From the NCBI RefSeq assembly GCF_030815145.1, contig NZ_JAUSWJ010000001.1, forward strand, positions 3,240,001 through 3,304,000: a DNA stretch of 64,000 nucleotides, written 5' to 3'. Below, piece after piece: positions 1-64,000 of the stretch. This DNA comes from Kaistia geumhonensis. Lineage in GTDB: Bacteria > Pseudomonadota > Alphaproteobacteria > Rhizobiales > Kaistiaceae. The position numbers and the translations under genes are program-made. A model generated the notes under the pieces. It was not told where the DNA came from and did no database searches. It saw only the letters and a program-made list of their open reading frames with translations. Position 1 is the stretch's first letter. The number at the start of each line of letters is the position of its first letter.

Positions 1-532
<532 letters not shown>

Positions 533-613
533 GCCCTCATTAACAATGCCCATCGCATCCGCGATGCGCTCCAATGATCAATTCCAGCTTCTTCCCTTTC
601 TGCGCTTTGCCGG

Positions 614-729
614 CCTGGTGGTCATGGCGAGGAGCCTGAACCCGATCCCATTCCGAACTCGGCCGTTAAACTCCTCCGCGCCAATGGTACTGTGTCTCAA
701 GACCCGGGAGAGTAGGTCGCTGCCAGGCC
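614..729 (+). rRNA. rrf: 5S ribosomal RNA
   Basis: A 116-base 5S rRNA starts with CCTGGTGG and ends with the complementary CTGCCAGGCC, which closes helix I. The internal segment GAACCCGATCCCATTCCGAA is the conserved loop B/C region. It follows 23S by about 80 bases in the usual order. Many alphaproteobacterial rRNA operons carry an initiator tRNA after 5S; none is seen here. Confidence 0.96.
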
Positions 730-769
730 TGCAAAACGCAGAAAGAAACAACCTCTCTTCACGCCTTCC

Positions 770-809
770 AAAAAGCCCCGCCCAGCAGAAATGCTCGGCG
801 GGGCTTTTT
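770..809 (+). terminator. Rho-independent terminator of the rRNA operon
   Basis: AAAAA-GCCCCGCC at 770-782 pairs perfectly with GGCGGGGC-TTTTT at 797-809 around a 14-base loop. Strong GC stem plus U-tract, 40 bases after 5S, ends the rrn transcript. The flanking A- and T-runs would let it work in both directions. Confidence 0.9.
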
Positions 810-991
810 GTCGTGCGCAGGGGCGGAGAAGACCGAAGGCGAGGGGCCGCCCGAGCTTCAGGCGCCGCGGCTCAAACGGTGGCCGAGGACGAAATACTGA
901 CTTAGCGAACGGAACGGAGCCGCCAATATCGGCAAGCCGGCCGATCGAAGCCTGGTGCCTCAACGTGTCTTGACCAGGGACATCAGCTCGA

Positions 992-1786
992 TCAGAGTTT
1001 CGGAGCCGGGGCCTTTCCAAAGTCTGGCACATCGTCTGGCTTCAAGGCCATGAACGCTTCATAGGCGGCAATGTCCTCTTTGCTCGGGACGGTGCGGTCT
1101 GTCGAGAGCGCCCGTATCCCATCAGCAAACGAACGGCGCGTGACCTGTCCCAAGATCACAAAATCGTTTGAGAGCTCGTAGGACATGGAGCCGGTCCACA
1201 TGTCAATCCGGGCGTAGCCAGGTGCTCTGGCGAACAGCTTAGGCTGGCCTGAAACCTCGTGCTTCGCCAAGGCAACTCGTAGGAATTCTAGCTGCCTAAA
1301 TAAAACGTGCGTGCGAGCCAAATCATCTGCGATCTCCTTAGTTATCTTCGGATGGTCGATAATCTTACGAATCGTTTGAGCAAAGCGATCGCGTCCTAGG
1401 TTGAGGTCTCCAGGATTGCGCCTCTTTTCCAGCGCTTCGGCCTTTAATTTGAGGCCGCCGTTGGAGTGCCACTTCAAGACACTCTTAGCGCGCTCCCGCC
1501 ATGTCCGGAGCAGCTCATAGACGGCAAAAAGCCATTGCTGGCTAAGTGCGTTCAGAAGAACAGCGTGCTCAAGATTTATGCCCTCGTCATCGGAGCGATA
1601 TTCACGAGCCTCGGTCTCCATCTGCATGAGAAAAACATCGACTAACGCAACGTTTGTAGCCTGCATGCCAAGGTAGATGTCGTCGCCGAACAGTGTCAGT
1701 CCGCGCAGTGCTTTGTCGAGTTCGCGCGCTCCGATCTCCTCGGCTCCACGACGCATGCCCACATCATCATCATCTGTCTCTACCAT
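992..1786 (-). CDS. Hypothetical protein, AT-rich orphan gene
   Basis: A 264-residue protein of no recognised family. The chosen ATG at 1786 has GGGG five bases upstream; a TTG five codons further up (1801) is less likely. The first 30 residues are acidic. The middle reads as amphipathic helices, with tryptophans around WLFAVYELLRTWRER and charged K/R-rich stretches. The tail is DDVPDFGKAPAPKL. No signal peptide or membrane segment is seen. Base composition is visibly lower in GC than any neighbouring gene and the codons differ accordingly, which suggests recent acquisition at the flank of the rRNA operon. It stands alone: no mobility gene or partner is adjacent. Function unknown. Confidence 0.75.
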   Translation of the reverse strand: MVETDDDDVGMRRGAEEIGARELDKALRGLTLFGDDIYLGMQATNVALVDVFLMQMETEAREYRSDDEGINLEHAVLLNALSQQWLFAVYELLRTWRERAKSVLKWHSNGGLKLKAEALEKRRNPGDLNLGRDRFAQTIRKIIDHPKITKEIADDLARTHVLFRQLEFLRVALAKHEVSGQPKLFARAPGYARIDMWTGSMSYELSNDFVILGQVTRRSFADGIRALSTDRTVPSKEDIAAYEAFMALKPDDVPDFGKAPAPKL

Positions 1787-1839
1787 ATTTGCCCCACACA
1801 ACGTCTTCGCAGCGACTTTCTGGTGCAGGCTGATCCAAG

Positions 1840-2745
1840 CTACCGGTTCTTCACCCCGTTCGCCTCGGCGACAAAGTCCGACAGCATCGGGACGTAGCGC
1901 TCTGCCTGGCCGGCCGCGGCCATCGCCGCGAACTGGTTCTTCACCGCGCTGCCGAGAGGGTTCACGAGGCGGGCGCTGTCGGCCATGCCGGCGAGATAGC
2001 GGAGATCCTTGTAGGCGTTGGCGATCGTGAACTGGTGGGCGTTCTCGTCGCGCTTGATCACATAGGTCATGAACGTGTCGTAGAAGCCGCAGCGCATGCG
2101 GCCCTGGCCGATGACGGAGTGGAAGGTTTCAGGGCTGATGCCGACCTTCTGGCCGAGCGCAAGCGCCTCCGAATAGAGCGCCGCATAGCCGAGCGATAGG
2201 AAGTTGTTGATCAGCTTCATCTTGTGGCCGGCGCCGACCGGCCCGACATGGGCGATCGTCGCGGCCCAGCAGGCGATGAGCGGCTCGGCCCGCGCAAAGT
2301 CGTCATCCGATGCGCCGACCAGCGCCTGCAGCGTGCCGGCCTTGGCGCCGGCCGGCGTGCCGCCGAGCGGGGCATCGACGAGGCTCATGCCCTTGGCCGC
2401 GACCACCTCGGCGAGCCGCAGCGTCGAAGCGGGTTCGGCCGTGCTGCAATCGATGACCATGAGGCCGGGCTTGCCGCCGGCGAAGATACCGTCCGGTCCC
2501 TCGATGATGGCCTCGACCTCAGGCGAACCGGTGACGCAGAGGAAGATCGCATCGCAGAACGACGCCATCTCGGCCGCGCTCTTCACCTCGCGGGCACCGT
2601 CAGCCACGAGCCGCTCGACGGCGTCGCGTTTGCGGTTGGCCATGACGACCAGCGCATTGCCCTTGGCGAGCAGGTTGGCCGCCATGCCCTCGCCCATATA
2701 GCCGAGCCCGATGAAGCCGACCGTCGCCTTCGCCCTGTCCTGCAT
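1840..2745 (-). CDS. NAD(P)-dependent 3-hydroxyisobutyrate dehydrogenase family protein
   Basis: A 301-residue beta-hydroxyacid dehydrogenase. The N-terminal Rossmann motif GFIGLGYMGEGMAANL is at residues 10-25, the substrate loop DAPLGGTPAGAKAGTL at 124-139, and the catalytic lysine K177 sits in GAGHKMKLINN. Such enzymes oxidise or reduce 3-hydroxyacids such as 3-hydroxyisobutyrate or tartronate semialdehyde; the substrate cannot be read off. The ATG at 2745 is preferred over upstream in-frame codons because AGGA lies upstream of it and the Rossmann strand then starts at residue 8. It is divergent from the LacI regulator, with a palindrome between them, so it is probably that regulator's target. 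Confidence 0.88.
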   Translation of the reverse strand: MQDRAKATVGFIGLGYMGEGMAANLLAKGNALVVMANRKRDAVERLVADGAREVKSAAEMASFCDAIFLCVTGSPEVEAIIEGPDGIFAGGKPGLMVIDCSTAEPASTLRLAEVVAAKGMSLVDAPLGGTPAGAKAGTLQALVGASDDDFARAEPLIACWAATIAHVGPVGAGHKMKLINNFLSLGYAALYSEALALGQKVGISPETFHSVIGQGRMRCGFYDTFMTYVIKRDENAHQFTIANAYKDLRYLAGMADSARLVNPLGSAVKNQFAAMAAAGQAERYVPMLSDFVAEANGVKNR

Positions 2746-2799
2746 GCTGCTGTCCTGCCTTATTGCGCTCGCGCGAGCGGGGAGTTTGTGGTTTTGCCG

Positions 2800-2815
2800 A
2801 AACCTAAATTGGTTT
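2800..2815. promoter_or_regulatory. Candidate LacI-family operator
   Basis: Inverted repeat with arms AAACC (2800-2804) and GGTTT (2811-2815) around an AT-rich 6-base centre. It lies 55 bases upstream of the dehydrogenase start and 73 bases upstream of the divergent LacI gene. The spot suits a shared operator, although the central CG typical of LacI operators is absent. Confidence 0.45.
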
Positions 2816-2888
2816 AAGCGAAGAGCATAGGGTCGCGCGGGGCGGGGGTGCCGCAAACGCGCGGTCAGGGGACGGCGGGTCTCGAGAA

Positions 2889-3947
2889 ATGGTGGATCCC
2901 GACAAGGACGGCGCTCCCCGAGCTGCGCAGCGGCGCGCCGGCCGGCGCGTGCTGACGCTGCGCATGCTGGGGCAGGAGCTCGGCCTTTCCACCGCGACCA
3001 TCTCGCTGGCGCTGCGCGATTCGCCGTTGGTGGCCGAGGCGACGCGGCTGCGTGTCCGCGCGCTTGCCGACGAGGCGGGCTATGTCGCCAATCGCTCCGC
3101 CGCCAGCCTCCGGACCGCGCGCACCAACATGGTCGGCGTCATGGTCCATGACGTGATCAACCCCTATTTCGCCGAGATCTTTCGTGCGCTCGAGACGGCG
3201 CTCAATGCCCGCTCGCTGGCGATCATGATCTGCAACCATGGCGACGATATCGGCCGCCAGCGGACCTTCGTCGATACGCTGCTGCAGCACCGCGCCGACG
3301 GGCTGATCATGTGCCCGGCGATCGGCACAGACGCGGCCGCCGTCGCGCGGATCACCGACCAGGGGCTACCCTTCGTGATGATCTGTCGCGAGGTCTCCGG
3401 CGCGGCCGTGCCGCTCGTGCGCGGCAATGATTTCTCCGGCGCGCGCGCGCTCGCCCGCCATCTGGTGGCGGAAGGGCACCGGCGCATCGGGTTCGTCGGC
3501 GGCCGGCGCGCCACCAGCGCCGGCGCCGAGCGCCACGCCGGCTATGTCGCTGCGCTGGCGGAGGCCGGCATCAAGGCCGATCCGGCGCTCGACTGTCCGG
3601 AGGTGATGAGCCAGGAGGCGGTGCGCGCGAGCGCGGAGCGGCTGCTGGCGCTGCAAGACCCACCGACAGCGCTGATCGGCTTCAACGATCTCGTTGCCTT
3701 CGGCCTCGTCTCCGCGCTGCGCCATGCCGGTCGCGAGCCGGGGCGCGACGTCGCCGTCGCCGGCTATGACGACACCGACGGCGCGGCTTGGGCAGCGCCG
3801 GCCCTGACGTCGGTGTTCAATGCCGCCGAGCGGATCGGCAGCCTCGCCGCCGGGCTTCTCGCCGCGCAGATCGACGGCGCCGAAATGGAGCCGGAGCGCA
3901 TTCTCATCGAGCCCGAGCTGCGCATTCGCGCCTCGACCCGCCCCTGA
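2889..3947 (+). CDS. LacI family transcriptional regulator
   Basis: A 352-residue regulator. The helix-turn-helix LRMLGQELGLSTATISLAL is at about residues 24-42, followed by the hinge helix region NRSAASLRTARTN. A periplasmic-binding-like sensor domain follows (VGVMVHDVINPYFAEIF, then HRRIGFVGG and AGYDDTDGAAWAAPALTSV). An extra 20 basic residues precede the helix-turn-helix compared with typical members. The gene is divergent from the dehydrogenase at 1840-2745 and sits 23 bases upstream of a D-2-hydroxyacid dehydrogenase, so it probably controls both in response to a sugar or sugar acid. The effector is unknown. Confidence 0.92.
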   Translation: MVDPDKDGAPRAAQRRAGRRVLTLRMLGQELGLSTATISLALRDSPLVAEATRLRVRALADEAGYVANRSAASLRTARTNMVGVMVHDVINPYFAEIFRALETALNARSLAIMICNHGDDIGRQRTFVDTLLQHRADGLIMCPAIGTDAAAVARITDQGLPFVMICREVSGAAVPLVRGNDFSGARALARHLVAEGHRRIGFVGGRRATSAGAERHAGYVAALAEAGIKADPALDCPEVMSQEAVRASAERLLALQDPPTALIGFNDLVAFGLVSALRHAGREPGRDVAVAGYDDTDGAAWAAPALTSVFNAAERIGSLAAGLLAAQIDGAEMEPERILIEPELRIRASTRP

Positions 3948-3970
3948 CCCGCCTTTCTCAAAACTGGAGC

Positions 3971-4954
3971 ATGGAAACGATGTCACGGCCCGAAATCCTG
4001 ATGCCCGGACGCATGAGCGACAGCGTCGAGCGGGCGCTGGACGCCCAGTTCACCGTGCATCGGCTGCATCTGCGCGACGATCCCGCCGCGGCTCTGCAGG
4101 CGCTCGCCCCGCATATCCGCGCCGTCGCCGCCGGCGGCCATGCCAAGGTGGACGCGGCGCTGATCGACGCGCTGCCGCATCTCGAGATCGTCGCGAATTT
4201 CGGCGTCGGCTACGACAATGTCGATGCGCGCTACGCCGCCGAGAAGGGCGTCATCGTGACCAATACGCCCGACGTGCTGACCGAGGAAGTCGCGGACACG
4301 GCGCTCGGTCTCATCCTGATGACGGTGCGCGAATTCTCCGCGGCGGAGCGCTATCTGCGCGCCGGAAAATGGCCGTCGGCGTCCTATCCCCTCACCAAGG
4401 CGACGCTGCGCGACCGCGTCGCCGGCATCGTCGGGCTCGGCCGTATCGGCAAGGCGATTGCGCGCCGGCTGGAGGCCTTCGGTGTGCCGGTCGTCTATCA
4501 CAACCGCCGCCCGCAGGACGATGTCTCCTATCGCTACTATGGCGATCTCGTCGAAATGGCGCGCCATGTCGACATGCTGATCAGCGTGCTGCCGGGTGGC
4601 GCCTCGACCGATAAGCTGATCAATCGCGCTGTGCTCGATGCGCTCGGGCCGCGCGGCATCGTCATCAATATCGGCCGCGGCACGGTGGTCGACGAGGCGG
4701 AACTGATCGCCGCGCTGACCGAGAAGCGGATCCATGCCGCCGGCCTTGACGTTTTCGAGAAGGAGCCGCAGGTGCCGGCCCAACTCATGGCGCTCGAGAA
4801 TGCCGTGCTGCTGCCGCATGTCGGTTCGGCCTCCGAGCATACGCGCGACGCCATGGGCCAGCGCGTCGTCGACAATCTCCTCGCGTGGAAGGATGGCCGG
4901 CCGCCGATCAGCCCGGTGACCGAGACACCGTTCAGCGGCTGGCACAAGCGCTGA
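3971..4954 (+). CDS. D-isomer-specific 2-hydroxyacid dehydrogenase (glyoxylate/hydroxypyruvate reductase-like)
   Basis: A 327-residue NAD(P)-dependent enzyme. It shows the cofactor fingerprint GLGRIGKAIARRL and the family's catalytic trio: Arg in NIGRGTVVDEAEL, Glu in LDVFEKEPQVP and His in LLPHVGSAS. The HVGSAS form resembles GhrB/hydroxypyruvate reductases more than lactate dehydrogenases. GGAG at 3966 is nearly adjacent to the first ATG but about 10 bases from a second ATG at 3980, which may be the real start. The gene follows lacI by 23 bases and is followed by chrA after 25 bases, so all three may be cotranscribed. It would handle 2-keto or 2-hydroxy acids from sugar-acid breakdown. Confidence 0.9.
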   Translation: METMSRPEILMPGRMSDSVERALDAQFTVHRLHLRDDPAAALQALAPHIRAVAAGGHAKVDAALIDALPHLEIVANFGVGYDNVDARYAAEKGVIVTNTPDVLTEEVADTALGLILMTVREFSAAERYLRAGKWPSASYPLTKATLRDRVAGIVGLGRIGKAIARRLEAFGVPVVYHNRRPQDDVSYRYYGDLVEMARHVDMLISVLPGGASTDKLINRAVLDALGPRGIVINIGRGTVVDEAELIAALTEKRIHAAGLDVFEKEPQVPAQLMALENAVLLPHVGSASEHTRDAMGQRVVDNLLAWKDGRPPISPVTETPFSGWHKR

Positions 4955-4979
4955 GCGGCAGCGGACACCGGCGGCTGCC

Positions 4980-6176
4980 ATGTACGACGCGAAGAAGCCG
5001 GAGGACGAGCCCAGTCCCGGTGCGATCTTCCTTGAGTTCCTGCGTCTTGGCCTCACCTCCTTCGGTGGCCCGGTGGCGCATCTCGGCTATTTCCGCGAAG
5101 CCTTCGTCCGCCGGCTCGGTTGGATGGAGGAGGGCGCCTATGCCGATCTCGTGGCGCTCTGCCAGTTCCTGCCGGGGCCGACCTCGAGCCAGGTCGGCAT
5201 GGGCGTCGGCTACGAGAAGGCGGGGCTCCCCGGCGCGATCGCGGCGTTTGTCGCCTTCACGCTGCCATCGGCCCTCGTCATGGCCGGCCTTGGGCTGGGC
5301 CTCGCCTCCGGCATCGGCATCGATGCCGGGCTTGTTGGCGGGCTCGCTCTCGTCGCGGTCGCTGTTGTCGCCGAGGCGGTGCGCGGCATGGCGGGCTCGC
5401 TCGCCACGACGCGGTTCACGTCCGGCCTTGCCGTCGCGGCCGCGGCGGCGGCGCTGCTCCTTCCCTTCGCGCTGACGCAGATCGGCATCATCGCTGCCGC
5501 AGCGCTGATCGGCCTCGCCCTCGCACCCGACCGGCCGCCGACGGTCCCCGCTGGAGTCGCCGCCCCGGGATCGCGGCGGCTCGGCATTGCGGCACTGGTG
5601 CTCTTCGCGCTGCTTCTCGCCGCGCTGCCGATGCTGGCAAGCCAGTCGAGCATCGCCGCGCTGGCGGCACCCTTCTATCAGGCGGGCGCGCTCGTCTTCG
5701 GTGGCGGCCATGTGGTGCTGCCGCTTCTGGAGCGCGGCGTGGTCGGCACAGGTATGATCGCTCCCGAGAGCTTCATTGCGGGCTATGGCGCCGCGCAGGC
5801 GATGCCCGGGCCGCTGTTCTCGCTTGCTGCCTTTCTCGGAGCGACGGCGGCGATGCCGGGGCCATGGTCCGGCGCGCTGATCGCGACGCTGGCGCTGTTC
5901 GCGCCCGGCTTTCTGCTGGTGATCGGGGTGCTGCCGTTCTGGCGGCGGCTCGCGGGCTTCGGCCCCGCCCGCCGCGCGCTGACCGGCGTCAACGCCGCCG
6001 TGGTCGGCATCCTCGCCGCCGCGCTCTACGACCCTGTCTTCACCACGGCGGTGCATGCGCCCCACGATCTCGCCTTGGCCATCGTGGCATGGGGGCTGCT
6101 CGCGGTCGCCCGCTGGCCGGCCTGGCTGGTGGTGATCCTCGGCGCCGCGGCGGGCTTCGCGCATCCTTTCGCCTGA
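4980..6176 (+). CDS. chrA: Chromate transporter, ChrA (CHR) family
   Basis: A 398-residue membrane protein of the two-domain, long-chain CHR type. The first half carries the signature FGGP (LTSFGGPVAHLGYFREAFV) and CQFLPGPTSSQVG. The second half repeats it as FGGGHVVLPLLERGVV and AQAMPGPLFSLAAFLGA. About ten hydrophobic helices are apparent. Family members export chromate from the cytoplasm. It lies 25 bases after the hydroxyacid dehydrogenase, an unusual partner for a chromate gene, and no chrB regulator is visible. The real substrate could be another oxyanion or an organic anion. Confidence 0.92.
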   Translation: MYDAKKPEDEPSPGAIFLEFLRLGLTSFGGPVAHLGYFREAFVRRLGWMEEGAYADLVALCQFLPGPTSSQVGMGVGYEKAGLPGAIAAFVAFTLPSALVMAGLGLGLASGIGIDAGLVGGLALVAVAVVAEAVRGMAGSLATTRFTSGLAVAAAAAALLLPFALTQIGIIAAAALIGLALAPDRPPTVPAGVAAPGSRRLGIAALVLFALLLAALPMLASQSSIAALAAPFYQAGALVFGGGHVVLPLLERGVVGTGMIAPESFIAGYGAAQAMPGPLFSLAAFLGATAAMPGPWSGALIATLALFAPGFLLVIGVLPFWRRLAGFGPARRALTGVNAAVVGILAAALYDPVFTTAVHAPHDLALAIVAWGLLAVARWPAWLVVILGAAAGFAHPFA

Positions 6177-6249
6177 GCATCCGGCATCTCCGGCTCCAGG
6201 GCGCGGCGGGTAGGGGCCGCAGCGCCAGGAGCCGGAGACACCGGAACCG

Positions 6250-7764
6250 TCAATCGAGGGCGACGTGCTCCGCCGGCCCCTTCTGCGGCTTGTTGCGCAG
6301 GAGGAGCAGAAGCGGGATCGTCGTCATGGTGACGAACATCATGAGCTTGAAGTCGTCGATATAGGCGATGAAGGCGGCCTCGCGCGTGATGAAGCCGTTG
6401 AGCTGCGCCAGCGCGCCGAGATCGCCCATCGCCATGTCCATCGGCAGCGCCGGATTGGTGGCGGTCACATGGCCAGCCATCGCCTGGTGCATGATCTGCG
6501 TGTTCTGCGCCAAGAGCGTCGCGACGATGGATACCCCGATCGACGAGCCGAGATTGCGTACCAGACTGAACAGCGAGGCGGCGTCGGTCCGCCATTTCGG
6601 CGGCAGCGTCGCGAAGGAAATGGTCGACAGCGGCACGAAGACGAAGCCGAGGCCGAAGCCCTGCGTGATGCCGGTGATCATGAACGGCATCGCGCCCATC
6701 TGCTCCGACCAGGTCGTCATCTCGTAGAGCGACCAGGTGGTGAGCGAGAGGCCGATGAAGATCAGGATGCGCGGATCGACCCGTCCGACCAGCCGGCCCA
6801 CCAGCATCATTGCGATCATGGTGCCGACGCCGCGCGGTGCGAGGATCAGCCCCGTCGTGATCACCGGGTATCCGTAGAGGTTCTGCAGCATCGGCGGCAG
6901 CAGCGCCATGGTGGCGAGCAGGATGATGCCGATGATGAAGATGAAGACGAGGCCGGTGACGAAGTTGCGGTCCTTGAAGATATGCGGGTCGATGAACGTC
7001 TCGCGCGATGTGGCCATGTGGACGACGAACACCCAGAAGCCGATCACCATCAGGCCGGTCTCGATCAGGATCTCGGTAGACGAGAACCAGTCGAGCTGCT
7101 CGCCGCGATCGAGCATCATCTGAAGCGCGCCGATGCCGAGCGAGAGGAAGGCGAAGCCAAAGAAGTCGAACTTCCTGAGACGGATCGGCCCCTCGCGCAT
7201 GAAGAAGAAGATGCCGAGAAAAGCGACGATGCCGACTGGCAGGTTGATGAAGAACACCCAGCGCCAGTTGAAGCTGTCGGTGAGCCAGCCGCCGAGCGTC
7301 GGGCCGATGATGGGGCCGACCATGATACCCGCGCCCCACATGGCCATGGCCTGGCCGTGCCGCTCCTTGGGGTTGATCGAGAGCAGAACCGACTGGGAGA
7401 GCGGCACCAGGGCGGCGCCGAAGATGCCCTGCAGGATGCGGAAGCCGACCATCTGGTAGAGGCTGCCGGCAAGGCCGCAGAGCATCGAGGCGAGGGTGAA
7501 GCCGACGATGCAGGTGAGGAACAGACGCTTGATGCCGATGCGGTCGGCGACCCAGCCGGTCACCGGCGTCGCGATGGCTGCGGCCACGATATAGGAGGTC
7601 AGCACCCAGGTGATCGTATCCTGGGCGGCGCCGAGCGAGCCTTGCATCGATGGCAGGGCGACATTGGCGATCGTTGTGTCGAGCACCTGCATGATCGTCG
7701 CGAGCATGATCGAAACGGTGATCAGCCCGCGGAACGGCACGGTATCGGCGCTGGTAGTGCTCAT
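6250..7764 (-). CDS. emrB: EmrB/QacA-type DHA2 MFS drug efflux transporter
   Basis: A 504-residue inner-membrane pump of the 14-helix DHA2 class. Motif C is recognisable early (VLDTTIANVALPSMQGSLG, then ITWVLTSYIVAAAIATPVTGW), and motif A appears as DRIGIKRLFL. The sequence alternates long hydrophobic helices to the end. It would use the proton gradient to expel hydrophobic drugs through an EmrA-type periplasmic adaptor. The gene follows emrA by 36 bases in a marR-emrA-emrB operon. No outer-membrane TolC-like gene is present, so a distant one must serve. Confidence 0.94.
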   Translation of the reverse strand: MSTTSADTVPFRGLITVSIMLATIMQVLDTTIANVALPSMQGSLGAAQDTITWVLTSYIVAAAIATPVTGWVADRIGIKRLFLTCIVGFTLASMLCGLAGSLYQMVGFRILQGIFGAALVPLSQSVLLSINPKERHGQAMAMWGAGIMVGPIIGPTLGGWLTDSFNWRWVFFINLPVGIVAFLGIFFFMREGPIRLRKFDFFGFAFLSLGIGALQMMLDRGEQLDWFSSTEILIETGLMVIGFWVFVVHMATSRETFIDPHIFKDRNFVTGLVFIFIIGIILLATMALLPPMLQNLYGYPVITTGLILAPRGVGTMIAMMLVGRLVGRVDPRILIFIGLSLTTWSLYEMTTWSEQMGAMPFMITGITQGFGLGFVFVPLSTISFATLPPKWRTDAASLFSLVRNLGSSIGVSIVATLLAQNTQIMHQAMAGHVTATNPALPMDMAMGDLGALAQLNGFITREAAFIAYIDDFKLMMFVTMTTIPLLLLLRNKPQKGPAEHVALD

Positions 7765-7800
7765 CGTGCGCAGCGCCTCCCGAGGCGCATCAGCGAAGGG

Positions 7801-8943
7801 TCAGCGGGTCGTCGTCTCGGCGACCGCCGTGCCGAAGCCCGGTAGCGTTCGGCGATGGCCGGTGTCGACGTCGACCGAGGCGCTGAGGCCGGCCGGGACG
7901 GCCGCGATGTCGAGATCGCCGTCGATTTTCAGGCGGACGGGGACGCGCTGGACGACCTTCACCCAGTTGCCGCTGGCGTTCTGGGCCGGGAGCAGCGAGA
8001 AGGCCGATCCGGTGCCGGCATCGATCGACTCGACCTGGGCGCGAAAGGTCTGGTCGGGATAGGCGTCGAAGGTGATCGTCGCCGGCTGGCCGACCCGCAT
8101 ATGGGTGAGGTCGGTTTCCTTGAAATTCGCCTCAACATAGGCCGTGCTGGTTTCGACCAGCGTCATCAGAACGGTCGGGGCCATGGCCGGATTGGTCACA
8201 TATTGCCCGACTCGCAGACGGTCCGTCTGCGAGACGACGCCGTCGGCGGGCGCATACACGGCCGTCTGCTCGAGGGCGAGCGCGGCGCTCTCGCGCGCCG
8301 CCTGCGCCTGCATGACGGACGGATGCTGGTCGGTCGGGATGTCCGGATCGCCGCCGAGGGCGGTGAGCGCGCCGGAGACCTTTTCCTTGGCCTGCGCCAC
8401 GGACTGCTCGGCATTGCGCAGATTGTTCTCGGCCGCGTCGAAATCGGCATTGGAGCTGACGCCGCGCTTCAGGAGGTCCTGCTGGCGGGCGAAGACCTTC
8501 TGCTGATAGTCGAGCGTCTCCTCGGCCGATTTCTCCTCGGCCACAGCCTGCTGCCAAGTGGATCGAAGCTGTTCCACCTGCAGCCGCGCCGCCGCGACGG
8601 CGGCATCGGCCTGGTTGAGTGCAATCTGGTAGGGCTGCGGGTCGATCTTGAACAGGAGATCGCCCTTCTTCACCGTCTGGTTCTCACGCACTGCGACATC
8701 AACGATGCGGCCGGACTGGTCGGCGGTAATCGAGACGCGGTTCTGCTCGAGATAGGCGTTGTCGGTGGAGACAAAGCGGCCGCCGGTCAGCCAGAGATAG
8801 CCGCCGCCGAGAATGATCGCGAGCGGCACCACGAGCATCAGCACCAGACGCAGGCTGCGGCGGCGCTTCGGCGGCGGCGCCTCCGGCACGACGCTGAGCT
8901 GCGGGGCGGGCTTCTCAGCCTCTGTTGCGGGTTCGGCACTCAC
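7801..8943 (-). CDS. emrA: HlyD/EmrA family efflux periplasmic adaptor
   Basis: A 380-residue membrane fusion protein. A Pro-rich cytoplasmic lead of about 35 residues precedes one membrane helix (LVLMLVVPLAIILGGGYLW). A split lipoyl/barrel-sandwich domain (ITADQSGRIVDVAVRENQTV and APADGVVSQTDRLRVG) flanks a long alpha-helical hairpin. Start is taken as GTG at 8943: AAGG lies seven bases upstream, and GTGA overlaps the marR stop, which points to translational coupling. It bridges EmrB to an outer-membrane channel. Confidence 0.93.
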   Translation of the reverse strand: MSAEPATEAEKPAPQLSVVPEAPPPKRRRSLRLVLMLVVPLAIILGGGYLWLTGGRFVSTDNAYLEQNRVSITADQSGRIVDVAVRENQTVKKGDLLFKIDPQPYQIALNQADAAVAAARLQVEQLRSTWQQAVAEEKSAEETLDYQQKVFARQQDLLKRGVSSNADFDAAENNLRNAEQSVAQAKEKVSGALTALGGDPDIPTDQHPSVMQAQAARESAALALEQTAVYAPADGVVSQTDRLRVGQYVTNPAMAPTVLMTLVETSTAYVEANFKETDLTHMRVGQPATITFDAYPDQTFRAQVESIDAGTGSAFSLLPAQNASGNWVKVVQRVPVRLKIDGDLDIAAVPAGLSASVDVDTGHRRTLPGFGTAVAETTTR

Positions 8944-9446
8944 GACGGGACCTTTTCGATGCTCGGTTCGGCAAGGGCGTCGGTGCACACATCCGCAGGT
9001 TCGGATTCGCCGCCATAGCGTGCCATGTTGGCGCGCATCAGCGTCAGCACGGCGATCAGCCGCTCGGTGTCGGTTTCATCGACGCCTTCGAGCGCCGAGG
9101 TCATGACGCTCCTGCCGATCACCTTCATCTCGGCAAGTTGCGGCTGCACCGCCGGCGTCAGATAGAGGCGGCGTGCGCGCCGGTCGGTCGGATCGGGCAG
9201 GCGCGTGACGAAGCCGAGCGCTTCCAGCCGGTCGATATGGCGCGACAGCGTGATCGGCTCGACATCCAGCGCCTCGGCCACCGCGGCCTGGTTGGAGCCT
9301 TCGTTCTTGTGCAGGAAGGCGAGCACCTGCCACTGCGCGCGGGTGAGCGAGCAGCCCTGCGCGGCCTGATCGAAGGCGCGGCGGATGAGGCGCGCGACAT
9401 CGTTTATCAGGAAGGCCAGATGCTTTTCGGGCGGGTCGTTTTCCAT
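8940..9446 (-). CDS. MarR family transcriptional regulator of emrAB
   Basis: A 168-residue winged-helix repressor. The recognition region reads NQAAVAEALDVEPITLSRHIDRLEALGFV and the wing has the MarR signature DPTDRRARRLYLT. The ATG at 9446 is chosen because the domain begins directly after MENDPPEKHLAF; the upstream extension is AT-rich promoter-like DNA. Its stop overlaps the emrA start by four bases, so it is the first gene of the operon and likely an autoregulated repressor released by an exported compound. Confidence 0.92.
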   Translation of the reverse strand: MENDPPEKHLAFLINDVARLIRRAFDQAAQGCSLTRAQWQVLAFLHKNEGSNQAAVAEALDVEPITLSRHIDRLEALGFVTRLPDPTDRRARRLYLTPAVQPQLAEMKVIGRSVMTSALEGVDETDTERLIAVLTLMRANMARYGGESEPADVCTDALAEPSIEKVPS

Positions 9447-9453
9447 AGCCCGA

Positions 9454-9482
9454 AGATAATAAGTCTCAGTGATAATATCAAC
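9454..9482. promoter_or_regulatory. AT-rich promoter/operator region of marR-emrAB
   Basis: Just upstream of the marR start, an AT-rich island in GC-rich DNA contains GATAAT twice (once within GATAATATC), ten bases apart. AT-rich repeats of this sort are usual for MarR binding and overlap the expected -10 region. The repeats are visible; the binding role is inferred. Confidence 0.4.
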
Positions 9483-9641
9483 AGTCACGATTTGGTCGCC
9501 CGACCGTGCGGCGCCATGCAGGAAGCTGCGGACAAGCATGGGCTTTTGCACTGTGACGGCGTTGAATCGGGTCGGCGCTGCCGTAAGCTCGCCTTGTTTC
9601 GCGGTTAGCGCCGCGTCGATGGCGTTTCAGGGAGCGTTGCG

Positions 9642-10820
9642 TTGAGCGAGGCGATTTCGGGCAGGATGCCGCGCGACTACCGGATCGATTTCTTCCGGGG
9701 CCTCGCGCTCGTCTCGATCTTCGTCAACCACATCCCCGGCAACTTCTTCTCCAATTTCACCCATCGCAATTTCGGCCTGTCCGACGCCGCCGAGGTGTTC
9801 GTGCTGCTGGCCGGCATATCCGCCGCGCTCGCCTATTATCCGCGCTTCGTAAACGGCCAGGCGGCTCTATCGATCGGGCAGATCGCCAAGCGGATCGGCA
9901 CCATCTACATCGCGCATCTGTCGTCCATCGCGATCGGCTTCGCGGTCTATGCGGCTGCGACGATCTGGTTCTCCGCGCCGCAGCTGATGGTGCCGGACGA
10001 GCGGCACTGGATCCTCGACAACACGCTCGGCGCGCTGGCCGGTATCGGTGCGCTCACATACCAGACCGGCAACTTCAACATCCTGCCGATGTATATCGGG
10101 ATGATGGCGATGCTGCCGATCATCATGATTTTGGCGCGGATCAACCTCCTCGTGGCGCTCGCGGCGAGCGCGGCGGTCTGGCTCGTTGCCAACATCCTGC
10201 ATTTCGGTCCGCCCAATTATCCGGGCAACGGCGTCTGGTACTTCAACCCGCTCACCTGGCAGCTGATCTTCACCATCGGCTTCTGCGGCGGCGTCATGCT
10301 GCGGCGTGGCGTGTCGCTCCGGCCTTCGCCGGTGCTCTATGCGCTCGCTCTCGCCTATCTGGTGGCGTCGGCGCTGCTCGTCATGCTGCCGCTGTGGGAC
10401 CGCTTCCCCGTGATGCCGGAATGGGTCTGGATCACTGGCTTCAACAAGAGCTGGGTCGGCGCCTTCCGTCTCGCTCACCTGCTCGCGCTGGTCTATGTCG
10501 TCCTGTGCAGTCCGATCCCGGCTTTCCTCAAGCGCTGGCTCACGCATGACAACTGGATCGTCAGCCTCGGCCGCAACACGCTGCCGGTGTTCTGGCTCTC
10601 GACGCTGCTCGCCGTCACGGCCCACATCATCCGCCAGGAGCTGTTCCACCTTCCCAACGATCCGCTCCTGACGGGCAAGTCCTTCGTCCTCGACTGCACG
10701 CTGGTCGGCGCGGGAATGGTGTTCCTTTTCGCGCTGGCCTTCCTGCTCGACTGGACGAAGCCCGGCGGGAAGGCGCGGCCGGCCCCCGTGCCGGCGGCAC
10801 GGCTCGAGCCGGCGGAATAG
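9642..10820 (+). CDS. opgC: OpgC family membrane protein (acyltransferase-like)
   Basis: A 392-residue polytopic membrane protein with about ten helices. It opens with RIDFFRGLALVSIFVNHIPGN and SDAAEVFVLLAGISAALAYY, the hallmark of the OpgC family. These proteins add succinyl groups to periplasmic cyclic or osmoregulated glucans and share the acyltransferase-3 fold. The TTG at 9642 has GGGAG eight bases upstream; the ATG at 9666 (MPRDYRIDFF) is an alternative. It stands alone, with no glucan synthase nearby, so the glucan role is inferred from family only. Confidence 0.85.
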   Translation: MSEAISGRMPRDYRIDFFRGLALVSIFVNHIPGNFFSNFTHRNFGLSDAAEVFVLLAGISAALAYYPRFVNGQAALSIGQIAKRIGTIYIAHLSSIAIGFAVYAAATIWFSAPQLMVPDERHWILDNTLGALAGIGALTYQTGNFNILPMYIGMMAMLPIIMILARINLLVALAASAAVWLVANILHFGPPNYPGNGVWYFNPLTWQLIFTIGFCGGVMLRRGVSLRPSPVLYALALAYLVASALLVMLPLWDRFPVMPEWVWITGFNKSWVGAFRLAHLLALVYVVLCSPIPAFLKRWLTHDNWIVSLGRNTLPVFWLSTLLAVTAHIIRQELFHLPNDPLLTGKSFVLDCTLVGAGMVFLFALAFLLDWTKPGGKARPAPVPAARLEPAE

Positions 10821-10825
10821 TCTCC

Positions 10826-10862
10826 AAAAAAGCGATGGCGCCGCGGCGGGACCGCAGCGCCA
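10826..10862 (-). terminator. Terminator for the DUF465 gene (minus strand)
   Basis: Read on the minus strand, ATGGCGC...GCGCCAT arms (10856-10862 and 10835-10841) with an inner GCGG/CCGC pair form a 12-base stem with one mismatch. CGC and then six T (10831-10826) follow, a classical intrinsic terminator. The hairpin may also stop opgC transcription from the other side. Confidence 0.75.
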
Positions 10863-10891
10863 TGCCGGAACTTGTCTTGGTGGAGCGATGC

Positions 10892-11074
10892 TCAGTGCAT
10901 CGTCTCGTTGCCCTTCAGCCTTGCGATCTCGTCCTTTACCTGAAGCTTCTTTCGCTTGAGTGCCTGCACTTCAACCGAATCGACGCTTGGATGAGCCTTC
11001 ATCACATCCTCGATCTCTTTCGCGAGCGCCTCGTGACGACGCTCCAACGCTTCGAGATGCGACAGCATGGACAT
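10892..11074 (-). CDS. YdcH family DUF465 small protein
   Basis: A 60-residue coiled-coil microprotein of the DUF465/YdcH family. It shows LSHLEALERRHEALAKEIEDV, then an alternating charged helix ending in ALKRKKLQVKDEIARLKGNE. The ATG at 11074 has GGGAGG eight to nine bases upstream, better than the TTG above it. The function of the family is not established. A second member lies divergently 267 bases away. Confidence 0.85.
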   Translation of the reverse strand: MSMLSHLEALERRHEALAKEIEDVMKAHPSVDSVEVQALKRKKLQVKDEIARLKGNETMH

Positions 11075-11341
11075 CTGCAATGCCTCCCTTTGCTAACGAT
11101 GACGGCCTGGCGATGGTGCCACAATCGATGGGCAGTGTCGAACGGCGGACCGGCTCGATGACGGCTTTGTGACGCCGCCGGCTCAACAACTTCCCTATGG
11201 CGATGTGTGGTCTCCGGCGGCTCGTTCAAGACCCTCCGCACGGTGATTGGGCTCGCCTCACCCGGCGCGAGCATGTATCGTCCTGACGCGGAAGGCCTGC
11301 GCGCCGCGAGGCGTCGGCGGGCCCTTTGGGGTGGCGTGCGT

Positions 11342-11548
11342 ATGACCGAGGAAGAAGAGCAGGAAGTCCGTTTCGAGCTGGCGCGCCTCAGGCAGGAGCA
11401 TGCCGATCTCGATGCGGCGATCGCGGTCATGTCGGAGACGGGTCGCATCGACCCGCTGCGCATCCAGAGGCTGAAGAAGAAGAAGCTCGCACTCAAGGAC
11501 CGGATCGCGGTCCTCGAGGATCAGCTCCTGCCAGACATCATCGCATAG
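11342..11548 (+). CDS. YdcH family DUF465 small protein (second copy)
   Basis: A 68-residue DUF465 paralogue: MTEEEEQEVRFELARLRQEH and then RIQRLKKKKLALKDRIAVLEDQL. The RLKKKKLALKDRI stretch matches the first copy's ALKRKKLQVKDEI. Start is set at the ATG at 11342, where the charged helix begins. Its last 11 bases overlap the end of the converging degenerate GGDEF gene. Role unknown. Confidence 0.82.
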   Translation: MTEEEEQEVRFELARLRQEHADLDAAIAVMSETGRIDPLRIQRLKKKKLALKDRIAVLEDQLLPDIIA

Positions 11549-12260
11549 TCTCGCGCGGCCCGCGCCGCCGGGCACCGAGCAGACCCTCGAGGCGCTCCAT
11601 CAGCGAGGCCGGCTGGTGGTCCGCTTCAATCGGCAGCGCCGCGATGCGCACGCTGACCGAGGTGACGCGTCCTTCCAGAAGGCGGTCCATCCCGCCCGCG
11701 GCCGCGCGCAGCGCGTCGAGACGCGGCGCGATATCGGCCTGACCGGCATTCCAGAGCACAAGGCCGAAGGCATAGGGATCGAGCCGCGCTGCCACGTCGC
11801 AGGAGCGGAGCTGGCCCTTCAGCCGCGCGCCGATGGTCTGGAGCGCGCGATTGGCGACGTTCTGGCCATGGCGCTCGGCGACGCCGGCAAGGCCGTCGAC
11901 CGCGACGAGGACAGCGAGGGCCGGCGTGCGGTAGCGGTTTCGGAATGCGGCGGCCTTCTCGACCTCGCGTTCGTAGGCGCGACGGTTGAGAAGCCCCGTG
12001 ACGGGGTCGGCCGACGCCTCGACCTCGAGCGTCGCGATGCGGTGGCGCGAGAGATCGAGCGCCGCGCGAAGCGCCGCCACCTCCTGCGAAAGGCGCACCA
12101 CCAGCGCCCGCTGCTCCATCGGAACCGGCAAAGCATCCTCTTCGACGGCAAGCGGTCGGCGGCGCGCCGGCTGGTCGGCGTCGAAGGCGGGAGCGGGGAA
12201 CGGCGGGACGGGGCGCGGTTCGGGCATGAAGAGATTCAATGACATAGACTGGTTCAGCAT
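11538..12260 (-). CDS. Diguanylate-cyclase-like protein with degenerate GGDEF domain
   Basis: A 240-residue soluble protein. About 50 Pro-rich residues and a short coiled coil (LVVRLSQEVAALRAALDLSR) lead into a GGDEF fold that begins with the canonical ADPVTGLLNRRAYEREVEKA. Where the active-site RxGGDEF loop should be, the sequence reads ARLDPYAFGLVL, so both glycines and the acidic pair are gone. Cyclic-di-GMP synthesis is therefore unlikely, and a structural or GTP-sensing role is more plausible. No sensor domain is fused. It converges on and overlaps the DUF465 gene. Confidence 0.85.
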   Translation of the reverse strand: MLNQSMSLNLFMPEPRPVPPFPAPAFDADQPARRRPLAVEEDALPVPMEQRALVVRLSQEVAALRAALDLSRHRIATLEVEASADPVTGLLNRRAYEREVEKAAAFRNRYRTPALAVLVAVDGLAGVAERHGQNVANRALQTIGARLKGQLRSCDVAARLDPYAFGLVLWNAGQADIAPRLDALRAAAGGMDRLLEGRVTSVSVRIAALPIEADHQPASLMERLEGLLGARRRGPRETMR

Positions 12261-12423
12261 CGGTTAACGACGTCTCTTGCGCAAGTAGTTTGCGAATCGC
12301 AGGGATTTCTTTGCCGAGGGAGGTGTCCTCGCTGTCGCGGCGGCCCCGGATCGATGCTTGCACCGTGCCGGCTGCCTCTCTAGTGTCCCCGGCGAATCCT
12401 GAGACTCGATCGGAGGAACGCGC

Positions 12424-12939
12424 TTGGCCGCAAAAGCTCAGCCGGTGGCGATCATCATGGGCAGCCAGTCCGACTGGCAGACCATGAAGGCGGCCGCGGA
12501 GACGCTGGATGCCCTCGGCATCGGCCATGACGATCGGATCGTCTCCGCGCATCGCACGCCCGACCGGCTCGTGGCCTTCGCCAAGGACGCGCGCGCGTCG
12601 GGTCACAAGGTGATCATCGCCGGCGCCGGCGGCGCGGCGCATCTGCCGGGCATGTGCGCCGCCATGACGCCGTTGCCGGTGCTCGGCGTTCCCGTCGAGT
12701 CCAAGGCCCTGTCGGGCCGGGACAGCCTCCTTTCGATCGTGCAGATGCCGGCCGGCATTCCCGTTGGCACGCTCGCGATCGGCCGGGCGGGCGCGGTCAA
12801 CGCGGCCCTGCTCGCGGCGGCGATCCTCGCACTGGAGGATCCCGCGCTCGCGGGGCGCCTCGATGACTGGCGGGCAGAGCAGACGGCGCGCGTTGCCGAG
12901 CGACCGGCGCAGATCGAGGAGACGAAGTCCCATGGGTGA
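12424..12939 (+). CDS. purE: 5-(carboxyamino)imidazole ribonucleotide mutase PurE
   Basis: A 171-residue PurE. It converts N5-CAIR to CAIR in de novo purine synthesis. Visible signatures are [11 protein letters not shown], the active-site SAHRTPDR (H43) and [12 protein letters not shown]. The start is TTG, supported by a strong GGAGG seven bases upstream and a normal N terminus. The last eight bases overlap purK, the expected partner. Confidence 0.97.
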
Positions 12940-14038
12940 CGGCGTGCTGGTTGACGGCGTCCTCGCGCCGGGCGCCACGATCGGCATTCTCGGCGGCGGC
13001 CAGCTTGGCCGAATGCTGGCCACGGCGGCTGCCGAGCTCGGCTTCCGCTGCCATGTCTTTTCTCCCGATGGCGAGAGCCCGGCCTTCGACGTCGCCGCGG
13101 CGCGAACGATCTCGTCCTACGAGAGCCAGCAGGCGCTCGCGGCCTTCGCGGGCTCCGTCGATGTCGTCACCTACGAGTTCGAAAACGTCCCCGCCGAGAC
13201 GGCCGAGTTCCTGTCCGGCCAGGCGATGGTACTGCCCGGCGTCGGCGCGCTGGCGGCGTCGCAGGACCGGCTGACCGAAAAGGAGCTGATGCGCTCACTC
13301 GGGCTGGAGGTCGCTCCCTTCGCCGCCATCGACAGCCTCGACGATCTCGTTGCGGCCCTTGAACGGGTCGGCCGCCCGGCGATCCTCAAGACGCGCCGCT
13401 TCGGATATGACGGCAAGGGTCAGGTGAAGATCGGCCCCGGCGACGATCCGGCCGCGGCGCTGGCGGCGATCAACCATCACCCGGCGGTACTCGAAGGGTT
13501 CGTCACCTTCACGCGCGAGGTCTCGGCGATCGTCGTCCGCGGCCGCCGCGGCGAGACGGCCTGCTACGACATCACCGAGAACGTGCACCGCAACCATATC
13601 CTTGCCACCTCGACCGTGCCGGCGGCGATCCAGCCGGAGACTGCGGAGGAGGCGAAGGGCGTCGGCATGCGCATCGCCGAGGCGCTCGACTATGTCGGCG
13701 TGCTGGCGGTCGAGATGTTCCTGGTCGAGGAGGGCGGGCGCGAGCGCCTCATCGTCAACGAGATTGCGCCGCGCGTCCATAACTCCGGCCATTGGACGCA
13801 GGACGGCGCGCTCGCCTCGCAGTTCGAGAACCATATCCGCGCCGTGGCTGGCTGGCCGCTCGCCTCGACCGCCCGCCATTCCGACGCGGTGATGACCAAT
13901 CTCATCGGCGCCGAGGCCGACGACTGGCACGCGCTCGCCGCCGAGCCGGGCGCGCGGCTCCATCTCTACGGCAAGGCAGAAAGCCGTCCCGGCCGCAAGA
14001 TGGGACATGTCAACCGGATCACGCCGAAGCGGGGATAG
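12932..14038 (+). CDS. purK: 5-(carboxyamino)imidazole ribonucleotide synthase PurK
   Basis: A 368-residue ATP-grasp enzyme that makes N5-CAIR from AIR, bicarbonate and ATP, feeding PurE. Features: [16 protein letters not shown] near the N terminus, [12 protein letters not shown] in the ATP-grasp domain, and [18 protein letters not shown] with the metal-binding residues. The ATG at 12932 overlaps the purE end by eight bases. The longer open frame upstream lies inside purE and is not used. Confidence 0.97.
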
Positions 14039-14311
14039 GGGCCTTCGCGCCTGCGGGAAGAACCGACCCGTCTTCCATCGTCGCGCAACGGCCTGCCTCC
14101 GGCTCTGCCGATGGGAGAGTTGATGCACAGCGCCGATGCGCCGCGACGGCTTGCGGACCGGGCGCTGCCGGGGGCTCGCGACCGCGCGGCCGATCCCTTT
14201 CGCCAGCGGTGGCGGCACCCCATATGACGGCGCTTCCCCAGGGGTGGCGCAGGCCGCCCAAAGGCGCTATCGAAGGCGCCGATTTCCGCCCATTCAGCGA
14301 AGACATCCGCC

Positions 14312-17300
14312 ATGACCGCAGCGAAGACCGTCTATCCCGCCGCCGATCCCTCGCCTTCGTTCCCGAAGATCGAGGAAGCGATCGGCGCCTGGTGGAAAGA
14401 GAACCGGACCTTCGAGCGGTCGATCGAGCAGCGTCGCGAGGCCGGCGCCGCCGAGTTCGTCTTCTATGACGGCCCGCCCTTCGCGAACGGGCTTCCCCAC
14501 TACGGCCATCTCGTCACGGGCTTCGTGAAGGACCTCGTGCCGCGCTACCAGACCATGCGCGGCAAGGTGGTCGACCGCCGCTTCGGCTGGGACTGCCACG
14601 GCCTGCCGGCCGAGATGCAGTCCGAGAAGGAACTCGGTGTCTCCGGGCGGCTCGAGATCCTGAAATATGGCGTGGCGCGCTTCAACGAGCATTGCCGTAC
14701 CTCGGTGCAGCAGTTCACGGCGGACTGGGAATATTACGTCACCCGTTCGGCGCGCTGGGTCGATTTCAAGAACGACTACAAGACGATGGACCTTTCCTTC
14801 ATGGAGAGCGTCATGTGGGCGTTCAAGCAACTGCACGACAAGGGCCTCATCTACGAGGGCTACCGCGTCGTGCCCTATAGCTGGGCCGCGCAAACGCCGC
14901 TGTCCAATTTCGAGACCCGCCTCGACAATTCCTACCGCATGCGCCAGGACCCGGCGCTGACGGTCGGCTTCCTGCTCGATCCGCTTGCGGCGGACGAGGT
15001 GCCGACGCGGCTCGTCGCCTGGACGACGACGCCCTGGACGCTGCCCTCCAACATGGCGCTCGCCGTCGCGCCAGAGGCCGACTATGCCGTGCTCGAAAAG
15101 GCCGGCCAGCGGGTCGTGCTCGGCGCGCCGCTCGTCGGCAACTATGCGAAGGAACTCGAGGGCTTCGTCGAGGTCGGCCAGCTGAAGGGGGCCGAGCTCG
15201 TCGGCCGCAGCTACCGGCCGCTGTTCCCCTTCTTCGAGACACGCCGTGAGGAGGGCGCCTTCCGCGTCATCGGCGGCGACTTCATCGAGATGACCGACGG
15301 CACTGGCGTCGTGCACATCGCCCCCGCCTTCGGCGAGGACGACATGCGCGTCGGCCAGGAGCAGGGCATCCCGGTCGTGGACCCGGTCGATTTCGCCGGC
15401 AACTTCACCGGCGAGGTGCCGCCCTATGCCGGCATGAACGTCTTCGAGGCCAACAAGGAGATCATCCGCGACCTGAAGCATCAGGCGGGGGTGGTGCTGC
15501 GCCACGAGACCTACGACCACAACTATCCGCATTGCTGGCGCACCGACCAGCCGCTGATCTACAAGGCGCTGCGCTCCTGGTACGTGAAGGTCACCGCCTT
15601 CAAGGACCGGATGGTCGAGCTCAACCAGGGCATCACCTGGGTGCCGGACCACATCAAGGACGGCCTGTTCGGCAAGTGGCTGGAGAATGCGCGCGACTGG
15701 AACATCGGCCGCAACCGCTTCTGGGGCTCGCCGATCCCGGTGTGGAAGTCGGACGATCCGAACTATCCGCGCATGGACGTCTATGGCTCGCTCGACGAGA
15801 TCGAGCGGGACTTCGGCGTGCGCCCGCATGACCTGCACCGGCCCTATATCGACGACCTGACGCGCCCGAACCCCGACGATCCGACCGGCAAGTCGGTGAT
15901 GCGCCGCGTCGAGGACGTGCTCGACTGCTGGTTCGAGAGCGGCTCGATGCCCTTCGCGCAGGTGCATTACCCGTTCGACAACAAGGACTGGTTCGAGAAC
16001 CACTTCCCGGGCGACTTCATCGTGGAGTATGTCGCGCAGACGCGCGGCTGGTTCTACACGCTGATGGTGATGTCGACGGCGCTGTTCGACCGCGCGCCTT
16101 TCCGCTCCTGCGTCTGCCACGGCGTCGTGCTCGACGAGAACAAGCAGAAGCTCTCGAAGCGGCTCAGGAATTATCCGGACCCGATCGACGTCTTCAACAC
16201 TTATGGCGCCGACGCGCTGCGCTGGTATCTCGTGTCCTCGCCGCTCCTTTCCGGCGGCGATCTCGCGATGCCGAAGGACGGGCGCGCCATCGCCGAGACG
16301 GTGCGGCAGGTCATGCTGCCGATCTGGAACGCCTACTCCTTCTTCACGCTCTATGCCAATATCGACGGTCTCAAGGGCCGCATGGTGACGAGCGCCGAGG
16401 CCGAGCTCGACCGCTATATCCTGGCGAAGACCGGCGATCTCATCCGCGGCATCGAAGCGGCGATGGAGAAGCTCGACCTCGCCGGTGCGACGGCGGCGTT
16501 CCCGCCCTTCATCGAGGCGCTGAACAACTGGTTCATCCGCCGCTCGCGCGACCGGTTCTGGAAGGCCGAGAAGGATGCCGACAAGCAGGCGGCCTATGAC
16601 ACGCTCTACACCGTGCTCGTCACGATGTGCCGCGCGCTGGCGCCGTTCCTCCCTTATCTGACGGAGCACATCCATCGCGCCCTGATGGACGGGGAGAGTG
16701 TGCATCTCGCCGACTGGCCGGATGCGTCGGCTCTGGTCGCCGATGTCGAGCTCGTTGCGCGCATGGACATGGCGCGGTCGGTCGCTTCCGCCGCGGCCGC
16801 GCTGCGGACGGCGAAGAACCTCCGCACGCGGCTGCCGCTCAAGAGCCTGATCGTCGCGCATCCGCGCCATGCGGTGCTCGAGCCGCTCGCCGCCGTCATC
16901 GCCGACGAGGTCAACGTCAAGGAGGTCAGCTTCGTCGACGATCCTTCCGCCTATGGCCGTCCGGTGCTCACGGCGAACCTGCCCGTGGTCGGCAAGCGGC
17001 TTGGCCCGGCGCTGAAGGGCGTCATCGCCGCCGCCAAGGCAGGCGAATGGACGCTTACGGGCGATACCGTCACGATCGCCGGCGTCGAGCTGGCGGCGGG
17101 CGAGTACTTCCTGAAGTTCCAGGCCAACGAGGGTGTCGACGCGGCGCCGTTCGATGGCTCGGCCGGTGTCGTCGTGCTCGACACGCATGTCGATGCGGCG
17201 CTGGAGCGCGAGGGCATCGCGCGCGACTTCATCCGCCTCGTGCAGGTGGCGCGCAAGGATGCCGGCTTCCGTATCTCGGACCGCATCCATATCGAGGTGA

Positions 17301-17467
17301 AGGCGGCCAACGCCGCGTCGGCCGCGATCCTCGACCATCAGGACACGGTAAAGTCCGAGACGCTCGCCGAGAGCCTCCGGCCGACCGATGCGGTGCCGGA
17401 AGGCTATGTCTCCGAGACGGTGCTGGACGACCAGCCCATCGCGATCGGCGTCCGTTTGGCGCGCTGA
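14312..17467 (+). CDS. ileS: Isoleucyl-tRNA synthetase (class II-like, HYGH type)
   Basis: A 1051-residue enzyme that charges tRNA-Ile. The class I motifs are HYGH at residues 63-66 (in PPFANGLPHYGHLVTG) and KLSKR at 613-617. Length and motif form match the eukaryote-like IleRS2 group, which is often mupirocin-tolerant, rather than the roughly 940-residue bacterial IleRS1 with a C-terminal zinc motif. The C terminus shows no CxxC zinc cluster. The 273 bases upstream hold no recognisable T-box or other leader. It is monocistronic, with its own terminator at 17492. Confidence 0.95.
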   Translation: MTAAKTVYPAADPSPSFPKIEEAIGAWWKENRTFERSIEQRREAGAAEFVFYDGPPFANGLPHYGHLVTGFVKDLVPRYQTMRGKVVDRRFGWDCHGLPAEMQSEKELGVSGRLEILKYGVARFNEHCRTSVQQFTADWEYYVTRSARWVDFKNDYKTMDLSFMESVMWAFKQLHDKGLIYEGYRVVPYSWAAQTPLSNFETRLDNSYRMRQDPALTVGFLLDPLAADEVPTRLVAWTTTPWTLPSNMALAVAPEADYAVLEKAGQRVVLGAPLVGNYAKELEGFVEVGQLKGAELVGRSYRPLFPFFETRREEGAFRVIGGDFIEMTDGTGVVHIAPAFGEDDMRVGQEQGIPVVDPVDFAGNFTGEVPPYAGMNVFEANKEIIRDLKHQAGVVLRHETYDHNYPHCWRTDQPLIYKALRSWYVKVTAFKDRMVELNQGITWVPDHIKDGLFGKWLENARDWNIGRNRFWGSPIPVWKSDDPNYPRMDVYGSLDEIERDFGVRPHDLHRPYIDDLTRPNPDDPTGKSVMRRVEDVLDCWFESGSMPFAQVHYPFDNKDWFENHFPGDFIVEYVAQTRGWFYTLMVMSTALFDRAPFRSCVCHGVVLDENKQKLSKRLRNYPDPIDVFNTYGADALRWYLVSSPLLSGGDLAMPKDGRAIAETVRQVMLPIWNAYSFFTLYANIDGLKGRMVTSAEAELDRYILAKTGDLIRGIEAAMEKLDLAGATAAFPPFIEALNNWFIRRSRDRFWKAEKDADKQAAYDTLYTVLVTMCRALAPFLPYLTEHIHRALMDGESVHLADWPDASALVADVELVARMDMARSVASAAAALRTAKNLRTRLPLKSLIVAHPRHAVLEPLAAVIADEVNVKEVSFVDDPSAYGRPVLTANLPVVGKRLGPALKGVIAAAKAGEWTLTGDTVTIAGVELAAGEYFLKFQANEGVDAAPFDGSAGVVVLDTHVDAALEREGIARDFIRLVQVARKDAGFRISDRIHIEVKAANAASAAILDHQDTVKSETLAESLRPTDAVPEGYVSETVLDDQPIAIGVRLAR

Positions 17468-17491
17468 TCCGATGAGGGGCACAAGATATAA

Positions 17492-17516
17492 GGGTGGCCG
17501 CGAGGCCGCCCTTTTT
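17492..17516 (+). terminator. Intrinsic terminator of ileS
   Basis: GGGTGGCC (17493-17500) pairs with GGCCGCCC (17504-17511) through a GCGA-type tetraloop with one mismatch, followed by TTTTT at 17512-17516. It is 25 bases after the ileS stop and abuts the converging bioY end. Confidence 0.8.
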
Positions 17517-17518
17517 CG

Positions 17519-18079
17519 TCAGCGCGCGGCCTGCATCAGCGGATAGGCGCGGCGCACGGTCTCGGCGATCGCGGCTGCGGCGACGGCCTTCACGAGATCG
17601 CCCGGAACGAAGATCAGCGAGCCCTTCGCCGCGTCGAAGAGCGAAAGCTTCGCGACCAGCGCCAGCCAGGGAATGCCGATCAGATAGACCGCGCCAATGC
17701 CGCCGATCACCGAGAAGATGAAGAACCAGACGGCGTTCATGCGCGGCCAGTTCTTCTCGGTGAGCCAGCCGGTGACATAGGCGCCGACCGGCCAGGAGAG
17801 GATGAAGCCCGCCGTCGGGCCGAAGAACACCGAGAGGCCGCCGCGCCCGCCGGCGAGCAGCGGCAGGCCGAGCGCCACAAGCAGCACGAAGAGCAGGATG
17901 GCGAAGCCGCCGCGCTTGGCGCCGATCAGGCAGCCGGCCAGCATGACCGCGAGCGTCGCGGCGGTGATCGGCACCGGCAGGAAAGCGACCTGGATCGGCG
18001 GCACGAGGTTCACGGCCGCCATGAGCGCCGCGAACAGCGCGATATAGACGATGTCGCGGGTGGAAACGTCTCTGGTCAT
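17519..18079 (-). CDS. bioY: Biotin transporter substrate-binding protein BioY
   Basis: A 186-residue S component of the energy-coupling-factor biotin transporter. It has about six membrane helices and family motifs FLPVPITAATLAVMLAGCLIG, GGLSVFFGPTAGFILSWPVGAYV and, near the end, SLIFVPGDLVKA. It binds biotin at the outer face of the inner membrane. The gene is last in a bioMNY operon, 55 bases after bioN. Confidence 0.96.
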   Translation of the reverse strand: MTRDVSTRDIVYIALFAALMAAVNLVPPIQVAFLPVPITAATLAVMLAGCLIGAKRGGFAILLFVLLVALGLPLLAGGRGGLSVFFGPTAGFILSWPVGAYVTGWLTEKNWPRMNAVWFFIFSVIGGIGAVYLIGIPWLALVAKLSLFDAAKGSLIFVPGDLVKAVAAAAIAETVRRAYPLMQAAR

Positions 18080-18134
18080 CGGTCGAAGGCCCCTTCGTGG
18101 TCGTAGAAACTGTGCGCCGGCATGGCGGCGGCAA

Positions 18135-18734
18135 TCAAGCCTCGTAGCCCCGCGCCTCGATGGCGTCGGCGAGGTCGTCGGCCGCCTTCAGGGTGCGGAT
18201 GACGAGCGGCACGACGAGCGCCAGCAGATTGCGCTGGAGCCCGCGTGCCGCCTGCGCCTCGCGGATCTGGCGATATTCCTCGGCGATGAGCGGGATGAAG
18301 CGGATCGCGAGCGCGATGGCGAGCCCGACCTTGGCCGGATTAACGCCGAGCGGGGCGAGCGGGGCCAGCAACCGCTCGACCAGCGCTGCCATTTCGGAGA
18401 CGGGCGTCGTCAGTGTGACGGCGCTCGCGAGAAGAATGAGCGCGGCGAAGCGCGCGACGGCAGCGGTGCCGTCTTCCACCGAGCCGGCCAGCACATGAAA
18501 GACGAACACGAAAGCGAGCAGCATAGCCGTGCCGCGCAGTTCGCCGACGAGCCGCCGAAAGCCGAGGCCGGTCGAGAGATAGACTGCAAACGCGAGCGGA
18601 ACCGCCGCGAGCGCGAACATCGTCGAGGGAATGGCAAAGAGCGCGAGCGAGGCGGCGACGAGGGCGCCGAGTTTCGATCCGGCCGGCAGGCGGTGCAGCG
18701 CCGAGGCGCCGGGCGCAAAGAGGCCGATGGTCAT
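18135..18734 (-). CDS. bioN: ECF transporter T component BioN
   Basis: A 199-residue energy-coupling transmembrane protein. About five helices are followed by the ARG coupling motifs typical of T components: EAQAARGLQRNLL and AIEARGYEA at the C terminus. It links the BioM ATPase to BioY. Start is the ATG at 18734, which overlaps the bioM stop as ATGA; the longer frame above runs inside bioM. Confidence 0.94.
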   Translation of the reverse strand: MTIGLFAPGASALHRLPAGSKLGALVAASLALFAIPSTMFALAAVPLAFAVYLSTGLGFRRLVGELRGTAMLLAFVFVFHVLAGSVEDGTAAVARFAALILLASAVTLTTPVSEMAALVERLLAPLAPLGVNPAKVGLAIALAIRFIPLIAEEYRQIREAQAARGLQRNLLALVVPLVIRTLKAADDLADAIEARGYEA

Positions 18735-19405
18735 TGCATGCGCGCCCGGTAGAAGGGCAGCACCTCGTTCGGAGGCCCGTCGGCGGCGAGGCGTCCATCC
18801 TCGATCATCAGCACGCGGTCGAAGGTCGCGATGAAATCGAGATCGTGCGTGACCACCACGGCCGGCTCCGGCAGCGCCGCAACGGCGTCCGCGAGGCGAT
18901 TGCGGTTCCGCAGGTCCAGAAGTGTCGTCGGCTCGTCCATGACGATGAGCTCGGGCTCGAGGACGAGCACCGCGGAAAGCGCGATCAGCTGCTTTTCGCC
19001 ACCCGAGAGCTGGTGGACCGGCCGGTCGCGGAGATGGGAGAGACCGTAGCGCGCCAGCGCCGCGTCGACGCGGGCGGCGATCTCCGCCCTGCCGAACCCG
19101 CGCGGCTTGAGGCCGAAGGCGAGATCCTCGGCCACGATCGGCATTACGATCTGGTGGTCCGGATTCTGGAAGACGAAGCCGACCTTGCGGCGGGCGGCCT
19201 TCGCATCGCGCCGCGTGTCGATGCCGTCGACAAGGACGCGCCCGGCGCTGGGCAGGACGAGGCCGTTCAGGAGGCGGGCGAAGGTGCTCTTTCCCGAGCC
19301 GTTGGCGCCGACGACGCCAATGCGCCGCTCGGCGAGCCTGAGCGAGAGGTCCGCGAGGACCGGCCGGCCATCGAAGGCGTGGCTGACGCCATCCAGCACG
19401 ATCAT
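18731..19405 (-). CDS. bioM: ECF transporter ATPase BioM
   Basis: A 224-residue ABC ATPase energising biotin uptake. Walker A is GANGSGKST, the Q loop lies in FQNPDHQIV, the signature is LSGGEKQ, Walker B is LIVMDEPTT and the switch His is in VVTHD. The FQNPDHQIV Q loop is characteristic of ECF A components. The start at 19405 (MIVLDGVSHAF) fits the family; an ATG at 19444 would add 13 basic residues. No BioR-type box was recognised upstream. Confidence 0.94.
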   Translation of the reverse strand: MIVLDGVSHAFDGRPVLADLSLRLAERRIGVVGANGSGKSTFARLLNGLVLPSAGRVLVDGIDTRRDAKAARRKVGFVFQNPDHQIVMPIVAEDLAFGLKPRGFGRAEIAARVDAALARYGLSHLRDRPVHQLSGGEKQLIALSAVLVLEPELIVMDEPTTLLDLRNRNRLADAVAALPEPAVVVTHDLDFIATFDRVLMIEDGRLAADGPPNEVLPFYRARMQ

Positions 19406-19540
19406 GCGTCTCGGGCGCCTCACACCGATGCTGCAATGCCGCATGCACTAGAGAAGGTTGGCCGGGGCGTCAATCGAAGCCCGCCGGGCCCCCACCGAAG
19501 CCTCTTTCGTCGCGCCGCGTCATTGGCTACACCTTGCCTC

Positions 19541-20182
19541 ATGACCCAGAACCTTGCCGCGCTCCTCCCCGTCCTCAAGGCTGCCCCCGTCGTCCCGGTG
19601 CTGATCATCGAGGACGTGAAGACGGCGGTGCCGCTCGCCCGCGCGCTGGTCGCCGGCGGGTTGACGGCGCTGGAGGTAACGCTCCGCACCGCCGCCGCGC
19701 TTGACTGCATCCGCGCCATCAAGGCCGAGGTCGAGGGCGCGAATGTCGGCGCCGGCACGATCCTCGATGCGAAGCAGTTCGATGCGGCGGTCGCCGCCGG
19801 ATCGAGCTTTCTCGTCAGCCCGGGCGCGACGCCGAAGCTCCTCGCCCATGCCAAGGGCTCGCCGGTGCCGCTGCTCCCGGGCATCGCGACGGCGAGCGAG
19901 GCGATGGCGCTTCTCGAAGAAGGCTACGGCGCCGCCAAGTTCTTCCCGGCCGAGCAGGCGGGCGGCGCGCCCTATCTGAAGGCGCTGTCCTCGCCGATCC
20001 CCGGCCTCGTCTTCTGCCCGACCGGCGGCGTCAGCCTCAAGAATGCGCCGACCTATCTCGCGCTTCCGAACGTCGTCTGCGTCGGCGGCTCCTGGGTGGC
20101 GCCGGCGGCCGCGGTCGCGGCGGGCGACTGGGCGGCGATCACCACGCTCGCTGCCGAGGCGGTGGCGCTGAAGGCTGCCTGA
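19541..20182 (+). CDS. eda: 2-dehydro-3-deoxyphosphogluconate (KDPG) aldolase
   Basis: A 213-residue class I aldolase that splits KDPG to pyruvate and glyceraldehyde-3-phosphate in the Entner-Doudoroff route. The general base E45 lies in ALEVTLRT, the Schiff-base lysine K133 in AAKFFPAEQAGG, and the phosphate loop in FCPTGGVS. No edd or zwf is adjacent, so it may also serve related keto-deoxy sugar acids made by other genes in the window. It is divergent from bioM. Confidence 0.95.
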   Translation: MTQNLAALLPVLKAAPVVPVLIIEDVKTAVPLARALVAGGLTALEVTLRTAAALDCIRAIKAEVEGANVGAGTILDAKQFDAAVAAGSSFLVSPGATPKLLAHAKGSPVPLLPGIATASEAMALLEEGYGAAKFFPAEQAGGAPYLKALSSPIPGLVFCPTGGVSLKNAPTYLALPNVVCVGGSWVAPAAAVAAGDWAAITTLAAEAVALKAA

Positions 20183-20305
20183 CGCCCGATCCTCGTCCGA
20201 TCCCGTTCTCTCCCCGGCCATCCTTGCGAGCGGCCGATGCGCTGCCTACCTTGCGCTTGTCCGCCCATTCAGGCTGTGGACGTCCTTCGGGGAGAGGAGA
20301 CGCGC

Positions 20306-21121
20306 ATGATCGACGGCAAGAAGCTTCTGGACCAGTTCCTCGGCGCCGATAGCGGCCGTTCCGGCGTGCCGCGCGGCATGGGAGCCCCGGCCGGTGGCGG
20401 TGGTTCCACCGGCGGGCTTGGCGATCTCCTCGGTGGCCTTGCGGGCAGCCTCGGCGGCCAGGGTGGCGGCAGCGGTCCGGGCGGCCTCGGCGGCGTGCTC
20501 GGCCAGGTGACCGACTACGCCAAGAAGAACCCCGGCATGTCGACGGTGATCGCCGGCGGCCTCGCCTCGGTGTTGCTCGGCAAGGGCGGCAAGAAGCTCG
20601 GCTCGAATGCGCTGACGCTGGGCGGTCTCGCCGCGCTCGGGACGCTCGCCTACAAGGCCTACCAGCAGTACCAGATCAACAACCCTTCGGCGCCTCCGGC
20701 GCCCGCGCCCGCGCCGGCCAATGCGCAACTTCCGCCGGTCGTGGCGCAGCAGGCCGCGACGCCCGAGGATGCCAGCGCGCTCGCCGTCATCATCGCCATG
20801 GTCGCGGCGGCGAAGGCCGACGGTCATATCGACGACGAGGAGCGGCAGAAAATCCTCGGCAAACTGTCGGAAAACGGGCTTTCCGCCGAGGAGCAGGCCT
20901 TCCTCGAGAAGGAGCTGGCCGCGCCGCTCGACTTCAACCGCGTCGTATCGCTCGCGACCGGCCAGGAGCAGGCGATCCAGCTCTATGCGGCCTCGCTCCT
21001 CGCCATCACGCCCGACCACGCCGCGGAGCGGGCCTATCTCGACATGCTCGCCGCCCGCCTCGGCATCGAGCCCGGCCTCAAGACCGCCATCGAACAGACG
21101 GTTGCCAGCGCCGCGGCGTAA
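20306..21121 (+). CDS. DUF533 (YebE-like) protein
   Basis: A 271-residue protein. The N-terminal third is Gly-rich (a run of GGLGDLLGGLAGSLGGQGG type). A hydrophobic stretch follows (STVIAGGLASVLLGKGGKKL and GGLAALGTLAYKAYQQYQ), then a Pro/Ala linker. The C-terminal helical TerB-like domain starts AVIIAMVAAAKADGHIDDEE and includes LYAASLLAITPDHAAERAYL. DUF533 proteins are inner-membrane-associated and poorly characterised. Start is the ATG at 20306, preceded by GGGGAGAGGAG. Confidence 0.88.
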   Translation: MIDGKKLLDQFLGADSGRSGVPRGMGAPAGGGGSTGGLGDLLGGLAGSLGGQGGGSGPGGLGGVLGQVTDYAKKNPGMSTVIAGGLASVLLGKGGKKLGSNALTLGGLAALGTLAYKAYQQYQINNPSAPPAPAPAPANAQLPPVVAQQAATPEDASALAVIIAMVAAAKADGHIDDEERQKILGKLSENGLSAEEQAFLEKELAAPLDFNRVVSLATGQEQAIQLYAASLLAITPDHAAERAYLDMLAARLGIEPGLKTAIEQTVASAAA

Positions 21122-21168
21122 AGTCGGCCGGGCACCGGCGTGACGGCGAAGGCCGCACCCCAATCTGG

Positions 21169-22068
21169 TCAAGGCTGTGACGAGGCCTTGACCAGTTCCT
21201 CGATCAGACCGCGTCCGGCCGGGCCGGGTGGCGCGTCGGTCCGGTAGATCGCCGACATGGTGATCGTCGAGGCGATGGTCATGTCGGCAATCTCGAGCGG
21301 AACCAGCAGGCCACGGTCGAGATCTTCGCGGATCATTTCGACCGGCAGGCCACCCCAGCCGAGCCCCGCCTTAAGCAGCGCGTGCTTGGCGCCAAGGTCG
21401 TAGAGGCGCCAGGTCTTCGGCGCAAAGACGCGGAAGTCCTTGTCCTCGGTCAGTTTGGAGCGATCCGACAGGACCAGTTGCACATACTGCCCCAACGTCC
21501 TTGTCGGGATCGGCCCGCGATAATGCGCCAGCGGATGGTCCGGTGCGGCGACCATCTGATAGCCGACCTGCAGCAGATATTCGCTGCTGAGATCGGGATG
21601 CGCTCCACCGATCGGCCCGCGAATGCCGAAGGCGCAGGTTCCGTCGAGAACCAATTCCAGAACGGCGCCCAGCCCCTCGACCGAAATGCGCAGCGGCGTA
21701 TCCGGAAAGCGCATCTGGAAGGCGGCAACGGCTTGCGTCAGCACGGGGGTCGGAAACAACACATTGATGACGACGCTGAGCTCCGGCTCCAGACCGCCCG
21801 AGAGGCCGCGGGCGCGCGCCTTGAACTGGTCCATGGCACCGGTGACGGCCCGCGCCTGCTCGAGCAGCGCGCGGCCCTCCCTGGTCAGGACGGGATAGCG
21901 CGCGCCGCGGTCGAAGAGGGTGACGCCGATCAGGCCTTCGAGATTGGCGATCGTCTGGCTCACCACCGACTGCGCCCGGCCGAGCTGCCGGCCGGCCGCG
22001 GAAAAGCTGCCGGAATCGGCGGCGGCGACGAAAGTGCGCAGCTGATCGAGGGAGAAACCGTCTAGCAT
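21169..22068 (-). CDS. LysR family transcriptional regulator
   Basis: A 299-residue LysR protein. The N-terminal helix-turn-helix is LDQLRTFVAAADSGSFSAAG with GRAQSVVSQTIANLEGLIG, followed by a substrate-binding-like effector domain. The ATG at 22068 gives the normal N terminus; the 28 extra residues upstream fall in the intergenic region. It is divergent from pirin and an NAD(P)-binding protein, the classic arrangement of a LysR activator and its targets. Confidence 0.93.
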   Translation of the reverse strand: MLDGFSLDQLRTFVAAADSGSFSAAGRQLGRAQSVVSQTIANLEGLIGVTLFDRGARYPVLTREGRALLEQARAVTGAMDQFKARARGLSGGLEPELSVVINVLFPTPVLTQAVAAFQMRFPDTPLRISVEGLGAVLELVLDGTCAFGIRGPIGGAHPDLSSEYLLQVGYQMVAAPDHPLAHYRGPIPTRTLGQYVQLVLSDRSKLTEDKDFRVFAPKTWRLYDLGAKHALLKAGLGWGGLPVEMIREDLDRGLLVPLEIADMTIASTITMSAIYRTDAPPGPAGRGLIEELVKASSQP

Positions 22069-22071
22069 CCA

Positions 22072-22097
22072 TCGATAATCCAGATATCTTCCATCGA
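22072..22097. promoter_or_regulatory. Candidate LysR binding site
   Basis: TCGAT (22072-22076) and ATCGA (22093-22097) form an inverted repeat around GATATC. CCATCGA also occurs as a direct repeat at 22069 and 22091. It sits between the lysR start and the divergent pirin gene. The symmetry is visible; binding is inferred. Confidence 0.35.
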
Positions 22098-22163
22098 GAC
22101 ATAGAGGATTGGACGATGGGCGACAACGGAGGATAACGGCCTCACCAACCAAGAGGCAGGGTC

Positions 22164-23006
22164 ATGGCAACGCGCGTCTCCGATATCGTCCAAGCACGCC
22201 GCCGCAGCAGCGGCGGCAGCTTCTCGGTCAACGCCGTCGACCTCGCGCGGATGGCCGGCCTCGCGTCGCCGCTCGCGCTGCTCGACGACTTTCGCGTCTC
22301 CGGCCAGCCCTTCGGCCCGCATCCGCATGCCGGCTTCTCGGCCATCACCTATGTGTTCGAGGATTCGCCCGGCGCGCTGCGCAGCCGCGACTCGCTCGGC
22401 AATGATCTTGAGATCGGCCCGGGCGGCATCGTCTGGCTGCAGGCGGGACGCGGCGCGCAGCATCAGGAAGTGCCGGCCGTGCCCGGCGCCGAACTGCATG
22501 GCGCCCAGATCTACGTCAATCTCAGCAGTCGCAACAAGCTCGCCGATCCGACGACGATGTACCTGCTGCCCGGCGATGTTCCGGAATGGCGGAGCGGGAC
22601 TGGGGACCGCATCCGCGTTCTCGTCGGTTCCTTCGGAAACGTTCGTTCCCCGATCGCGCCGGTCGAGCCCTATTCCATCCTTGAGGTGTTCCTGACCGGC
22701 CACGTCGCCTATCCGCTCGCGGAAGGCGACAACAGCGTCGTCTATGTGCTGGGCGGGGAACTCGACCTCGCGATCGGTGGCGCGGTGCATCGCCTGACGA
22801 CGGAGACGGCCATCGCGATCTCCGGCGCCGGAGAGATACAGCTCACCGCCGCCGCAGGGTGCGCGCATGTCCTGTTGCTCACCGGACCGGCGCTCGACGA
22901 GCCGGTGGTCGCGGAAGGGCCGTTCATCATGAACGACGCGGAAGGCATCCGCAGCGCCCGGCAGCGCTTCCAATTGGGCGGGATGGGCCAGCTCGCGCCC
23001 GTCTAG
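22164..23006 (+). CDS. Pirin family protein
   Basis: A 280-residue bicupin of the pirin family. The N-terminal cupin carries the metal-site motif HPHAGFSAITYVFE and QAGRGAQHQEVP. The C-terminal cupin ends with SARQRFQLGGMGQL. Some pirins have quercetin 2,3-dioxygenase activity and others act as redox cofactors, so substrate is unknown. It is followed after 70 bases by an NAD(P)-binding protein and is divergent from a LysR gene. Confidence 0.92.
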   Translation: MATRVSDIVQARRRSSGGSFSVNAVDLARMAGLASPLALLDDFRVSGQPFGPHPHAGFSAITYVFEDSPGALRSRDSLGNDLEIGPGGIVWLQAGRGAQHQEVPAVPGAELHGAQIYVNLSSRNKLADPTTMYLLPGDVPEWRSGTGDRIRVLVGSFGNVRSPIAPVEPYSILEVFLTGHVAYPLAEGDNSVVYVLGGELDLAIGGAVHRLTTETAIAISGAGEIQLTAAAGCAHVLLLTGPALDEPVVAEGPFIMNDAEGIRSARQRFQLGGMGQLAPV

Positions 23007-23076
23007 CCTGCGCCCCGCACCAGATGCCGTGACCAGTCAGCCGCCAATTACACACGACACAATCGGGACCTCCATC

Positions 23077-23733
23077 ATGACTGCAGCGAAGAGAATCACG
23101 ATCATCGGCGGGACCGGCTATGCCGGCTCGGCGATTGCGCGGGAAGCCGCGAAGCGCGGCCACAAGGTGACCTCGGTCAGCCGATCGGTCCCCCCCGAAC
23201 CGATTGCTGGCGTCACCTATGTCGCCTCCGGCATCGAAGGCGCCGGCGCGTCGATCGCCGACGCCGACGTCATCGTCGGGGCGTTCTCGCCGCGTGGGAC
23301 CAACAGGGGCGCTCTCGTCAAGGTCTATGCCGATCTTGCGAAGCAGGCGGCGGATACCGGCGCGCGCCTCATTCTGGTCGGCGGCTTCTCCTGCCTGCGC
23401 CGCACGACGGGCGCGCCGCGCATGCTGGAGGCCGAAGGCTTCCCAGACGGCGTTCCGGCCGAGATCGTCGCCGAGGCGCAGGAAAATCTCGACGTCCTGA
23501 ATAACCTCCTCGCCGACACCACCGGCGTCGACTGGCTGTTCGTCTCTCCGGCCATGGAGTTTTCCGCCTGGCAGCCGGGCGAGGATCGCGGCCGCTACCG
23601 GATCGGCGATGAGGTCGCGCTGTTCGACGAGAACGGCAAGTCGGCGATCAGCGGCGTAGACTATGCGCGCGCCGTCCTCGACGAGATCGAGCATCCTACC
23701 CGCCAGAGGGCGCAGATCGGCGTCGCCTACTAG
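23077..23733 (+). CDS. NAD(P)-binding atypical SDR (YwnB-like)
   Basis: A 218-residue Rossmann protein with ITIIGGTGYAGSAIAREAAKRGH at the N terminus and hydrophobic strand LILVGGFSCL. It lacks the YxxxK catalytic pair of classical SDRs, which fits the NmrA/YwnB-like atypical group. Start is the ATG at 23077, 16 codons into the open frame. Likely an NAD(P)H-dependent reductase or redox sensor, cotranscribed with pirin. Confidence 0.86.
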   Translation: MTAAKRITIIGGTGYAGSAIAREAAKRGHKVTSVSRSVPPEPIAGVTYVASGIEGAGASIADADVIVGAFSPRGTNRGALVKVYADLAKQAADTGARLILVGGFSCLRRTTGAPRMLEAEGFPDGVPAEIVAEAQENLDVLNNLLADTTGVDWLFVSPAMEFSAWQPGEDRGRYRIGDEVALFDENGKSAISGVDYARAVLDEIEHPTRQRAQIGVAY

Positions 23734-23835
23734 AAGCGCGACATTGTCTCGGACACGGCCTCGGTCGATTTGGCTGCCAGCCCGCGAGCAATGCGGGCTG
23801 GCCTGCCATGGGAGCGTTGGGCGCGAGCGGCGCGG

Positions 23836-25020
23836 TCAACCCACCTTGCGGTTCTTCTCCAGAAAGTCGCCGATGCGGGCGAGGGCCTTCAGGATGTTCT
23901 CGGTCGAGTTGGCGTAGGAGAGGCGGATATAGCCCTCGCCATGGACGCCGAAATCGGGGCCGCCGATGGTGGCGACGCCGGCCTGTTCGAGCAGTGCCGA
24001 GGCGAGCGGCTTCGCCTTCCAACCGGTCTTCGAGATGTTGGGGAACGCGTAGAACGCGCCCTTCGGCGTCGCGCAGGACATGCCGGGCAGCTTGTTGGCT
24101 TCCTCGACGACGACGCGGCGGCGGCGGTCGAACTCGGCCACCATCGCGGCCACTGCGTCCTGCGGGCCTGTCAGCGCCGCGAGCCCCGCGAACTGGGCCG
24201 GCGCGTTGACACATGACCAGCAGTTGACCGCGAGCTTGCGGATCTTGTCGATGAGCGCCGCCGGCCAGACCGAATAGCCCATGCGCCAGCCGGTCATGGC
24301 ATAGGTCTTGGACCAGCCGTCGAGCAGGATCACGCGGTCGCGGATCTCCGGATAGGACATCAGCGAGGTGTGCGGCAGGCCGTCATAGGTCATCTGCCCG
24401 TAGATCTCGTCGGAGAGGATCGCGATGTCCGGCCAGGCGGCGAGGCCGGCGACGAGCTTGTCGATCTCGGCCTTCGGCGTGACACCGCCGGTCGGATTGG
24501 CGGGCGAATTCAGGATGATGAGCCGCGTCGCCGGCGTGATCAGCGCCAGCGTCTCCTCGGCGGAGAATGCGAAGCCGTTCTCCTCGCGGATCGGAACCGG
24601 GACCGGACGCGCACCGGTGAACTCGATCATCGAGCGATAGATGGGAAAGCCGGGATCGGGATACAGGATGTCGGCGCCAGGCTCGCCGAAGAGCAGGATC
24701 GCCGCAAACATCGTCACCTTGCCGCCGGGCACGATGGCGACATTGTCGGGCGAGACGGGCGCGCCGGTCCGCTTCGTCACATCGGCGGCGACCGCCTCGC
24801 GCAGCGGCAGGATTCCCGTCGCCGGCGTATAGCCATGCTCGCCGTCGCGCAGCGCCTTCACCGCCGCCTCGACGATGTGATCAGGCGTGCGGAAGTCGGG
24901 CTGGCCGATGCCCAGATTGATGATGTCGCGGCCCTCGCGGGCGAGCTGGGTTGCTCGCGCCAGGACGGCGAAGGCGTTCTCCTCCCCGATCCGGTCGAAC
25001 TGGGCGACGGTCCTGAACAT
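23836..25020 (-). CDS. Class I pyridoxal-phosphate aminotransferase (aspartate aminotransferase family)
   Basis: A 394-residue fold-type I enzyme. Landmarks are INLGIGQPDF, the substrate region NSPANPTGG, LSDEIYGQM with the PLP-binding Asp and Tyr, and the Schiff-base lysine in LLDGWSKTYAMTGWRMGY. The last motif is typical of the AspC/AatA subgroup that transfers amino groups between aspartate or aromatic acids and 2-oxoglutarate. Start is the ATG at 25020 (MFRTVAQFDRIG). It stands alone between convergent and divergent neighbours. Confidence 0.92.
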   Translation of the reverse strand: MFRTVAQFDRIGEENAFAVLARATQLAREGRDIINLGIGQPDFRTPDHIVEAAVKALRDGEHGYTPATGILPLREAVAADVTKRTGAPVSPDNVAIVPGGKVTMFAAILLFGEPGADILYPDPGFPIYRSMIEFTGARPVPVPIREENGFAFSAEETLALITPATRLIILNSPANPTGGVTPKAEIDKLVAGLAAWPDIAILSDEIYGQMTYDGLPHTSLMSYPEIRDRVILLDGWSKTYAMTGWRMGYSVWPAALIDKIRKLAVNCWSCVNAPAQFAGLAALTGPQDAVAAMVAEFDRRRRVVVEEANKLPGMSCATPKGAFYAFPNISKTGWKAKPLASALLEQAGVATIGGPDFGVHGEGYIRLSYANSTENILKALARIGDFLEKNRKVG

Positions 25021-25162
25021 GGCTGGCGCTTGCTCCCTGATCCCTCTTGCGACGCGGCGACGCGGCATTGGCGGCGCAGCATGATCGCTTGTTGATTTCG
25101 TATGATGTTTCAGCGCATCCTCCCGCCAAAATCAAACCGATTGAAGCGGGAGACTCACCACC

Positions 25163-26956
25163 ATGTCGTCTAGCACACCGAAGAAGCTGCGTTCGCAGGC
25201 CTGGTTCGACAATCCCGACAATCCCGGCATGACCGCGCTCTATCTGGAGCGCTACCTCAATTTCGGCCTGACGCGCGAGGAGCTGCAGTCGGGCAAGCCG
25301 ATCATCGGCATCGCACAGACCGGTTCCGATCTCTCGCCCTGCAACCGCCACCATCTCGAGCTCGCCAAGCGCGTGCGCGATGGCATCACGGCGGCCGGAG
25401 GCCTGGCGATGGAGTTCCCGGTCCACCCGATCCAGGAGACCGGCAAGCGTCCGACCGCGGCGCTCGACCGCAATCTCGCCTATCTCGGCCTCGTCGAGGT
25501 GCTCTACGGCTATCCGCTCGACGGCGTCGTGCTGACGACGGGCTGCGACAAGACGACGCCCGCCTGCATCATGGCCGCCGCCACCGTCAACATCCCGGCG
25601 ATTGTCCTCTCGGGCGGCCCGATGCTGAACGGCTGGTGGAAGGGTGAGCGCGCAGGTTCCGGCACGATCGTCTGGAAGAGCCGCGAGCGCCTCGCCGCCG
25701 GCGAGATCGACTACAACGAGTTCATCGAGATCGTCGCCTCCTCGGCGCCGTCGGTCGGCCACTGCAACACCATGGGCACGGCCTCGACGATGAACGCGCT
25801 GGCCGAAGCGCTCGGCATGAGCCTGCCGGGCTGCGCCGCCATCCCCGCGCCCTATCGCGAGCGCGGCCAGATCGCCTATGACACCGGCAAGCGCGCCGTC
25901 GAGATGGTCTGGGAAGACCTGAAGCCGTCCGACATCATCACCCGCGAAGCGATCGAGAACGCGATCGTCGTCAATTCGGCGATCGGCGGCTCGACCAACG
26001 CGCAGATTCACATCAACGCCATCGCCAAGCATGCCGGCGTGCCGATCAAGATGGATGACTGGCAGGAGGTCGGCTACGAGATCCCGCTGCTCGTCAACCT
26101 GCAGCCGGCCGGAAAGTACCTCGGCGAGGAGTTCCATCGCGCTGGCGGCGTGCCGGCCGTGGTCAACGAGCTGGTCAAGAAGGGCAAGATCCGCGAGGCA
26201 GTGACGGTCAACGGCAAGACGCTCGCCGACAATTGCCGCGGCAAGGAGAGCGAGGACTGGGACGTCATCCTCCCCTATGACCAGCCGCTGGTGAAGGATG
26301 CCGGCTTCATCGTGCTGAAGGGCAACCTCTTCGACAGCGCGATCATGAAGACGAGCGTGATCTCCGAGGAGTTCCGGAACCGCTATCTCGTGAACCCAGC
26401 CGATCCGAACGCCTTCGAGGGCAAGGCGGTCGTGTTCGACGGCCCCGAGGATTATCACCACCGCATCGACGATCCCTCGCTGGAGATCGACGAGTTCACG
26501 CTGCTCTTCATGCGCGGCACCGGTCCGATCGGCTATCCGGGCGGCGCCGAGGTTGTGAACATGCAGCCGCCGGCGGCGCTCATCAAGCGCGGCATCCACT
26601 CGCTGCCCTGCATCGGCGACGGCCGCCAGTCCGGCACGTCCGGTTCGCCCTCGATCCTCAACGCCTCGCCCGAGGCGGCGGCGATGGGCGGCCTGGCGCT
26701 GCTCAGGACCGGCGACCGGGTGCGCATCGACCTCGGCAAGGGCACGGCCGACATCCTCATCTCGAATGAGGAACTGGCCGAGCGCCGGGCCGCGCTGTCG
26801 AAGGACGGCGGCTATCACTTCCCGGGCAACCAGACGCCCTGGCAGGAGATCCAGCGCGCGCTCGTCGACCAGTTCGACGAGGGCATGGTGCTGAAGCCGG
26901 CCGTTAAGTACCAGCATGTGGCGCAGGAGATGGGTATCCCGCGAGACAACCACTGA
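25163..26956 (+). CDS. IlvD/Edd family sugar-acid dehydratase (xylonate dehydratase-like)
   Basis: A 597-residue dehydratase. Cysteines C60 (TGSDLSPC), C128 ([11 protein letters not shown]) and C201 ([12 protein letters not shown]) give the three-Cys pattern of the [2Fe-2S] sugar-acid branch. The opening [20 protein letters not shown] and the C-terminal [12 protein letters not shown] resemble Caulobacter xylonate dehydratase XylD closely from memory, more than dihydroxyacid dehydratase IlvD. It would convert D-xylonate or a related aldonate to a 2-keto-3-deoxy acid. It heads a same-strand run that ends in a ketodeoxy-acid dehydrogenase-like SDR. The aldonate could instead be L-arabinonate or L-fuconate. 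Confidence 0.92.
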
Positions 26957-26963
26957 GACCTCC

Positions 26964-27257
26964 ATGCCGCGTCTGCGTCTCGCCCCTGAAGGGATCGGCC
27001 TCCATCTCTGGCTCGTGCCGGAGCGGGGGGCCGCCCGTGCCGTCGATATCGACGACCTCGACATCTCCGAGGAACTCGCCGATCGTATCGAGGCCTGGGG
27101 CGACGCATTCGACGCGGTCGTGGACGAAGTCGAGCCCTCGGCGACGGCCTTTCCGACACCGGAAGCCGAGGTGCTCTGGCGGGCCGAGGGCCAGCTGATC
27201 GCCGCGGCGCTCAAGGACGAGCTCGGCGAGGACTTCGAGATCGAGACGCGCTTCTGA
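26964..27257 (+). CDS. Hypothetical small acidic protein
   Basis: A 97-residue protein that starts seven bases after the dehydratase stop, so it is almost certainly in the same transcript. It is rich in Asp and Glu, with RAVDIDDLDISEELADRIEAW in the middle and AALKDELGEDFEIETRF at the end. There is no signal peptide, cysteine or membrane segment. I do not recognise a family. Confidence 0.65.
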   Translation: MPRLRLAPEGIGLHLWLVPERGAARAVDIDDLDISEELADRIEAWGDAFDAVVDEVEPSATAFPTPEAEVLWRAEGQLIAAALKDELGEDFEIETRF

Positions 27258-27296
27258 CCGGTGTCGTCCGGCCGGCCGGGGCCACGAGGGAACACC

Positions 27297-28187
27297 GTGA
27301 TCAACAAGGCCTGGCACGACGCCAATCCGATGCCCGCGCAAGCCTCGCTCGACGAGCGCATCGCGTGGCATCTCGAGCATTCGGCGCATTGCGGATGCCG
27401 TGACATTCCCGAGAGCATCAAGCAGGAGCTGAAGCGGCGCGGCGTCCCCGTGCCGAAGCGGCGCGAAACCATGACGAGCCCGCCCACCGGCGGTGCCGCG
27501 CTGCCGCTCGGCGATCTCGTCGATCCCGTGCCGGCCGCCATGCCGGTGCGGACGATCCTCGAAGGCGCGAGCGTCGCCGTCGTGCCCTTCGACGTCGAGG
27601 AGCACAGCGCCGCGCTGTTCGAGGCGGTGGCCGGCCATGACGATCTCTGGGCCTATATGGGCCAGGGTCCGTTCGGCGATCTCGCGAGCTTCGTCGACTA
27701 CTACGCGGTCGCCGCGGAGAAGACCGACCCGCTGCTCTTCACCATCCTCGATCGCGAGAGCGGCCGGCCCCTCGGCCACGCAACCTATATGCGCATCGCC
27801 CCTGGCGATCGGGCGATCGAGGTCGGCAACATCCTCTATACGCCGGCTCTTCAGCGCACCCGCGGCGCCACCGAGGCAATGTATCTGATGGCGCGCCACG
27901 CCTTCGAGGATCTCGGTTATCGGCGCTACGAGTGGAAGTGCAACGCGCTCAACGCGCCCTCGCGCCGGGCGGCGCTCCGCCTCGGCTTTACCTATGAGGG
28001 CACCTTCCGCCAGCACATGATCGTCAAGGGCCGCAACCGCGATACGGCCTGGTTCGCGATGCTCGACAGCGAATGGCCACGCGTGAAGGCCGCCTTCGAG
28101 GCCTGGCTCTCGCCCGAGAACTTCGCGGAGGACGGCACACAGCGCTTCGACCTCGCCACCATCCGCGAGGGCCTCGGCGGTGCCTGA
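27297..28187 (+). CDS. GNAT acetyltransferase with N-terminal HCGC domain
   Basis: A 296-residue protein from a GTG at 27297 with GAGGGAAC upstream. Residues 1-57 form a short module, INKAWHDANPMP then WHLEHSAHCGCRDIP, with a His/Cys cluster that may bind metal; similar modules occur, from memory, as free small proteins in alphaproteobacteria. A Pro/Gly linker leads to a RimJ/RimL-type GNAT domain (LEGASVAVVPFDVEEH, then YRRYEWKCNALNAPSRRAALRLGF). An internal ATG at 27472 could start a GNAT-only product, but no good ribosome site is seen there. The last eight bases overlap the next GNAT gene. Confidence 0.82.
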   Translation: MINKAWHDANPMPAQASLDERIAWHLEHSAHCGCRDIPESIKQELKRRGVPVPKRRETMTSPPTGGAALPLGDLVDPVPAAMPVRTILEGASVAVVPFDVEEHSAALFEAVAGHDDLWAYMGQGPFGDLASFVDYYAVAAEKTDPLLFTILDRESGRPLGHATYMRIAPGDRAIEVGNILYTPALQRTRGATEAMYLMARHAFEDLGYRRYEWKCNALNAPSRRAALRLGFTYEGTFRQHMIVKGRNRDTAWFAMLDSEWPRVKAAFEAWLSPENFAEDGTQRFDLATIREGLGGA

Positions 28188-28653
28188 GGCGATCCTGCTG
28201 CGGCGGGCGGTCGCGTCCGACCGAGACGCTCTGGTCGCTATGCAGGAGGCAGCCTATGCGCCCAACCGCGCCATCCTCGGCGGCACGCCGACGCCGCTGA
28301 CCTGGGATTACGGCCATGTGCTCGCAACGCACGAGGTCTGGCTGGCCGAGGACGTCGACGGGATTGTCGGAGCGCTGATCATCGAGGCTCGCCCGGGCGA
28401 CATCTACATCCACAGCATCGCCGTCGCGCCGGGCGCGAAGTCGTCCGGGCTCGGAAATCGGCTGCTTGCGCTCGCCGAGACGCGCGCGGCGGAGGAAGGG
28501 CGCAGCGCCGCCCGTCTCACGGCGAATGCACGGATGGTTTTCAATATCGACTGGTATGGCCGCAAAGGCTATGCCGTCGAGGAGGTCGAAGTCGCCGGTG
28601 ATCGACGCCGCGTGCATATGGCGAAGATCCTGGCCGCACCGACGGCCGCCTGA
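28180..28653 (+). CDS. GNAT family N-acetyltransferase
   Basis: A 157-residue GNAT protein. The core acetyl-CoA motif follows IYIHSIAVAPGAKSSGLGNRLLALAE, with RLTANARMVFNIDWYGRKGY near the C terminus. The start is GTG at 28180, within the end of the upstream GNAT gene, suggesting coupled translation. The acceptor is unknown. It shares an operon with sugar-acid genes, so it may act on a pathway intermediate or be a passenger. Confidence 0.87.
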   Translation: MPEAILLRRAVASDRDALVAMQEAAYAPNRAILGGTPTPLTWDYGHVLATHEVWLAEDVDGIVGALIIEARPGDIYIHSIAVAPGAKSSGLGNRLLALAETRAAEEGRSAARLTANARMVFNIDWYGRKGYAVEEVEVAGDRRRVHMAKILAAPTAA

Positions 28654-28703
28654 TCCTCACTGCCTCTTTCAACCAAGAACCATCTCCCGGGAGGAGACTC
28701 GAC

Positions 28704-29459
28704 ATGACCGACCGCCTGAAGGGCAAGCGCGCCTTTCTCACCGCCGCCGGCGCCGGCATCGGCCGCGCGACCGCCATCGCCTTTGCCGCCGAGGGCGCGA
28801 CGGTCTATGCGACCGATCTCAAGGCCGACCTTCTGGCCGATCTACCGGCCCACGGGATCGAGGCCGTCTATCCGCTTGACGTGACATCGACGGCCGCGGT
28901 CGAGGCGGTGGCGAAGGACGTCGACCCGGTCGACATCCTCTTCAATTGCGCCGGCTTCGTGCATCACGGCTCGGCCCTGACGACGTCTGATGCGGACTGG
29001 GACTTCTCGTTCGACGTCAACGTCAAGTCGATGCATCGCACCATCCGGGCCTTCCTGCCCGGCATGCTGGAAAAAGGCTCGGGTTCGATCATCAACATCG
29101 CATCGGGCGCCAGCTCGATCCGCGGCCTGCCCAACCGCTATGTCTATGGCGCGTCCAAGGCGGCTGTGATCGGTCTCACCAAGGCGGTTGCCGCCGACCA
29201 CATCCGCCAGGGCGTCCGCGTCAACGCCATTGCGCCGGGTACCATCCAGTCGCCGTCGCTCGATGGCCGCATCGCCGACCAGGCGGCGAAGACCGGCAAG
29301 ACGGTGGAGGAGATTCGTCAGCAGTTCGTCGACCGCCAGCCCATGGCGCGGCTCGGCACGGCCGAGGAGATCGCGTGGCTCGCCGTCTATCTCGCCTCCG
29401 ACGAGGCGAGCTACACCACCGGCCAGTGCTATTCAGCCGATGGCGGCTTCGCGCTGTAA
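28704..29459 (+). CDS. SDR family oxidoreductase, 2-keto-3-deoxy-L-fuconate dehydrogenase-like
   Basis: A 251-residue classical short-chain dehydrogenase. The cofactor motif is LTAAGAGIGRATAIAFA (residues 12-28), NCAG begins at 81, and the catalytic Y148 and K152 lie in YGASK. The stretches FNCAGFVHHG, DWDFSFDVNVKSM and CYSADGGFAL resemble the BDH2/ketodeoxyfuconate dehydrogenase group rather than acyl-carrier-protein reductases. It could oxidise the 2-keto-3-deoxy acid made by the dehydratase at 25163. A strong GGGAGGAG lies upstream. It is the last gene of the run, followed by a hairpin. Confidence 0.9.
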   Translation: MTDRLKGKRAFLTAAGAGIGRATAIAFAAEGATVYATDLKADLLADLPAHGIEAVYPLDVTSTAAVEAVAKDVDPVDILFNCAGFVHHGSALTTSDADWDFSFDVNVKSMHRTIRAFLPGMLEKGSGSIINIASGASSIRGLPNRYVYGASKAAVIGLTKAVAADHIRQGVRVNAIAPGTIQSPSLDGRIADQAAKTGKTVEEIRQQFVDRQPMARLGTAEEIAWLAVYLASDEASYTTGQCYSADGGFAL

Positions 29460-29468
29460 GTCATCAGA

Positions 29469-29505
29469 AGCGGGCCGCCGTGCCGGATGCGGCCGGTGGC
29501 CCGCT
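29469..29505. terminator. Bidirectional hairpin between converging genes
   Basis: AGCGGGCC (29469-29476) pairs perfectly with GGCCCGCT (29498-29505), just after the SDR stop and before the converging hydrolase end. There is no U-tract, so it may act as a transcript end stabiliser or weak terminator. Confidence 0.55.
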
Positions 29506-29510
29506 GATCC

Positions 29511-30452
29511 TCACATGCCCTCGATGACCGCCAGGCTCGCGCCGGCCATGGTGTCGACCGTGGCGGGGCCGGTGAAGGCGTCGAAGGCGTGGTCGGTCGG
29601 CAGCACGAGGAGCTTCTCCGGGCCGTCGTGATAGGCGAGGAAGATTTCACCGCCCGCCGGCTGCGGGGTGACCACGGTGTCCTTCGTGCCGACGATGACG
29701 AGCAGCGGTCCCTTGTAGGTGGCGATCGCGGCGACCGGATCGACCGTCGTCAGCGACTTGAAGAAGTTGGTCTTCAGCTTGGTCGTCGCGCCCCAGGGCA
29801 GCTTGATCTCGACCACCTTCTCCGCATCCGGATCGGCGATCGCAGCCTCGACGGCTTCGGTGCCGAGGAAATGCGCGAAGTTGTAGGCCGGGTTCTGCGC
29901 CGGCGCCCAGAGCGTCGCGCTCGCCACCGGCCGCCCGGCCGCGACATGGGAGGCGACGAGGCCGCCGAGGCTCCAGCCGAGCACGTGGATCTTCTCGGAG
30001 TCGATATTGGGCTGGCCCTTCAGCCAGTCGAAGGCTGCGAGGGCGTCGGCAATCTCGCTCTGGGCCGTCACGTCCTCCCACTTGCCGGAACTCTCGCCCG
30101 AGCCGGTGAAATCGATCCGCAGCGAGCCGACGCCGCGCTCGGCGAGAAGGCGGGCGGTACGCGAGAAGACGCCCTCGTCGGTATCCTTGATCGGCAGTTC
30201 GTCGCGCGAGCCCGTGAAGCCGTGCAGGAGCAGCACGACCGGGGGCTTCTCGACGCCCTTCGGCAGTTCCAGCGTGCCGACGATCGTCGCTTCGCCTCGC
30301 GGGATCTTCACCACGGTCTCCTCGGTCGCCCCGACCGGGCGGGCCAGCACGGCGGCCGACGCCGCCTTCAGCGCGGCGCTGTCGTCGGCGCGGGCCGCCG
30401 GGATGGCGGCGAGGGTTGCGAGAAGGAAGGCGGAGATCAGCCGTCGCGACAT
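29511..30452 (-). CDS. Secreted alpha/beta hydrolase
   Basis: A 313-residue alpha/beta-hydrolase with a cleavable signal peptide (MSRRLISAFLLATLAAIPAA, cut near ARA-DD), so it is periplasmic or exported. The oxyanion region is LLLHGFTGSRDE. The nucleophile Ser lies in LGWSLGGLVA, the acid is likely in GTKDTVVTPQ and the His in PTDHAFDAFTG. The substrate is unknown; it looks like an esterase of the DUF1749/BAAT-like peptidase S9 type. Confidence 0.87.
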   Translation of the reverse strand: MSRRLISAFLLATLAAIPAARADDSAALKAASAAVLARPVGATEETVVKIPRGEATIVGTLELPKGVEKPPVVLLLHGFTGSRDELPIKDTDEGVFSRTARLLAERGVGSLRIDFTGSGESSGKWEDVTAQSEIADALAAFDWLKGQPNIDSEKIHVLGWSLGGLVASHVAAGRPVASATLWAPAQNPAYNFAHFLGTEAVEAAIADPDAEKVVEIKLPWGATTKLKTNFFKSLTTVDPVAAIATYKGPLLVIVGTKDTVVTPQPAGGEIFLAYHDGPEKLLVLPTDHAFDAFTGPATVDTMAGASLAVIEGM

Positions 30453-30500
30453 GCGTTGAGTCCTCGGGTGAAGATGCAGCGCGAGCGTCGCAGAAACAGG

Positions 30501-30524
30501 AAGGCCGGCGCAAGGGCCGGCCTT
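30501..30524 (-). terminator. Hairpin after the RND efflux operon
   Basis: AAGGCCGGC (30501-30509) pairs with GCCGGCCTT (30516-30524), a perfect 9-base stem 24 bases past the RND gene stop. On the minus strand CCTGTTTCT follows, a weak U-rich tail. Probable terminator of the efflux operon. Confidence 0.6.
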
Positions 30525-30547
30525 CGTCGTTCTCGATATTCGCGCGC

Positions 30548-33500
30548 CTAATGCGCCGGGGCGGGCACCCCGCCGGCCTGAGGCTCCGGCGTCGGCGGTG
30601 GCAGCGAAGGCGTGCCATCGGCGAGACGGGTTTCGGTCGGCGTCGGCGTCGCCGCGTCGTCCTCGTCGGTGTGCTTGCGGTGGGCGCTGGAGAGATAGGT
30701 GTAGAACATCGGCACGACGAACAGCGTGAACACCGTGCCGATCGACATGCCGGCGGCGATGACGACACCCATCGCGAAGCGGGCCTTGGCGCCGGCGCCC
30801 ACGGCCGTGATGAGCGGCACCACGCCGAACACCATGGCCGCGGTGGTCATCAGGATGGGCCTGAGGCGCACCTTCGCCGATTCGATGATCGCCGCTTGCT
30901 TGTCCAGCCCGCGCTCCTCGCGAAGCTGGTTGGCAAACTCCACCATCAGGATGCCGTGCTTTGTGATGAGGCCGACCAGCGTGATCAGACCGACCTGGCT
31001 GTAGATGTTGATCGTGCCTCCGGAGAGCGCCGGTACGGCGAAGGCCATGCGCGAGCAGACATTCAGCACCGCCACCGCGCCGAAGATCGAGAGCGGCACC
31101 GACATCATGATGATGAGCGGATCGCGGAAGCTCTCGAACTGCGCCGCGAGCACGAGATAGATCACCACGATGGCAAGGCCGAACACGATGAGCAGCGTGT
31201 TGCCCGTCTCGATCTCGGTTCGCGACTGGCCGGCATACTCCAGGAAGAAGCCCTGCGGCATCGTCTGGTTGGCGATCTCCTGCAGGGCCGCGAGGCCCGC
31301 ACCGGAGGTGATGCTCGGAACCGGCAAGGCGGACAGCGTCGCCGAGTTCAGCTGGTTGAACTGTTCGATCGCGGGGGCGGAGCCCTGCGTCGAGACCGAG
31401 ACGACGGCCGACAGCGGCACCATCTTGCCGGACTGCGAGCGGACGAAGAACGTTCCGAGGCTTTCCGGGTTGTTGCGGAACTGCTGCGGCACCTGCGTGA
31501 TGATGTCGTAGGCGCGGGCCTCGCGGTCGAACTTCGAGATCCCGTTCTCGCCCACCAGCAGCGTCAGCGTGTTGCCGATATCGGCGACCGAGACGCCGAG
31601 CGAGGCGGCACGGGCGCGGTCGATGGTCAGGTTCACCTTCGGCGTGTCGAACGACAGCGAGTTCTGCACGACAATGAACTTGCCGGAGGCCTGGGCCTTG
31701 TTCTTGATCTGCTCGGCTACTTCGTAGACGCGATCGGCCGGCGCGGTCGACTGGATGACCATCTGGATCGGCAGGCCGCCGCCGGTTCCCGGCAGCGAGG
31801 GGACGCCGAAGGCGAAGGCCTGCACGCCTGCGACCTTGTCGAGGCGGGCCTGGAAGTCCTGCTGGACCTGTGCCTGCGAGCGCGTGCGCTGGTCCCAGGG
31901 CTTCAGCACCATGCCGGAGAAGGCGGAGTTGGCGCTGCCGCTGCCGGCTATCGAGAACAGGGCGTCGCGTTCGGCGATGTCCTTGGTCCGGTCGGCGATC
32001 TGGTCGACATAGTGCTGCGTGTAGTCGACGGTCGCATATTGCGGCGCGTTGATCACCGCGAACATCGCGCCCTGGTCTTCCTCGGGGGCGAGCTCGGAGG
32101 TCGTGTTCATGAAGAGGAAGACGACGGTGCCGAGCACAACCGCGACGATCATCAGCGTGATCGGCCGGACCTTGAGCGAGCCTTCGAGACGGCGGGCATA
32201 CCAGCTCGCGAAGGCCTCGAAGACGTGGTCGATGAACTTCTGGATGCGGCCGCCGCCTGGCTTCAGCAGCCGGGCCGCCATCATGGGCGCGACCGTGACT
32301 GCGACGAAGCCGGAGATGATGACCGCGCCGGCGAGCGTGAGCGCAAACTCGCGGAACAGCGCGCCGGTGACGCCCTGCGTGAAGGCGATTGGCGCGTAGA
32401 CCGCGGCGAGGGTGATCGTCATCGACACAACGGCCGAGAAGATCTCCTGCATGCCCACGATGGCCGCCTTCATCGGCTTGAGGCCTTCCTCGATGTGGCG
32501 GTGGATATTCTCCACCACCACGATCGCGTCATCGACCACGAGGCCGATGGCGAGCACCATCGCGAGCAGCGTCAGCGTGTTCAGCGAGTAGCCCAGCGCC
32601 CAGAGCAGGAAGCAGACGCCGACCAGCGACAGCGGGATCGTGACGATCGGGATGATGACCGAGCGGAACGAGCCGAGGAACAGGAGGATGACGACGACGA
32701 CGATGAGCGCCGCCTCGAGGATCGTGTGCAGAACCTCCTCGATCGAGGCACTGATCGCCTCCGTCGAGTCGTAGACGAGATCGATCGTCATGCCGGCGGG
32801 CAGCGAGGACTGGATCAACGGCAGCTCGGCGCGGACGCCGGCCGAGACGTCGAGCGGGTTGGCCGACGGCGTCTGGTAGATGCCGAGGAACACGCCCTCC
32901 TCGCCGTTGAAGCGCACCCGCGTGTCGTTGGACGCGGCCGCGAGTTCGACCCGCGCGACGTCGCGCAGCCGGACGACCTCGTCGCCATTGGTGCGGATCG
33001 GCAGCGCGCCGAAAGTCTCGGCGTCCTGCAGCGTCGTCTTCGCCTCGATCGAATAGGCGTAATAGTCGTTCTTCGTCTTGCCGGGGGCGGAGAGGAAGTT
33101 CGAGCTCTGGATAGCGGTCAGCACATCGGTCGCCGTGACCTGGCGCGAGGCCATGGCCATCGGGTCGAGCCAGACTCGCATCGCGAACTCCTGCGCGCCC
33201 AGCACCTCGGCATTGGCGACGCCGTTGACGGTCGCGAAGCGAGGCTGGATGACGCGGATCAGGTAGTCGGTCAGTTGCTGCGTGTTCATGGTCTCGCTGC
33301 GGGCGGCGAGATACATGAGCGCGAAGGTGAAGCCAGTGCCCTTCTGGATGACCGGGTCCTTGGCTTCGGTCGGCAATTCGCCGCGCACCTGCTGGACCTT
33401 GGCGATGACCTCGGTCAGCGCCTTGTCCGGATCCGTGTTGAGGCGCATGTGCACCGACACGGTCGAGAGGCCGAGCGCCGAGGAGGACGTCACATAGTCG

Positions 33501-33730
33501 ACGCCCTCGGCCGCGGACACCGACTTGGTGATGGTCGCGGTGATGAAGCCCTGGATCACGTCCGAGCTGGCGCCTGGATAGGCCGTCGTGACCGTGATCA
33601 CGGTCTCGTCGACCTTCGGATACTGGCGAATGGACATCGAGAGGATGCCCTGCGCGCCGAGGAGCAGGATGAGGAAGCTGACGACCGTCGAGAGGACCGG
33701 CCGGCGGATGAAGATCTCGGAGAAATTCAT
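30548..33730 (-). CDS. RND efflux pump inner-membrane subunit (HAE1 family)
   Basis: A 1060-residue hydrophobe/amphiphile efflux transporter. It has the standard 12-helix, two-loop architecture: MNFSEIFIRRPVLSTVVSFLILLLG at the N terminus, proton-relay aspartates in the helix GLVVDDAIVVVENIHRH, and repeated porter domains. The tail after helix 12 is Pro-rich. Its start overlaps the adaptor stop as ATGA, so the two are cotranslated. It exports drugs or toxic compounds using the proton gradient. No outer-membrane channel gene is present in the operon. Confidence 0.95.
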   Translation of the reverse strand: MNFSEIFIRRPVLSTVVSFLILLLGAQGILSMSIRQYPKVDETVITVTTAYPGASSDVIQGFITATITKSVSAAEGVDYVTSSSALGLSTVSVHMRLNTDPDKALTEVIAKVQQVRGELPTEAKDPVIQKGTGFTFALMYLAARSETMNTQQLTDYLIRVIQPRFATVNGVANAEVLGAQEFAMRVWLDPMAMASRQVTATDVLTAIQSSNFLSAPGKTKNDYYAYSIEAKTTLQDAETFGALPIRTNGDEVVRLRDVARVELAAASNDTRVRFNGEEGVFLGIYQTPSANPLDVSAGVRAELPLIQSSLPAGMTIDLVYDSTEAISASIEEVLHTILEAALIVVVVILLFLGSFRSVIIPIVTIPLSLVGVCFLLWALGYSLNTLTLLAMVLAIGLVVDDAIVVVENIHRHIEEGLKPMKAAIVGMQEIFSAVVSMTITLAAVYAPIAFTQGVTGALFREFALTLAGAVIISGFVAVTVAPMMAARLLKPGGGRIQKFIDHVFEAFASWYARRLEGSLKVRPITLMIVAVVLGTVVFLFMNTTSELAPEEDQGAMFAVINAPQYATVDYTQHYVDQIADRTKDIAERDALFSIAGSGSANSAFSGMVLKPWDQRTRSQAQVQQDFQARLDKVAGVQAFAFGVPSLPGTGGGLPIQMVIQSTAPADRVYEVAEQIKNKAQASGKFIVVQNSLSFDTPKVNLTIDRARAASLGVSVADIGNTLTLLVGENGISKFDREARAYDIITQVPQQFRNNPESLGTFFVRSQSGKMVPLSAVVSVSTQGSAPAIEQFNQLNSATLSALPVPSITSGAGLAALQEIANQTMPQGFFLEYAGQSRTEIETGNTLLIVFGLAIVVIYLVLAAQFESFRDPLIIMMSVPLSIFGAVAVLNVCSRMAFAVPALSGGTINIYSQVGLITLVGLITKHGILMVEFANQLREERGLDKQAAIIESAKVRLRPILMTTAAMVFGVVPLITAVGAGAKARFAMGVVIAAGMSIGTVFTLFVVPMFYTYLSSAHRKHTDEDDAATPTPTETRLADGTPSLPPPTPEPQAGGVPAPAH

Positions 33731-34926
33731 GGCTGCACGGCTCCGGCCGGCTTGACGGCGCCCTCAGGCGGCTCGCCATCCTTGTCGATGGCGACCGGGC
33801 TGCCGGGCGAAAGCTTGTTCTGGCCCGAGGTCGCGATCAGCTCGCCGGGCGTGACGCCCTTGACGATCTCGATCGTGTCGCCCGAGCGGCGGCCGGTCGT
33901 TACGAAGACCTGCTTGGCGACGAATTCGGGCGGCGGGGGCGCCGGCTGCGCTGCGGCATCTCCAGCGGCGGCGTCGGCAGGCTTCGCAGCCGGCGGCGGC
34001 GCCTTCTCGATCACATAGACATAGGTGCCGTAGAGGCTGATCGTGACCGCCGTCTGCGGCAGCGCGAGGACGTTGCTCTCGACCGGCAGGTCGATGCGCA
34101 CATGGATGAACATGCCGGGACGCAGCGCGCCGTCGGAATTGGTCAGCTCCGCCTGGACGCTCACGAGGCGCGAGGCCGGGTCGATCTTCGGATCGATGCC
34201 GGTGATCGCGCCCTTGTAGGGAAGGTTGTCGGCTTCCATGCCGAACTGGACGGTCTGGCCGATCTTCAGCGAGCCGAGCTGCTGCTCCGGCACGGTGAAG
34301 TTGACCTTCATCGTGTCGAGATTCTGGAGCGTCGCAACGACGGTCGCGGGCTGGACATACTGGCCGACATCGATGCGCGCGATGCCGATCGTGCCGGCGA
34401 AGGGCGCCTTCACCGCCTTCTGGTCGATGGTCGCCTCGAGCTGCTGAAGCGTGCCCTTGGCCTTGTCCAGGTTGTTCTGCGCGTCCTGCAGCGAAGCGAT
34501 GGTGCCCACCTTGCGGTCGAGCAGCTGCTGGGCGCGGGCCAGCGCCTCCTGGGCGACCGCGACCGAGGTCTGGGCGGACCCGAGATTGGCGCGCTCGACC
34601 GCATCGTCGATCTGCACCAGGAGCTGTCCGGCCTCGACCTTGTCGTTGGCCTTGAACAGGATCTTCTCGACGATGCCGCCCGTCTGGACGGCGACGTCGA
34701 CGCCCTGCGAGGCCGCGACCGTGCCGACGGCGTCGATGCCGGGGCTCCACGTCGTCGGCTTCACCTCGATGGCGGAGACGGTGACGACCGGCCGGGGCAT
34801 GTTGGCGAAGAACTGCGCCATCGCCTTGTCGGAGAACATGTTCAGCCCGATCAGCGCGCCGCAGATGACGACGACGATGATGAGCAGGACAAAAGCGATG
34901 ACGATCCGCAGGACCTTACTCAGCAT
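33727..34926 (-). CDS. RND efflux periplasmic adaptor (MFP)
   Basis: A 399-residue membrane fusion protein. One N-terminal helix (RIVIAFVLLIIVVVICGALIG) is followed by a lipoyl domain split around a helical hairpin (VGTVAASQGVDVAVQTGGIV and APFAGTIGIARIDVGQYV), then beta-barrel and membrane-proximal domains. An Ala/Pro insert near residue 320 is unusual. The start at 34926 (MLSKVLRIV) gives a normal signal anchor. It is first in the pump operon and divergent from a TetR gene, with a palindrome between them. Confidence 0.94.
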   Translation of the reverse strand: MLSKVLRIVIAFVLLIIVVVICGALIGLNMFSDKAMAQFFANMPRPVVTVSAIEVKPTTWSPGIDAVGTVAASQGVDVAVQTGGIVEKILFKANDKVEAGQLLVQIDDAVERANLGSAQTSVAVAQEALARAQQLLDRKVGTIASLQDAQNNLDKAKGTLQQLEATIDQKAVKAPFAGTIGIARIDVGQYVQPATVVATLQNLDTMKVNFTVPEQQLGSLKIGQTVQFGMEADNLPYKGAITGIDPKIDPASRLVSVQAELTNSDGALRPGMFIHVRIDLPVESNVLALPQTAVTISLYGTYVYVIEKAPPPAAKPADAAAGDAAAQPAPPPPEFVAKQVFVTTGRRSGDTIEIVKGVTPGELIATSGQNKLSPGSPVAIDKDGEPPEGAVKPAGAVQP

Positions 34927-35040
34927 GACCCAATCCAAGTTTCGGGCTTGCGCCCAGCCTGTGCCTCTCGGGCGGCCCTTCATGCGGCGCAGGCGCGCAG
35001 CAGCGCAGTCGCCGCTTGATCGGGCATCCGGAAAGAGTGT

Positions 35041-35054
35041 ACCGTCTGGACGGT
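35041..35054. promoter_or_regulatory. Candidate TetR operator for the RND operon
   Basis: ACCGTC (35041-35046) and GACGGT (35049-35054) are perfect inverted arms around TG. It lies between the adaptor start at 34926 and the divergent tetR start at 35137, where a repressor controlling both promoters would bind. Confidence 0.6.
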
Positions 35055-35136
35055 CAAGTCAACATGTTGCGCCGCAATAGATCGAATTGCGCGGTTGCAT
35101 TGCCGAACGGCAACAGTCGTCGGCCAAGGAGAAGGC

Positions 35137-35715
35137 GTGGACCTGGAACAGAGCCCTAAAGTACCCCGCGGGGCGACCCGCGAGCGGATCATGGAAGCGG
35201 CGACGGCCGTCGCCCACGCCGTCGGACCAGCCCATCTGTCGCTGGAGGCCGTGGCCGAGCAGGCCGGTGTCTCGAAGGGCGGCCTACTTTATCACTTTCC
35301 AACCAAAGCGTCTCTCATCAAGGCGATCGTCGAGCGGCATCTGGAGACGGTCGCGACGGCGGCCGGAATCCCGGCCTGCGGGGGCGACGCCGATGCCGAC
35401 GGGGACGGGGTGGCGCTTCGCATGATGCGGGCTTTCCTGCTGACCCCGGTCGCCAAGCCAGGCGGGGCGCAGGGTTTCCTCGCCGCAATGGCCGAGACCC
35501 CGGAAATGCTGGACCCGATCCGGCAGCACAATGAGCGGGTCGCGGCCTGTCTGCGCCGGGCGCATGAACCCGAGATCGCGATGATCGCCTTCCTCGTGGT
35601 CGAGGGGCTGCGCTGTCTGCAGCTCTTCGACGCCAATCCGCTGACCGAGGAGGAGATCGGCCGCATCTTCGCGACGCTCGATCGCATTCTCGGCTGCCCG
35701 GCCGAGACCGCCTGA
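35137..35715 (+). CDS. TetR family transcriptional regulator
   Basis: A 192-residue repressor. The TetR helix-turn-helix lies at about residues 20-60 (AATAVAHAVGPAHLSLEAVA, then GVSKGGLLYHFPTKASLIKA). The ligand domain resembles the TetR_C_37-type group (VEGLRCLQLFDANPLTEEE). GTG at 35137 is taken as start because AAGGAG sits five bases upstream. It is divergent from the RND operon, and its last bases lie four bases from a converging MFS gene. Confidence 0.92.
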   Translation: MDLEQSPKVPRGATRERIMEAATAVAHAVGPAHLSLEAVAEQAGVSKGGLLYHFPTKASLIKAIVERHLETVATAAGIPACGGDADADGDGVALRMMRAFLLTPVAKPGGAQGFLAAMAETPEMLDPIRQHNERVAACLRRAHEPEIAMIAFLVVEGLRCLQLFDANPLTEEEIGRIFATLDRILGCPAETA

Positions 35716-35718
35716 GGA

Positions 35719-36960
35719 TCAGCGCGCCGGCCGGCGCGCGAAGGGTTTCAGGATCGGGACGGCAGCCGGAAGCAGCAGCATCACCGAGATGACGGCGAAG
35801 GCGGTGAGGGCCACGAAAGCATCGGCGAGGCCGATCATGTCGGAGAGGCGGCCGAGCAGCAGCACCGGCAGGCTGTTCGAGAGATACGCCGTCACATAGA
35901 AGGCCGAGACATAGGTCGCGCGGCGGTCCGGCGGCGCGACGCGGTTGACGACGCCGGCCGCGCCCACGAAGGCGGCGCCATAGCCGATGCCGACCAGCAC
36001 GGTTCCTGCGACGAAGAGCGCGGGCGCGGCGATTTCGATCGCCAGCGCGCAGAGCGCCATCGCGGCCGCGATGATGCCGCTTCCGATGACCAGCGCCTTC
36101 GGCGAGGCGACGCTGCCGAAACCCATCTGGCTGATGCCCCCGACGAGTTGGAACACCGTGACGATCAGGCCCGCCGTGGCGACGGAGCGAGCGCCGAGCA
36201 GATCGCGCACGAAGCTCGGACCGAGCGCGGCGAAGCACGAGCCGACCGCCCAGGCGATGAAGACGGCTGCGGCCGCGATGGCGAAGCCGGCGATCCGCGG
36301 CGGCTGCGCCGAACCATCGGCCGCCGTAGCGGAGAGCGGCGGACTGCCGGCGCTCCGCCGCGCCGGAAACGGCACCGCGACAAGGCCGGCGAGCGCGACC
36401 AGCGACAGCGCCGCCACGATCAGGAAGGGGAGGCGGAGCGGATCGAGATCGAGCGCAAGGCAGGCCGAGGTGATGACCGGGCCGAGGGCGCAGGCGATGG
36501 TGAAGACCGAGGTGGCGAGCGTCGCCGAGCGGCGGGCGTCGAGCTTCGGATCGAGCTCCAGCAGCGCCGCGCTCGCCGTTCCCGCGACGCCGCCCGTGCC
36601 GGCGCCGGCCAGGAAGCGCCCGAGAAAGAGGTGCTCGAGGTCGGACGCCGTTCCGAAGACGAGCGAGCCGGCGATGACGAGGAGCAGCGCGCCGCAGATG
36701 ACGATGCGCCGGTCCGGCAGGCGGTCCGAGAGGCGGCCGAGCACCAGCAGCGCCAGAAGCGTGCCGCCGGCATAGGTCGCGAAGACGGCGCTGATGGTGA
36801 AGGTGTCGAGCGACCAGAGCTCGCGATAGACGGCGTAGAGCGGCGACGACGCAGTGCTGTTCAGCAGCGCGACCATGATCGCGAGGGCGACGAAGCCGCG
36901 GGCGGGAATGTTGCGGGAGGCGGGCACTCGGGAACCGGCTGGCGCGGAAGCGGCGCGCAT
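35719..36960 (-). CDS. MFS transporter
   Basis: A 12-helix major facilitator of 413 residues from the ATG at 36960, or 431 from a GTG at 37014; no ribosome site decides. Motif A appears as GRLSDRLPDRR and again as GRLSDMIGLAD. The sequence resembles drug or sugar exporters (YAVYRELWSLDTFTISAVFATYAGG). Residues before the first helix are Ala/Pro-rich. It converges on tetR, so it is probably regulated separately. Substrate unknown. Confidence 0.88.
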   Translation of the reverse strand: MRAASAPAGSRVPASRNIPARGFVALAIMVALLNSTASSPLYAVYRELWSLDTFTISAVFATYAGGTLLALLVLGRLSDRLPDRRIVICGALLLVIAGSLVFGTASDLEHLFLGRFLAGAGTGGVAGTASAALLELDPKLDARRSATLATSVFTIACALGPVITSACLALDLDPLRLPFLIVAALSLVALAGLVAVPFPARRSAGSPPLSATAADGSAQPPRIAGFAIAAAAVFIAWAVGSCFAALGPSFVRDLLGARSVATAGLIVTVFQLVGGISQMGFGSVASPKALVIGSGIIAAAMALCALAIEIAAPALFVAGTVLVGIGYGAAFVGAAGVVNRVAPPDRRATYVSAFYVTAYLSNSLPVLLLGRLSDMIGLADAFVALTAFAVISVMLLLPAAVPILKPFARRPAR

Positions 36961-37061
36961 GGGCGGACGACCGGGGGTGCCGCCGCGATGCTTCGCCCCG
37001 TTATAGGTCGTCACTGAAGCGGATGCACGTGCCTTCGGCGCATGCGCGCCATGCGCTGTGT

Positions 37062-37610
37062 TCAGGCCGGCTCGGCCTCCACGCGGGCGGCGTCGGCATC
37101 TGCGGGATCGGCAGGGCGGCGGTTGCCGGCCTCGCCATGCTCCTCGCCATCGTCCTCGGCTGGCTCCTCCGGCTCGTCGATGCTTGCCGAGAGGTTCTTC
37201 TCGATCTGGCGCAGCAGCTTTCGCAGCCGCTTAACGTCCTTCTCGTCGATGCCGACGAGCGCTTCCTTCTCGAGTCGCTTCCAGCCGCGATCGACATCGG
37301 CGATCGTCTCGCTGCCCTGCGCGGTGAGGAAGACATGCGCCTGACGGCCGTCGCCCTTGGAGGCACGACGCTCGACATAGCCCTGTGCGGCAAGCCGGCT
37401 CACCATCTTGGTGACGGTCGGCGGCTGGACCGAGAGGGTCTGCGCCAGCTGGCTCATCGACAGCCCGTCCTGCTCGGCCAGCGCCTTCAGGACGCTTTCC
37501 TGGCCGGGATGAAGCCCGATCCTGACGAGATGCATGCCGGACCGGCCGCGGGCGGCGCGGGCCGTCTGCGCGAGGCGGAAGGTGATGGTCTTGCGATGGT
37601 TGAAAGCCAT
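37062..37610 (-). CDS. MarR family transcriptional regulator
   Basis: A 182-residue winged-helix regulator. LSMSQLAQTLSVQPPTVTKMVSRLAAQGYVERRAS is the helix-turn-helix and wing region (quoted in part: QPPTVTKMVSRLAAQGYV). The C terminus carries an unusual tail of about 35 acidic and Ala/Pro residues (EEPAEDDGEEHGEAG). Start at 37610 (MAFNHRKTITF) is chosen by domain position; an upstream in-frame start exists at 37652. It is upstream of and codirectional with the MFS gene after about 100 bases, a possible target. Confidence 0.88.
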   Translation of the reverse strand: MAFNHRKTITFRLAQTARAARGRSGMHLVRIGLHPGQESVLKALAEQDGLSMSQLAQTLSVQPPTVTKMVSRLAAQGYVERRASKGDGRQAHVFLTAQGSETIADVDRGWKRLEKEALVGIDEKDVKRLRKLLRQIEKNLSASIDEPEEPAEDDGEEHGEAGNRRPADPADADAARVEAEPA

Positions 37611-37692
37611 GATGCGGAACCATGCCGAAGGATCATGTCCGCTTGATGACACGGCAAAGCATCGGAAAGCATCGGGCGAGGCCGCGGCCGCT

Positions 37693-39171
37693 TCAGCGCT
37701 GCAGGCGCAGTCCGATCGTGGCGGTCGTGGTCGGATAGGAGCCGCCGTCGCTGGCGCTCTGGAAGTATTCCTGCTGCAGGCGGCCGACCAGCCAGGCCTC
37801 GCGGTTGAGCTTCCAGGTGCCCTGCAGCGCAGCCTCGTAGGTCACCTGGTTCACGTCGAAGTCGAGATAATGCTGGTACTGGTAGCCAAGGTCGGCCTCG
37901 AGCGTGAAGTTGCGGCGGATATAGCGCTGCACTTGCAGGCCGAGATCGTAGACGATCGTGCTGGAAGCGTTGATGTCGTAGGCCGGATCGACGTAGGTCG
38001 CCGCCAGCAGGGCAACCTGCGTCAGCGGCGTCGGTGACCAGATCAGCGAGGCGTCGATGGTTGGCAGGTCGAAGGAATCGAACTGCGAATCGACATATTG
38101 CTGATGCCGCCAGCCGAGCGCGATCTCGCCCTTGAGGATCGGGTCGGCCGAATAGGCGAGGCCGCCCCTCAGCGTGATCCCGTTCGAATTGCGGCTGTAG
38201 CCGAGCGGGTCGGTGGGGCGGTTGAAGATGCGCGAGGACAGCTCCGCCTCGACGAAGGGGGCCAGCGTCGGCGAGACCTTGTAGCCGACGCGGACGGCGC
38301 CGTTGACCAGCGTGTTGTCCAGATAGGCCTGCGTGACCGTGATGTCGCCGACCTCGACGGGGTCGTAGCCGGTATAGGTCGCGGTGCCGCGCAATTGCAG
38401 GATGGTGTTGCCGACGGATCCGTCGAGCGTCGCGCCGCCATCATAGGTGCTGACGCCGGGCGGGTTGTCGACATTGCCGGGATAGCCGAGCTGGTTGGTC
38501 GACTGCGTGTCGTAGGTGTAGTCGGCCTTGAGGCGCAGCGCCCAGTCCCGCGGCAGGTCGATGCGGCCGTTGGCCTCGACATAGAGATAGGGATCGGGCG
38601 AGACCGTGGTGTCGGTGAAGTATTCGTAGGCGCCCTTCAGGCGGAACTGGAAGTCGTGCCGGTCCCAGTTCGACTGCAGCAGGATGTCCGGCGCCAGCGT
38701 CACGAGGCCGGATGGGCCGCCGGTGCTGACCTGCGCCGCGTTGGAGGTATAACCGCCGCGCAGCTCGAGCGCCGGAAACAGCGTGAAACTGCCGACGGCG
38801 ATGCCGGTGGGGTCATAGGCGGTCTCGTCGCGCGCGTCGGCGGTTTTCTTCCGCTTCGCCGTTCCATCCTCCTCGTTTCCGGTGACGGGCTGCTCGGCGG
38901 CCTGGCGGGTGACGCGGCCCTGCGACTCCTCCGCCGCATCCGTCGTCGTCGTACGGAGCGTGCCGACATCGATCGCCTCGATGCCCTGCACCGGCGAGAT
39001 CTCCACCGGCTGTCCCGGATCCGTGCCGCGCAGGGTCGAGAAGTCGTCGGCCGTATCGAAACCGATCCCGGGGCCGCTCCCCGCCGGCACCCCCTGCGCA
39101 AGCGCGTGCCCGACCGGCGCGAGCATGCCGAGCAGCGCCGCGTGGAGCAGGGTGCGGGAGAGGGGACGCAT
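37693..39171 (-). CDS. Outer-membrane beta-barrel protein
   Basis: A 492-residue protein with a signal peptide (LLHAALLGMLAPVGHALAQG). A variable low-complexity region of about 90 residues precedes the barrel. The rest is alternating amphipathic strands (FQFRLKGAYEYF, ATYTGYDPVEVGDITVTQAY) and ends in TIGLRLQR. The type matches the BBP2_2/outer-membrane exopolysaccharide-associated porin group in alphaproteobacteria. Its ligand is unknown. It is divergent from the KpsF-type isomerase. Confidence 0.85.
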   Translation of the reverse strand: MRPLSRTLLHAALLGMLAPVGHALAQGVPAGSGPGIGFDTADDFSTLRGTDPGQPVEISPVQGIEAIDVGTLRTTTTDAAEESQGRVTRQAAEQPVTGNEEDGTAKRKKTADARDETAYDPTGIAVGSFTLFPALELRGGYTSNAAQVSTGGPSGLVTLAPDILLQSNWDRHDFQFRLKGAYEYFTDTTVSPDPYLYVEANGRIDLPRDWALRLKADYTYDTQSTNQLGYPGNVDNPPGVSTYDGGATLDGSVGNTILQLRGTATYTGYDPVEVGDITVTQAYLDNTLVNGAVRVGYKVSPTLAPFVEAELSSRIFNRPTDPLGYSRNSNGITLRGGLAYSADPILKGEIALGWRHQQYVDSQFDSFDLPTIDASLIWSPTPLTQVALLAATYVDPAYDINASSTIVYDLGLQVQRYIRRNFTLEADLGYQYQHYLDFDVNQVTYEAALQGTWKLNREAWLVGRLQQEYFQSASDGGSYPTTTATIGLRLQR

Positions 39172-39360
39172 CGGCCTTCGGACGTCCTTGCCTGACCGGG
39201 CTCTGGCGGCCCGGTTTCATGGTTTCCGAAATGTAAACAGGCTTGGTTAAGAGATGGTTTTCAGGAGGCTACCCAGAGCGGTTGTCACGGCTCCTTGCGG
39301 GCAGGGCGCCAGGCCGTGCTAAACGGAGGCGTCAATTCGAACAGGCGCGGAGTGGCGGCG

Positions 39361-40356
39361 ATGGAGCGGCAGCGGAGCGGGGAAACGGAGGCGGGGGACG
39401 CGCTCGCCTCGGCGCTGCGGACGCTTTCGAGCGAGACCGCGGGCCTTGCCGCGCTCGGCCGGGCGCTGGAGGACGAACTCGCGGCGAGCTTCGTCGCCGT
39501 GGTCGCGCTCATCCGCCGGGCGACCGGACGGGTCGTGGTCACCGGCGTCGGCAAGAGCGGGCATGTCGGCGTCAAGATCGCCTCGACGCTCGCCTCGACC
39601 GGAACGCCGGCCTTCTTCATGCACGCCGCCGAGGCCAGTCACGGCGATCTCGGCATGGTCGGCAAGGACGACGTGATCCTCGCGCTTTCATGGTCGGGCG
39701 AAACGGCCGAGCTTCGTGCCATCGTCGAGTTTGCCGGCCGCTTCCGCAATCCGCTCGTCGCGATGACCGCCAATGCCGAGAGTTCGCTCGCCCGGCAGGC
39801 CGATCATGTGCTGCTGCTGCCGCGCGCCGACGAGGCCTGCCCGCACGGTCTCGCGCCGACCACCTCGGCGCTGATGCAGCTCGCGCTCGGCGATGCGCTT
39901 GCCATCGCGCTGCTTGAGGCGCGCGGCTTCACCGCGCAGGATTTCCGCCTCTATCATCCGGGCGGCAAGCTCGGCGCGAGCCTGCATTTCGTCACCCATG
40001 TCATGCATGCCGGCGCGGCGATGCCGCTCGTTCCGGCCGGGACGGTGATGGCGGCGGCGATTGCCGAGATGACGGCCAAGCGCTTCGGCTGCGTCGGTGT
40101 GGCCGACGGCGAGGGGCGCCTCGTCGGCATCGTCACCGACGGCGATCTTCGTCGCCATATCGGCCCCGACCTGCTCGAGCGGCCGGTGGAAGCGGTGATG
40201 ACGCGCGATCCGAAGACCATCCCGCCCGACATGCTGGTCGGCACGGCGATCGACCTGCTCAATACGACGCGGATCACCGCCTTCTTCGTGGTCGAGAATC
40301 GCCGCCCGATCGGCATCCTGCACATGCACGATCTGCTGCGGCTCGGCGTCGCCTGA
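39361..40356 (+). CDS. KpsF/GutQ family D-arabinose-5-phosphate isomerase
   Basis: A 331-residue sugar isomerase. A SIS domain at residues about 40-180 (RVVVTGVGKSGHVGVKIAST, ASHGDLGMV, ALSWSGETAEL) is followed by two CBS motifs at about 210-330. It interconverts ribulose-5-phosphate and arabinose-5-phosphate, the first step to KDO for lipopolysaccharide. Start is the ATG at 39361, where the shared domain begins. Other KDO genes are not nearby. Confidence 0.93.
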   Translation: MERQRSGETEAGDALASALRTLSSETAGLAALGRALEDELAASFVAVVALIRRATGRVVVTGVGKSGHVGVKIASTLASTGTPAFFMHAAEASHGDLGMVGKDDVILALSWSGETAELRAIVEFAGRFRNPLVAMTANAESSLARQADHVLLLPRADEACPHGLAPTTSALMQLALGDALAIALLEARGFTAQDFRLYHPGGKLGASLHFVTHVMHAGAAMPLVPAGTVMAAAIAEMTAKRFGCVGVADGEGRLVGIVTDGDLRRHIGPDLLERPVEAVMTRDPKTIPPDMLVGTAIDLLNTTRITAFFVVENRRPIGILHMHDLLRLGVA

Positions 40357-40358
40357 GC

Positions 40359-40799
40359 TCAGGCCGCGACCACCTTCAGCCGCGCGCCGTCATGGCCGAC
40401 GACGCGGATGGTGGTTCCGGCCGGCAGGTCGGGCCCTTCGACGCCCCAGCTCGAATCGTCGACCCGGATGCGGCCGCGCCCGCCCTCGATCGCATCGGCG
40501 AGCGGAAAGGTGAGGCCGACGAGCCGCGCCGCGCGGTCGTTGAGGCGGAGATCGTCCTCGGCGGTCGCCCGGCGGACGGCGATGCGCCGACCGATCAGGA
40601 CGAAGATCGACGCGAGAACCACGAAAAGGACCGCCGCGACCTGCCAGGGCAGATCGACGGCCAGAGTCGCGAGGCCGACGACGACGGCCGCAAGGCCGAG
40701 CCACATCAGGAAAGCGCCGGGCGCGAACAGTTCGAGGCCGAGCAGCACGAGGCCGGCGACGATCCAGCCCCAGGGGCCAGCGACGAAGTCGAGGTTCAT
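40359..40799 (-). CDS. NfeD family membrane protein
   Basis: A 146-residue short-form NfeD. Three or so membrane helices ([25 protein letters not shown] and onward) are followed by a C-terminal OB-fold domain ([26 protein letters not shown]). It overlaps the upstream SPFH gene by four bases (ATGA). NfeD and SPFH proteins form a membrane microdomain partnership in many bacteria, and the pairing here supports that. Confidence 0.92.
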
Positions 40800-41782
40800 T
40801 CGCCGGTTGCTCCGCTGCGCGGGACGGTCGGGCCGCGACGCTGCTGCGGCCCGGAATGCGGCTCGCCGCCGAAGGCCTCGCGCGCGATCTCGGCGACGCC
40901 GCCGATCGATCCCAGCAGCGCCGAGGCCTCGATCGGCAGCATCAGCACCTTCTGGTTGGGCGCGGAGGCGAGCGCCTCGATCGCCTTGGTATAGCCCTGC
41001 GCCACGAAATAGTTGATCGCCTGCACGTCGCCCTCGGCGATCGCCCGGCTGACGAGCTCGGTTGCCTTCGCCTCGGCCTCGGCGGCGCGCTCGCGCGCCT
41101 CTGCATCGCGGAAGGCCGCCTCGCGCCGGCCTTCGGCCTGCAGGATCTGCGCCTGCTTCTCGCCTTCGGCGCGCAGGATGGCAGACTGGCGAAGCCCCTC
41201 CGCTTCGAGGATCTGCGCGCGCTTCTCGCGCTCCGCCTTCATCTGGCGACCCATGGAATCGACGAGATCGGCCGGCGGTACGATGTCCTTGATTTCGATG
41301 CGGGTGACCTTGATGCCCCAGCTCGCCGCGGCGCTGTCGACAACGCGCAGCAGGCGGTCGTTGATCTCGTCGCGATGCGACAGCAGCTGGTCGAGATCCA
41401 TCGAGCCCATGACCGTGCGCACATTGGTCATGGTGAGGTTGAGCAGCGCATTCTCCAGCCCGCGCACCTCATAGGCGGCGCGCGCGGCATCCAGCACCTG
41501 GAAGAACGTCACGCCGTCGACGCTGACGGTGGCGTTGTCCTTGGTGATGATTTCCTGGGTCGGAACGTCGAGCACCTGCTCCATGACGTTCAACTTCGCG
41601 CCGACACGGTCGATGAAGGGCACGATCAGATTGAGGCCAGGCTTCAGCGTCCGCGTGTAGCGGCCGAAACGCTCGATCGTGTAGTTGAAGCCCTGCGGCA
41701 CGGTCTTCACGCCGGCCGCCAGCACGAGAACCACGAGCGCGACGAGCACCAGCACCGTCACGTTCAAGCCGAAGACATCCAT
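40796..41782 (-). CDS. SPFH/stomatin-like protein (QmcA type)
   Basis: A 328-residue membrane-anchored SPFH protein. One N-terminal helix ([20 protein letters not shown]) leads to the band-7 domain ([31 protein letters not shown]) and a long coiled coil ([19 protein letters not shown]). The ATG at 41782 has GGAGGGG upstream. It would oligomerise in membrane microdomains and protect against membrane stress or modulate FtsH. Confidence 0.94.
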
Positions 41783-41902
41783 GCGCGACCCCTCCGCCCC
41801 GGGACGAAGCTTCGCGGATTTCGGACGCAGACGCAATCAGGCCTGCCTGAACCTCGCGCCAGCGTCGTGATGCCGAGCACCCGGGCCATCTCCGGGACGT
41901 CA

Positions 41903-41930
41903 ATGTCCGGGACGAGCCCGGGCATGACGG
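41903..41930. repeat. Intergenic palindromic repeat, copy 1
   Basis: ATGTCCGGG (41903-41911) and CCCGGGCAT (41917-41925) are near-perfect inverted arms around ACGAG, followed by GACGG. A second copy lies at 50081-50108. It sits between xylA and the SPFH gene. Short palindromes of this type are scattered in Rhizobiales intergenic DNA. Confidence 0.6.
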
Positions 41931-41994
41931 CGGAAGAGGTGCCGCATCGCTGAACCGTGGCGCAGCCAACGCCGCGCCACGGCCTCGCGCTGAC

Positions 41995-43305
41995 TTACGC
42001 GTAGCGGTTGACGATGCCTTCCAGCATTTCCTGCTTGCCCGAGCGCGGCTGCGGATCGGCGATCGTCAGCGCGCGGTCGGCGACCTGGTCGAAGCTCTTC
42101 TCTCCGGCGAGGATCGCCTTCGAGTCGGCGCTCGCCCAGCCGGCATAGCGGGCCTCGAGCGGGCCGGTGAGCGCCTTGTCCTCGAGCATCTGCGCCGCGG
42201 CGATGAGCGCGCGGGCGCAGGCGTCCATCGAGGCGACATGGCCGATCAGGAGATCGTCCGGATCAATCGACTGGCGGCGGATCTTGGCGTCGAAGTTGAG
42301 GCCGCCGGTGGTGAAGCCGCCGCCCTTGAGGAATTCGTGGAAGACCGGCACCAGCTCGCCGACATCCATCGCGAACTGGTCGGTGTCCCAGCCGAGGAGA
42401 TTGTCGCCGCGGTTGATGTCGAGCGAACCGAAGATGCCGAGCGCGAAGGCCAGCATCACCTCGTGATGGAAGGAGTGGCCGGCGAGGATGGCGTGGTTCT
42501 GCTCGAGATTGAGCTTTACTTCCTTGGCAAGGCCGTAGCGCTCCAGGAACCCGTACACCGTCGCGGTGTCGTAGTCATACTGGTGCTTGGTCGGCTCCTT
42601 CGGCTTCGGCTCGATCAGGATCGGGCCCTTGAAGCCGATCTTGTGCTTGTAGTCGACGAGCATGTTGAGGAAGCGGCCGAGCTGGTCCAGTTCCTTCTTC
42701 ATGTCGGTGTTGAGCAGCGTCTCGTAGCCCTCGCGGCCGCCCCAGCAGACATAGTTGGCGCCGCCGAGCGCATGGGTCGCGTCGATCGCCGCGCGGACCT
42801 GGCCGACGGCATAGGTGAAGACGTCCGGATCGGGATTGGTCGCGGCGCCGGCCATGTAGCGGCGATGCGAGAAGAGATTGGCCGTGCCCCAGAGCAGGCG
42901 GGTCTTCGACGTCTCCATCTTCTTGGCGAAGATGTCCGTGATGACCTTCAGATTGTCGATCGTTTCCTTGAGCGAGGCGCCCTCGGGCGCGACATCGACG
43001 TCATGGAAGGCGAAGAAGGGCACGTCCAGCAGGCGGAACATGTCGAAGGCGACGTCGGCCTTGTCCTTGGCGAGCTGGAGCGCGTCGGAACCGTGCATCC
43101 AGGGACGCAGGAAGGTCTCGCCGCCGAACGGGTCGCCGCCCGGCCAGGTGAAGGAATGCCAATAGGCGACCGAGAAGCGCAGATGGTCCTCGAGCCGCTT
43201 GCCGAGCACGACCTTGTCCTTGTCGTACCAGCGGAAGGCGAGCGGCGAGGTTGCGTCCTGGCCCTCGAACGTGATGGTCTCTTTCTGGGTGAAGAATGAA
43301 GTCAC
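41995..43305 (-). CDS. xylA: Xylose isomerase XylA
   Basis: A 436-residue class II xylose isomerase that converts D-xylose to D-xylulose in the cytoplasm. Motifs include [38 protein letters not shown] and [18 protein letters not shown], which hold the two metal-site residues. The start is GTG at 43305 with perfect AAGGAGG eight bases upstream. It is divergent from xylB across a 22-base palindrome. Confidence 0.97.
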
Positions 43306-43460
43306 CGGCGGTTCCTCCTTGTGGTCTCGAACTCTTGCGGTCTCGAATGATCGCCGGGCTATGAGGACGGTGGCCGCATGAGCCGGGCCGGGATCGACGG
43401 CCTTGACCAGAGGGCGTCTGAGGGGCGTACGTCAGGGGCGGAAGAGGCGATACGGCTCAA

Positions 43461-43482
43461 TATTTGATTCGATAATCAAATA
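43461..43482. promoter_or_regulatory. 22-base palindrome, candidate xyl operator
   Basis: Perfect 9-base arms TATTTGATT (43461-43469) and AATCAAATA (43474-43482) around CGAT, AT-rich in GC-rich surroundings. It lies about 155 bases upstream of both divergent starts. It is a strong candidate for a shared repressor site, but no regulator gene is adjacent. The rest of 43306-43616 shows nothing else I can name. Confidence 0.75.
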
Positions 43483-43616
43483 AAAACAGCCTCCCCGACA
43501 GGATCTCGCGGTCCGTCTGATGCCTGATGGGGGTGGTATACAGGCGGGTTTTGCGGTACGCAACTCAAAAATCGGCGCGGCCTGGTGGTCGTCCTGATGG
43601 CCATGTGGAGGAAGAG

Positions 43617-45077
43617 ATGTTTGTCGGGATCGACATTGGGACGTCCAGCGTCAAGACGGTGCTGATGTCCGAGGACGGCGCCGTCATCGCGTCGGAATCG
43701 CGGCCGCTCACCGTGCAGCGGCCTCACCCCGGCTGGTCCGAGCAGGACCCGGAGAGCTGGTGGACCGCCACGGTCGAGACTATGGACGCGCTCGCGGCTG
43801 CGCATCCTGCCGCCGTCGCGGCGACGAAGGGCATCGCCCTTTCCGGCCAGATGCATGGCGCCACGCTGCTCGGCAAGGACGGCAAGGTCCTGCGCCCGTG
43901 CATCCTGTGGAACGACGGGCGTTCGGCGGCCGAATGCGCGGAACTCGAGACTGCCTGTCCCGAGCTGCACGCCATCGCCGGCAATCTCGCGATGCCCGGC
44001 TTCACGGCGCCGAAGCTGCTGTGGGTGCGGAAGCACGAGCCGGACATCTTCGCCGAGACGCGCCATGTTCTGCTGCCCAAGGCCTATGTGCGCTACCGCA
44101 TGACGGGCGACATGGTCGAGGAGATGTCGGACGCCTCCGGCACGCTCTGGCTGGATGTCGGCAAGCGCGACTGGTCGGACGCCGTGCTCGCGGCGACCGG
44201 GCTCGATCGCTCGCACATGCCGCGCCTCGTCGAAGGCTCGCAGTCGGGCGGGCCGCTTTCGGCCGATCTCGCCAGGCGCTGGGGAATGACGTCGATCCCG
44301 GTCGTCGCGGGCGGCGCCGGCGATAATGCCGCGGCGGCTGTCGGCCTCGGCGCGATCGCCGCCGGCTCGGCCTTCCTCTCGCTCGGCACCTCGGGCGTGC
44401 TTTGGGTAACGACCGACCGCTTCCTGCCCAACCCGTCCTCGGCGGTGCACGCCTTCTGCCATGCGCTGCCCGAGACCTGGCATCAGATGGGCGTGATGCT
44501 CTCCGCCGCCTCGGCGCTCTCCTGGTATTCGGGCCTCGTCGGCGTCAAGGAAGGCGAATTGCTGGCCGCGCTTGGCGAGAGCGTCCCGGCGCCGTCGCCG
44601 GTGCTGTTCCTGCCCTATCTCTCGGGCGAGCGCACCCCGCACAACGACGTTGCGGCCCGCGGCGCCTTCATCGGCCTCGCGCATGAGAGCGACCGGGCGG
44701 TGCTGACGCAGGCGGTGCTCGAAGGCGTCGCCTTCGCGACCAAGAGCTGCCAGCAGGTGCTGGAAGCCGCCGGCAGCCATGTCGCCGAGATCGACCTCGT
44801 CGGTGGCGGCTCGCGCTCGGCGCTCTGGGCCGGAATCATCGCCAATGTGCTCGGCATTCCGGTCCATACGGTCGAGGACGGCGAGATCGGCGGCGCGTTC
44901 GGCGCGGCCCGCCTCGCCCGCATCGCGGCAACCGGCCTTTCGCCCGCCGAGGTCTGCCCGCCTGCCAAGCGGCTGCGCACCTTCGCGCCCGACCGCGCCC
45001 TCGTCGATGCCTATGCCGAGCGCTTCGCGCTGTGGAGTCGCCTCTATCCGGCGATCAAGGCGGCGCAGGCGGGGTGA
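43617..45077 (+). CDS. xylB: Xylulokinase XylB
   Basis: A 486-residue FGGY kinase that makes xylulose-5-phosphate from ATP and xylulose. Signatures: MFVGIDIGTSSVKTVLM at the N terminus, SGQMHGATLL, LSLGTSGVLWV and VGGGSRSALWAGIIANVLGI. GGAGG five bases before the ATG at 43617 fixes the start. It is divergent from xylA and closed by a hairpin before hemH. Confidence 0.96.
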   Translation: MFVGIDIGTSSVKTVLMSEDGAVIASESRPLTVQRPHPGWSEQDPESWWTATVETMDALAAAHPAAVAATKGIALSGQMHGATLLGKDGKVLRPCILWNDGRSAAECAELETACPELHAIAGNLAMPGFTAPKLLWVRKHEPDIFAETRHVLLPKAYVRYRMTGDMVEEMSDASGTLWLDVGKRDWSDAVLAATGLDRSHMPRLVEGSQSGGPLSADLARRWGMTSIPVVAGGAGDNAAAAVGLGAIAAGSAFLSLGTSGVLWVTTDRFLPNPSSAVHAFCHALPETWHQMGVMLSAASALSWYSGLVGVKEGELLAALGESVPAPSPVLFLPYLSGERTPHNDVAARGAFIGLAHESDRAVLTQAVLEGVAFATKSCQQVLEAAGSHVAEIDLVGGGSRSALWAGIIANVLGIPVHTVEDGEIGGAFGAARLARIAATGLSPAEVCPPAKRLRTFAPDRALVDAYAERFALWSRLYPAIKAAQAG

Positions 45078-45084
45078 GGGCGCG

Positions 45085-45108
45085 CGCGGCCGGGCTCGTC
45101 CGGCCGCG
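45085..45108. terminator. Hairpin between xylB and hemH
   Basis: CGCGGCCGG (45085-45093) pairs perfectly with CCGGCCGCG (45100-45108) around a 6-base loop, eight bases after xylB. A modest U-rich GTCTTT lies further on. Probable shared terminator for the converging genes. Confidence 0.55.
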
Positions 45109-45122
45109 AAGTCCGTCTTTCG

Positions 45123-46166
45123 CTAAACCCAGCCCATCAGTTCGCGGCGGGCGAGGTGTTCGAGCAGCGCCATCCCCTCGGGGCTGTCGTTGAGGCAGGG
45201 GAGGGCGGCGAAGTGCTCGCCGCCATGCTCGCGGAAGATCTCGCCGTTCTGCATCGCGATCTCCTCCAGCGTCTCGACGCAGTCGGCCGCGAACCCGGGG
45301 CTGACGACGGCGAGGCGCTTGACGCCGCTCTTCGCCAGTCCCTCCACCGTCTCGTCGGTGTAGGGCTGTAGCCATTCGGCGCGGCCGAAGCGCGACTGGA
45401 AGGTGAGCTTCAGCCGATCCTCCGACCAGCCGAGCCGCTTCCGGAGCAGGCGCGCCGTCTTGTGGCAGTGGCAGTGATAGGGATCGCCCTTGTCGAGATA
45501 CTCCTTCGGCAGGCCGTGGAACGAGGCGAGCACGATCTCCGGCTCGAAATCGAGCTTTTCCAGCGACTGCGTGATCGAGGTGGCGAGCGCGTCGATATAG
45601 ACCGGGTCGTCGTGATAGGGCGGCAGCGTGCGCAATGCCGGCTGCCAGCGCATCGCCTTCAGCGCGTCGAAGGCCTTGTCGTTGACGGTCGCCGTCGTCG
45701 AGGCCGCATATTGCGGATAGAGGGGCATCAGGAGGATGCGTTCGCAGCCCGCCTTCTGCAGCGCCTCCAACCGCTCGGGGATCGACGGCGTGCCATAGCG
45801 CATCGCCCAGTCGACGACGATGCGGCGATCGCCGGCGAAGCGCGGCGCCAACTTCTCGGCCTGGGCACGTGTGATGGTGCGCAGCGGCGATTCGTTGCGC
45901 TCCTTGTTCCAGATCGACGCATAGGCATGGCCGGAGCGCTTCGGCCGCGTGGTGAGGATCACGAGATTGAGCAGCGGCCACCAGATCGCCCTCGGCACCT
46001 CGATGACGCGCCGGTCCGACAGGAATTCCTTCAGATAGCGCCGCATCGACCAGTAATCGGTCGCGTCGGGCGTGCCGAGATTGACCATCAGCACGCCGAT
46101 GCGGCCGAAATTCACCGGCGGATGGCCGGGCGGCAGGGCCGTCGCGTCAGGCAGTGCATCCATCAT
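45123..46166 (-). CDS. hemH: Ferrochelatase HemH
   Basis: A 347-residue enzyme that inserts Fe2+ into protoporphyrin IX at the end of haem synthesis. Motifs: GVLMVNLGTPDA, LMPLYPQYAASTTATV, ASFHGLPKEYLDKGDPY with the catalytic His, YHCHCHKTARLL, and SPGFAADCVETLEEI. Starts at 46166 or 46163 give the usual length; upstream in-frame starts would add 13 or more residues without support. It converges on xylB. Confidence 0.95.
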   Translation of the reverse strand: MMDALPDATALPPGHPPVNFGRIGVLMVNLGTPDATDYWSMRRYLKEFLSDRRVIEVPRAIWWPLLNLVILTTRPKRSGHAYASIWNKERNESPLRTITRAQAEKLAPRFAGDRRIVVDWAMRYGTPSIPERLEALQKAGCERILLMPLYPQYAASTTATVNDKAFDALKAMRWQPALRTLPPYHDDPVYIDALATSITQSLEKLDFEPEIVLASFHGLPKEYLDKGDPYHCHCHKTARLLRKRLGWSEDRLKLTFQSRFGRAEWLQPYTDETVEGLAKSGVKRLAVVSPGFAADCVETLEEIAMQNGEIFREHGGEHFAALPCLNDSPEGMALLEHLARRELMGWV

Positions 46167-46325
46167 GTGTTCTCGGGTCCCCGGAGCCTCATTGGCGCTG
46201 AACATAGGGCCCGCCGCGCGCGCCTCAAACCCCGTGCGGCGATCCGGCGTGACAGCGCGCGGTGCGGTTGACACATTGGGCGTCTAGAGTTCCGCCGTCC
46301 CGTCCTGGTTCCAAAGGAGTTCCCG

Positions 46326-47837
46326 ATGATCGCCCTCGCGACAATCCGCCCCGCCGGCGCGCTCCTCGCCGCCCTTCTCGCAACGGCTCTCCCGGCCGCG
46401 GCCCTGGCCGAGACCGTGACGCTTCGTTTCGTCCAGACCAACGACATCGACCGCATGGAGGAAGAGAAGGGCCGCGGCGGCTTCGCCCGCGTCGCCGCCG
46501 TCGTCGAGGCCGAGCGTGCCAAGGGGCCGACCTTCTTCGTCCATTCCGGCGACACGCTGTCGCCCTCGCTGCTCTCCGGCATCGACAAGGGCGCGCATAT
46601 CGTCGACATCCTCAACCAGATGGGCGTCGCCGTCATGACGCCGGGCAATCACGAGTTCGACCTCGGCAAGGCGAATTTCGAGACCCGGATCGGCGAGGCG
46701 AAGTTCCCGGTCGTCACCTCCAACATGCGCGAGCCGGACGGCAGCCAGCCGCCGAACACCATCGACACGAAGATGGTCGAGGTCGACGGCATCAAGATCG
46801 GCTTCTACGGGCTGACGACCGAGGATACGCCGATCGTTTCCAGCCCCGGCGACATGGTGTTCAACTCGTCGATCGAGACGGCCAAGGCACGCGCCAAGGC
46901 GCTGCGCGAGGCCGGCGCCGATCTCGTCGTCGGCGTCGTGCATACGCCGCTGTCGGTCGACATCGCGCTCACCCGCGGCCATGCCGGCGATCTCATCCTT
47001 TCGGGCCATGACGAGCATCTGCTCGCCTTCTTTGACGGCAAGACCGTACTGACCGAGAGCGGCTCGCAGGGCGACAGCGTCGTCGTGACGACGGTCAGCG
47101 TCGACAAGACCGAGAAGGACGGCAAGACAAGCGTCAGCTGGACGCCGCATTTCACCATCGTCGACACCGCGACCGTGACGCCGGACCCGAAGATCGCCGC
47201 GGTGGTCAAGGGCTACCAGGACAAGCTCGACGCCGAGCTCAAGGTCGATATCGGCACCAGCGAGACCGCGCTCGACAGCCGGCGGGCGACCGTGCGCGGC
47301 GAGGAGGCGGCGATCGGCAATCTCATCGCCGATGCGATGCGCGCCGCCACCGGCGCCGATGTCGCGATCACCAATGGCGGCGGCATCCGCGCCGACCGCG
47401 AATATCCGGCCGGTACCGTGCTGACCCGCGCTGATATCTTCGCGGAGCTCCCCTTCGGCAACAAGACGGTGAAGCTCGAGGTGACGGGCGCCGAGCTCAA
47501 GGGTGCACTCGTCAACGGCTTCAGCCAGGCCGACATGGGCGGCGGCCGCTTCCCGCAGGTGTCGGGGCTCGCCGTCGAGGTCGATCTCTCGAAGCGGCCG
47601 AGCGAGCGCGTCCTCTCCGTGACGGTCGGCGGCAAGCCGCTCGATCCCGCCGCGACCTACACGCTCGCCACCAACGACTTCATGGCCGGTGGTGGCGACG
47701 GCTACACCGTCTTCCGCGACGCGAAGGTGCTGCTCGGGCCGATCGATGCGCAACTGATGGCGAGCCAGGTCATCGACTATGTCGCGGCCGAAAAGACGAT
47801 CGCGCCGAAGGTGGAAGGCCGCATCGTCGAGAAATAG
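46326..47837 (+). CDS. Periplasmic 5'-nucleotidase/UshA-family metallophosphatase, variant metal site
   Basis: A 503-residue protein with a signal peptide (LLAALLATALPAAALA), so periplasmic. The metallophosphatase half has HSGDTLSPS with D76 and TPGNHEFD with N108 and H109; the nucleotide-binding C-terminal half has ITNGGGIRADREYP. The first ligand pair, DxH in UshA, reads D40-I-D42. The closing GH(S/T)(Q/H) reads GHDEH at 227-231. So at least one usual histidine is replaced. Activity on nucleotides is therefore uncertain. It stands alone, upstream of a TRAP transporter. Confidence 0.88.
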   Translation: MIALATIRPAGALLAALLATALPAAALAETVTLRFVQTNDIDRMEEEKGRGGFARVAAVVEAERAKGPTFFVHSGDTLSPSLLSGIDKGAHIVDILNQMGVAVMTPGNHEFDLGKANFETRIGEAKFPVVTSNMREPDGSQPPNTIDTKMVEVDGIKIGFYGLTTEDTPIVSSPGDMVFNSSIETAKARAKALREAGADLVVGVVHTPLSVDIALTRGHAGDLILSGHDEHLLAFFDGKTVLTESGSQGDSVVVTTVSVDKTEKDGKTSVSWTPHFTIVDTATVTPDPKIAAVVKGYQDKLDAELKVDIGTSETALDSRRATVRGEEAAIGNLIADAMRAATGADVAITNGGGIRADREYPAGTVLTRADIFAELPFGNKTVKLEVTGAELKGALVNGFSQADMGGGRFPQVSGLAVEVDLSKRPSERVLSVTVGGKPLDPAATYTLATNDFMAGGGDGYTVFRDAKVLLGPIDAQLMASQVIDYVAAEKTIAPKVEGRIVEK

Positions 47838-47965
47838 CGATCTGGCGCGGCTCATGAAAAGCGCGCTAGCTTGAGGGATCGGGGCGGCGGGGCGCCGCCC
47901 GCTGGAGGGGCTGGCCGACCGGGCGACAAGATCCGGTGGCCGGCATCCGGGAGGGGATCCGATCC

Positions 47966-48505
47966 ATGCCGTTCCTGCTCGCCATGAGCCGGGCGATCGA
48001 CGCGCTCAACACGCGCATCGGCGCCGTCTGCGACTATCTCGTGCTCCTCGCCGTGCTCATCAGCGCCGGCAACGCCGCATCGCGCTACGCCTTCAGCCTT
48101 TCCTCGAACGCCTTCCTCGAGATCCAGTGGCAGCTCTTCGCGGCCATCGTGATGCTCGGCGCCTCGGTGACGCTGAAGAAGAACGAGCATGTGCGCGTCG
48201 ACATCCTCTATTCCTGGGTGTCCCCGGCGACACGGCTCTGGATCGACCTCGTCGGCATCATCCTGTTCATGCTGCCGGTGCTGGTGCTGCTGTTCTGGCT
48301 GTCGGTGCCGTTCTTCGCCGATTCCTTCCGCCTCGACGAGCATTCGGCCAATCCGGGCGGGCTGCCGTTCTGGCCGGTCAAGTTCATGCTGCCGCTCGGC
48401 TTCGCGCTGCTCTTCCTGCAGGCGCTCTCGGAGCTCATCAAGCGCATCGCGGCGGTGCGGGGCGTGATCACGCTCGAAACCACCTATGAGAAGCCGCTGC
48501 AGTAG
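47966..48505 (+). CDS. TRAP transporter small permease (DctQ family)
   Basis: A 179-residue four-helix membrane protein. The DctQ pattern is seen: an N-terminal helix, EIQWQLFAAIVMLGASVTLKKNEHVRVDI, then FMLPVLVLLFWLSVPFF and FMLPLGFALLFLQALSELI. The ATG at 47966 follows GGGAGGGG. It works with the large permease 11 bases downstream to import an organic acid. Confidence 0.93.
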   Translation: MPFLLAMSRAIDALNTRIGAVCDYLVLLAVLISAGNAASRYAFSLSSNAFLEIQWQLFAAIVMLGASVTLKKNEHVRVDILYSWVSPATRLWIDLVGIILFMLPVLVLLFWLSVPFFADSFRLDEHSANPGGLPFWPVKFMLPLGFALLFLQALSELIKRIAAVRGVITLETTYEKPLQ

Positions 48506-48516
48506 GAGACGCGCCG

Positions 48517-50052
48517 ATGTTCTCCTACGGAATCATGCCCCCGGTGATGTTCGCCGGCATGGTGCTGTTCATGCTGATCGGCTTCCCGGTCGCCTTCTCG
48601 CTGGCGGCAGTCGGGCTCTTCTTCGGCATCATCGGCATCTTCACCGGCCATTTCACGCCCGAGTTCCTGCAGGCGCTGCCGCTGCGCGTCTTCGGCATCC
48701 TTTCCAACGAACTCCTGCTGGCGATCCCGTTCTTCACCTTCATGGGTGCCATCCTCGAGCGCTGCGGGCTCGCCGAGGATCTGCTCGAGGGCACCGGCCA
48801 TCTCTTCGGCAAGGTACCGGGCGGGCTTGCCTATGCGGTGATCCTGGTTGGCGCGGTGCTCGGTGCAATCACGGGAACAGTCGCCGCGTCGGTCATCGCG
48901 ATGGGCGTCATCTCGCTGCCGATCATGATGCGCTACGGCTACAACATGCGCATCGCGACCGGCGTGATCGCCGCGTCGGGGACGATCACGCAGCTGATCC
49001 CGCCCTCGCTGGTGCTGATCCTCCTCGCCGACCAGCTCGGCCGCTCTGTCGGCGACATGTATCGCGGCGCGATCGGACCGTCCGTGCTGCAGGTGGTCCT
49101 CTTCGCGCTGTTCATCCTCGCCGTCTCGATCATGCGGCCGCATTACGTGCCGCCGCTGCCGGCCGATATCCGCGTCCAGCGCGGCTGGCCGCTGATCCGC
49201 CGCATCCTCTGGGGCATGATCCCGTCGATCGTGCTGATCTTCCTCGTGCTCGGCACGATCTTCCTCGGTCTCGCGACCCCGACCGAGGCCGGTGCGATGG
49301 GCGCCATTGGCGCGCTGGTGCTCGCCGCCATGCATAACCGCCTCACCTGGCCGCTGGTGCGGCAGGCGATGGAATCGACCATGCGCCTGACCTCGATGGT
49401 CGTGTTCATCCTGATCGGCTCGACTGTGTTCACGCTGGTATTCCAGGGCGTCGACGGGGCGCACTGGATCGAGCATCTGCTGACCGGCCTTCCCGGAGGT
49501 CAGATCGGCTTCCTGATATTCGTCAACATCTTCATCTTCTTCCTCGCCTTCTTTCTCGATTTCTTCGAGATCGCGTTCATCATCATCCCGCTTCTGGCGC
49601 CTGTGGCCTCCGCGCTCGGCATCGATCTCGTCTGGTTCGGCGTGCTGCTCTGCGTGAACATGCAGACCTCGTTCATGCACCCGCCCTTCGGATTCGCGCT
49701 GTTCTATCTGCGCGGCATCGCACCCCGCGAAGTGAAGAGTTCCGACATCTATCTCGGCGCCATTCCCTGGGTCGCGCTCCAGATCATCCTCGTCGCGATC
49801 GTCATCATCTGGCCGGAGACGGTCTCCGCCTTCCTGAAGGCGGAGAAGGCCATCGATCCTTCGACGATCGAGCTCAACGTGCCGATGCCGGACGATCAGG
49901 CGCCCGCGGGGGGCGGCGGCAACCCGTTCGGAGAGGAGGGCGCGCAGAACCCGTTCGAGACGCCCGGCGACGCGGCGCCGGCGGCGCCCGATTTCGGCGC
50001 CCCAGTCGATGGAGCCCTGCCGCAGCCGGATTTCGGAGCGCCCACGAAGTGA
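48517..50052 (+). CDS. TRAP transporter large permease (DctM family) with C-terminal tail
   Basis: A 511-residue sodium-coupled TRAP channel. Typical elements are GMVLFMLIGFPVAFSLAAVG at the start, GAVLGAITGTVAASVIAMG and SGTITQLIPPSLVLILL. After the last helix (about residue 435) a roughly 60-residue Pro/Gly/Asp tail follows, holding two PDFGAP repeats, which DctM proteins do not normally carry. Substrate is probably a carboxylate; the DctP on the other strand is a likely partner. Confidence 0.92.
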   Translation: MFSYGIMPPVMFAGMVLFMLIGFPVAFSLAAVGLFFGIIGIFTGHFTPEFLQALPLRVFGILSNELLLAIPFFTFMGAILERCGLAEDLLEGTGHLFGKVPGGLAYAVILVGAVLGAITGTVAASVIAMGVISLPIMMRYGYNMRIATGVIAASGTITQLIPPSLVLILLADQLGRSVGDMYRGAIGPSVLQVVLFALFILAVSIMRPHYVPPLPADIRVQRGWPLIRRILWGMIPSIVLIFLVLGTIFLGLATPTEAGAMGAIGALVLAAMHNRLTWPLVRQAMESTMRLTSMVVFILIGSTVFTLVFQGVDGAHWIEHLLTGLPGGQIGFLIFVNIFIFFLAFFLDFFEIAFIIIPLLAPVASALGIDLVWFGVLLCVNMQTSFMHPPFGFALFYLRGIAPREVKSSDIYLGAIPWVALQIILVAIVIIWPETVSAFLKAEKAIDPSTIELNVPMPDDQAPAGGGGNPFGEEGAQNPFETPGDAAPAAPDFGAPVDGALPQPDFGAPTK

Positions 50053-50080
50053 CCCTCAGTCGGGTCCTGCGAAGACATCG

Positions 50081-50108
50081 ATGGCCGGGACCAGCCCGGC
50101 CATGACGG
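50081..50108. repeat. Intergenic palindromic repeat, copy 2
   Basis: ATGGCCGGG (50081-50089) and CCCGGCCAT (50095-50103) are perfect 9-base arms around ACCAG, followed by GACGG. It matches the copy at 41903 at 24 of 28 positions. It lies between dctM and the converging dctP, where it may also act as a transcription end. Confidence 0.6.
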
Positions 50109-50145
50109 TCCCAAAGATCGGGATCGCTTCCTTAAGCAGTCCTGT

Positions 50146-51264
50146 TCAGCCGCCCTTGGCCTGCTGGGCGAAGCCGAACGAGTCGAAGGTGTATTCGGCG
50201 ACGCGGAACCACTGGTAGCTCTCGTCGCGGAACTTCTTCCACGGCTCGTAGATGGTCTTGAACTTGGCGTTCTTCGCCGAGATCTCGCCATAGATGTCGA
50301 AGGCGGCGCCATAGGCGGCTTCCAGCACGTCGCGCGGGAAGGGGCGCAGCTTGACTCCCTTGCCCACCAGGCTGCGGATCGCCGTGTTGTTCTTGACGTC
50401 GTATTTCGCGAGCATGGTCTGGTTGGCGGTGGCGGCGCCCGCCTTCAGCGCCGCCTGATAGGCTGGCGGCAGCGCCTCCCATTTCGCCTTGTTGACGAAA
50501 AGGTGGATCGACGGACCGCCCTCCCAGAAGCCGGGATAATAGTAATAGGGCGCGACCTGGTAGAAGCCGAGCTTCTCGTCGTCATAGGGGCCGACCCATT
50601 CGGCGGCGTCGATGGTGCCCTTTTCCAGCGCCGGATAGATGTCGCCGCCGGGGATCTGCTGCGGCACGGCGCCGAGCTTCGCCATCACCATGCCGCCGAG
50701 GCCGGCGATGCGCATCTTGACGCTCTTGAGATCGTCGATGCCCTTGATCTCCTTGCGGAACCAGCCGCCCATCTGCACGCCGGTATTGCCGGCGACGAAG
50801 GAGACGATGTTGTAGTTGCTGTAGAAATCATCGAGCAGCTTCTGCCCGCCGCCCTCGATGATCCAGGCGTTCTGCATGCGGGCATTGAGGCCGAAGGGCA
50901 GCGCCGTGCCGATCGCAAAGGTCGGATCTTTGCCGACGAAGTAATAGGAGCAGGTGTGGCAGGCCTCGACGGTGTCGTTCTGCACGGCATCGAGCGCCTG
51001 CGGGCCGGGGACGAAGCGCCCGGCCTCGCCGAGATCGATCTGGAACTTGCCGTCGGTCAGCGCGGCTACGGTCTCGGCGATGGTGACGCCGCCGCCATAG
51101 ATGGTGTCGAGCGATTTCGGGAAGCTCGACTGGACGCGCCATTTCACCTCCGGCATCGCCTGTGCGATGGCGGGCGCGGCGAGGGCCGTCGTCGCGAGCG
51201 TGGCGCCCGCGCCGAGGCCGGCGGTCTTGAAGAATTTGCGGCGGTCGAGCCGTGTCTCGTCCAT
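50146..51264 (-). CDS. TRAP transporter substrate-binding protein (DctP family)
   Basis: A 372-residue periplasmic solute receptor. A Tat signal, RRKFFKTAGLGAGATLA, precedes the mature part. The DctP fold is shown by WRVQSSFPKSLDTIYGGG and KSVKMRIAGLGGMVMAKLGA. A Tat signal implies folding or cofactor binding before export. GGGAGGG precedes the ATG at 51264. It is on the opposite strand to the permeases and converges on dctM, an unusual arrangement. Ligand unknown. Confidence 0.92.
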   Translation of the reverse strand: MDETRLDRRKFFKTAGLGAGATLATTALAAPAIAQAMPEVKWRVQSSFPKSLDTIYGGGVTIAETVAALTDGKFQIDLGEAGRFVPGPQALDAVQNDTVEACHTCSYYFVGKDPTFAIGTALPFGLNARMQNAWIIEGGGQKLLDDFYSNYNIVSFVAGNTGVQMGGWFRKEIKGIDDLKSVKMRIAGLGGMVMAKLGAVPQQIPGGDIYPALEKGTIDAAEWVGPYDDEKLGFYQVAPYYYYPGFWEGGPSIHLFVNKAKWEALPPAYQAALKAGAATANQTMLAKYDVKNNTAIRSLVGKGVKLRPFPRDVLEAAYGAAFDIYGEISAKNAKFKTIYEPWKKFRDESYQWFRVAEYTFDSFGFAQQAKGG

Positions 51265-51368
51265 GGATGATCCCTCCCGGTGGTGCCTTATGACGGCGCT
51301 TTTCAGGAAGGACAGCCGATGTCATCCGCCCCTTTCTGTCAACGGGGAAGACGCGGTATCGCGCGCGT

Positions 51369-52367
51369 TCAGAAGGGCTCGACGGGGCCGCTGCCGGCGC
51401 CGGTCGCGCGGATCGCGGCGGTGATCGCGGTCAGGTCCTCGCCGTCGAGCGCGAGGCTCGCCGCGCCGATCCAGCCGTCGACCTGCTCGGGCGAGCGGGC
51501 GCCGACGATCGCCGCGGTCAGCCCCGGCCAAGTCAGCGCCCAGGCGAGTGCGATCGTGCCGACCGAGGTCTCGTGCTTCGCCGCGATCGGGCGCAGCGCG
51601 TCGACGAGGGCGAGGTTCTTGTCGAGATTGTCGGTGAACTGGACGTCCTTCTTGCGCCAGTCGCTGTCGGGCAGGTTCGCCACGCGCTCCGCCGAGAAGG
51701 CGCCGCTGAGGAGGCCAGCCTGCATCGGGCTGTAGACGAGCGTTCCCGTGCCGTGTTCGAGGCACCAGGGCAGGACCGTCGCTCCGGAATCGCGGCGGAT
51801 CATCGAGAAGGGCGGCTGAAGCGTCTCGACATGGCCGACGGCCTCGGCGGCTTCAAGCGCGGCGACATCGTGGTTGGAGAGGCCGACATGGCGCACCTTG
51901 CCCTCCTGCTTCAGATCGAGCATCGCCTGCCAGTACTCCTCGATCGGCGCATCCTCGGGCTGCCAATGCATCTGGAAGAGGTCGATCACCTCGACCCCGA
52001 GCCGCTTCAGCGAGGCTTCCGCCTCGCGGCGGACGCTCTCCGCCTTGCCCGAGCGGCGGACATGCTTGCGCTCGGGCGTCTCCTCCGGCCAGACGAGACC
52101 GCATTTGGTGAAGACGAGCGGGCGTTCCTCGTGCGAAATCTGCCGCAGAGCCTCGCCGACCACTTCCTCGGAATGGCCGAGGCCGTAGATCGCGGCCGTG
52201 TCGATCCAGTTGATGCCGCGGGCGACGGCATGGCGGATGGCGTCGACCGAGACCTTGTCGTCCTGCGGACCCCAGGCCTCGCCGCCGATCGCCCAGGCGC
52301 CGATGCCGACCGGCGTGATCTCGAGCCCGGTCTTGCCGAGAGGGCGGGTAGGAAGCTTGGTGGCCAT
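51369..52367 (-). CDS. Aldo/keto reductase
   Basis: A 332-residue NADPH-dependent TIM-barrel enzyme. GINWIDTAAIYGLGHSEEVVGEAL has the catalytic Asp and Tyr. The Lys and His of the tetrad are in FTKCGLVW and DLFQMHWQP. GGAG seven bases before the ATG at 52367 sets the start. It resembles the YhdN/IolS-type group that reduces aldehydes and methylglyoxal. No specific substrate can be given. Confidence 0.93.
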   Translation of the reverse strand: MATKLPTRPLGKTGLEITPVGIGAWAIGGEAWGPQDDKVSVDAIRHAVARGINWIDTAAIYGLGHSEEVVGEALRQISHEERPLVFTKCGLVWPEETPERKHVRRSGKAESVRREAEASLKRLGVEVIDLFQMHWQPEDAPIEEYWQAMLDLKQEGKVRHVGLSNHDVAALEAAEAVGHVETLQPPFSMIRRDSGATVLPWCLEHGTGTLVYSPMQAGLLSGAFSAERVANLPDSDWRKKDVQFTDNLDKNLALVDALRPIAAKHETSVGTIALAWALTWPGLTAAIVGARSPEQVDGWIGAASLALDGEDLTAITAAIRATGAGSGPVEPF

Positions 52368-52584
52368 GGGGGAACTCCGGAAAGGATGGGGGAGGAGGAT
52401 GGTCGGAGCGCGGCCGCGCTTCAACCGCAATAGCGCCGTCGGTCAGGCATGCGAAGCATCAATCGCTGCGGCCGGCCGCCGTTCCGGCGCAGTGTGACGG
52501 ACAGCCTTGCAGCCTTCCTGCGGTCTCGCCATCTTTTCCTGCCGGGTGTAGTGAAGCCCCGAGCCGAAGTGACCGGATTCGACC

Positions 52585-53370
52585 ATGAGCCATTCCCGCC
52601 CCATACCGCTCGTTGCCGTCACCGCCGATGTGCGCGACGCGGACGGCTATCGCTGGCACGCAGCGGCCGAGACCTATGTGAAGGCGGTGACGATCGGCCT
52701 CGGCGGCCTGCCGGTGGTCGTCCCCTCGCTCGGCGACGCGCTTGACATCGAGGCGCTGCTGGAGCGGGTCGACGGCGTGCTGCTGACCGGCAGCCGCTCC
52801 AATGTCCATCCGCCGATCTACGGCGCCGAGGCCGATGCCGCGTCGGAGCCTTATGACCATGCGCGCGATGCCACCACGCTGCCGCTCATCCGCGCGGCGC
52901 TCCGGCACGGCGTGCCGCTTCTCGCCATCTGCCGCGGTTTCCAGGAGCTCAATGTCGCGCTCGGCGGCACGCTCATCTCCGAGGTGCAGGAACTGCCCGG
53001 CCGGCACGATCATCGCGCGCCGGTCTCCGACGTGCAGGCCGAGCGCTTCGCCATCCGGCAGGATGTCGTCATCACCACCGGCGGCTGCCTCGGCCGCATC
53101 GTCGAAGCCGAGGCGTTTCAGGTGAACTCGCTGCACCGCCAGGCTGTCGGCCGGCTGGCCGAAGGGCTCACGGTCGAAGCCGTCGCGCCGGACGGCACCA
53201 TCGAGGCGGTGAGCGTCACCGGCGCGCGCGGCTTCGCCGTCGGCGTGCAGTGGCATCCGGAATACTGGGTGGCGACGGATGCGCCGTCGGGACGGTTGTT
53301 CCGTGCCTTCGGCGAGGCGATGCGCGAGCGGATCGCGGCGCGCGGGGGGCTCGCTACCGCGGCCGAATAA
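52585..53370 (+). CDS. Class I glutamine amidotransferase-like hydrolase (PuuD/peptidase C26 family)
   Basis: A 261-residue enzyme. The nucleophile Cys is in LAICRGFQELNVALGG and the His-Glu pair is in VQWHPEYW. The opening PLVAVTADVRD and HDHRAPVSD are typical of gamma-glutamyl-gamma-aminobutyrate hydrolases. PuuD acts in putrescine breakdown, but no other puu genes are near. It converges, three bases apart, on the NicO gene. Confidence 0.92.
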   Translation: MSHSRPIPLVAVTADVRDADGYRWHAAAETYVKAVTIGLGGLPVVVPSLGDALDIEALLERVDGVLLTGSRSNVHPPIYGAEADAASEPYDHARDATTLPLIRAALRHGVPLLAICRGFQELNVALGGTLISEVQELPGRHDHRAPVSDVQAERFAIRQDVVITTGGCLGRIVEAEAFQVNSLHRQAVGRLAEGLTVEAVAPDGTIEAVSVTGARGFAVGVQWHPEYWVATDAPSGRLFRAFGEAMRERIAARGGLATAAE

Positions 53371-53373
53371 GGC

Positions 53374-54483
53374 TCAGAGCCCGGCGAGCGCGCCGCCCAG
53401 CATCGCGAGGCCGAACAGCAGGATCCCGGCCGCCGCGGCGATCTCGACGCCGCGCATCACGCGGAGCGCGATTGGGGACTCGCCGCGGTTCGACACCCGC
53501 AGCGCGATATCCTTGGCCTTGACGGCGATCGCCGCCAGCACCGCGACGGTAACGCCCGTGCCGAGCGCCATAGCCAGCACCGAGAGGATGCCGACCCACC
53601 ACAGCTTCTGCGACAGCGCGAAGACGAGAACGATCACCGCGCCCGAACACGGGCGGATGCCTACGGCGAGGATCGCCGTCCAGGCGCTCCTCAGCGTCAG
53701 CGGCGCGGTGAGCGTCGAGGGATCAGGCGCATGGCCGTGCGCGCAGTCGCAGGCGAAGCTGGAGACCGCCGCCGCCGATGCGGAGGAGGCCGAGACGGGG
53801 GTGGCCGAGAAGGCGAGGCGAGGCGCGCCGCCGAGATTGCGGCCGAGGCCGGAACCGAGATTGCCGGAAAGATTGGTCCCGGAAAGGCCGAGACGACCGT
53901 GATTGATCGCGCAGGACGCGTCATGCACATGCGGCGCCGGGCCGGCCTCGTCGCCGTGGCGGCCGAGGGTCTTCGACCACAGCAGCCAGACGCCGCAGAT
54001 GGCGATGAGCGCGAAGCTCGCGATCTCGAGCGCATCGGTGGCGCGGGTCATCGTGACGGCGGTGACGTTGAGCACGACGGCGCCGATCGTGACCACGACG
54101 ATCGCCGTCAACGCCTGGACGAAGGCGGAGGCGAAGGAAATTGCGATGCCCCGCTTCAGCGTATCGCCCGTCGCCAGCAGATAGGAGGCGATCACCGCCT
54201 TGCCGTGGCCGGGGCCGACCGCGTGGAAGACGCCATAGGCGAGCGAGAGGCCGATCAGGATGAAGGCGGCGTGCGGGTTGTCGGCGAAGGCGGAGAGCGC
54301 CGCCGTCAGCGCGCGGTAGAAGCTCGATTGCTCGGCCGCGATCCAGACGAAGAAGCCGCGCAGCGGACCCGCCCACGCGACCGTGCCGCCGCCGTCGGGG
54401 GTCGCGATGCCGAAGGGGCTCGGCGCGGCCTGCACGAGGGCCGGCGCGAGGAGGGCGGCGAGAGCGAGGGCGAGGCGGCGCAT
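53374..54483 (-). CDS. NicO family nickel/cobalt transporter
   Basis: A 369-residue membrane protein of the NicO/RcnA type. The signature helices are FHAVGPGHGKAVIASYLLATGDTLKRG and GIRPCSGAVIVLVFALSQ. Between them lies a long loop with His and Cys (FACDCAHGHAP) and an odd Gly/Asn-rich stretch, GTNLSGNLGSGLGRNLGG, like degenerate pentapeptide repeats. A signal-like start (RRLALALAALLAPALVQAA) precedes the first helix. The ATG at 54483 overlaps the stop of the DUF1007 gene by one base. It imports or exports Ni2+ or Co2+. Confidence 0.93.
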   Translation of the reverse strand: MRRLALALAALLAPALVQAAPSPFGIATPDGGGTVAWAGPLRGFFVWIAAEQSSFYRALTAALSAFADNPHAAFILIGLSLAYGVFHAVGPGHGKAVIASYLLATGDTLKRGIAISFASAFVQALTAIVVVTIGAVVLNVTAVTMTRATDALEIASFALIAICGVWLLWSKTLGRHGDEAGPAPHVHDASCAINHGRLGLSGTNLSGNLGSGLGRNLGGAPRLAFSATPVSASSASAAAVSSFACDCAHGHAPDPSTLTAPLTLRSAWTAILAVGIRPCSGAVIVLVFALSQKLWWVGILSVLAMALGTGVTVAVLAAIAVKAKDIALRVSNRGESPIALRVMRGVEIAAAAGILLFGLAMLGGALAGL

Positions 54484-55127
54484 CAGCAGCGCACCGAGAT
54501 GAGCGTCGCGAGGCTGGCCGCGGCATCGGCGAGCTCGGCCGGCAGGTCGGGCTGATCGGCGGGGATCGCCGCGATCTGCGCCATGGTGGCGTCGTCGAGC
54601 GCATGCGGCGGCCGGACTGTGGTCGTGCAGGAGGCCGGGGCGCCGTCGAGCGTGATCTGGTGGCCCTTCACGAAGTTGAAGGCAACGAAATATTCTGGGT
54701 CGAACACCTCGAGCGTCGTTTCCGGTCCCGGCGCCACCGGCGTTCGCAAGGGAAGCGTATAGAAGAGCGTCAGGCGGCCGCTGTGGAAGTCGAGCCAATA
54801 TTCGGTCGGCGGATTGACCGGGATGTGCTTGTTGCCGACCTTGAGATTGGTGAAATAGCGGTATTCTTTCAGCGACTCGACATTGACCTTGGCGAGCGGC
54901 TTCAGCTCCTCGTCGGAAAGCTTGCCGTCGCCATCGGCATCGAGTCCCTGCACCGCGAAGGAGGTGAAGGCCTCGTCGAACTGCCAGACGTGGCGGATCG
55001 CCGTCATCTTGCCTGAGGCATCGAAGACGAGCTCCTCGCGGGCATCGACGAAGACATGCGGATGGGCGGATGCCGCGAGCGTGCTGCCGAGAACGGCGAA
55101 GGAGACGATCAGAAAGCGGTTCAGCAT
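54483..55127 (-). CDS. DUF1007 family periplasmic protein with EF-hand-like loop
   Basis: A 214-residue secreted protein (signal LIVSFAVLGSTLAASA, cut before HPHVFVDA). The mature N terminus starts with HPH, a plausible metal ligand. Residues 63-74 read DADGDGKLSDEE, an EF-hand calcium loop. DUF1007 proteins commonly precede NicO transporters, and the two genes overlap by one base. Probably a periplasmic metal-handling partner of the transporter. Confidence 0.9.
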   Translation of the reverse strand: MLNRFLIVSFAVLGSTLAASAHPHVFVDAREELVFDASGKMTAIRHVWQFDEAFTSFAVQGLDADGDGKLSDEELKPLAKVNVESLKEYRYFTNLKVGNKHIPVNPPTEYWLDFHSGRLTLFYTLPLRTPVAPGPETTLEVFDPEYFVAFNFVKGHQITLDGAPASCTTTVRPPHALDDATMAQIAAIPADQPDLPAELADAAASLATLISVRC

Positions 55128-55187
55128 GAGGAATCCCGGCGGCGATGCGATCCACTTCGCCCGAAAACTGCGGCCAGATCGTGTCGT

Positions 55188-56093
55188 TCAGCAGCCGCCC
55201 TCGTTGCGGCCGGCACCCTCGAACCAGCGTACGAGATAGTCGATGAAGGCGCGCACCTTGCCGGAAAGGTGGCGGCGATGCGGATAGACGGCATGGATCG
55301 CGACCGCCGAGGTCTCGTAGGGCTCGAGCACCGCCTTGAGGCGTCCCGCCGCGATGTCGTCGCGGACCACGAGATAGGGCACCATGACGAAGCCGAGGCC
55401 GGCGAGGGCGGCTTGGCGCGCGACATTGGGGCTGTTGACCTCCACCCGCCCCTTGACCGCGATCGTCACCCGCTCGCCCTCGACCATGAAGGGCCAGCTG
55501 CCGCGATTGACGTTCCAGTCGACGATGCAGGGTCGGTCGGCCAGATCGATCGGCATCTCCGGCAGGCCGTAGCGGGCGATGACCTCGTCGGTCGCGCAAC
55601 AGACGATGCGGAACGAGGAGAGGCGCCGGGCGATGAGGCTCGAATCGCTCAGCGAGGAGATGCGGATCGCCACGTCGAAGCCCTCGTCGACGAGATCGAC
55701 GAAGCGGTCCTCGAGATGCAGCTCCAGCGAGATGTCGGGCTCCTCGAGCACGAAATCCATGATCGCGCGGCCGAGCTCGCCGTCGCCGAAGGTGCGCGGC
55801 GCGCTGACCTTGAGGCGGCCGCGGGCGGCGGCATGCGCGTCGCCCACCGAGCTCTGCAGGTCGTCGATGCGCTGCAGGATCTCGGTCGCGTCGCGGGCAT
55901 AGGTCTGGCCGACCTCGGTCAGCGACAGGGTACGGGTCGTGCGGTTGAGCAGCCGCGCGCCGAGTTCGTCCTCGAGTTCGCGGACATATTTCGAGATCAG
56001 CGCCTTGGACCGGCCCATCTTGCGGGCGGCAGCCGAGAAGCCGCCGGCCTCGACGACCTCTACGAAGGTCCGCATGCGGGTCAGCGTGTCCAT
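55188..56093 (-). CDS. LysR family transcriptional regulator
   Basis: A 301-residue regulator of the LTTR group. The helix-turn-helix is MRTFVEVVEAGGFSAAARKMG then GRSKALISKYVRELEDELG (read in two parts, since it exceeds what can be quoted). It begins eight bases after the amidase stop on the same strand and precedes the DUF1007-NicO pair. It is unusual for a LysR to sit within a run of same-strand genes; it may control one or both sides. Confidence 0.92.
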   Translation of the reverse strand: MDTLTRMRTFVEVVEAGGFSAAARKMGRSKALISKYVRELEDELGARLLNRTTRTLSLTEVGQTYARDATEILQRIDDLQSSVGDAHAAARGRLKVSAPRTFGDGELGRAIMDFVLEEPDISLELHLEDRFVDLVDEGFDVAIRISSLSDSSLIARRLSSFRIVCCATDEVIARYGLPEMPIDLADRPCIVDWNVNRGSWPFMVEGERVTIAVKGRVEVNSPNVARQAALAGLGFVMVPYLVVRDDIAAGRLKAVLEPYETSAVAIHAVYPHRRHLSGKVRAFIDYLVRWFEGAGRNEGGC

Positions 56094-56101
56094 CGGCGGT
56101 C

Positions 56102-57286
56102 CTATGCGGCCATGATGCGGCGGGCGAGATCGACGAGGGCGCGGTCGCGGCCGGGCGGCGCCACCAGCGAGACGCCGAGCGGACAGCCCTCATGCTCGGC
56201 GAGCGGCAGGTTGATCTGCGGCAGTCCGGCAAGGCCGGCCGAGCAGAGCATGGACAAGGCGCGGTTGCGGTAGGAATCGAGTTCTTCGCCGCCGAGCCCG
56301 CGCAGCGGCGCGATGCCGGGCGTCGTCGGGATGGCGAGCACGGTGTCGTCTCCGAGGAGGCCGAGCAGGCGCTCGCGCACCTGAGCCCGGCGCTGGCCGG
56401 CGGATGCGTATTCCTCGGCCGTCACATGGCTCGCCCATTCGAAGCGCTCGCGCACGCCGGGGCCAAAGACGGGCTCATTGGCGTGGATCCAGTCGCCATG
56501 CGCCTGCCAGGCCTCGTAGGCCTGCATGGTGCGGAAGATCATGCGCCAGGCGGCAAGGCCCTCCGGCGCGACGATCACGGCGCCGGCCGGCTCGAGCTGC
56601 GCGGCGATGCGCGGCGTCGCGGAGCGGATCGCGGCCTCCTCGAGATCGCCGAGCAGCAGCGCATGGATGTCGTCGCCGACGATGAAGCGCGTGAGCGGCG
56701 TCTCGCCTGCGTCCTCGCCGAGCAGGACGGGCGCGACGCGGCCGAAGGTGTCGATGTCGCGGGCGAACCAGCCGACCGTGTCGAAGGAGTGGGCGAGCGG
56801 GAAGGTGCCGGAAATGTCGATGCGCCCGAAGGTCGGGCGCAGGCCGAACAGGCCGTTATAGGAGGCCGGCGCACGCACCGAGCCGCCGGTATCCGAGCCG
56901 AGCGCGATGTCGACGAGGCCGGCCGAGACCGCGGCAGCGGAGCCCGACGACGAGCCGCCGGGGATGCGGCCCGGCGCGCGGACATTGATCGGCGTACCGT
57001 AGTGGAAATTCTCGCCGTTCATCGAATAGGCGAACTCGTCGGTGTGCGTCTTGCCGACGAAGGCCGCGCCGGCATCGAGCAGCTTCCGCACGGCCGGAGC
57101 CGTCGTGGTCTTGACCGCGCTCTGGGCCCGCACCAGCGGATGGCCGGCGCCCGTCGGATAGCCCGCGACGTCGTAGAGATCCTTGACCGCGAGCGTGAGG
57201 CCGCGCAGCGGACCTTCCGGCGAGGCGGGGACGGGAACGGACGGGTAGTCCACGAAGGCGTCGACCGGGTCGAAGGCGAGGAGCAT
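56102..57286 (-). CDS. Amidase (AS family, AMI1-like)
   Basis: A 394-residue amidase-signature protein. The catalytic Lys is in TLAVKDLYDVAGY, the first Ser in RIPGGSSSGSAAAVS and the nucleophile in LGSDTGGSVRAP. It is shorter than GatA (about 480) and close to the AMI1-like group that hydrolyses small aryl or alkyl amides. The upstream gene encodes an oxamate amidohydrolase-like protein, and an amidase next to such a gene is also seen in hpx clusters. Substrate undetermined. Confidence 0.92.
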   Translation of the reverse strand: MLLAFDPVDAFVDYPSVPVPASPEGPLRGLTLAVKDLYDVAGYPTGAGHPLVRAQSAVKTTTAPAVRKLLDAGAAFVGKTHTDEFAYSMNGENFHYGTPINVRAPGRIPGGSSSGSAAAVSAGLVDIALGSDTGGSVRAPASYNGLFGLRPTFGRIDISGTFPLAHSFDTVGWFARDIDTFGRVAPVLLGEDAGETPLTRFIVGDDIHALLLGDLEEAAIRSATPRIAAQLEPAGAVIVAPEGLAAWRMIFRTMQAYEAWQAHGDWIHANEPVFGPGVRERFEWASHVTAEEYASAGQRRAQVRERLLGLLGDDTVLAIPTTPGIAPLRGLGGEELDSYRNRALSMLCSAGLAGLPQINLPLAEHEGCPLGVSLVAPPGRDRALVDLARRIMAA

Positions 57287-57388
57287 GGAACCGCGCTTTG
57301 CAATCAGGAGAAGCGCCGGCGACGCCGACGATGGATCGTTTCATACGCCGATTTCCGGCCGCCTGCCAAATGCGGGCGGCCGGACGCC

Positions 57389-58978
57389 TCAGGCGGCGAT
57401 GGCGGCGCCGTCGGAGCGCGGGTCGGTCGCGCCGATCGAGCGGCCGTCGCGGCGGCGCACGATCGCGCCGGCATGGCCCATCGTGTCGGAATACGCCTCG
57501 TCGATGACCTCGAGTTCATGCCCCGCGCGTTCCAGCGCCAGCACCAGATCGGGATCGAAGCGGTTCTCGAGGCGGAGGTGGAGATGGTCCGAGCCCCAGG
57601 TCCGGCCGAGCAGCCAGCGCGGCGCCGCGATCGCCTCGGCGGGATCCATGCCGAACAGCGCGTGGCGGGTGAAGACGGCCGCCTGCGTCTGCGGCTGGCC
57701 TTCGCCGCCCATCGTGCCATAGGGCATCACGCGGCCGTCCTTGAAGCGGGCGAGGGCCGGGTTCAGCGTGTGGAAGGGCTTGCGGCCGGGCTCCAGCGGA
57801 TTGCGCGCGGCGGGATCGAGATGGAAGCTCGCGCCGCGGTTCTGCCAGGTGACGCCGGTCGCCGGCAGCACGCAGCCCGAGCCGAACTCGAAGAAGATCG
57901 ACTGGATATAGGAGACGGCGAGGCCGTCGCCGTCGACGGCGCCCATCCAGACCGTGTCGCCCTTCTCGGCGACCTGAGGCCAGGGCGCGGCGTGACGCAT
58001 GTCGATCGCCGCCGCTTCCCGGGCCAGCACGCGCTCCGAGAGGTGGATCGAGACGTCGCCGGCGAAGACCGGGTCGGTCACATGCTTGTCGCGCAGCAGG
58101 AAGGCGCGCTTGGTCGCCTCCACGAGGCCGTGCAGATGCTCGAAGCTCTCGCCGCGCTTGACGCCGAGCCGCTCGAAGATGCCGAGGATGAGCAGCGAGG
58201 CGAGGCCCTGCGTCGGCGGCGGCGCGTTGTAGACGGTGGCATCGGAGAGCGTCACGGAGAGCGGCGCGCGGAAGCGGGCCTCGTGGCGGACGAGGTCCTC
58301 GCGCGTGACCGGGCTGCCGATCCGCTCGAGATCGTCGGCGAGCGCCTTGCCGACATCGCCGCGGTAGAAATCCATGAAGCCGGCATGGGCCAACTGGTCG
58401 AGCGTGTCGGCGAGGCGTGGCTGGTGGATCGTGTCGCCGATCGCGGGCGGCTTTCCCTCCGGCAGGAACACGTCGGCGAAGCCCGGCGCAGCGGCGAGGG
58501 CGTCATGATGCAGCGCCGTCAGGCGGGCCTGCGAGCGGGTCACGGCGATGCCGTTCTTGGCATGGGCGACGGCGTCGGCGAGCAGGGTCTTAGGATGCTG
58601 CGCGCCGCCGAGGCTCTTCGAGAGTTCGTGCGCCAGATGCCAGCCGGAAACGGCGCCGGCGACCGTGATCGCCGCGTCGGCGCCGCGCACCGGCATGCGC
58701 TCGTGTCCCTTGTCGCGATAGGCGCGGATGCTCGCTCCGGCGCCGGCCGCGCCGCAGGCCTCGATATAGCGCGGCTCCTTGCCCGGCTCGCGGATCAGCC
58801 AGAAGCCGTCGCCGCCGATGGCGTTCATGTGCGGGTAGACGACGGCGATGGTGGCCGCCATGCCGATCATCGCCTCGATGGCGTTGCCGCCGGCGCGGAG
58901 GATCTCGGCCCCCGTCTCGGCCGCCGCCGCATGCGGGGCCACCACCATTCCCTTTTCGCCGACCACTGTCTCGACCAC
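57389..58978 (-). CDS. Gamma-glutamyltransferase-family Ntn hydrolase (oxamate amidohydrolase HpxW-like)
   Basis: A 529-residue Ntn-hydrolase. The catalytic Thr T342 is in EKGDTVWMGAVDGDGLAVS, at the self-cleavage site. There is no signal peptide, unlike secreted glutathione-hydrolysing members. The stretch VVYPHMNAIGGDGFWLI resembles HpxW, the oxamate amidohydrolase, from memory. The start is GTG at 58978, with GGAGG six bases upstream. An amidase gene follows after about 100 bases. Confidence 0.88.
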   Translation of the reverse strand: MVETVVGEKGMVVAPHAAAAETGAEILRAGGNAIEAMIGMAATIAVVYPHMNAIGGDGFWLIREPGKEPRYIEACGAAGAGASIRAYRDKGHERMPVRGADAAITVAGAVSGWHLAHELSKSLGGAQHPKTLLADAVAHAKNGIAVTRSQARLTALHHDALAAAPGFADVFLPEGKPPAIGDTIHQPRLADTLDQLAHAGFMDFYRGDVGKALADDLERIGSPVTREDLVRHEARFRAPLSVTLSDATVYNAPPPTQGLASLLILGIFERLGVKRGESFEHLHGLVEATKRAFLLRDKHVTDPVFAGDVSIHLSERVLAREAAAIDMRHAAPWPQVAEKGDTVWMGAVDGDGLAVSYIQSIFFEFGSGCVLPATGVTWQNRGASFHLDPAARNPLEPGRKPFHTLNPALARFKDGRVMPYGTMGGEGQPQTQAAVFTRHALFGMDPAEAIAAPRWLLGRTWGSDHLHLRLENRFDPDLVLALERAGHELEVIDEAYSDTMGHAGAIVRRRDGRSIGATDPRSDGAAIAA

Positions 58979-59214
58979 GACGCGCCTCCGAACTCTGCCG
59001 AAAGCCTGCTTACGGGAAACGGCGCGGCGCCAAAAGCCGAATCGAGCCGCTGCCCGACGATCGGGCAGACGCTGCCCGCGCGAAGGGCAGTGTGCGCTTT
59101 GTGGAAACAGTGGGTGAAAGGTGGCGTCGAAGGTGCGAAAAGCGCGGAATTCCGTGGCTTTTCCGGGGCTGCGCCAGGCTGGCGAGATTTTCTTTGCGCG
59201 AGGTCAAAAAGCGC

Positions 59215-59243
59215 TTGAATGCGACGGGCGATCGTCATACCTA
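59215..59243 (+). promoter_or_regulatory. Possible promoter of the speF leader
   Basis: TTGAAT (59215-59220) lies 17 bases before TACCTA (59238-59243), a weak fit to sigma-70 boxes. A start near 59250 would put the folded leader at the transcript's 5' end. This is a guess from spacing. Confidence 0.3.
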
Positions 59244-59249
59244 GCGCTT

Positions 59250-59460
59250 GCCCAATTATCGCACGTGCCTGTGGTTGCGTGCCGACCGGTGGGGCTCCGG
59301 ACAAGAGGCCGGGGCGACGCCCATGTGGATCCCGAAAGGGCCACGAAGGAGTCCGGGAGTGATCCCGGAAAGGTCGGCAGCCGGAAAGCGAAACCGGTGA
59401 ACTCCGTCTCCGCGGAGGACGCGACTTGAAGCAACGACGTAGCGGGCTTTTTTGGTCTCT
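59250..59460 (+). ncRNA. Structured leader, speF motif candidate
   Basis: Between the HpxW-like gene and the ornithine decarboxylase lies a folded stretch. GCCGACC (59281-59287) pairs with GGTCGGC (59372-59378) and encloses a domain. Inside it, CTCCGGAC (59295-59302) and GTCCGGGAG (59351-59359) can pair, while CCGGGA/TCCCGG (59353-59358 and 59363-59368) make a competing perfect hairpin with loop GTGA. CCGG arms follow at 59381 and 59394. A run of six T lies at 59448-59453. Rhizobial speF genes are known to carry a conserved leader called the speF motif, and the place fits. Two mutually exclusive stems suggest a switch. Confidence 0.75.
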
Positions 59461-59737
59461 AACGGCTCTCCATCGGCCGTGGTCACTGAAGAGGCACTAC
59501 TTCCTTGCCGGGCGTGCGGATCGGGTCATCCCGCTCCAAGCGACGGCGGCGCTCAAGGATCCTCCTGACGATCCCTGACGACCGTCACCCGCGAAAACCT
59601 GCCGGCTCCGCCGGCAAGACGGCGCTTCGTCACCGTTCCGGCCCGCGTCCATAGCGGCCGGCGCGAGGGCTCGGCTCCGCTTCGCCGTATCGCAACGCTG
59701 ATCGGGCCTTTTCGCCGGCCCACCGGGAGTTCCTAAG
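59461..59737 (+). other. Distal 5' UTR of the speF transcript
   Basis: The 277 bases before the decarboxylase start hold no open gene that I can support. One perfect hairpin is visible: GCCGGC (59601-59606) and GCCGGC (59610-59615) around TCC. It has no U-tract. The ribosome site GGGAG lies just before the ATG at 59738. Confidence 0.4.
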
Positions 59738-60871
59738 ATGACCGCTCGCATCATCGACTTCCTCGCGACCCGACGTCCCGAGGGCCCCTGCCTCGTGGTC
59801 GACCTCGATGTGGTGCGGGAGAATTACCTCGCCTTCGCGCATGCGATGCCCGACACGCGGATCTTCTATGCCGTGAAGGCCAATCCTGCGCCGGAGATCC
59901 TGCGCCTGCTCGCCTCGCTCGGTTCGAATTTCGACTGCGCCTCGGTCGCCGAGATCGACATGGCGCTCGCCGCCGGCGCGACCCCCGACCGGATCTCCTT
60001 CGGCAACACGATCAAGAAGGAGCGCGACATCGCCGCTGCCTTCGAGCGCGGCATCTCGCTCTATTCGGTCGATTGCGAAGTCGAGGTCGAGAAGGTGGCG
60101 CGCGCCGCTCCCGGCATGCGCGTCTTCTGCCGCATCCTCTGCGACGGCGCCGGCGCGGAATGGCCGCTGTCGCGCAAGTTCGGCTGCGAGCCCGAGATGG
60201 CGGTCGGCGTGCTCGAGCATGCGCACCGGCTGGGCCTCCATGCCTATGGCATCTCGTTCCATGTCGGCTCGCAGCAGGGCAACACCGAGGCCTGGGACGG
60301 CGCGCTCGCCTCGGCCGCCGGCATCTTCGGAACGCTTGCCGAGCGCGGCATCCAGCTGTCGATGGTCAATCTCGGCGGCGGTTTCCCGACCCGCTACCTG
60401 AAGCCCGTTCCGGGCGTCGAGAACTACGGCTCGTCGATCGACCAGGCGCTGAAGCGGCATTTCGGCAACCGCATCCCGGAGACGATCATCGAGCCGGGCC
60501 GCGGCATGGTCGGCAATGCGGGCATCATCAAGTCCGAGGTCGTGCTCATCTCCAGGAAGAGCGACCGCGAGGACGATCCGCGCTGGGTCTATCTCGACAT
60601 CGGCAAGTTCGGCGGCCTCGCCGAGACGATGGACGAGTCGATCCGCTACCCGATCCGCACCGCCCATGACGGCGATGCGGTCGAGCCCTGCATCCTCGCC
60701 GGCCCGACCTGCGATTCGGCCGACGTGCTCTACGAGAAGACCCCGTACAACCTGCCGGTCTCGCTTTCGATCGGCGACGAGGTCCTGATCGAGGGCACCG
60801 GCGCCTACACGACGACTTATTCGGCCGTCGCGTTCAACGGCTTCGAGCCGCTCGCCGCCTACGTGATCTGA
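59738..60871 (+). CDS. speF: Ornithine/lysine decarboxylase, fold-type III PLP family
   Basis: A 377-residue decarboxylase of the eukaryote-like ODC group. The PLP lysine lies in IFYAVKANPAPEIL, the phosphate-binding region in NLGGGFPTRY and EPGRGMVGNAG, and the C-terminal Cys-Asp active-site motif in GPTCDSADVLYEKT. It would make putrescine (or cadaverine). The gene carries the long leader and is followed by GNAT (13 bases) and homospermidine synthase. Confidence 0.95.
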   Translation: MTARIIDFLATRRPEGPCLVVDLDVVRENYLAFAHAMPDTRIFYAVKANPAPEILRLLASLGSNFDCASVAEIDMALAAGATPDRISFGNTIKKERDIAAAFERGISLYSVDCEVEVEKVARAAPGMRVFCRILCDGAGAEWPLSRKFGCEPEMAVGVLEHAHRLGLHAYGISFHVGSQQGNTEAWDGALASAAGIFGTLAERGIQLSMVNLGGGFPTRYLKPVPGVENYGSSIDQALKRHFGNRIPETIIEPGRGMVGNAGIIKSEVVLISRKSDREDDPRWVYLDIGKFGGLAETMDESIRYPIRTAHDGDAVEPCILAGPTCDSADVLYEKTPYNLPVSLSIGDEVLIEGTGAYTTTYSAVAFNGFEPLAAYVI

Positions 60872-60884
60872 AAGGCGTCGCATC

Positions 60885-61469
60885 ATGATCCTGATCGGTG
60901 CGGAGGCGCCGGCGGAAGCCGGCGCCCGTGAATTCCTGCTCGACCGCACGATGGGCCCGGACCGCTTCCTCAAGAGCTCCGAGCGCATCCGCGAGGGTCG
61001 CCTCCCGGCCGACGGGCTCGCGCTCGTCGCCCGCGACGGCGATGCGCTGGTCGGTTCGGTCCGCCTCTGGAACGTCTCGGCCGGCGGCCGCGACGCACTG
61101 CTGCTCGGCCCGCTGGCCGTCGCCCCGGAATGCCAGGGCGAGGGCGTCGGCTCGCGGCTGATGCGCACGGCGCTGTCGCGCGCCGGCGTGCTCGGCCACA
61201 AGGCGGTGATCCTCGTCGGCGACGCGGCCTACTACACCCGCTTCGGCTTCAGCCTCGCGCCGACGCGCCGGCTGCTGATGCCGGGCCCGGTCGACCGCAA
61301 CCGCTTCCTCGCGCTGGAACTGGCCGAGGGCGCGCTGGCCGGTGCCGCCGGCATGCTGGAGCCGACGGGCGCCTTCGCCACGCCGTCGATCGTGGGGCCG
61401 GATTTTGGTGCGCCCGCCTTCGGCGCTCCCGATTTCGGCACGCCCGAGCCGGTGCGGCTCGCCGCCTGA
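60885..61469 (+). CDS. GNAT family N-acetyltransferase in the polyamine operon
   Basis: A 194-residue YhbS-like GNAT enzyme. The acetyl-CoA loop is LGPLAVAPECQGEGVGSRLM, with the core strand HKAVILVGDAAYYTRFGF. The tail is low complexity with PDFGAP and PDFGTP repeats. Between speF and hss it may acetylate a polyamine or a related amine; that is inference from position. Start ATG at 60885. Confidence 0.87.
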   Translation: MILIGAEAPAEAGAREFLLDRTMGPDRFLKSSERIREGRLPADGLALVARDGDALVGSVRLWNVSAGGRDALLLGPLAVAPECQGEGVGSRLMRTALSRAGVLGHKAVILVGDAAYYTRFGFSLAPTRRLLMPGPVDRNRFLALELAEGALAGAAGMLEPTGAFATPSIVGPDFGAPAFGAPDFGTPEPVRLAA

Positions 61470-61491
61470 AGCCCTTGCATCTCCTGCTGAA

Positions 61492-61513
61492 CCGCCCGCC
61501 GAAAGGCGGGCGG
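61492..61513 (+). terminator. Hairpin between GNAT and hss
   Basis: CCGCCCGCC (61492-61500) and GGCGGGCGG (61505-61513) form a perfect 9-base stem with a stable GAAA tetraloop, followed loosely by TTTTCTTT at 61526. Likely ends or attenuates the speF transcript, leaving hss with its own promoter. Confidence 0.65.
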
Positions 61514-61600
61514 CGAGGCATGCATTTTCTTTCGTCATAGAAGGACGATAACCTGCCCGCCTTCGACGGTGGGTCTAGTTCTGAAAAGGAGTACTGCCAA

Positions 61601-63034
61601 ATGGCGAGCTGGCCGGTCTATGGTCGCATCGATGGTCCCGTGGTGATCATCGGTTTCGGGTCCATCGGACGCGGCATCCTGCCCCTGATCCGACGGCACT
61701 TCGCGCTGGACCGGTCGCAGGTGATCGTCGTCGAGCCGGGCGACGAGAATGCCGGATTGCTCGCAACCTTCGGGGCGCGCCATGTGCGGATCGCGCTGAC
61801 GCGCGAGAATTATCGCGACGTCCTCGTGCCGCTCCTGACAGGGGGCGAGGGCCAGGCCTTCTGCGTCAACCTCTCGGTCGATACCTCCTCGCTCGACATC
61901 ATGAAGCTGACGCGCGAACTGGGCGCGCTCTATATCGACACCGTCATCGAGCCGTGGCCGGGCTTCTATTACGATCACAAGGCCGATCCCGCCTCGCGCT
62001 CCAACTATGCGCTGCGGGAGGAACTGCTCGCCGAGAAGCGTGCCCATCCGGGCGGGCCGACCGCCGTCTCCTGCTGCGGCGCCAATCCCGGCATGGTCTC
62101 CTGGTTCGTGAAGCATGCCCTGCTCGACGTCGCGCGCGACCTGGGCATGGAGTTCGACGAGCCGAAGAGCCGCCGCGAATGGGCCGAGCTGATGCGGGCG
62201 ACCGGCGTCAAGGGAATCCACATCGCCGAGCGCGACACGCAGCGCTCGCGCAACCCGAAGCCGCTCGACACCTTCGTCAACACCTGGTCCGTGGACGGCT
62301 TCGTTTCGGAAGGGCTGCAGCCGGCGGAGCTCGGCTGGGGCACGCACGAAAAGTGGATCCCCGACCATGCCCGCGCCCATGATACCGGCAGCGGCGCGGC
62401 GATCTTCCTGCTCGGCCCCGGCGCCGATACGCGCGTCCGCTCCTGGTGCCCGACACCGGGTCCGCAGCTCGGCTATCTCGTGACGCATAACGAGGCCATC
62501 TCGATCGCCGATCATTTCACTGTCCGCGAGGAGGGCAAGGTCGTCTACCGGCCGACCTGCCACTACGCCTATCATCCGTCCAACGACGCCGTCCTGTCGC
62601 TGCACGAGATGTTCGGCCGCGCCGGCAAGGCGCAGAGCCGCCGCCACATCCTCTCCGAGGAAGAGATCATCGCCGGCCGCGACGAACTCGGCGTGCTGCT
62701 CTACGGCCATGCGCTCAACGCCTACTGGTACGGCTCGCGTCTCACCATCGACGAAGCGCGGCAGAACGCGCCCTACCAGAACGCGACGGGCATGCAGGTG
62801 ACCTCCGCCGTCATCGCCGGCATGGTCTGGGCGCTCGAGCATCCCGCCGCCGGCATCGTCGAGGCCGACGAGATGGACTATCACTTCTGCCTGCGCATCC
62901 AGCGGCCCTATCTCGGCACCGTCGAGGGCGTCTACACCGACTGGACGCCGCTCACCGACCGCCCCGGCTTCTTCCCCGAGGATATCGACCCGAGCGACCC
63001 CTGGCAGTTCCGCAACGTGCTGGTGCATTCGTAG
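61601..63034 (+). CDS. hss: Homospermidine synthase
   Basis: A 477-residue enzyme that joins two putrescines into homospermidine, NAD-dependent, typical of alphaproteobacteria. Rossmann motif VVIIGFGSIGRGILPLI is near the start, then VEPGDENAGLL. The central YIDTVIEPWPGFYYD and SCCGANPGMVSWFVKHALL are highly conserved. The ATG at 61601 has AAAAGGAG upstream. It takes putrescine from the decarboxylase upstream. Confidence 0.96.
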   Translation: MASWPVYGRIDGPVVIIGFGSIGRGILPLIRRHFALDRSQVIVVEPGDENAGLLATFGARHVRIALTRENYRDVLVPLLTGGEGQAFCVNLSVDTSSLDIMKLTRELGALYIDTVIEPWPGFYYDHKADPASRSNYALREELLAEKRAHPGGPTAVSCCGANPGMVSWFVKHALLDVARDLGMEFDEPKSRREWAELMRATGVKGIHIAERDTQRSRNPKPLDTFVNTWSVDGFVSEGLQPAELGWGTHEKWIPDHARAHDTGSGAAIFLLGPGADTRVRSWCPTPGPQLGYLVTHNEAISIADHFTVREEGKVVYRPTCHYAYHPSNDAVLSLHEMFGRAGKAQSRRHILSEEEIIAGRDELGVLLYGHALNAYWYGSRLTIDEARQNAPYQNATGMQVTSAVIAGMVWALEHPAAGIVEADEMDYHFCLRIQRPYLGTVEGVYTDWTPLTDRPGFFPEDIDPSDPWQFRNVLVHS

Positions 63035-63129
63035 GGGAAGGTCGCCTCTCCCTCTCTCCAACGCTGGCGCGGGAGAGAGGGCCGGCCTCGTCGCTTCATC
63101 GACACCGGTGCTCTATCGCGCCAGTAGGC

Positions 63130-63172
63130 TCTCCCTCTCCCCCCGCGAGCGGGGCTGGGGAGGGGGCCTCTT
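63130..63172. terminator. Imperfect GC-rich hairpin between converging genes
   Basis: A pyrimidine-rich tract (CTCTCCCCCC region) faces a purine-rich tract (GGGGCTGGGGAGGGGG) around GAGC in the 156-base gap between hss and the converging DUF2937 gene. The stem is imperfect and lacks a U-tract; a bidirectional end or a common intergenic repeat is possible. Confidence 0.35.
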
Positions 63173-63190
63173 GACGGATCGCGCGCTCTG

Positions 63191-63721
63191 TCACGCCCGG
63201 TCGCGGGCCAGTGCCGCGCGCTCGCGCAGGCGCCTCCGCCGGCGGAGCGGAGCGGTCGCGGCGCTGCCGAGGCCGGCGAGAAGATAGACGGCGAGGAAGC
63301 CGATCCCCGCCGCGACGGCGCCGGCGAGCGTCGTCGGGACGGCCGGCTCGTAGACGCTCCATGTCGCGCCGACCAGCTCGGGATCCGGCGCCGAGAACAC
63401 CGCCTCGATGCGGCCGAGCGGACCGCTCGCCTCGAGGGCCTGCTGCTGGGCGCTGAGCCGCTCGTAACGGGCGACCGTCCCGGCGATGCTGTCGCCGCGC
63501 AGCTGCACGATGCGCTGGCCGTCGCCCTGCATGGTCGCGATCGCCCGCCGGCGGTCGAGGCCGGCCGTTGCCGCGTCGCGGTCGAAGTCCATCACCACAC
63601 GGCGAAGCTCGTCGACGGCGCCGCCGAGGCGCTGGCGATATTGCTGCGCGAATTCCGGCGCCTGCGAGGTCGCGACGCCCGCGCCGAGTGCCGTTGCGAG
63701 AAGAAGGGTCCGCCTGATCAT
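63191..63721 (-). CDS. DUF2937 family membrane protein
   Basis: A 176-residue protein. It starts with a signal-like helix (RRTLLLATALGAGVATS), then a helical, Gln-rich middle with EFAQQYRQRLGGAVDELRRVV, and a C-terminal membrane helix (LAGAVAAGIGFLAVYLLAGLG) with an Arg-rich end. DUF2937 proteins are uncharacterised. It is followed on the same strand (upstream in the window's coordinates) by the SPOR-domain gene. Confidence 0.85.
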   Translation of the reverse strand: MIRRTLLLATALGAGVATSQAPEFAQQYRQRLGGAVDELRRVVMDFDRDAATAGLDRRRAIATMQGDGQRIVQLRGDSIAGTVARYERLSAQQQALEASGPLGRIEAVFSAPDPELVGATWSVYEPAVPTTLAGAVAAGIGFLAVYLLAGLGSAATAPLRRRRRLRERAALARDRA

Positions 63722-63771
63722 GCCCGCTCTCCGATTGCCTTCACCAATGCGCGGCCCGCCCCGCCGCTCCC

Positions 63772-64000
63772 TCAGTTGCGCAGCACGACGCAGGCGCCGC
63801 CGGCTCGCTTGAGTTCCGCACAGAGCGTCCGCGCCTCGCGCATCGACGCGGCGGGCAGGCGGACGCGGTAGAAGGCCCGCCGACCGCGCCCGGCGCCGCG
63901 CGAGCCGAGGATGAGCGTCGGCCGTCCTTCGAGCACCGAGGGGAAGCGTGCCAGCTGCCGCTGATAGGAGGCGATGGCGCGGGCCTTGGAGAAATTGCCG
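63772..64000 (-). CDS. SPOR-domain protein, C-terminal end (partial)
   Basis: The last 75 residues of a gene that runs beyond the right edge. The reading frame ends at TGA 63774-63772. It contains a SPOR peptidoglycan-binding domain: KARAIASYQRQLARF, then RRAFYRVRLPAASMREARTL and the closing AELKRAGGACVVLRN. SPOR domains bind denuded septal glycan, so the protein is probably a cell-wall enzyme such as a carboxypeptidase or lytic transglycosylase. The catalytic part is not visible. Confidence 0.85.
   Translation of the reverse strand, partial: GNFSKARAIASYQRQLARFPSVLEGRPTLILGSRGAGRGRRAFYRVRLPAASMREARTLCAELKRAGGACVVLRN

Follow-up and report, generated by a model that had tools for sequence, protein, structure and literature searches.

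An ar45/speF leader RNA upstream of the ornithine decarboxylase gene of Kaistia geumhonensis: two conserved, mutually exclusive folds and a possible transcription attenuator

Introduction

The enterobacterial speF leader (SpeFL) is an ornithine-sensing leader peptide. In alphaproteobacteria, the speF element was described by Corbino et al. in 2005 and is held in Rfam as RF00518 (PMC1273637). According to that report, the outermost pairs of the speF stem are absolutely conserved, and in-line probing showed no binding of ornithine, lysine, diaminopimelate, putrescine, cadaverine or spermidine to the A. tumefaciens leader; homospermidine does not appear in the ligand list given there. The 5' half of the element was independently found in S. 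meliloti as the small RNA SmrC45, whose start was mapped and whose end was assigned to the U-run (PMC2780559). SmrC45 is 148 nt long and was classed as a trans-sRNA (PMC7143759), and it co-purifies with Hfq (PMC2848018). In Bartonella (B. bacilliformis), ar45 was seen on a northern blot apart from a speF transcript of >700 nt (PMC7717549). Both S. meliloti and B. bacilliformis are known to make a small transcript of its own that ends at the U-run. Since 2005 the speF leader has remained an orphan, and ar45 was catalogued separately as a trans-acting small RNA of unknown function; no mechanism for either was found in the literature searched. Another RNA linked to polyamines, the spermidine riboswitch, is a variant of a SAM aptamer according to its abstract (PMC10853860).

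Results and discussion

Identity and genome context of the leader

Positions refer to the window, the whole stretch of 64,000 nt of Kaistia geumhonensis DNA that was analysed, and features lie on its plus strand unless stated otherwise. The Rfam covariance model of ar45 (RF02347) matched positions 59250-59451 with 47.4 bits (E 3.4e-7, gathering threshold 40), and that of the speF leader (RF00518) matched 59460-59571 with 54.6 bits (E 1.1e-10, gathering threshold 37), covering the full length of the model (1-153). Genome surveys returned one match of each family per genome, and ar45 is likewise single-copy here. The end of ar45 and the start of speF were 9-10 nt apart wherever both match lists were compared. 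Because of this constant gap, we regard the two as parts of one element. Given the matches to both families, the finding is a known orphan element, here in its Kaistia copy; judged by these matches, the region is the alphaproteobacterial ar45/speF leader RNA, known but unexplained, upstream of a polyamine-synthesis gene. A preliminary description of this DNA had recognised a rhizobial speF leader motif of unsettled ligand before an ornithine decarboxylase and had proposed the speF covariance model as a check. Both the recognition and the check held. The span that it had called speF, 59250-59460, is part of the same leader element but corresponds to the ar45 half, as RF00518 only starts at 59460.

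The start block, the core and the U-run end are the same as in ar45/SmrC45 (RF02347; PMC2780559, PMC2848018, PMC7143759), and the gene context and conserved blocks are the same as in the speF element of Corbino et al. (PMC1273637). The Kaistia ar45 copy, known here from its sequence, differs from the RF02347 model by an insert some 70 nt long or longer.

As in the context described for RF00518, the leader precedes a COG0019 ornithine decarboxylase gene (59738-60871; fold III, PLP), the closest solved relatives of whose product are lysine/ornithine decarboxylases (PDB 5gjm, E 7e-61). The nearest decarboxylase in the genome collection was 99% identical and came from a metagenome bin labelled Bosea, and five named Kaistia species came next. 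Downstream of the decarboxylase lie an acetyltransferase-like gene and, in the same locus, a homospermidine synthase gene (61601-63034; PDB 4plp, E 1e-233). On the minus strand, a gamma-glutamyltransferase-like gene (57389-58978) is transcribed away from the leader.

A putative promoter, CTTGAA-17 nt-ATACCT (59214-59242), places the transcript start near 59250. A simple E. coli consensus scan did not call it; a -35 CTTG and a CTATAT-like -10 were kept at this position across the leader alignment.

Two known types of control were considered for this leader. Like enterobacterial SpeFL, it would be a leader that controls an inducible ornithine decarboxylase, but the Kaistia leader lacks a leader peptide: no short reading frame of the SpeFL type is conserved in the leader core, because the spacing of the core blocks varies by single bases. 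The frame TEEAxxxC..CG in the speF core was ruled out by such single-base length changes. The spermidine riboswitch shares with the present leader RNA control linked to polyamines, but it is a different RNA according to its abstract (PMC10853860), and the leader had no Rfam match to the spermidine riboswitch or SAM-aptamer type.

The apical domain and its insert

The apical domain (59273-59426) comprises P3 (59273-59280/59419-59426) and everything inside it, including the P4 insert (59281-59378). The insert is closed by GCCGACC (59281-59287) and GGTCGGC (59372-59378) and holds hairpin A (59294-59300/59309-59315), hairpin B (59352-59358/59363-59369) and a further stem. The preliminary description had reported this closing stem, the hairpin CCGGGA (59353-59358)/TCCCGG (59363-59368), a competing pairing of CTCCGGAC (59295-59302) with GTCCGGGAG (59351-59359) that has one bulged G, and a T6 run (59448-59453), and all of these letters were confirmed in place. 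Furthermore, the 59275-59380 domain folded at -58.7 kcal/mol, compared with -42.1 +- 3.1 kcal/mol in shuffles (z -5.4, 0/200). Since the fold is far more stable than the shuffles, the structure is real.

The same description had proposed that hairpin B and CTCCGGAC/GTCCGGGAG form a polyamine- or ornithine-sensing riboswitch within the insert, which we now consider highly improbable. Both pairings are present in the letters, and the alternative is 97% pairable in Kaistiaceae, albeit through wobbles. However, in an alignment of 16 Kaistiaceae leaders (A1), which served to find compensatory changes in the insert stems, both partners had changed in five pairs of the local stems and in no pair of the alternative, so that the anticipated compensation was seen for the former and not for the latter. 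When the alternative was forced, the energy was -40.3 versus -49.9 kcal/mol, a cost of 9.6, and its predicted probability was 0. It is also no longer than expected by chance, as 42% of the sequences obtained by dinucleotide shuffling of the 98-nt domain contained a helix of at least that length. The insert is missing or different elsewhere: in 159 leaders the core blocks were separated by 13 to 248 nt, leaders L154, L160 and L192 had no apical domain, and hairpin B was confined, among the 159, to Kaistia and one sister genus. Because the apical domain is variable or missing across leaders, the insert is a lineage-specific, dispensable decoration and not the switch. The published in-line probing, in which the A. 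tumefaciens leader bound none of the six ligands (PMC1273637), also speaks against ornithine or polyamine sensing. Finally, the T6 run is not tied to the two noticed stems but belongs to the outer ar45 fold, directly after P1 and 70 nt past the insert. The CTCCGGAC/GTCCGGGAG stem was thus rejected as the switch on covariation, energy, chance length and distribution. The broader idea of a switch between folds stays plausible, with the difference that the conserved exclusive pair is P1/U6 and a long downstream stem.

The loop of hairpin A (59294-59315) carries ACAAGAGGC, which resembles GAAGAGGC of the speF core; this loop motif was present in 69 of the 159 leaders, from several families.

P1, the U-run and the conserved core

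P1 consists of four G-C pairs between GCCC (59250-59253), the predicted first bases of the transcript, and GGGC directly before U6. GCCC/GGGC was found in 152 of 159 leaders, and the covariation of P1 itself is thin because the two strands are nearly invariant. Compensatory variants were clear in L105 (ACCC/GGGU) and probable in L207 (CCGUC/GACGG). The P1 stem is irregular and adjoins an asymmetric loop, followed by U6. A U run of at least five was present in 149 of the 159 leaders, leaving ten without. The terminator scan called no local intrinsic terminator before T6, and a simple local terminator was dropped as a candidate.

The core strand CGCACGUGCC (59260-59269; internal loop and P2) was unchanged in 148 of 150 non-redundant leaders, and AAGCAACGACG (59429-59439) was present in 149 of the 150. 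A pairing of CGCACGUGCCU (59260-59270) with AGGC and CGUGCG of the speF core was rejected, as the 5' block is invariant and the partner varies without compensation.

About 20 invariant bases lie in the P1/P2 internal loop, beside the expression platform and within a variable periphery. This arrangement would suit a true riboswitch with the same two states, in which the loop binds homospermidine or another metabolite and so stabilises P1. The homospermidine synthase of the locus and the absence of homospermidine from the published ligand list (PMC1273637) are in line with this reading. We nevertheless regard it as doubtful, since that study found six pathway metabolites negative and there is no known ligand.

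The long stem across the ar45/speF junction

The strand that holds GUAG, C, GGGC (the 3' strand of P1), U6 and GGU (59439-59456) is also the 5' strand of a long stem. Its partner is ACUGAAGAGGC-A-CUAC (59485-59500). The stem of about 15 bp spans the ar45/speF junction and encloses P7 (59462-59480), a hairpin with the loop UCUCCA; the P8 hairpin, GGAUCGGGUCAUCCCGCUCC, follows at 59519-59538.

We counted pairs in an alignment of 23 diverse leaders made without structure (A2). A covariance model of the long stem (R1) built from A2 recovered 98 leaders, in which the pairs were recounted (A3). The A3 counts lean towards the long stem since this alignment was fitted to the structure, and the structure-free A2 agrees with them. 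The outer pair was UA in 44, GC in 28, AU in 13 and GU in 7 of 93 leaders, and 98-99% of the cells of the outermost and U-run helices were paired in A3. For the null, the observed number of changes of each column was placed at random on the decarboxylase tree. Against this phylogenetic null, the outer helix, P7 and P8 each covaried with p=0.001. The covariation score of the U-run helix was not significant (p=0.29) because the helix is too conserved, but its broken pairs numbered 15 versus 61 expected (p=0.002). This helix is kept with other letters in L105 (GUCUC/GAGAC), L192 (GGU/AGAC) and L006 (CCUUUG/CAAAGAGG), and in L154 and L160 one U and one A were lost together. Three U-G pairs of the U-run are kept in the long stem although C-G pairs would be stronger, which suggests a second constraint on the U's.

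The published model, RF00518, begins partway into the long stem, with ACUGAAGA unpaired. The outermost pairs, absolutely conserved in the account of Corbino et al. (PMC1273637), covary in our leaders, and the stem excludes P1 of ar45. The GGCA/UGCC helix of RF00518 was rejected, since it is broken by sequence in L105 and L192, both of which have the long stem intact. The boundary between RF00518 and RF02347 cuts a conserved helix (59439-59500); the element would be better captured by one model covering both families.

Downstream of the speF core and before the decarboxylase there is a second UCCA-loop hairpin, P9 (59638-59661); its stem had a mean of 5.9 pairs, compared with 1.4 in shuffles (57 leaders). 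Its loop is of the UCUCCA type, like that of P7, and could pair with a Shine-Dalgarno sequence. The leader might accordingly control translation, with the UCUCCA loops of P7 and P9 pairing with GGGAG of the decarboxylase Shine-Dalgarno and the long stem positioning them. The two hairpins are conserved and the loop CUCC is complementary to GGAG, but any CUCC pairs with any Shine-Dalgarno, and we find this explanation rather improbable.

Mutual exclusion of the two folds

P1 and the long stem cannot coexist as nested helices. In folding of the window sequence, the probability of P1 was 0.93-0.99 when the RNA ended at U6, about 0.7 seventeen bases further on and 0.0 by 59515. Across the 159 leaders, folding gave P1 a probability above 0.5 in 98% when the RNA ended at the U-run and in 1% when it included the long stem; in the latter state the U-run was paired in 97%. 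The leader has, then, two mutually exclusive conserved folds of the kind expected of a riboswitch, and the conserved competition is between P1/U6 and the long downstream stem, not between the stems noticed earlier. Both folds, their conservation, the covariation of the long stem and the exclusion in folding come from the present analysis, and the new point is that a covarying helix joins two Rfam families and excludes the closing stem of ar45.

A model of transcription attenuation

We propose, with a probability of about 0.5, that this bistable leader of the ornithine decarboxylase gene acts as a transcription attenuator. RNA polymerase would start at about 59250, and GCCC would pair with GGGC before U6, so that P1 closes the ar45 domain. 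This closure would favour release at the U-run and yield ar45, possibly also as an Hfq-bound small RNA. On read-through, the GGGC/U6 strand would pair instead with ACUGAAGAGGC...CUAC, some 35 nt further downstream, to form the long stem. The long stem would dissolve P1, sequester the U-run and represent the fold of the decarboxylase mRNA. The likely sensor is the invariant internal loop CGCACGUGCC/AAGCAACGACG beside P1, to which the apical domain would be peripheral. The small RNA, its approximate 3' end and its Hfq binding are carried over by analogy from the literature on S. meliloti; termination at U6 in Kaistia, the sensor, the signal and any role in trans are what we infer.

One doubt is that P1, with only 4 bp, would usually be rated a weak intrinsic terminator. 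Another is that ten of the 159 leaders have no run of five U. In addition, the long stem forms after the U-run and cannot stop termination by the same polymerase; it is only a read-through fold, and the downstream stem comes too late for the usual antiterminator role.

The small RNA could also arise otherwise. Without attenuation, ar45 would either be processed out of the long transcript, RNase III cleavage within the long stem being one example, or be made as a separate RNA. It would then act in trans, and the stem in the leader would only shape mRNA stability. The binding of ar45 to Hfq in S. meliloti (PMC2848018), the roughly 15 bp of stem across the junction and the Bartonella ar45 seen separately from the longer speF transcript (PMC7717549) agree with this. 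However, cleavage needs neither the U-run of at least five in 149/159 leaders nor the kept U-G pairs, and P1 sits exactly against the U-run. We therefore judge processing unlikely.

Returning to attenuation, we tentatively view ar45 and speF as one device that Rfam has split through its key helix. Its first four bases would be the upstream arm of the terminator, the U-run of the terminator would double as a strand of the read-through stem, and one promoter would give rise either to the Hfq-bound small RNA or to the decarboxylase mRNA. With the joining helix, two Rfam families that lacked an explanation can be brought together in a single, testable model of attenuation in the polyamine synthesis of many alphaproteobacteria. 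The helix also points to the bases that should be mutated and to construct boundaries that might be misleading.

Distribution of the element

The RF00518 speF match was found in 86 of 199 genomes of the order. Of 337 genomes sampled over the class, 16 matched the long-stem model, and these included members of several families outside the order. The leaders among them that were read by eye begin with the same core, have an apical domain that is much shorter, and lie upstream of a decarboxylase. A decarboxylase match was present in the locus of all 93 leaders matched by the model, and likewise for the inspected leaders outside the order; since all sampled leaders were collected through similarity to the decarboxylase or the RNA model, an unrelated gene context could be missed.

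Ten leaders from Azospirillaceae and relatives (L131-L136 and L138-L141), located 170-310 nt before the decarboxylase ATG, mostly keep the CGCACGTGCC...TGCAACGACG core without the U-run and the speF core. Instead, they have a strong Shine-Dalgarno sequence followed by a frame of 28-53 codons with the conserved start MVDVVVGGP.... This frame terminates 87-142 nt ahead of the decarboxylase, in 9 of the 10 with an identical -SI stop. The frame is a candidate leader peptide.
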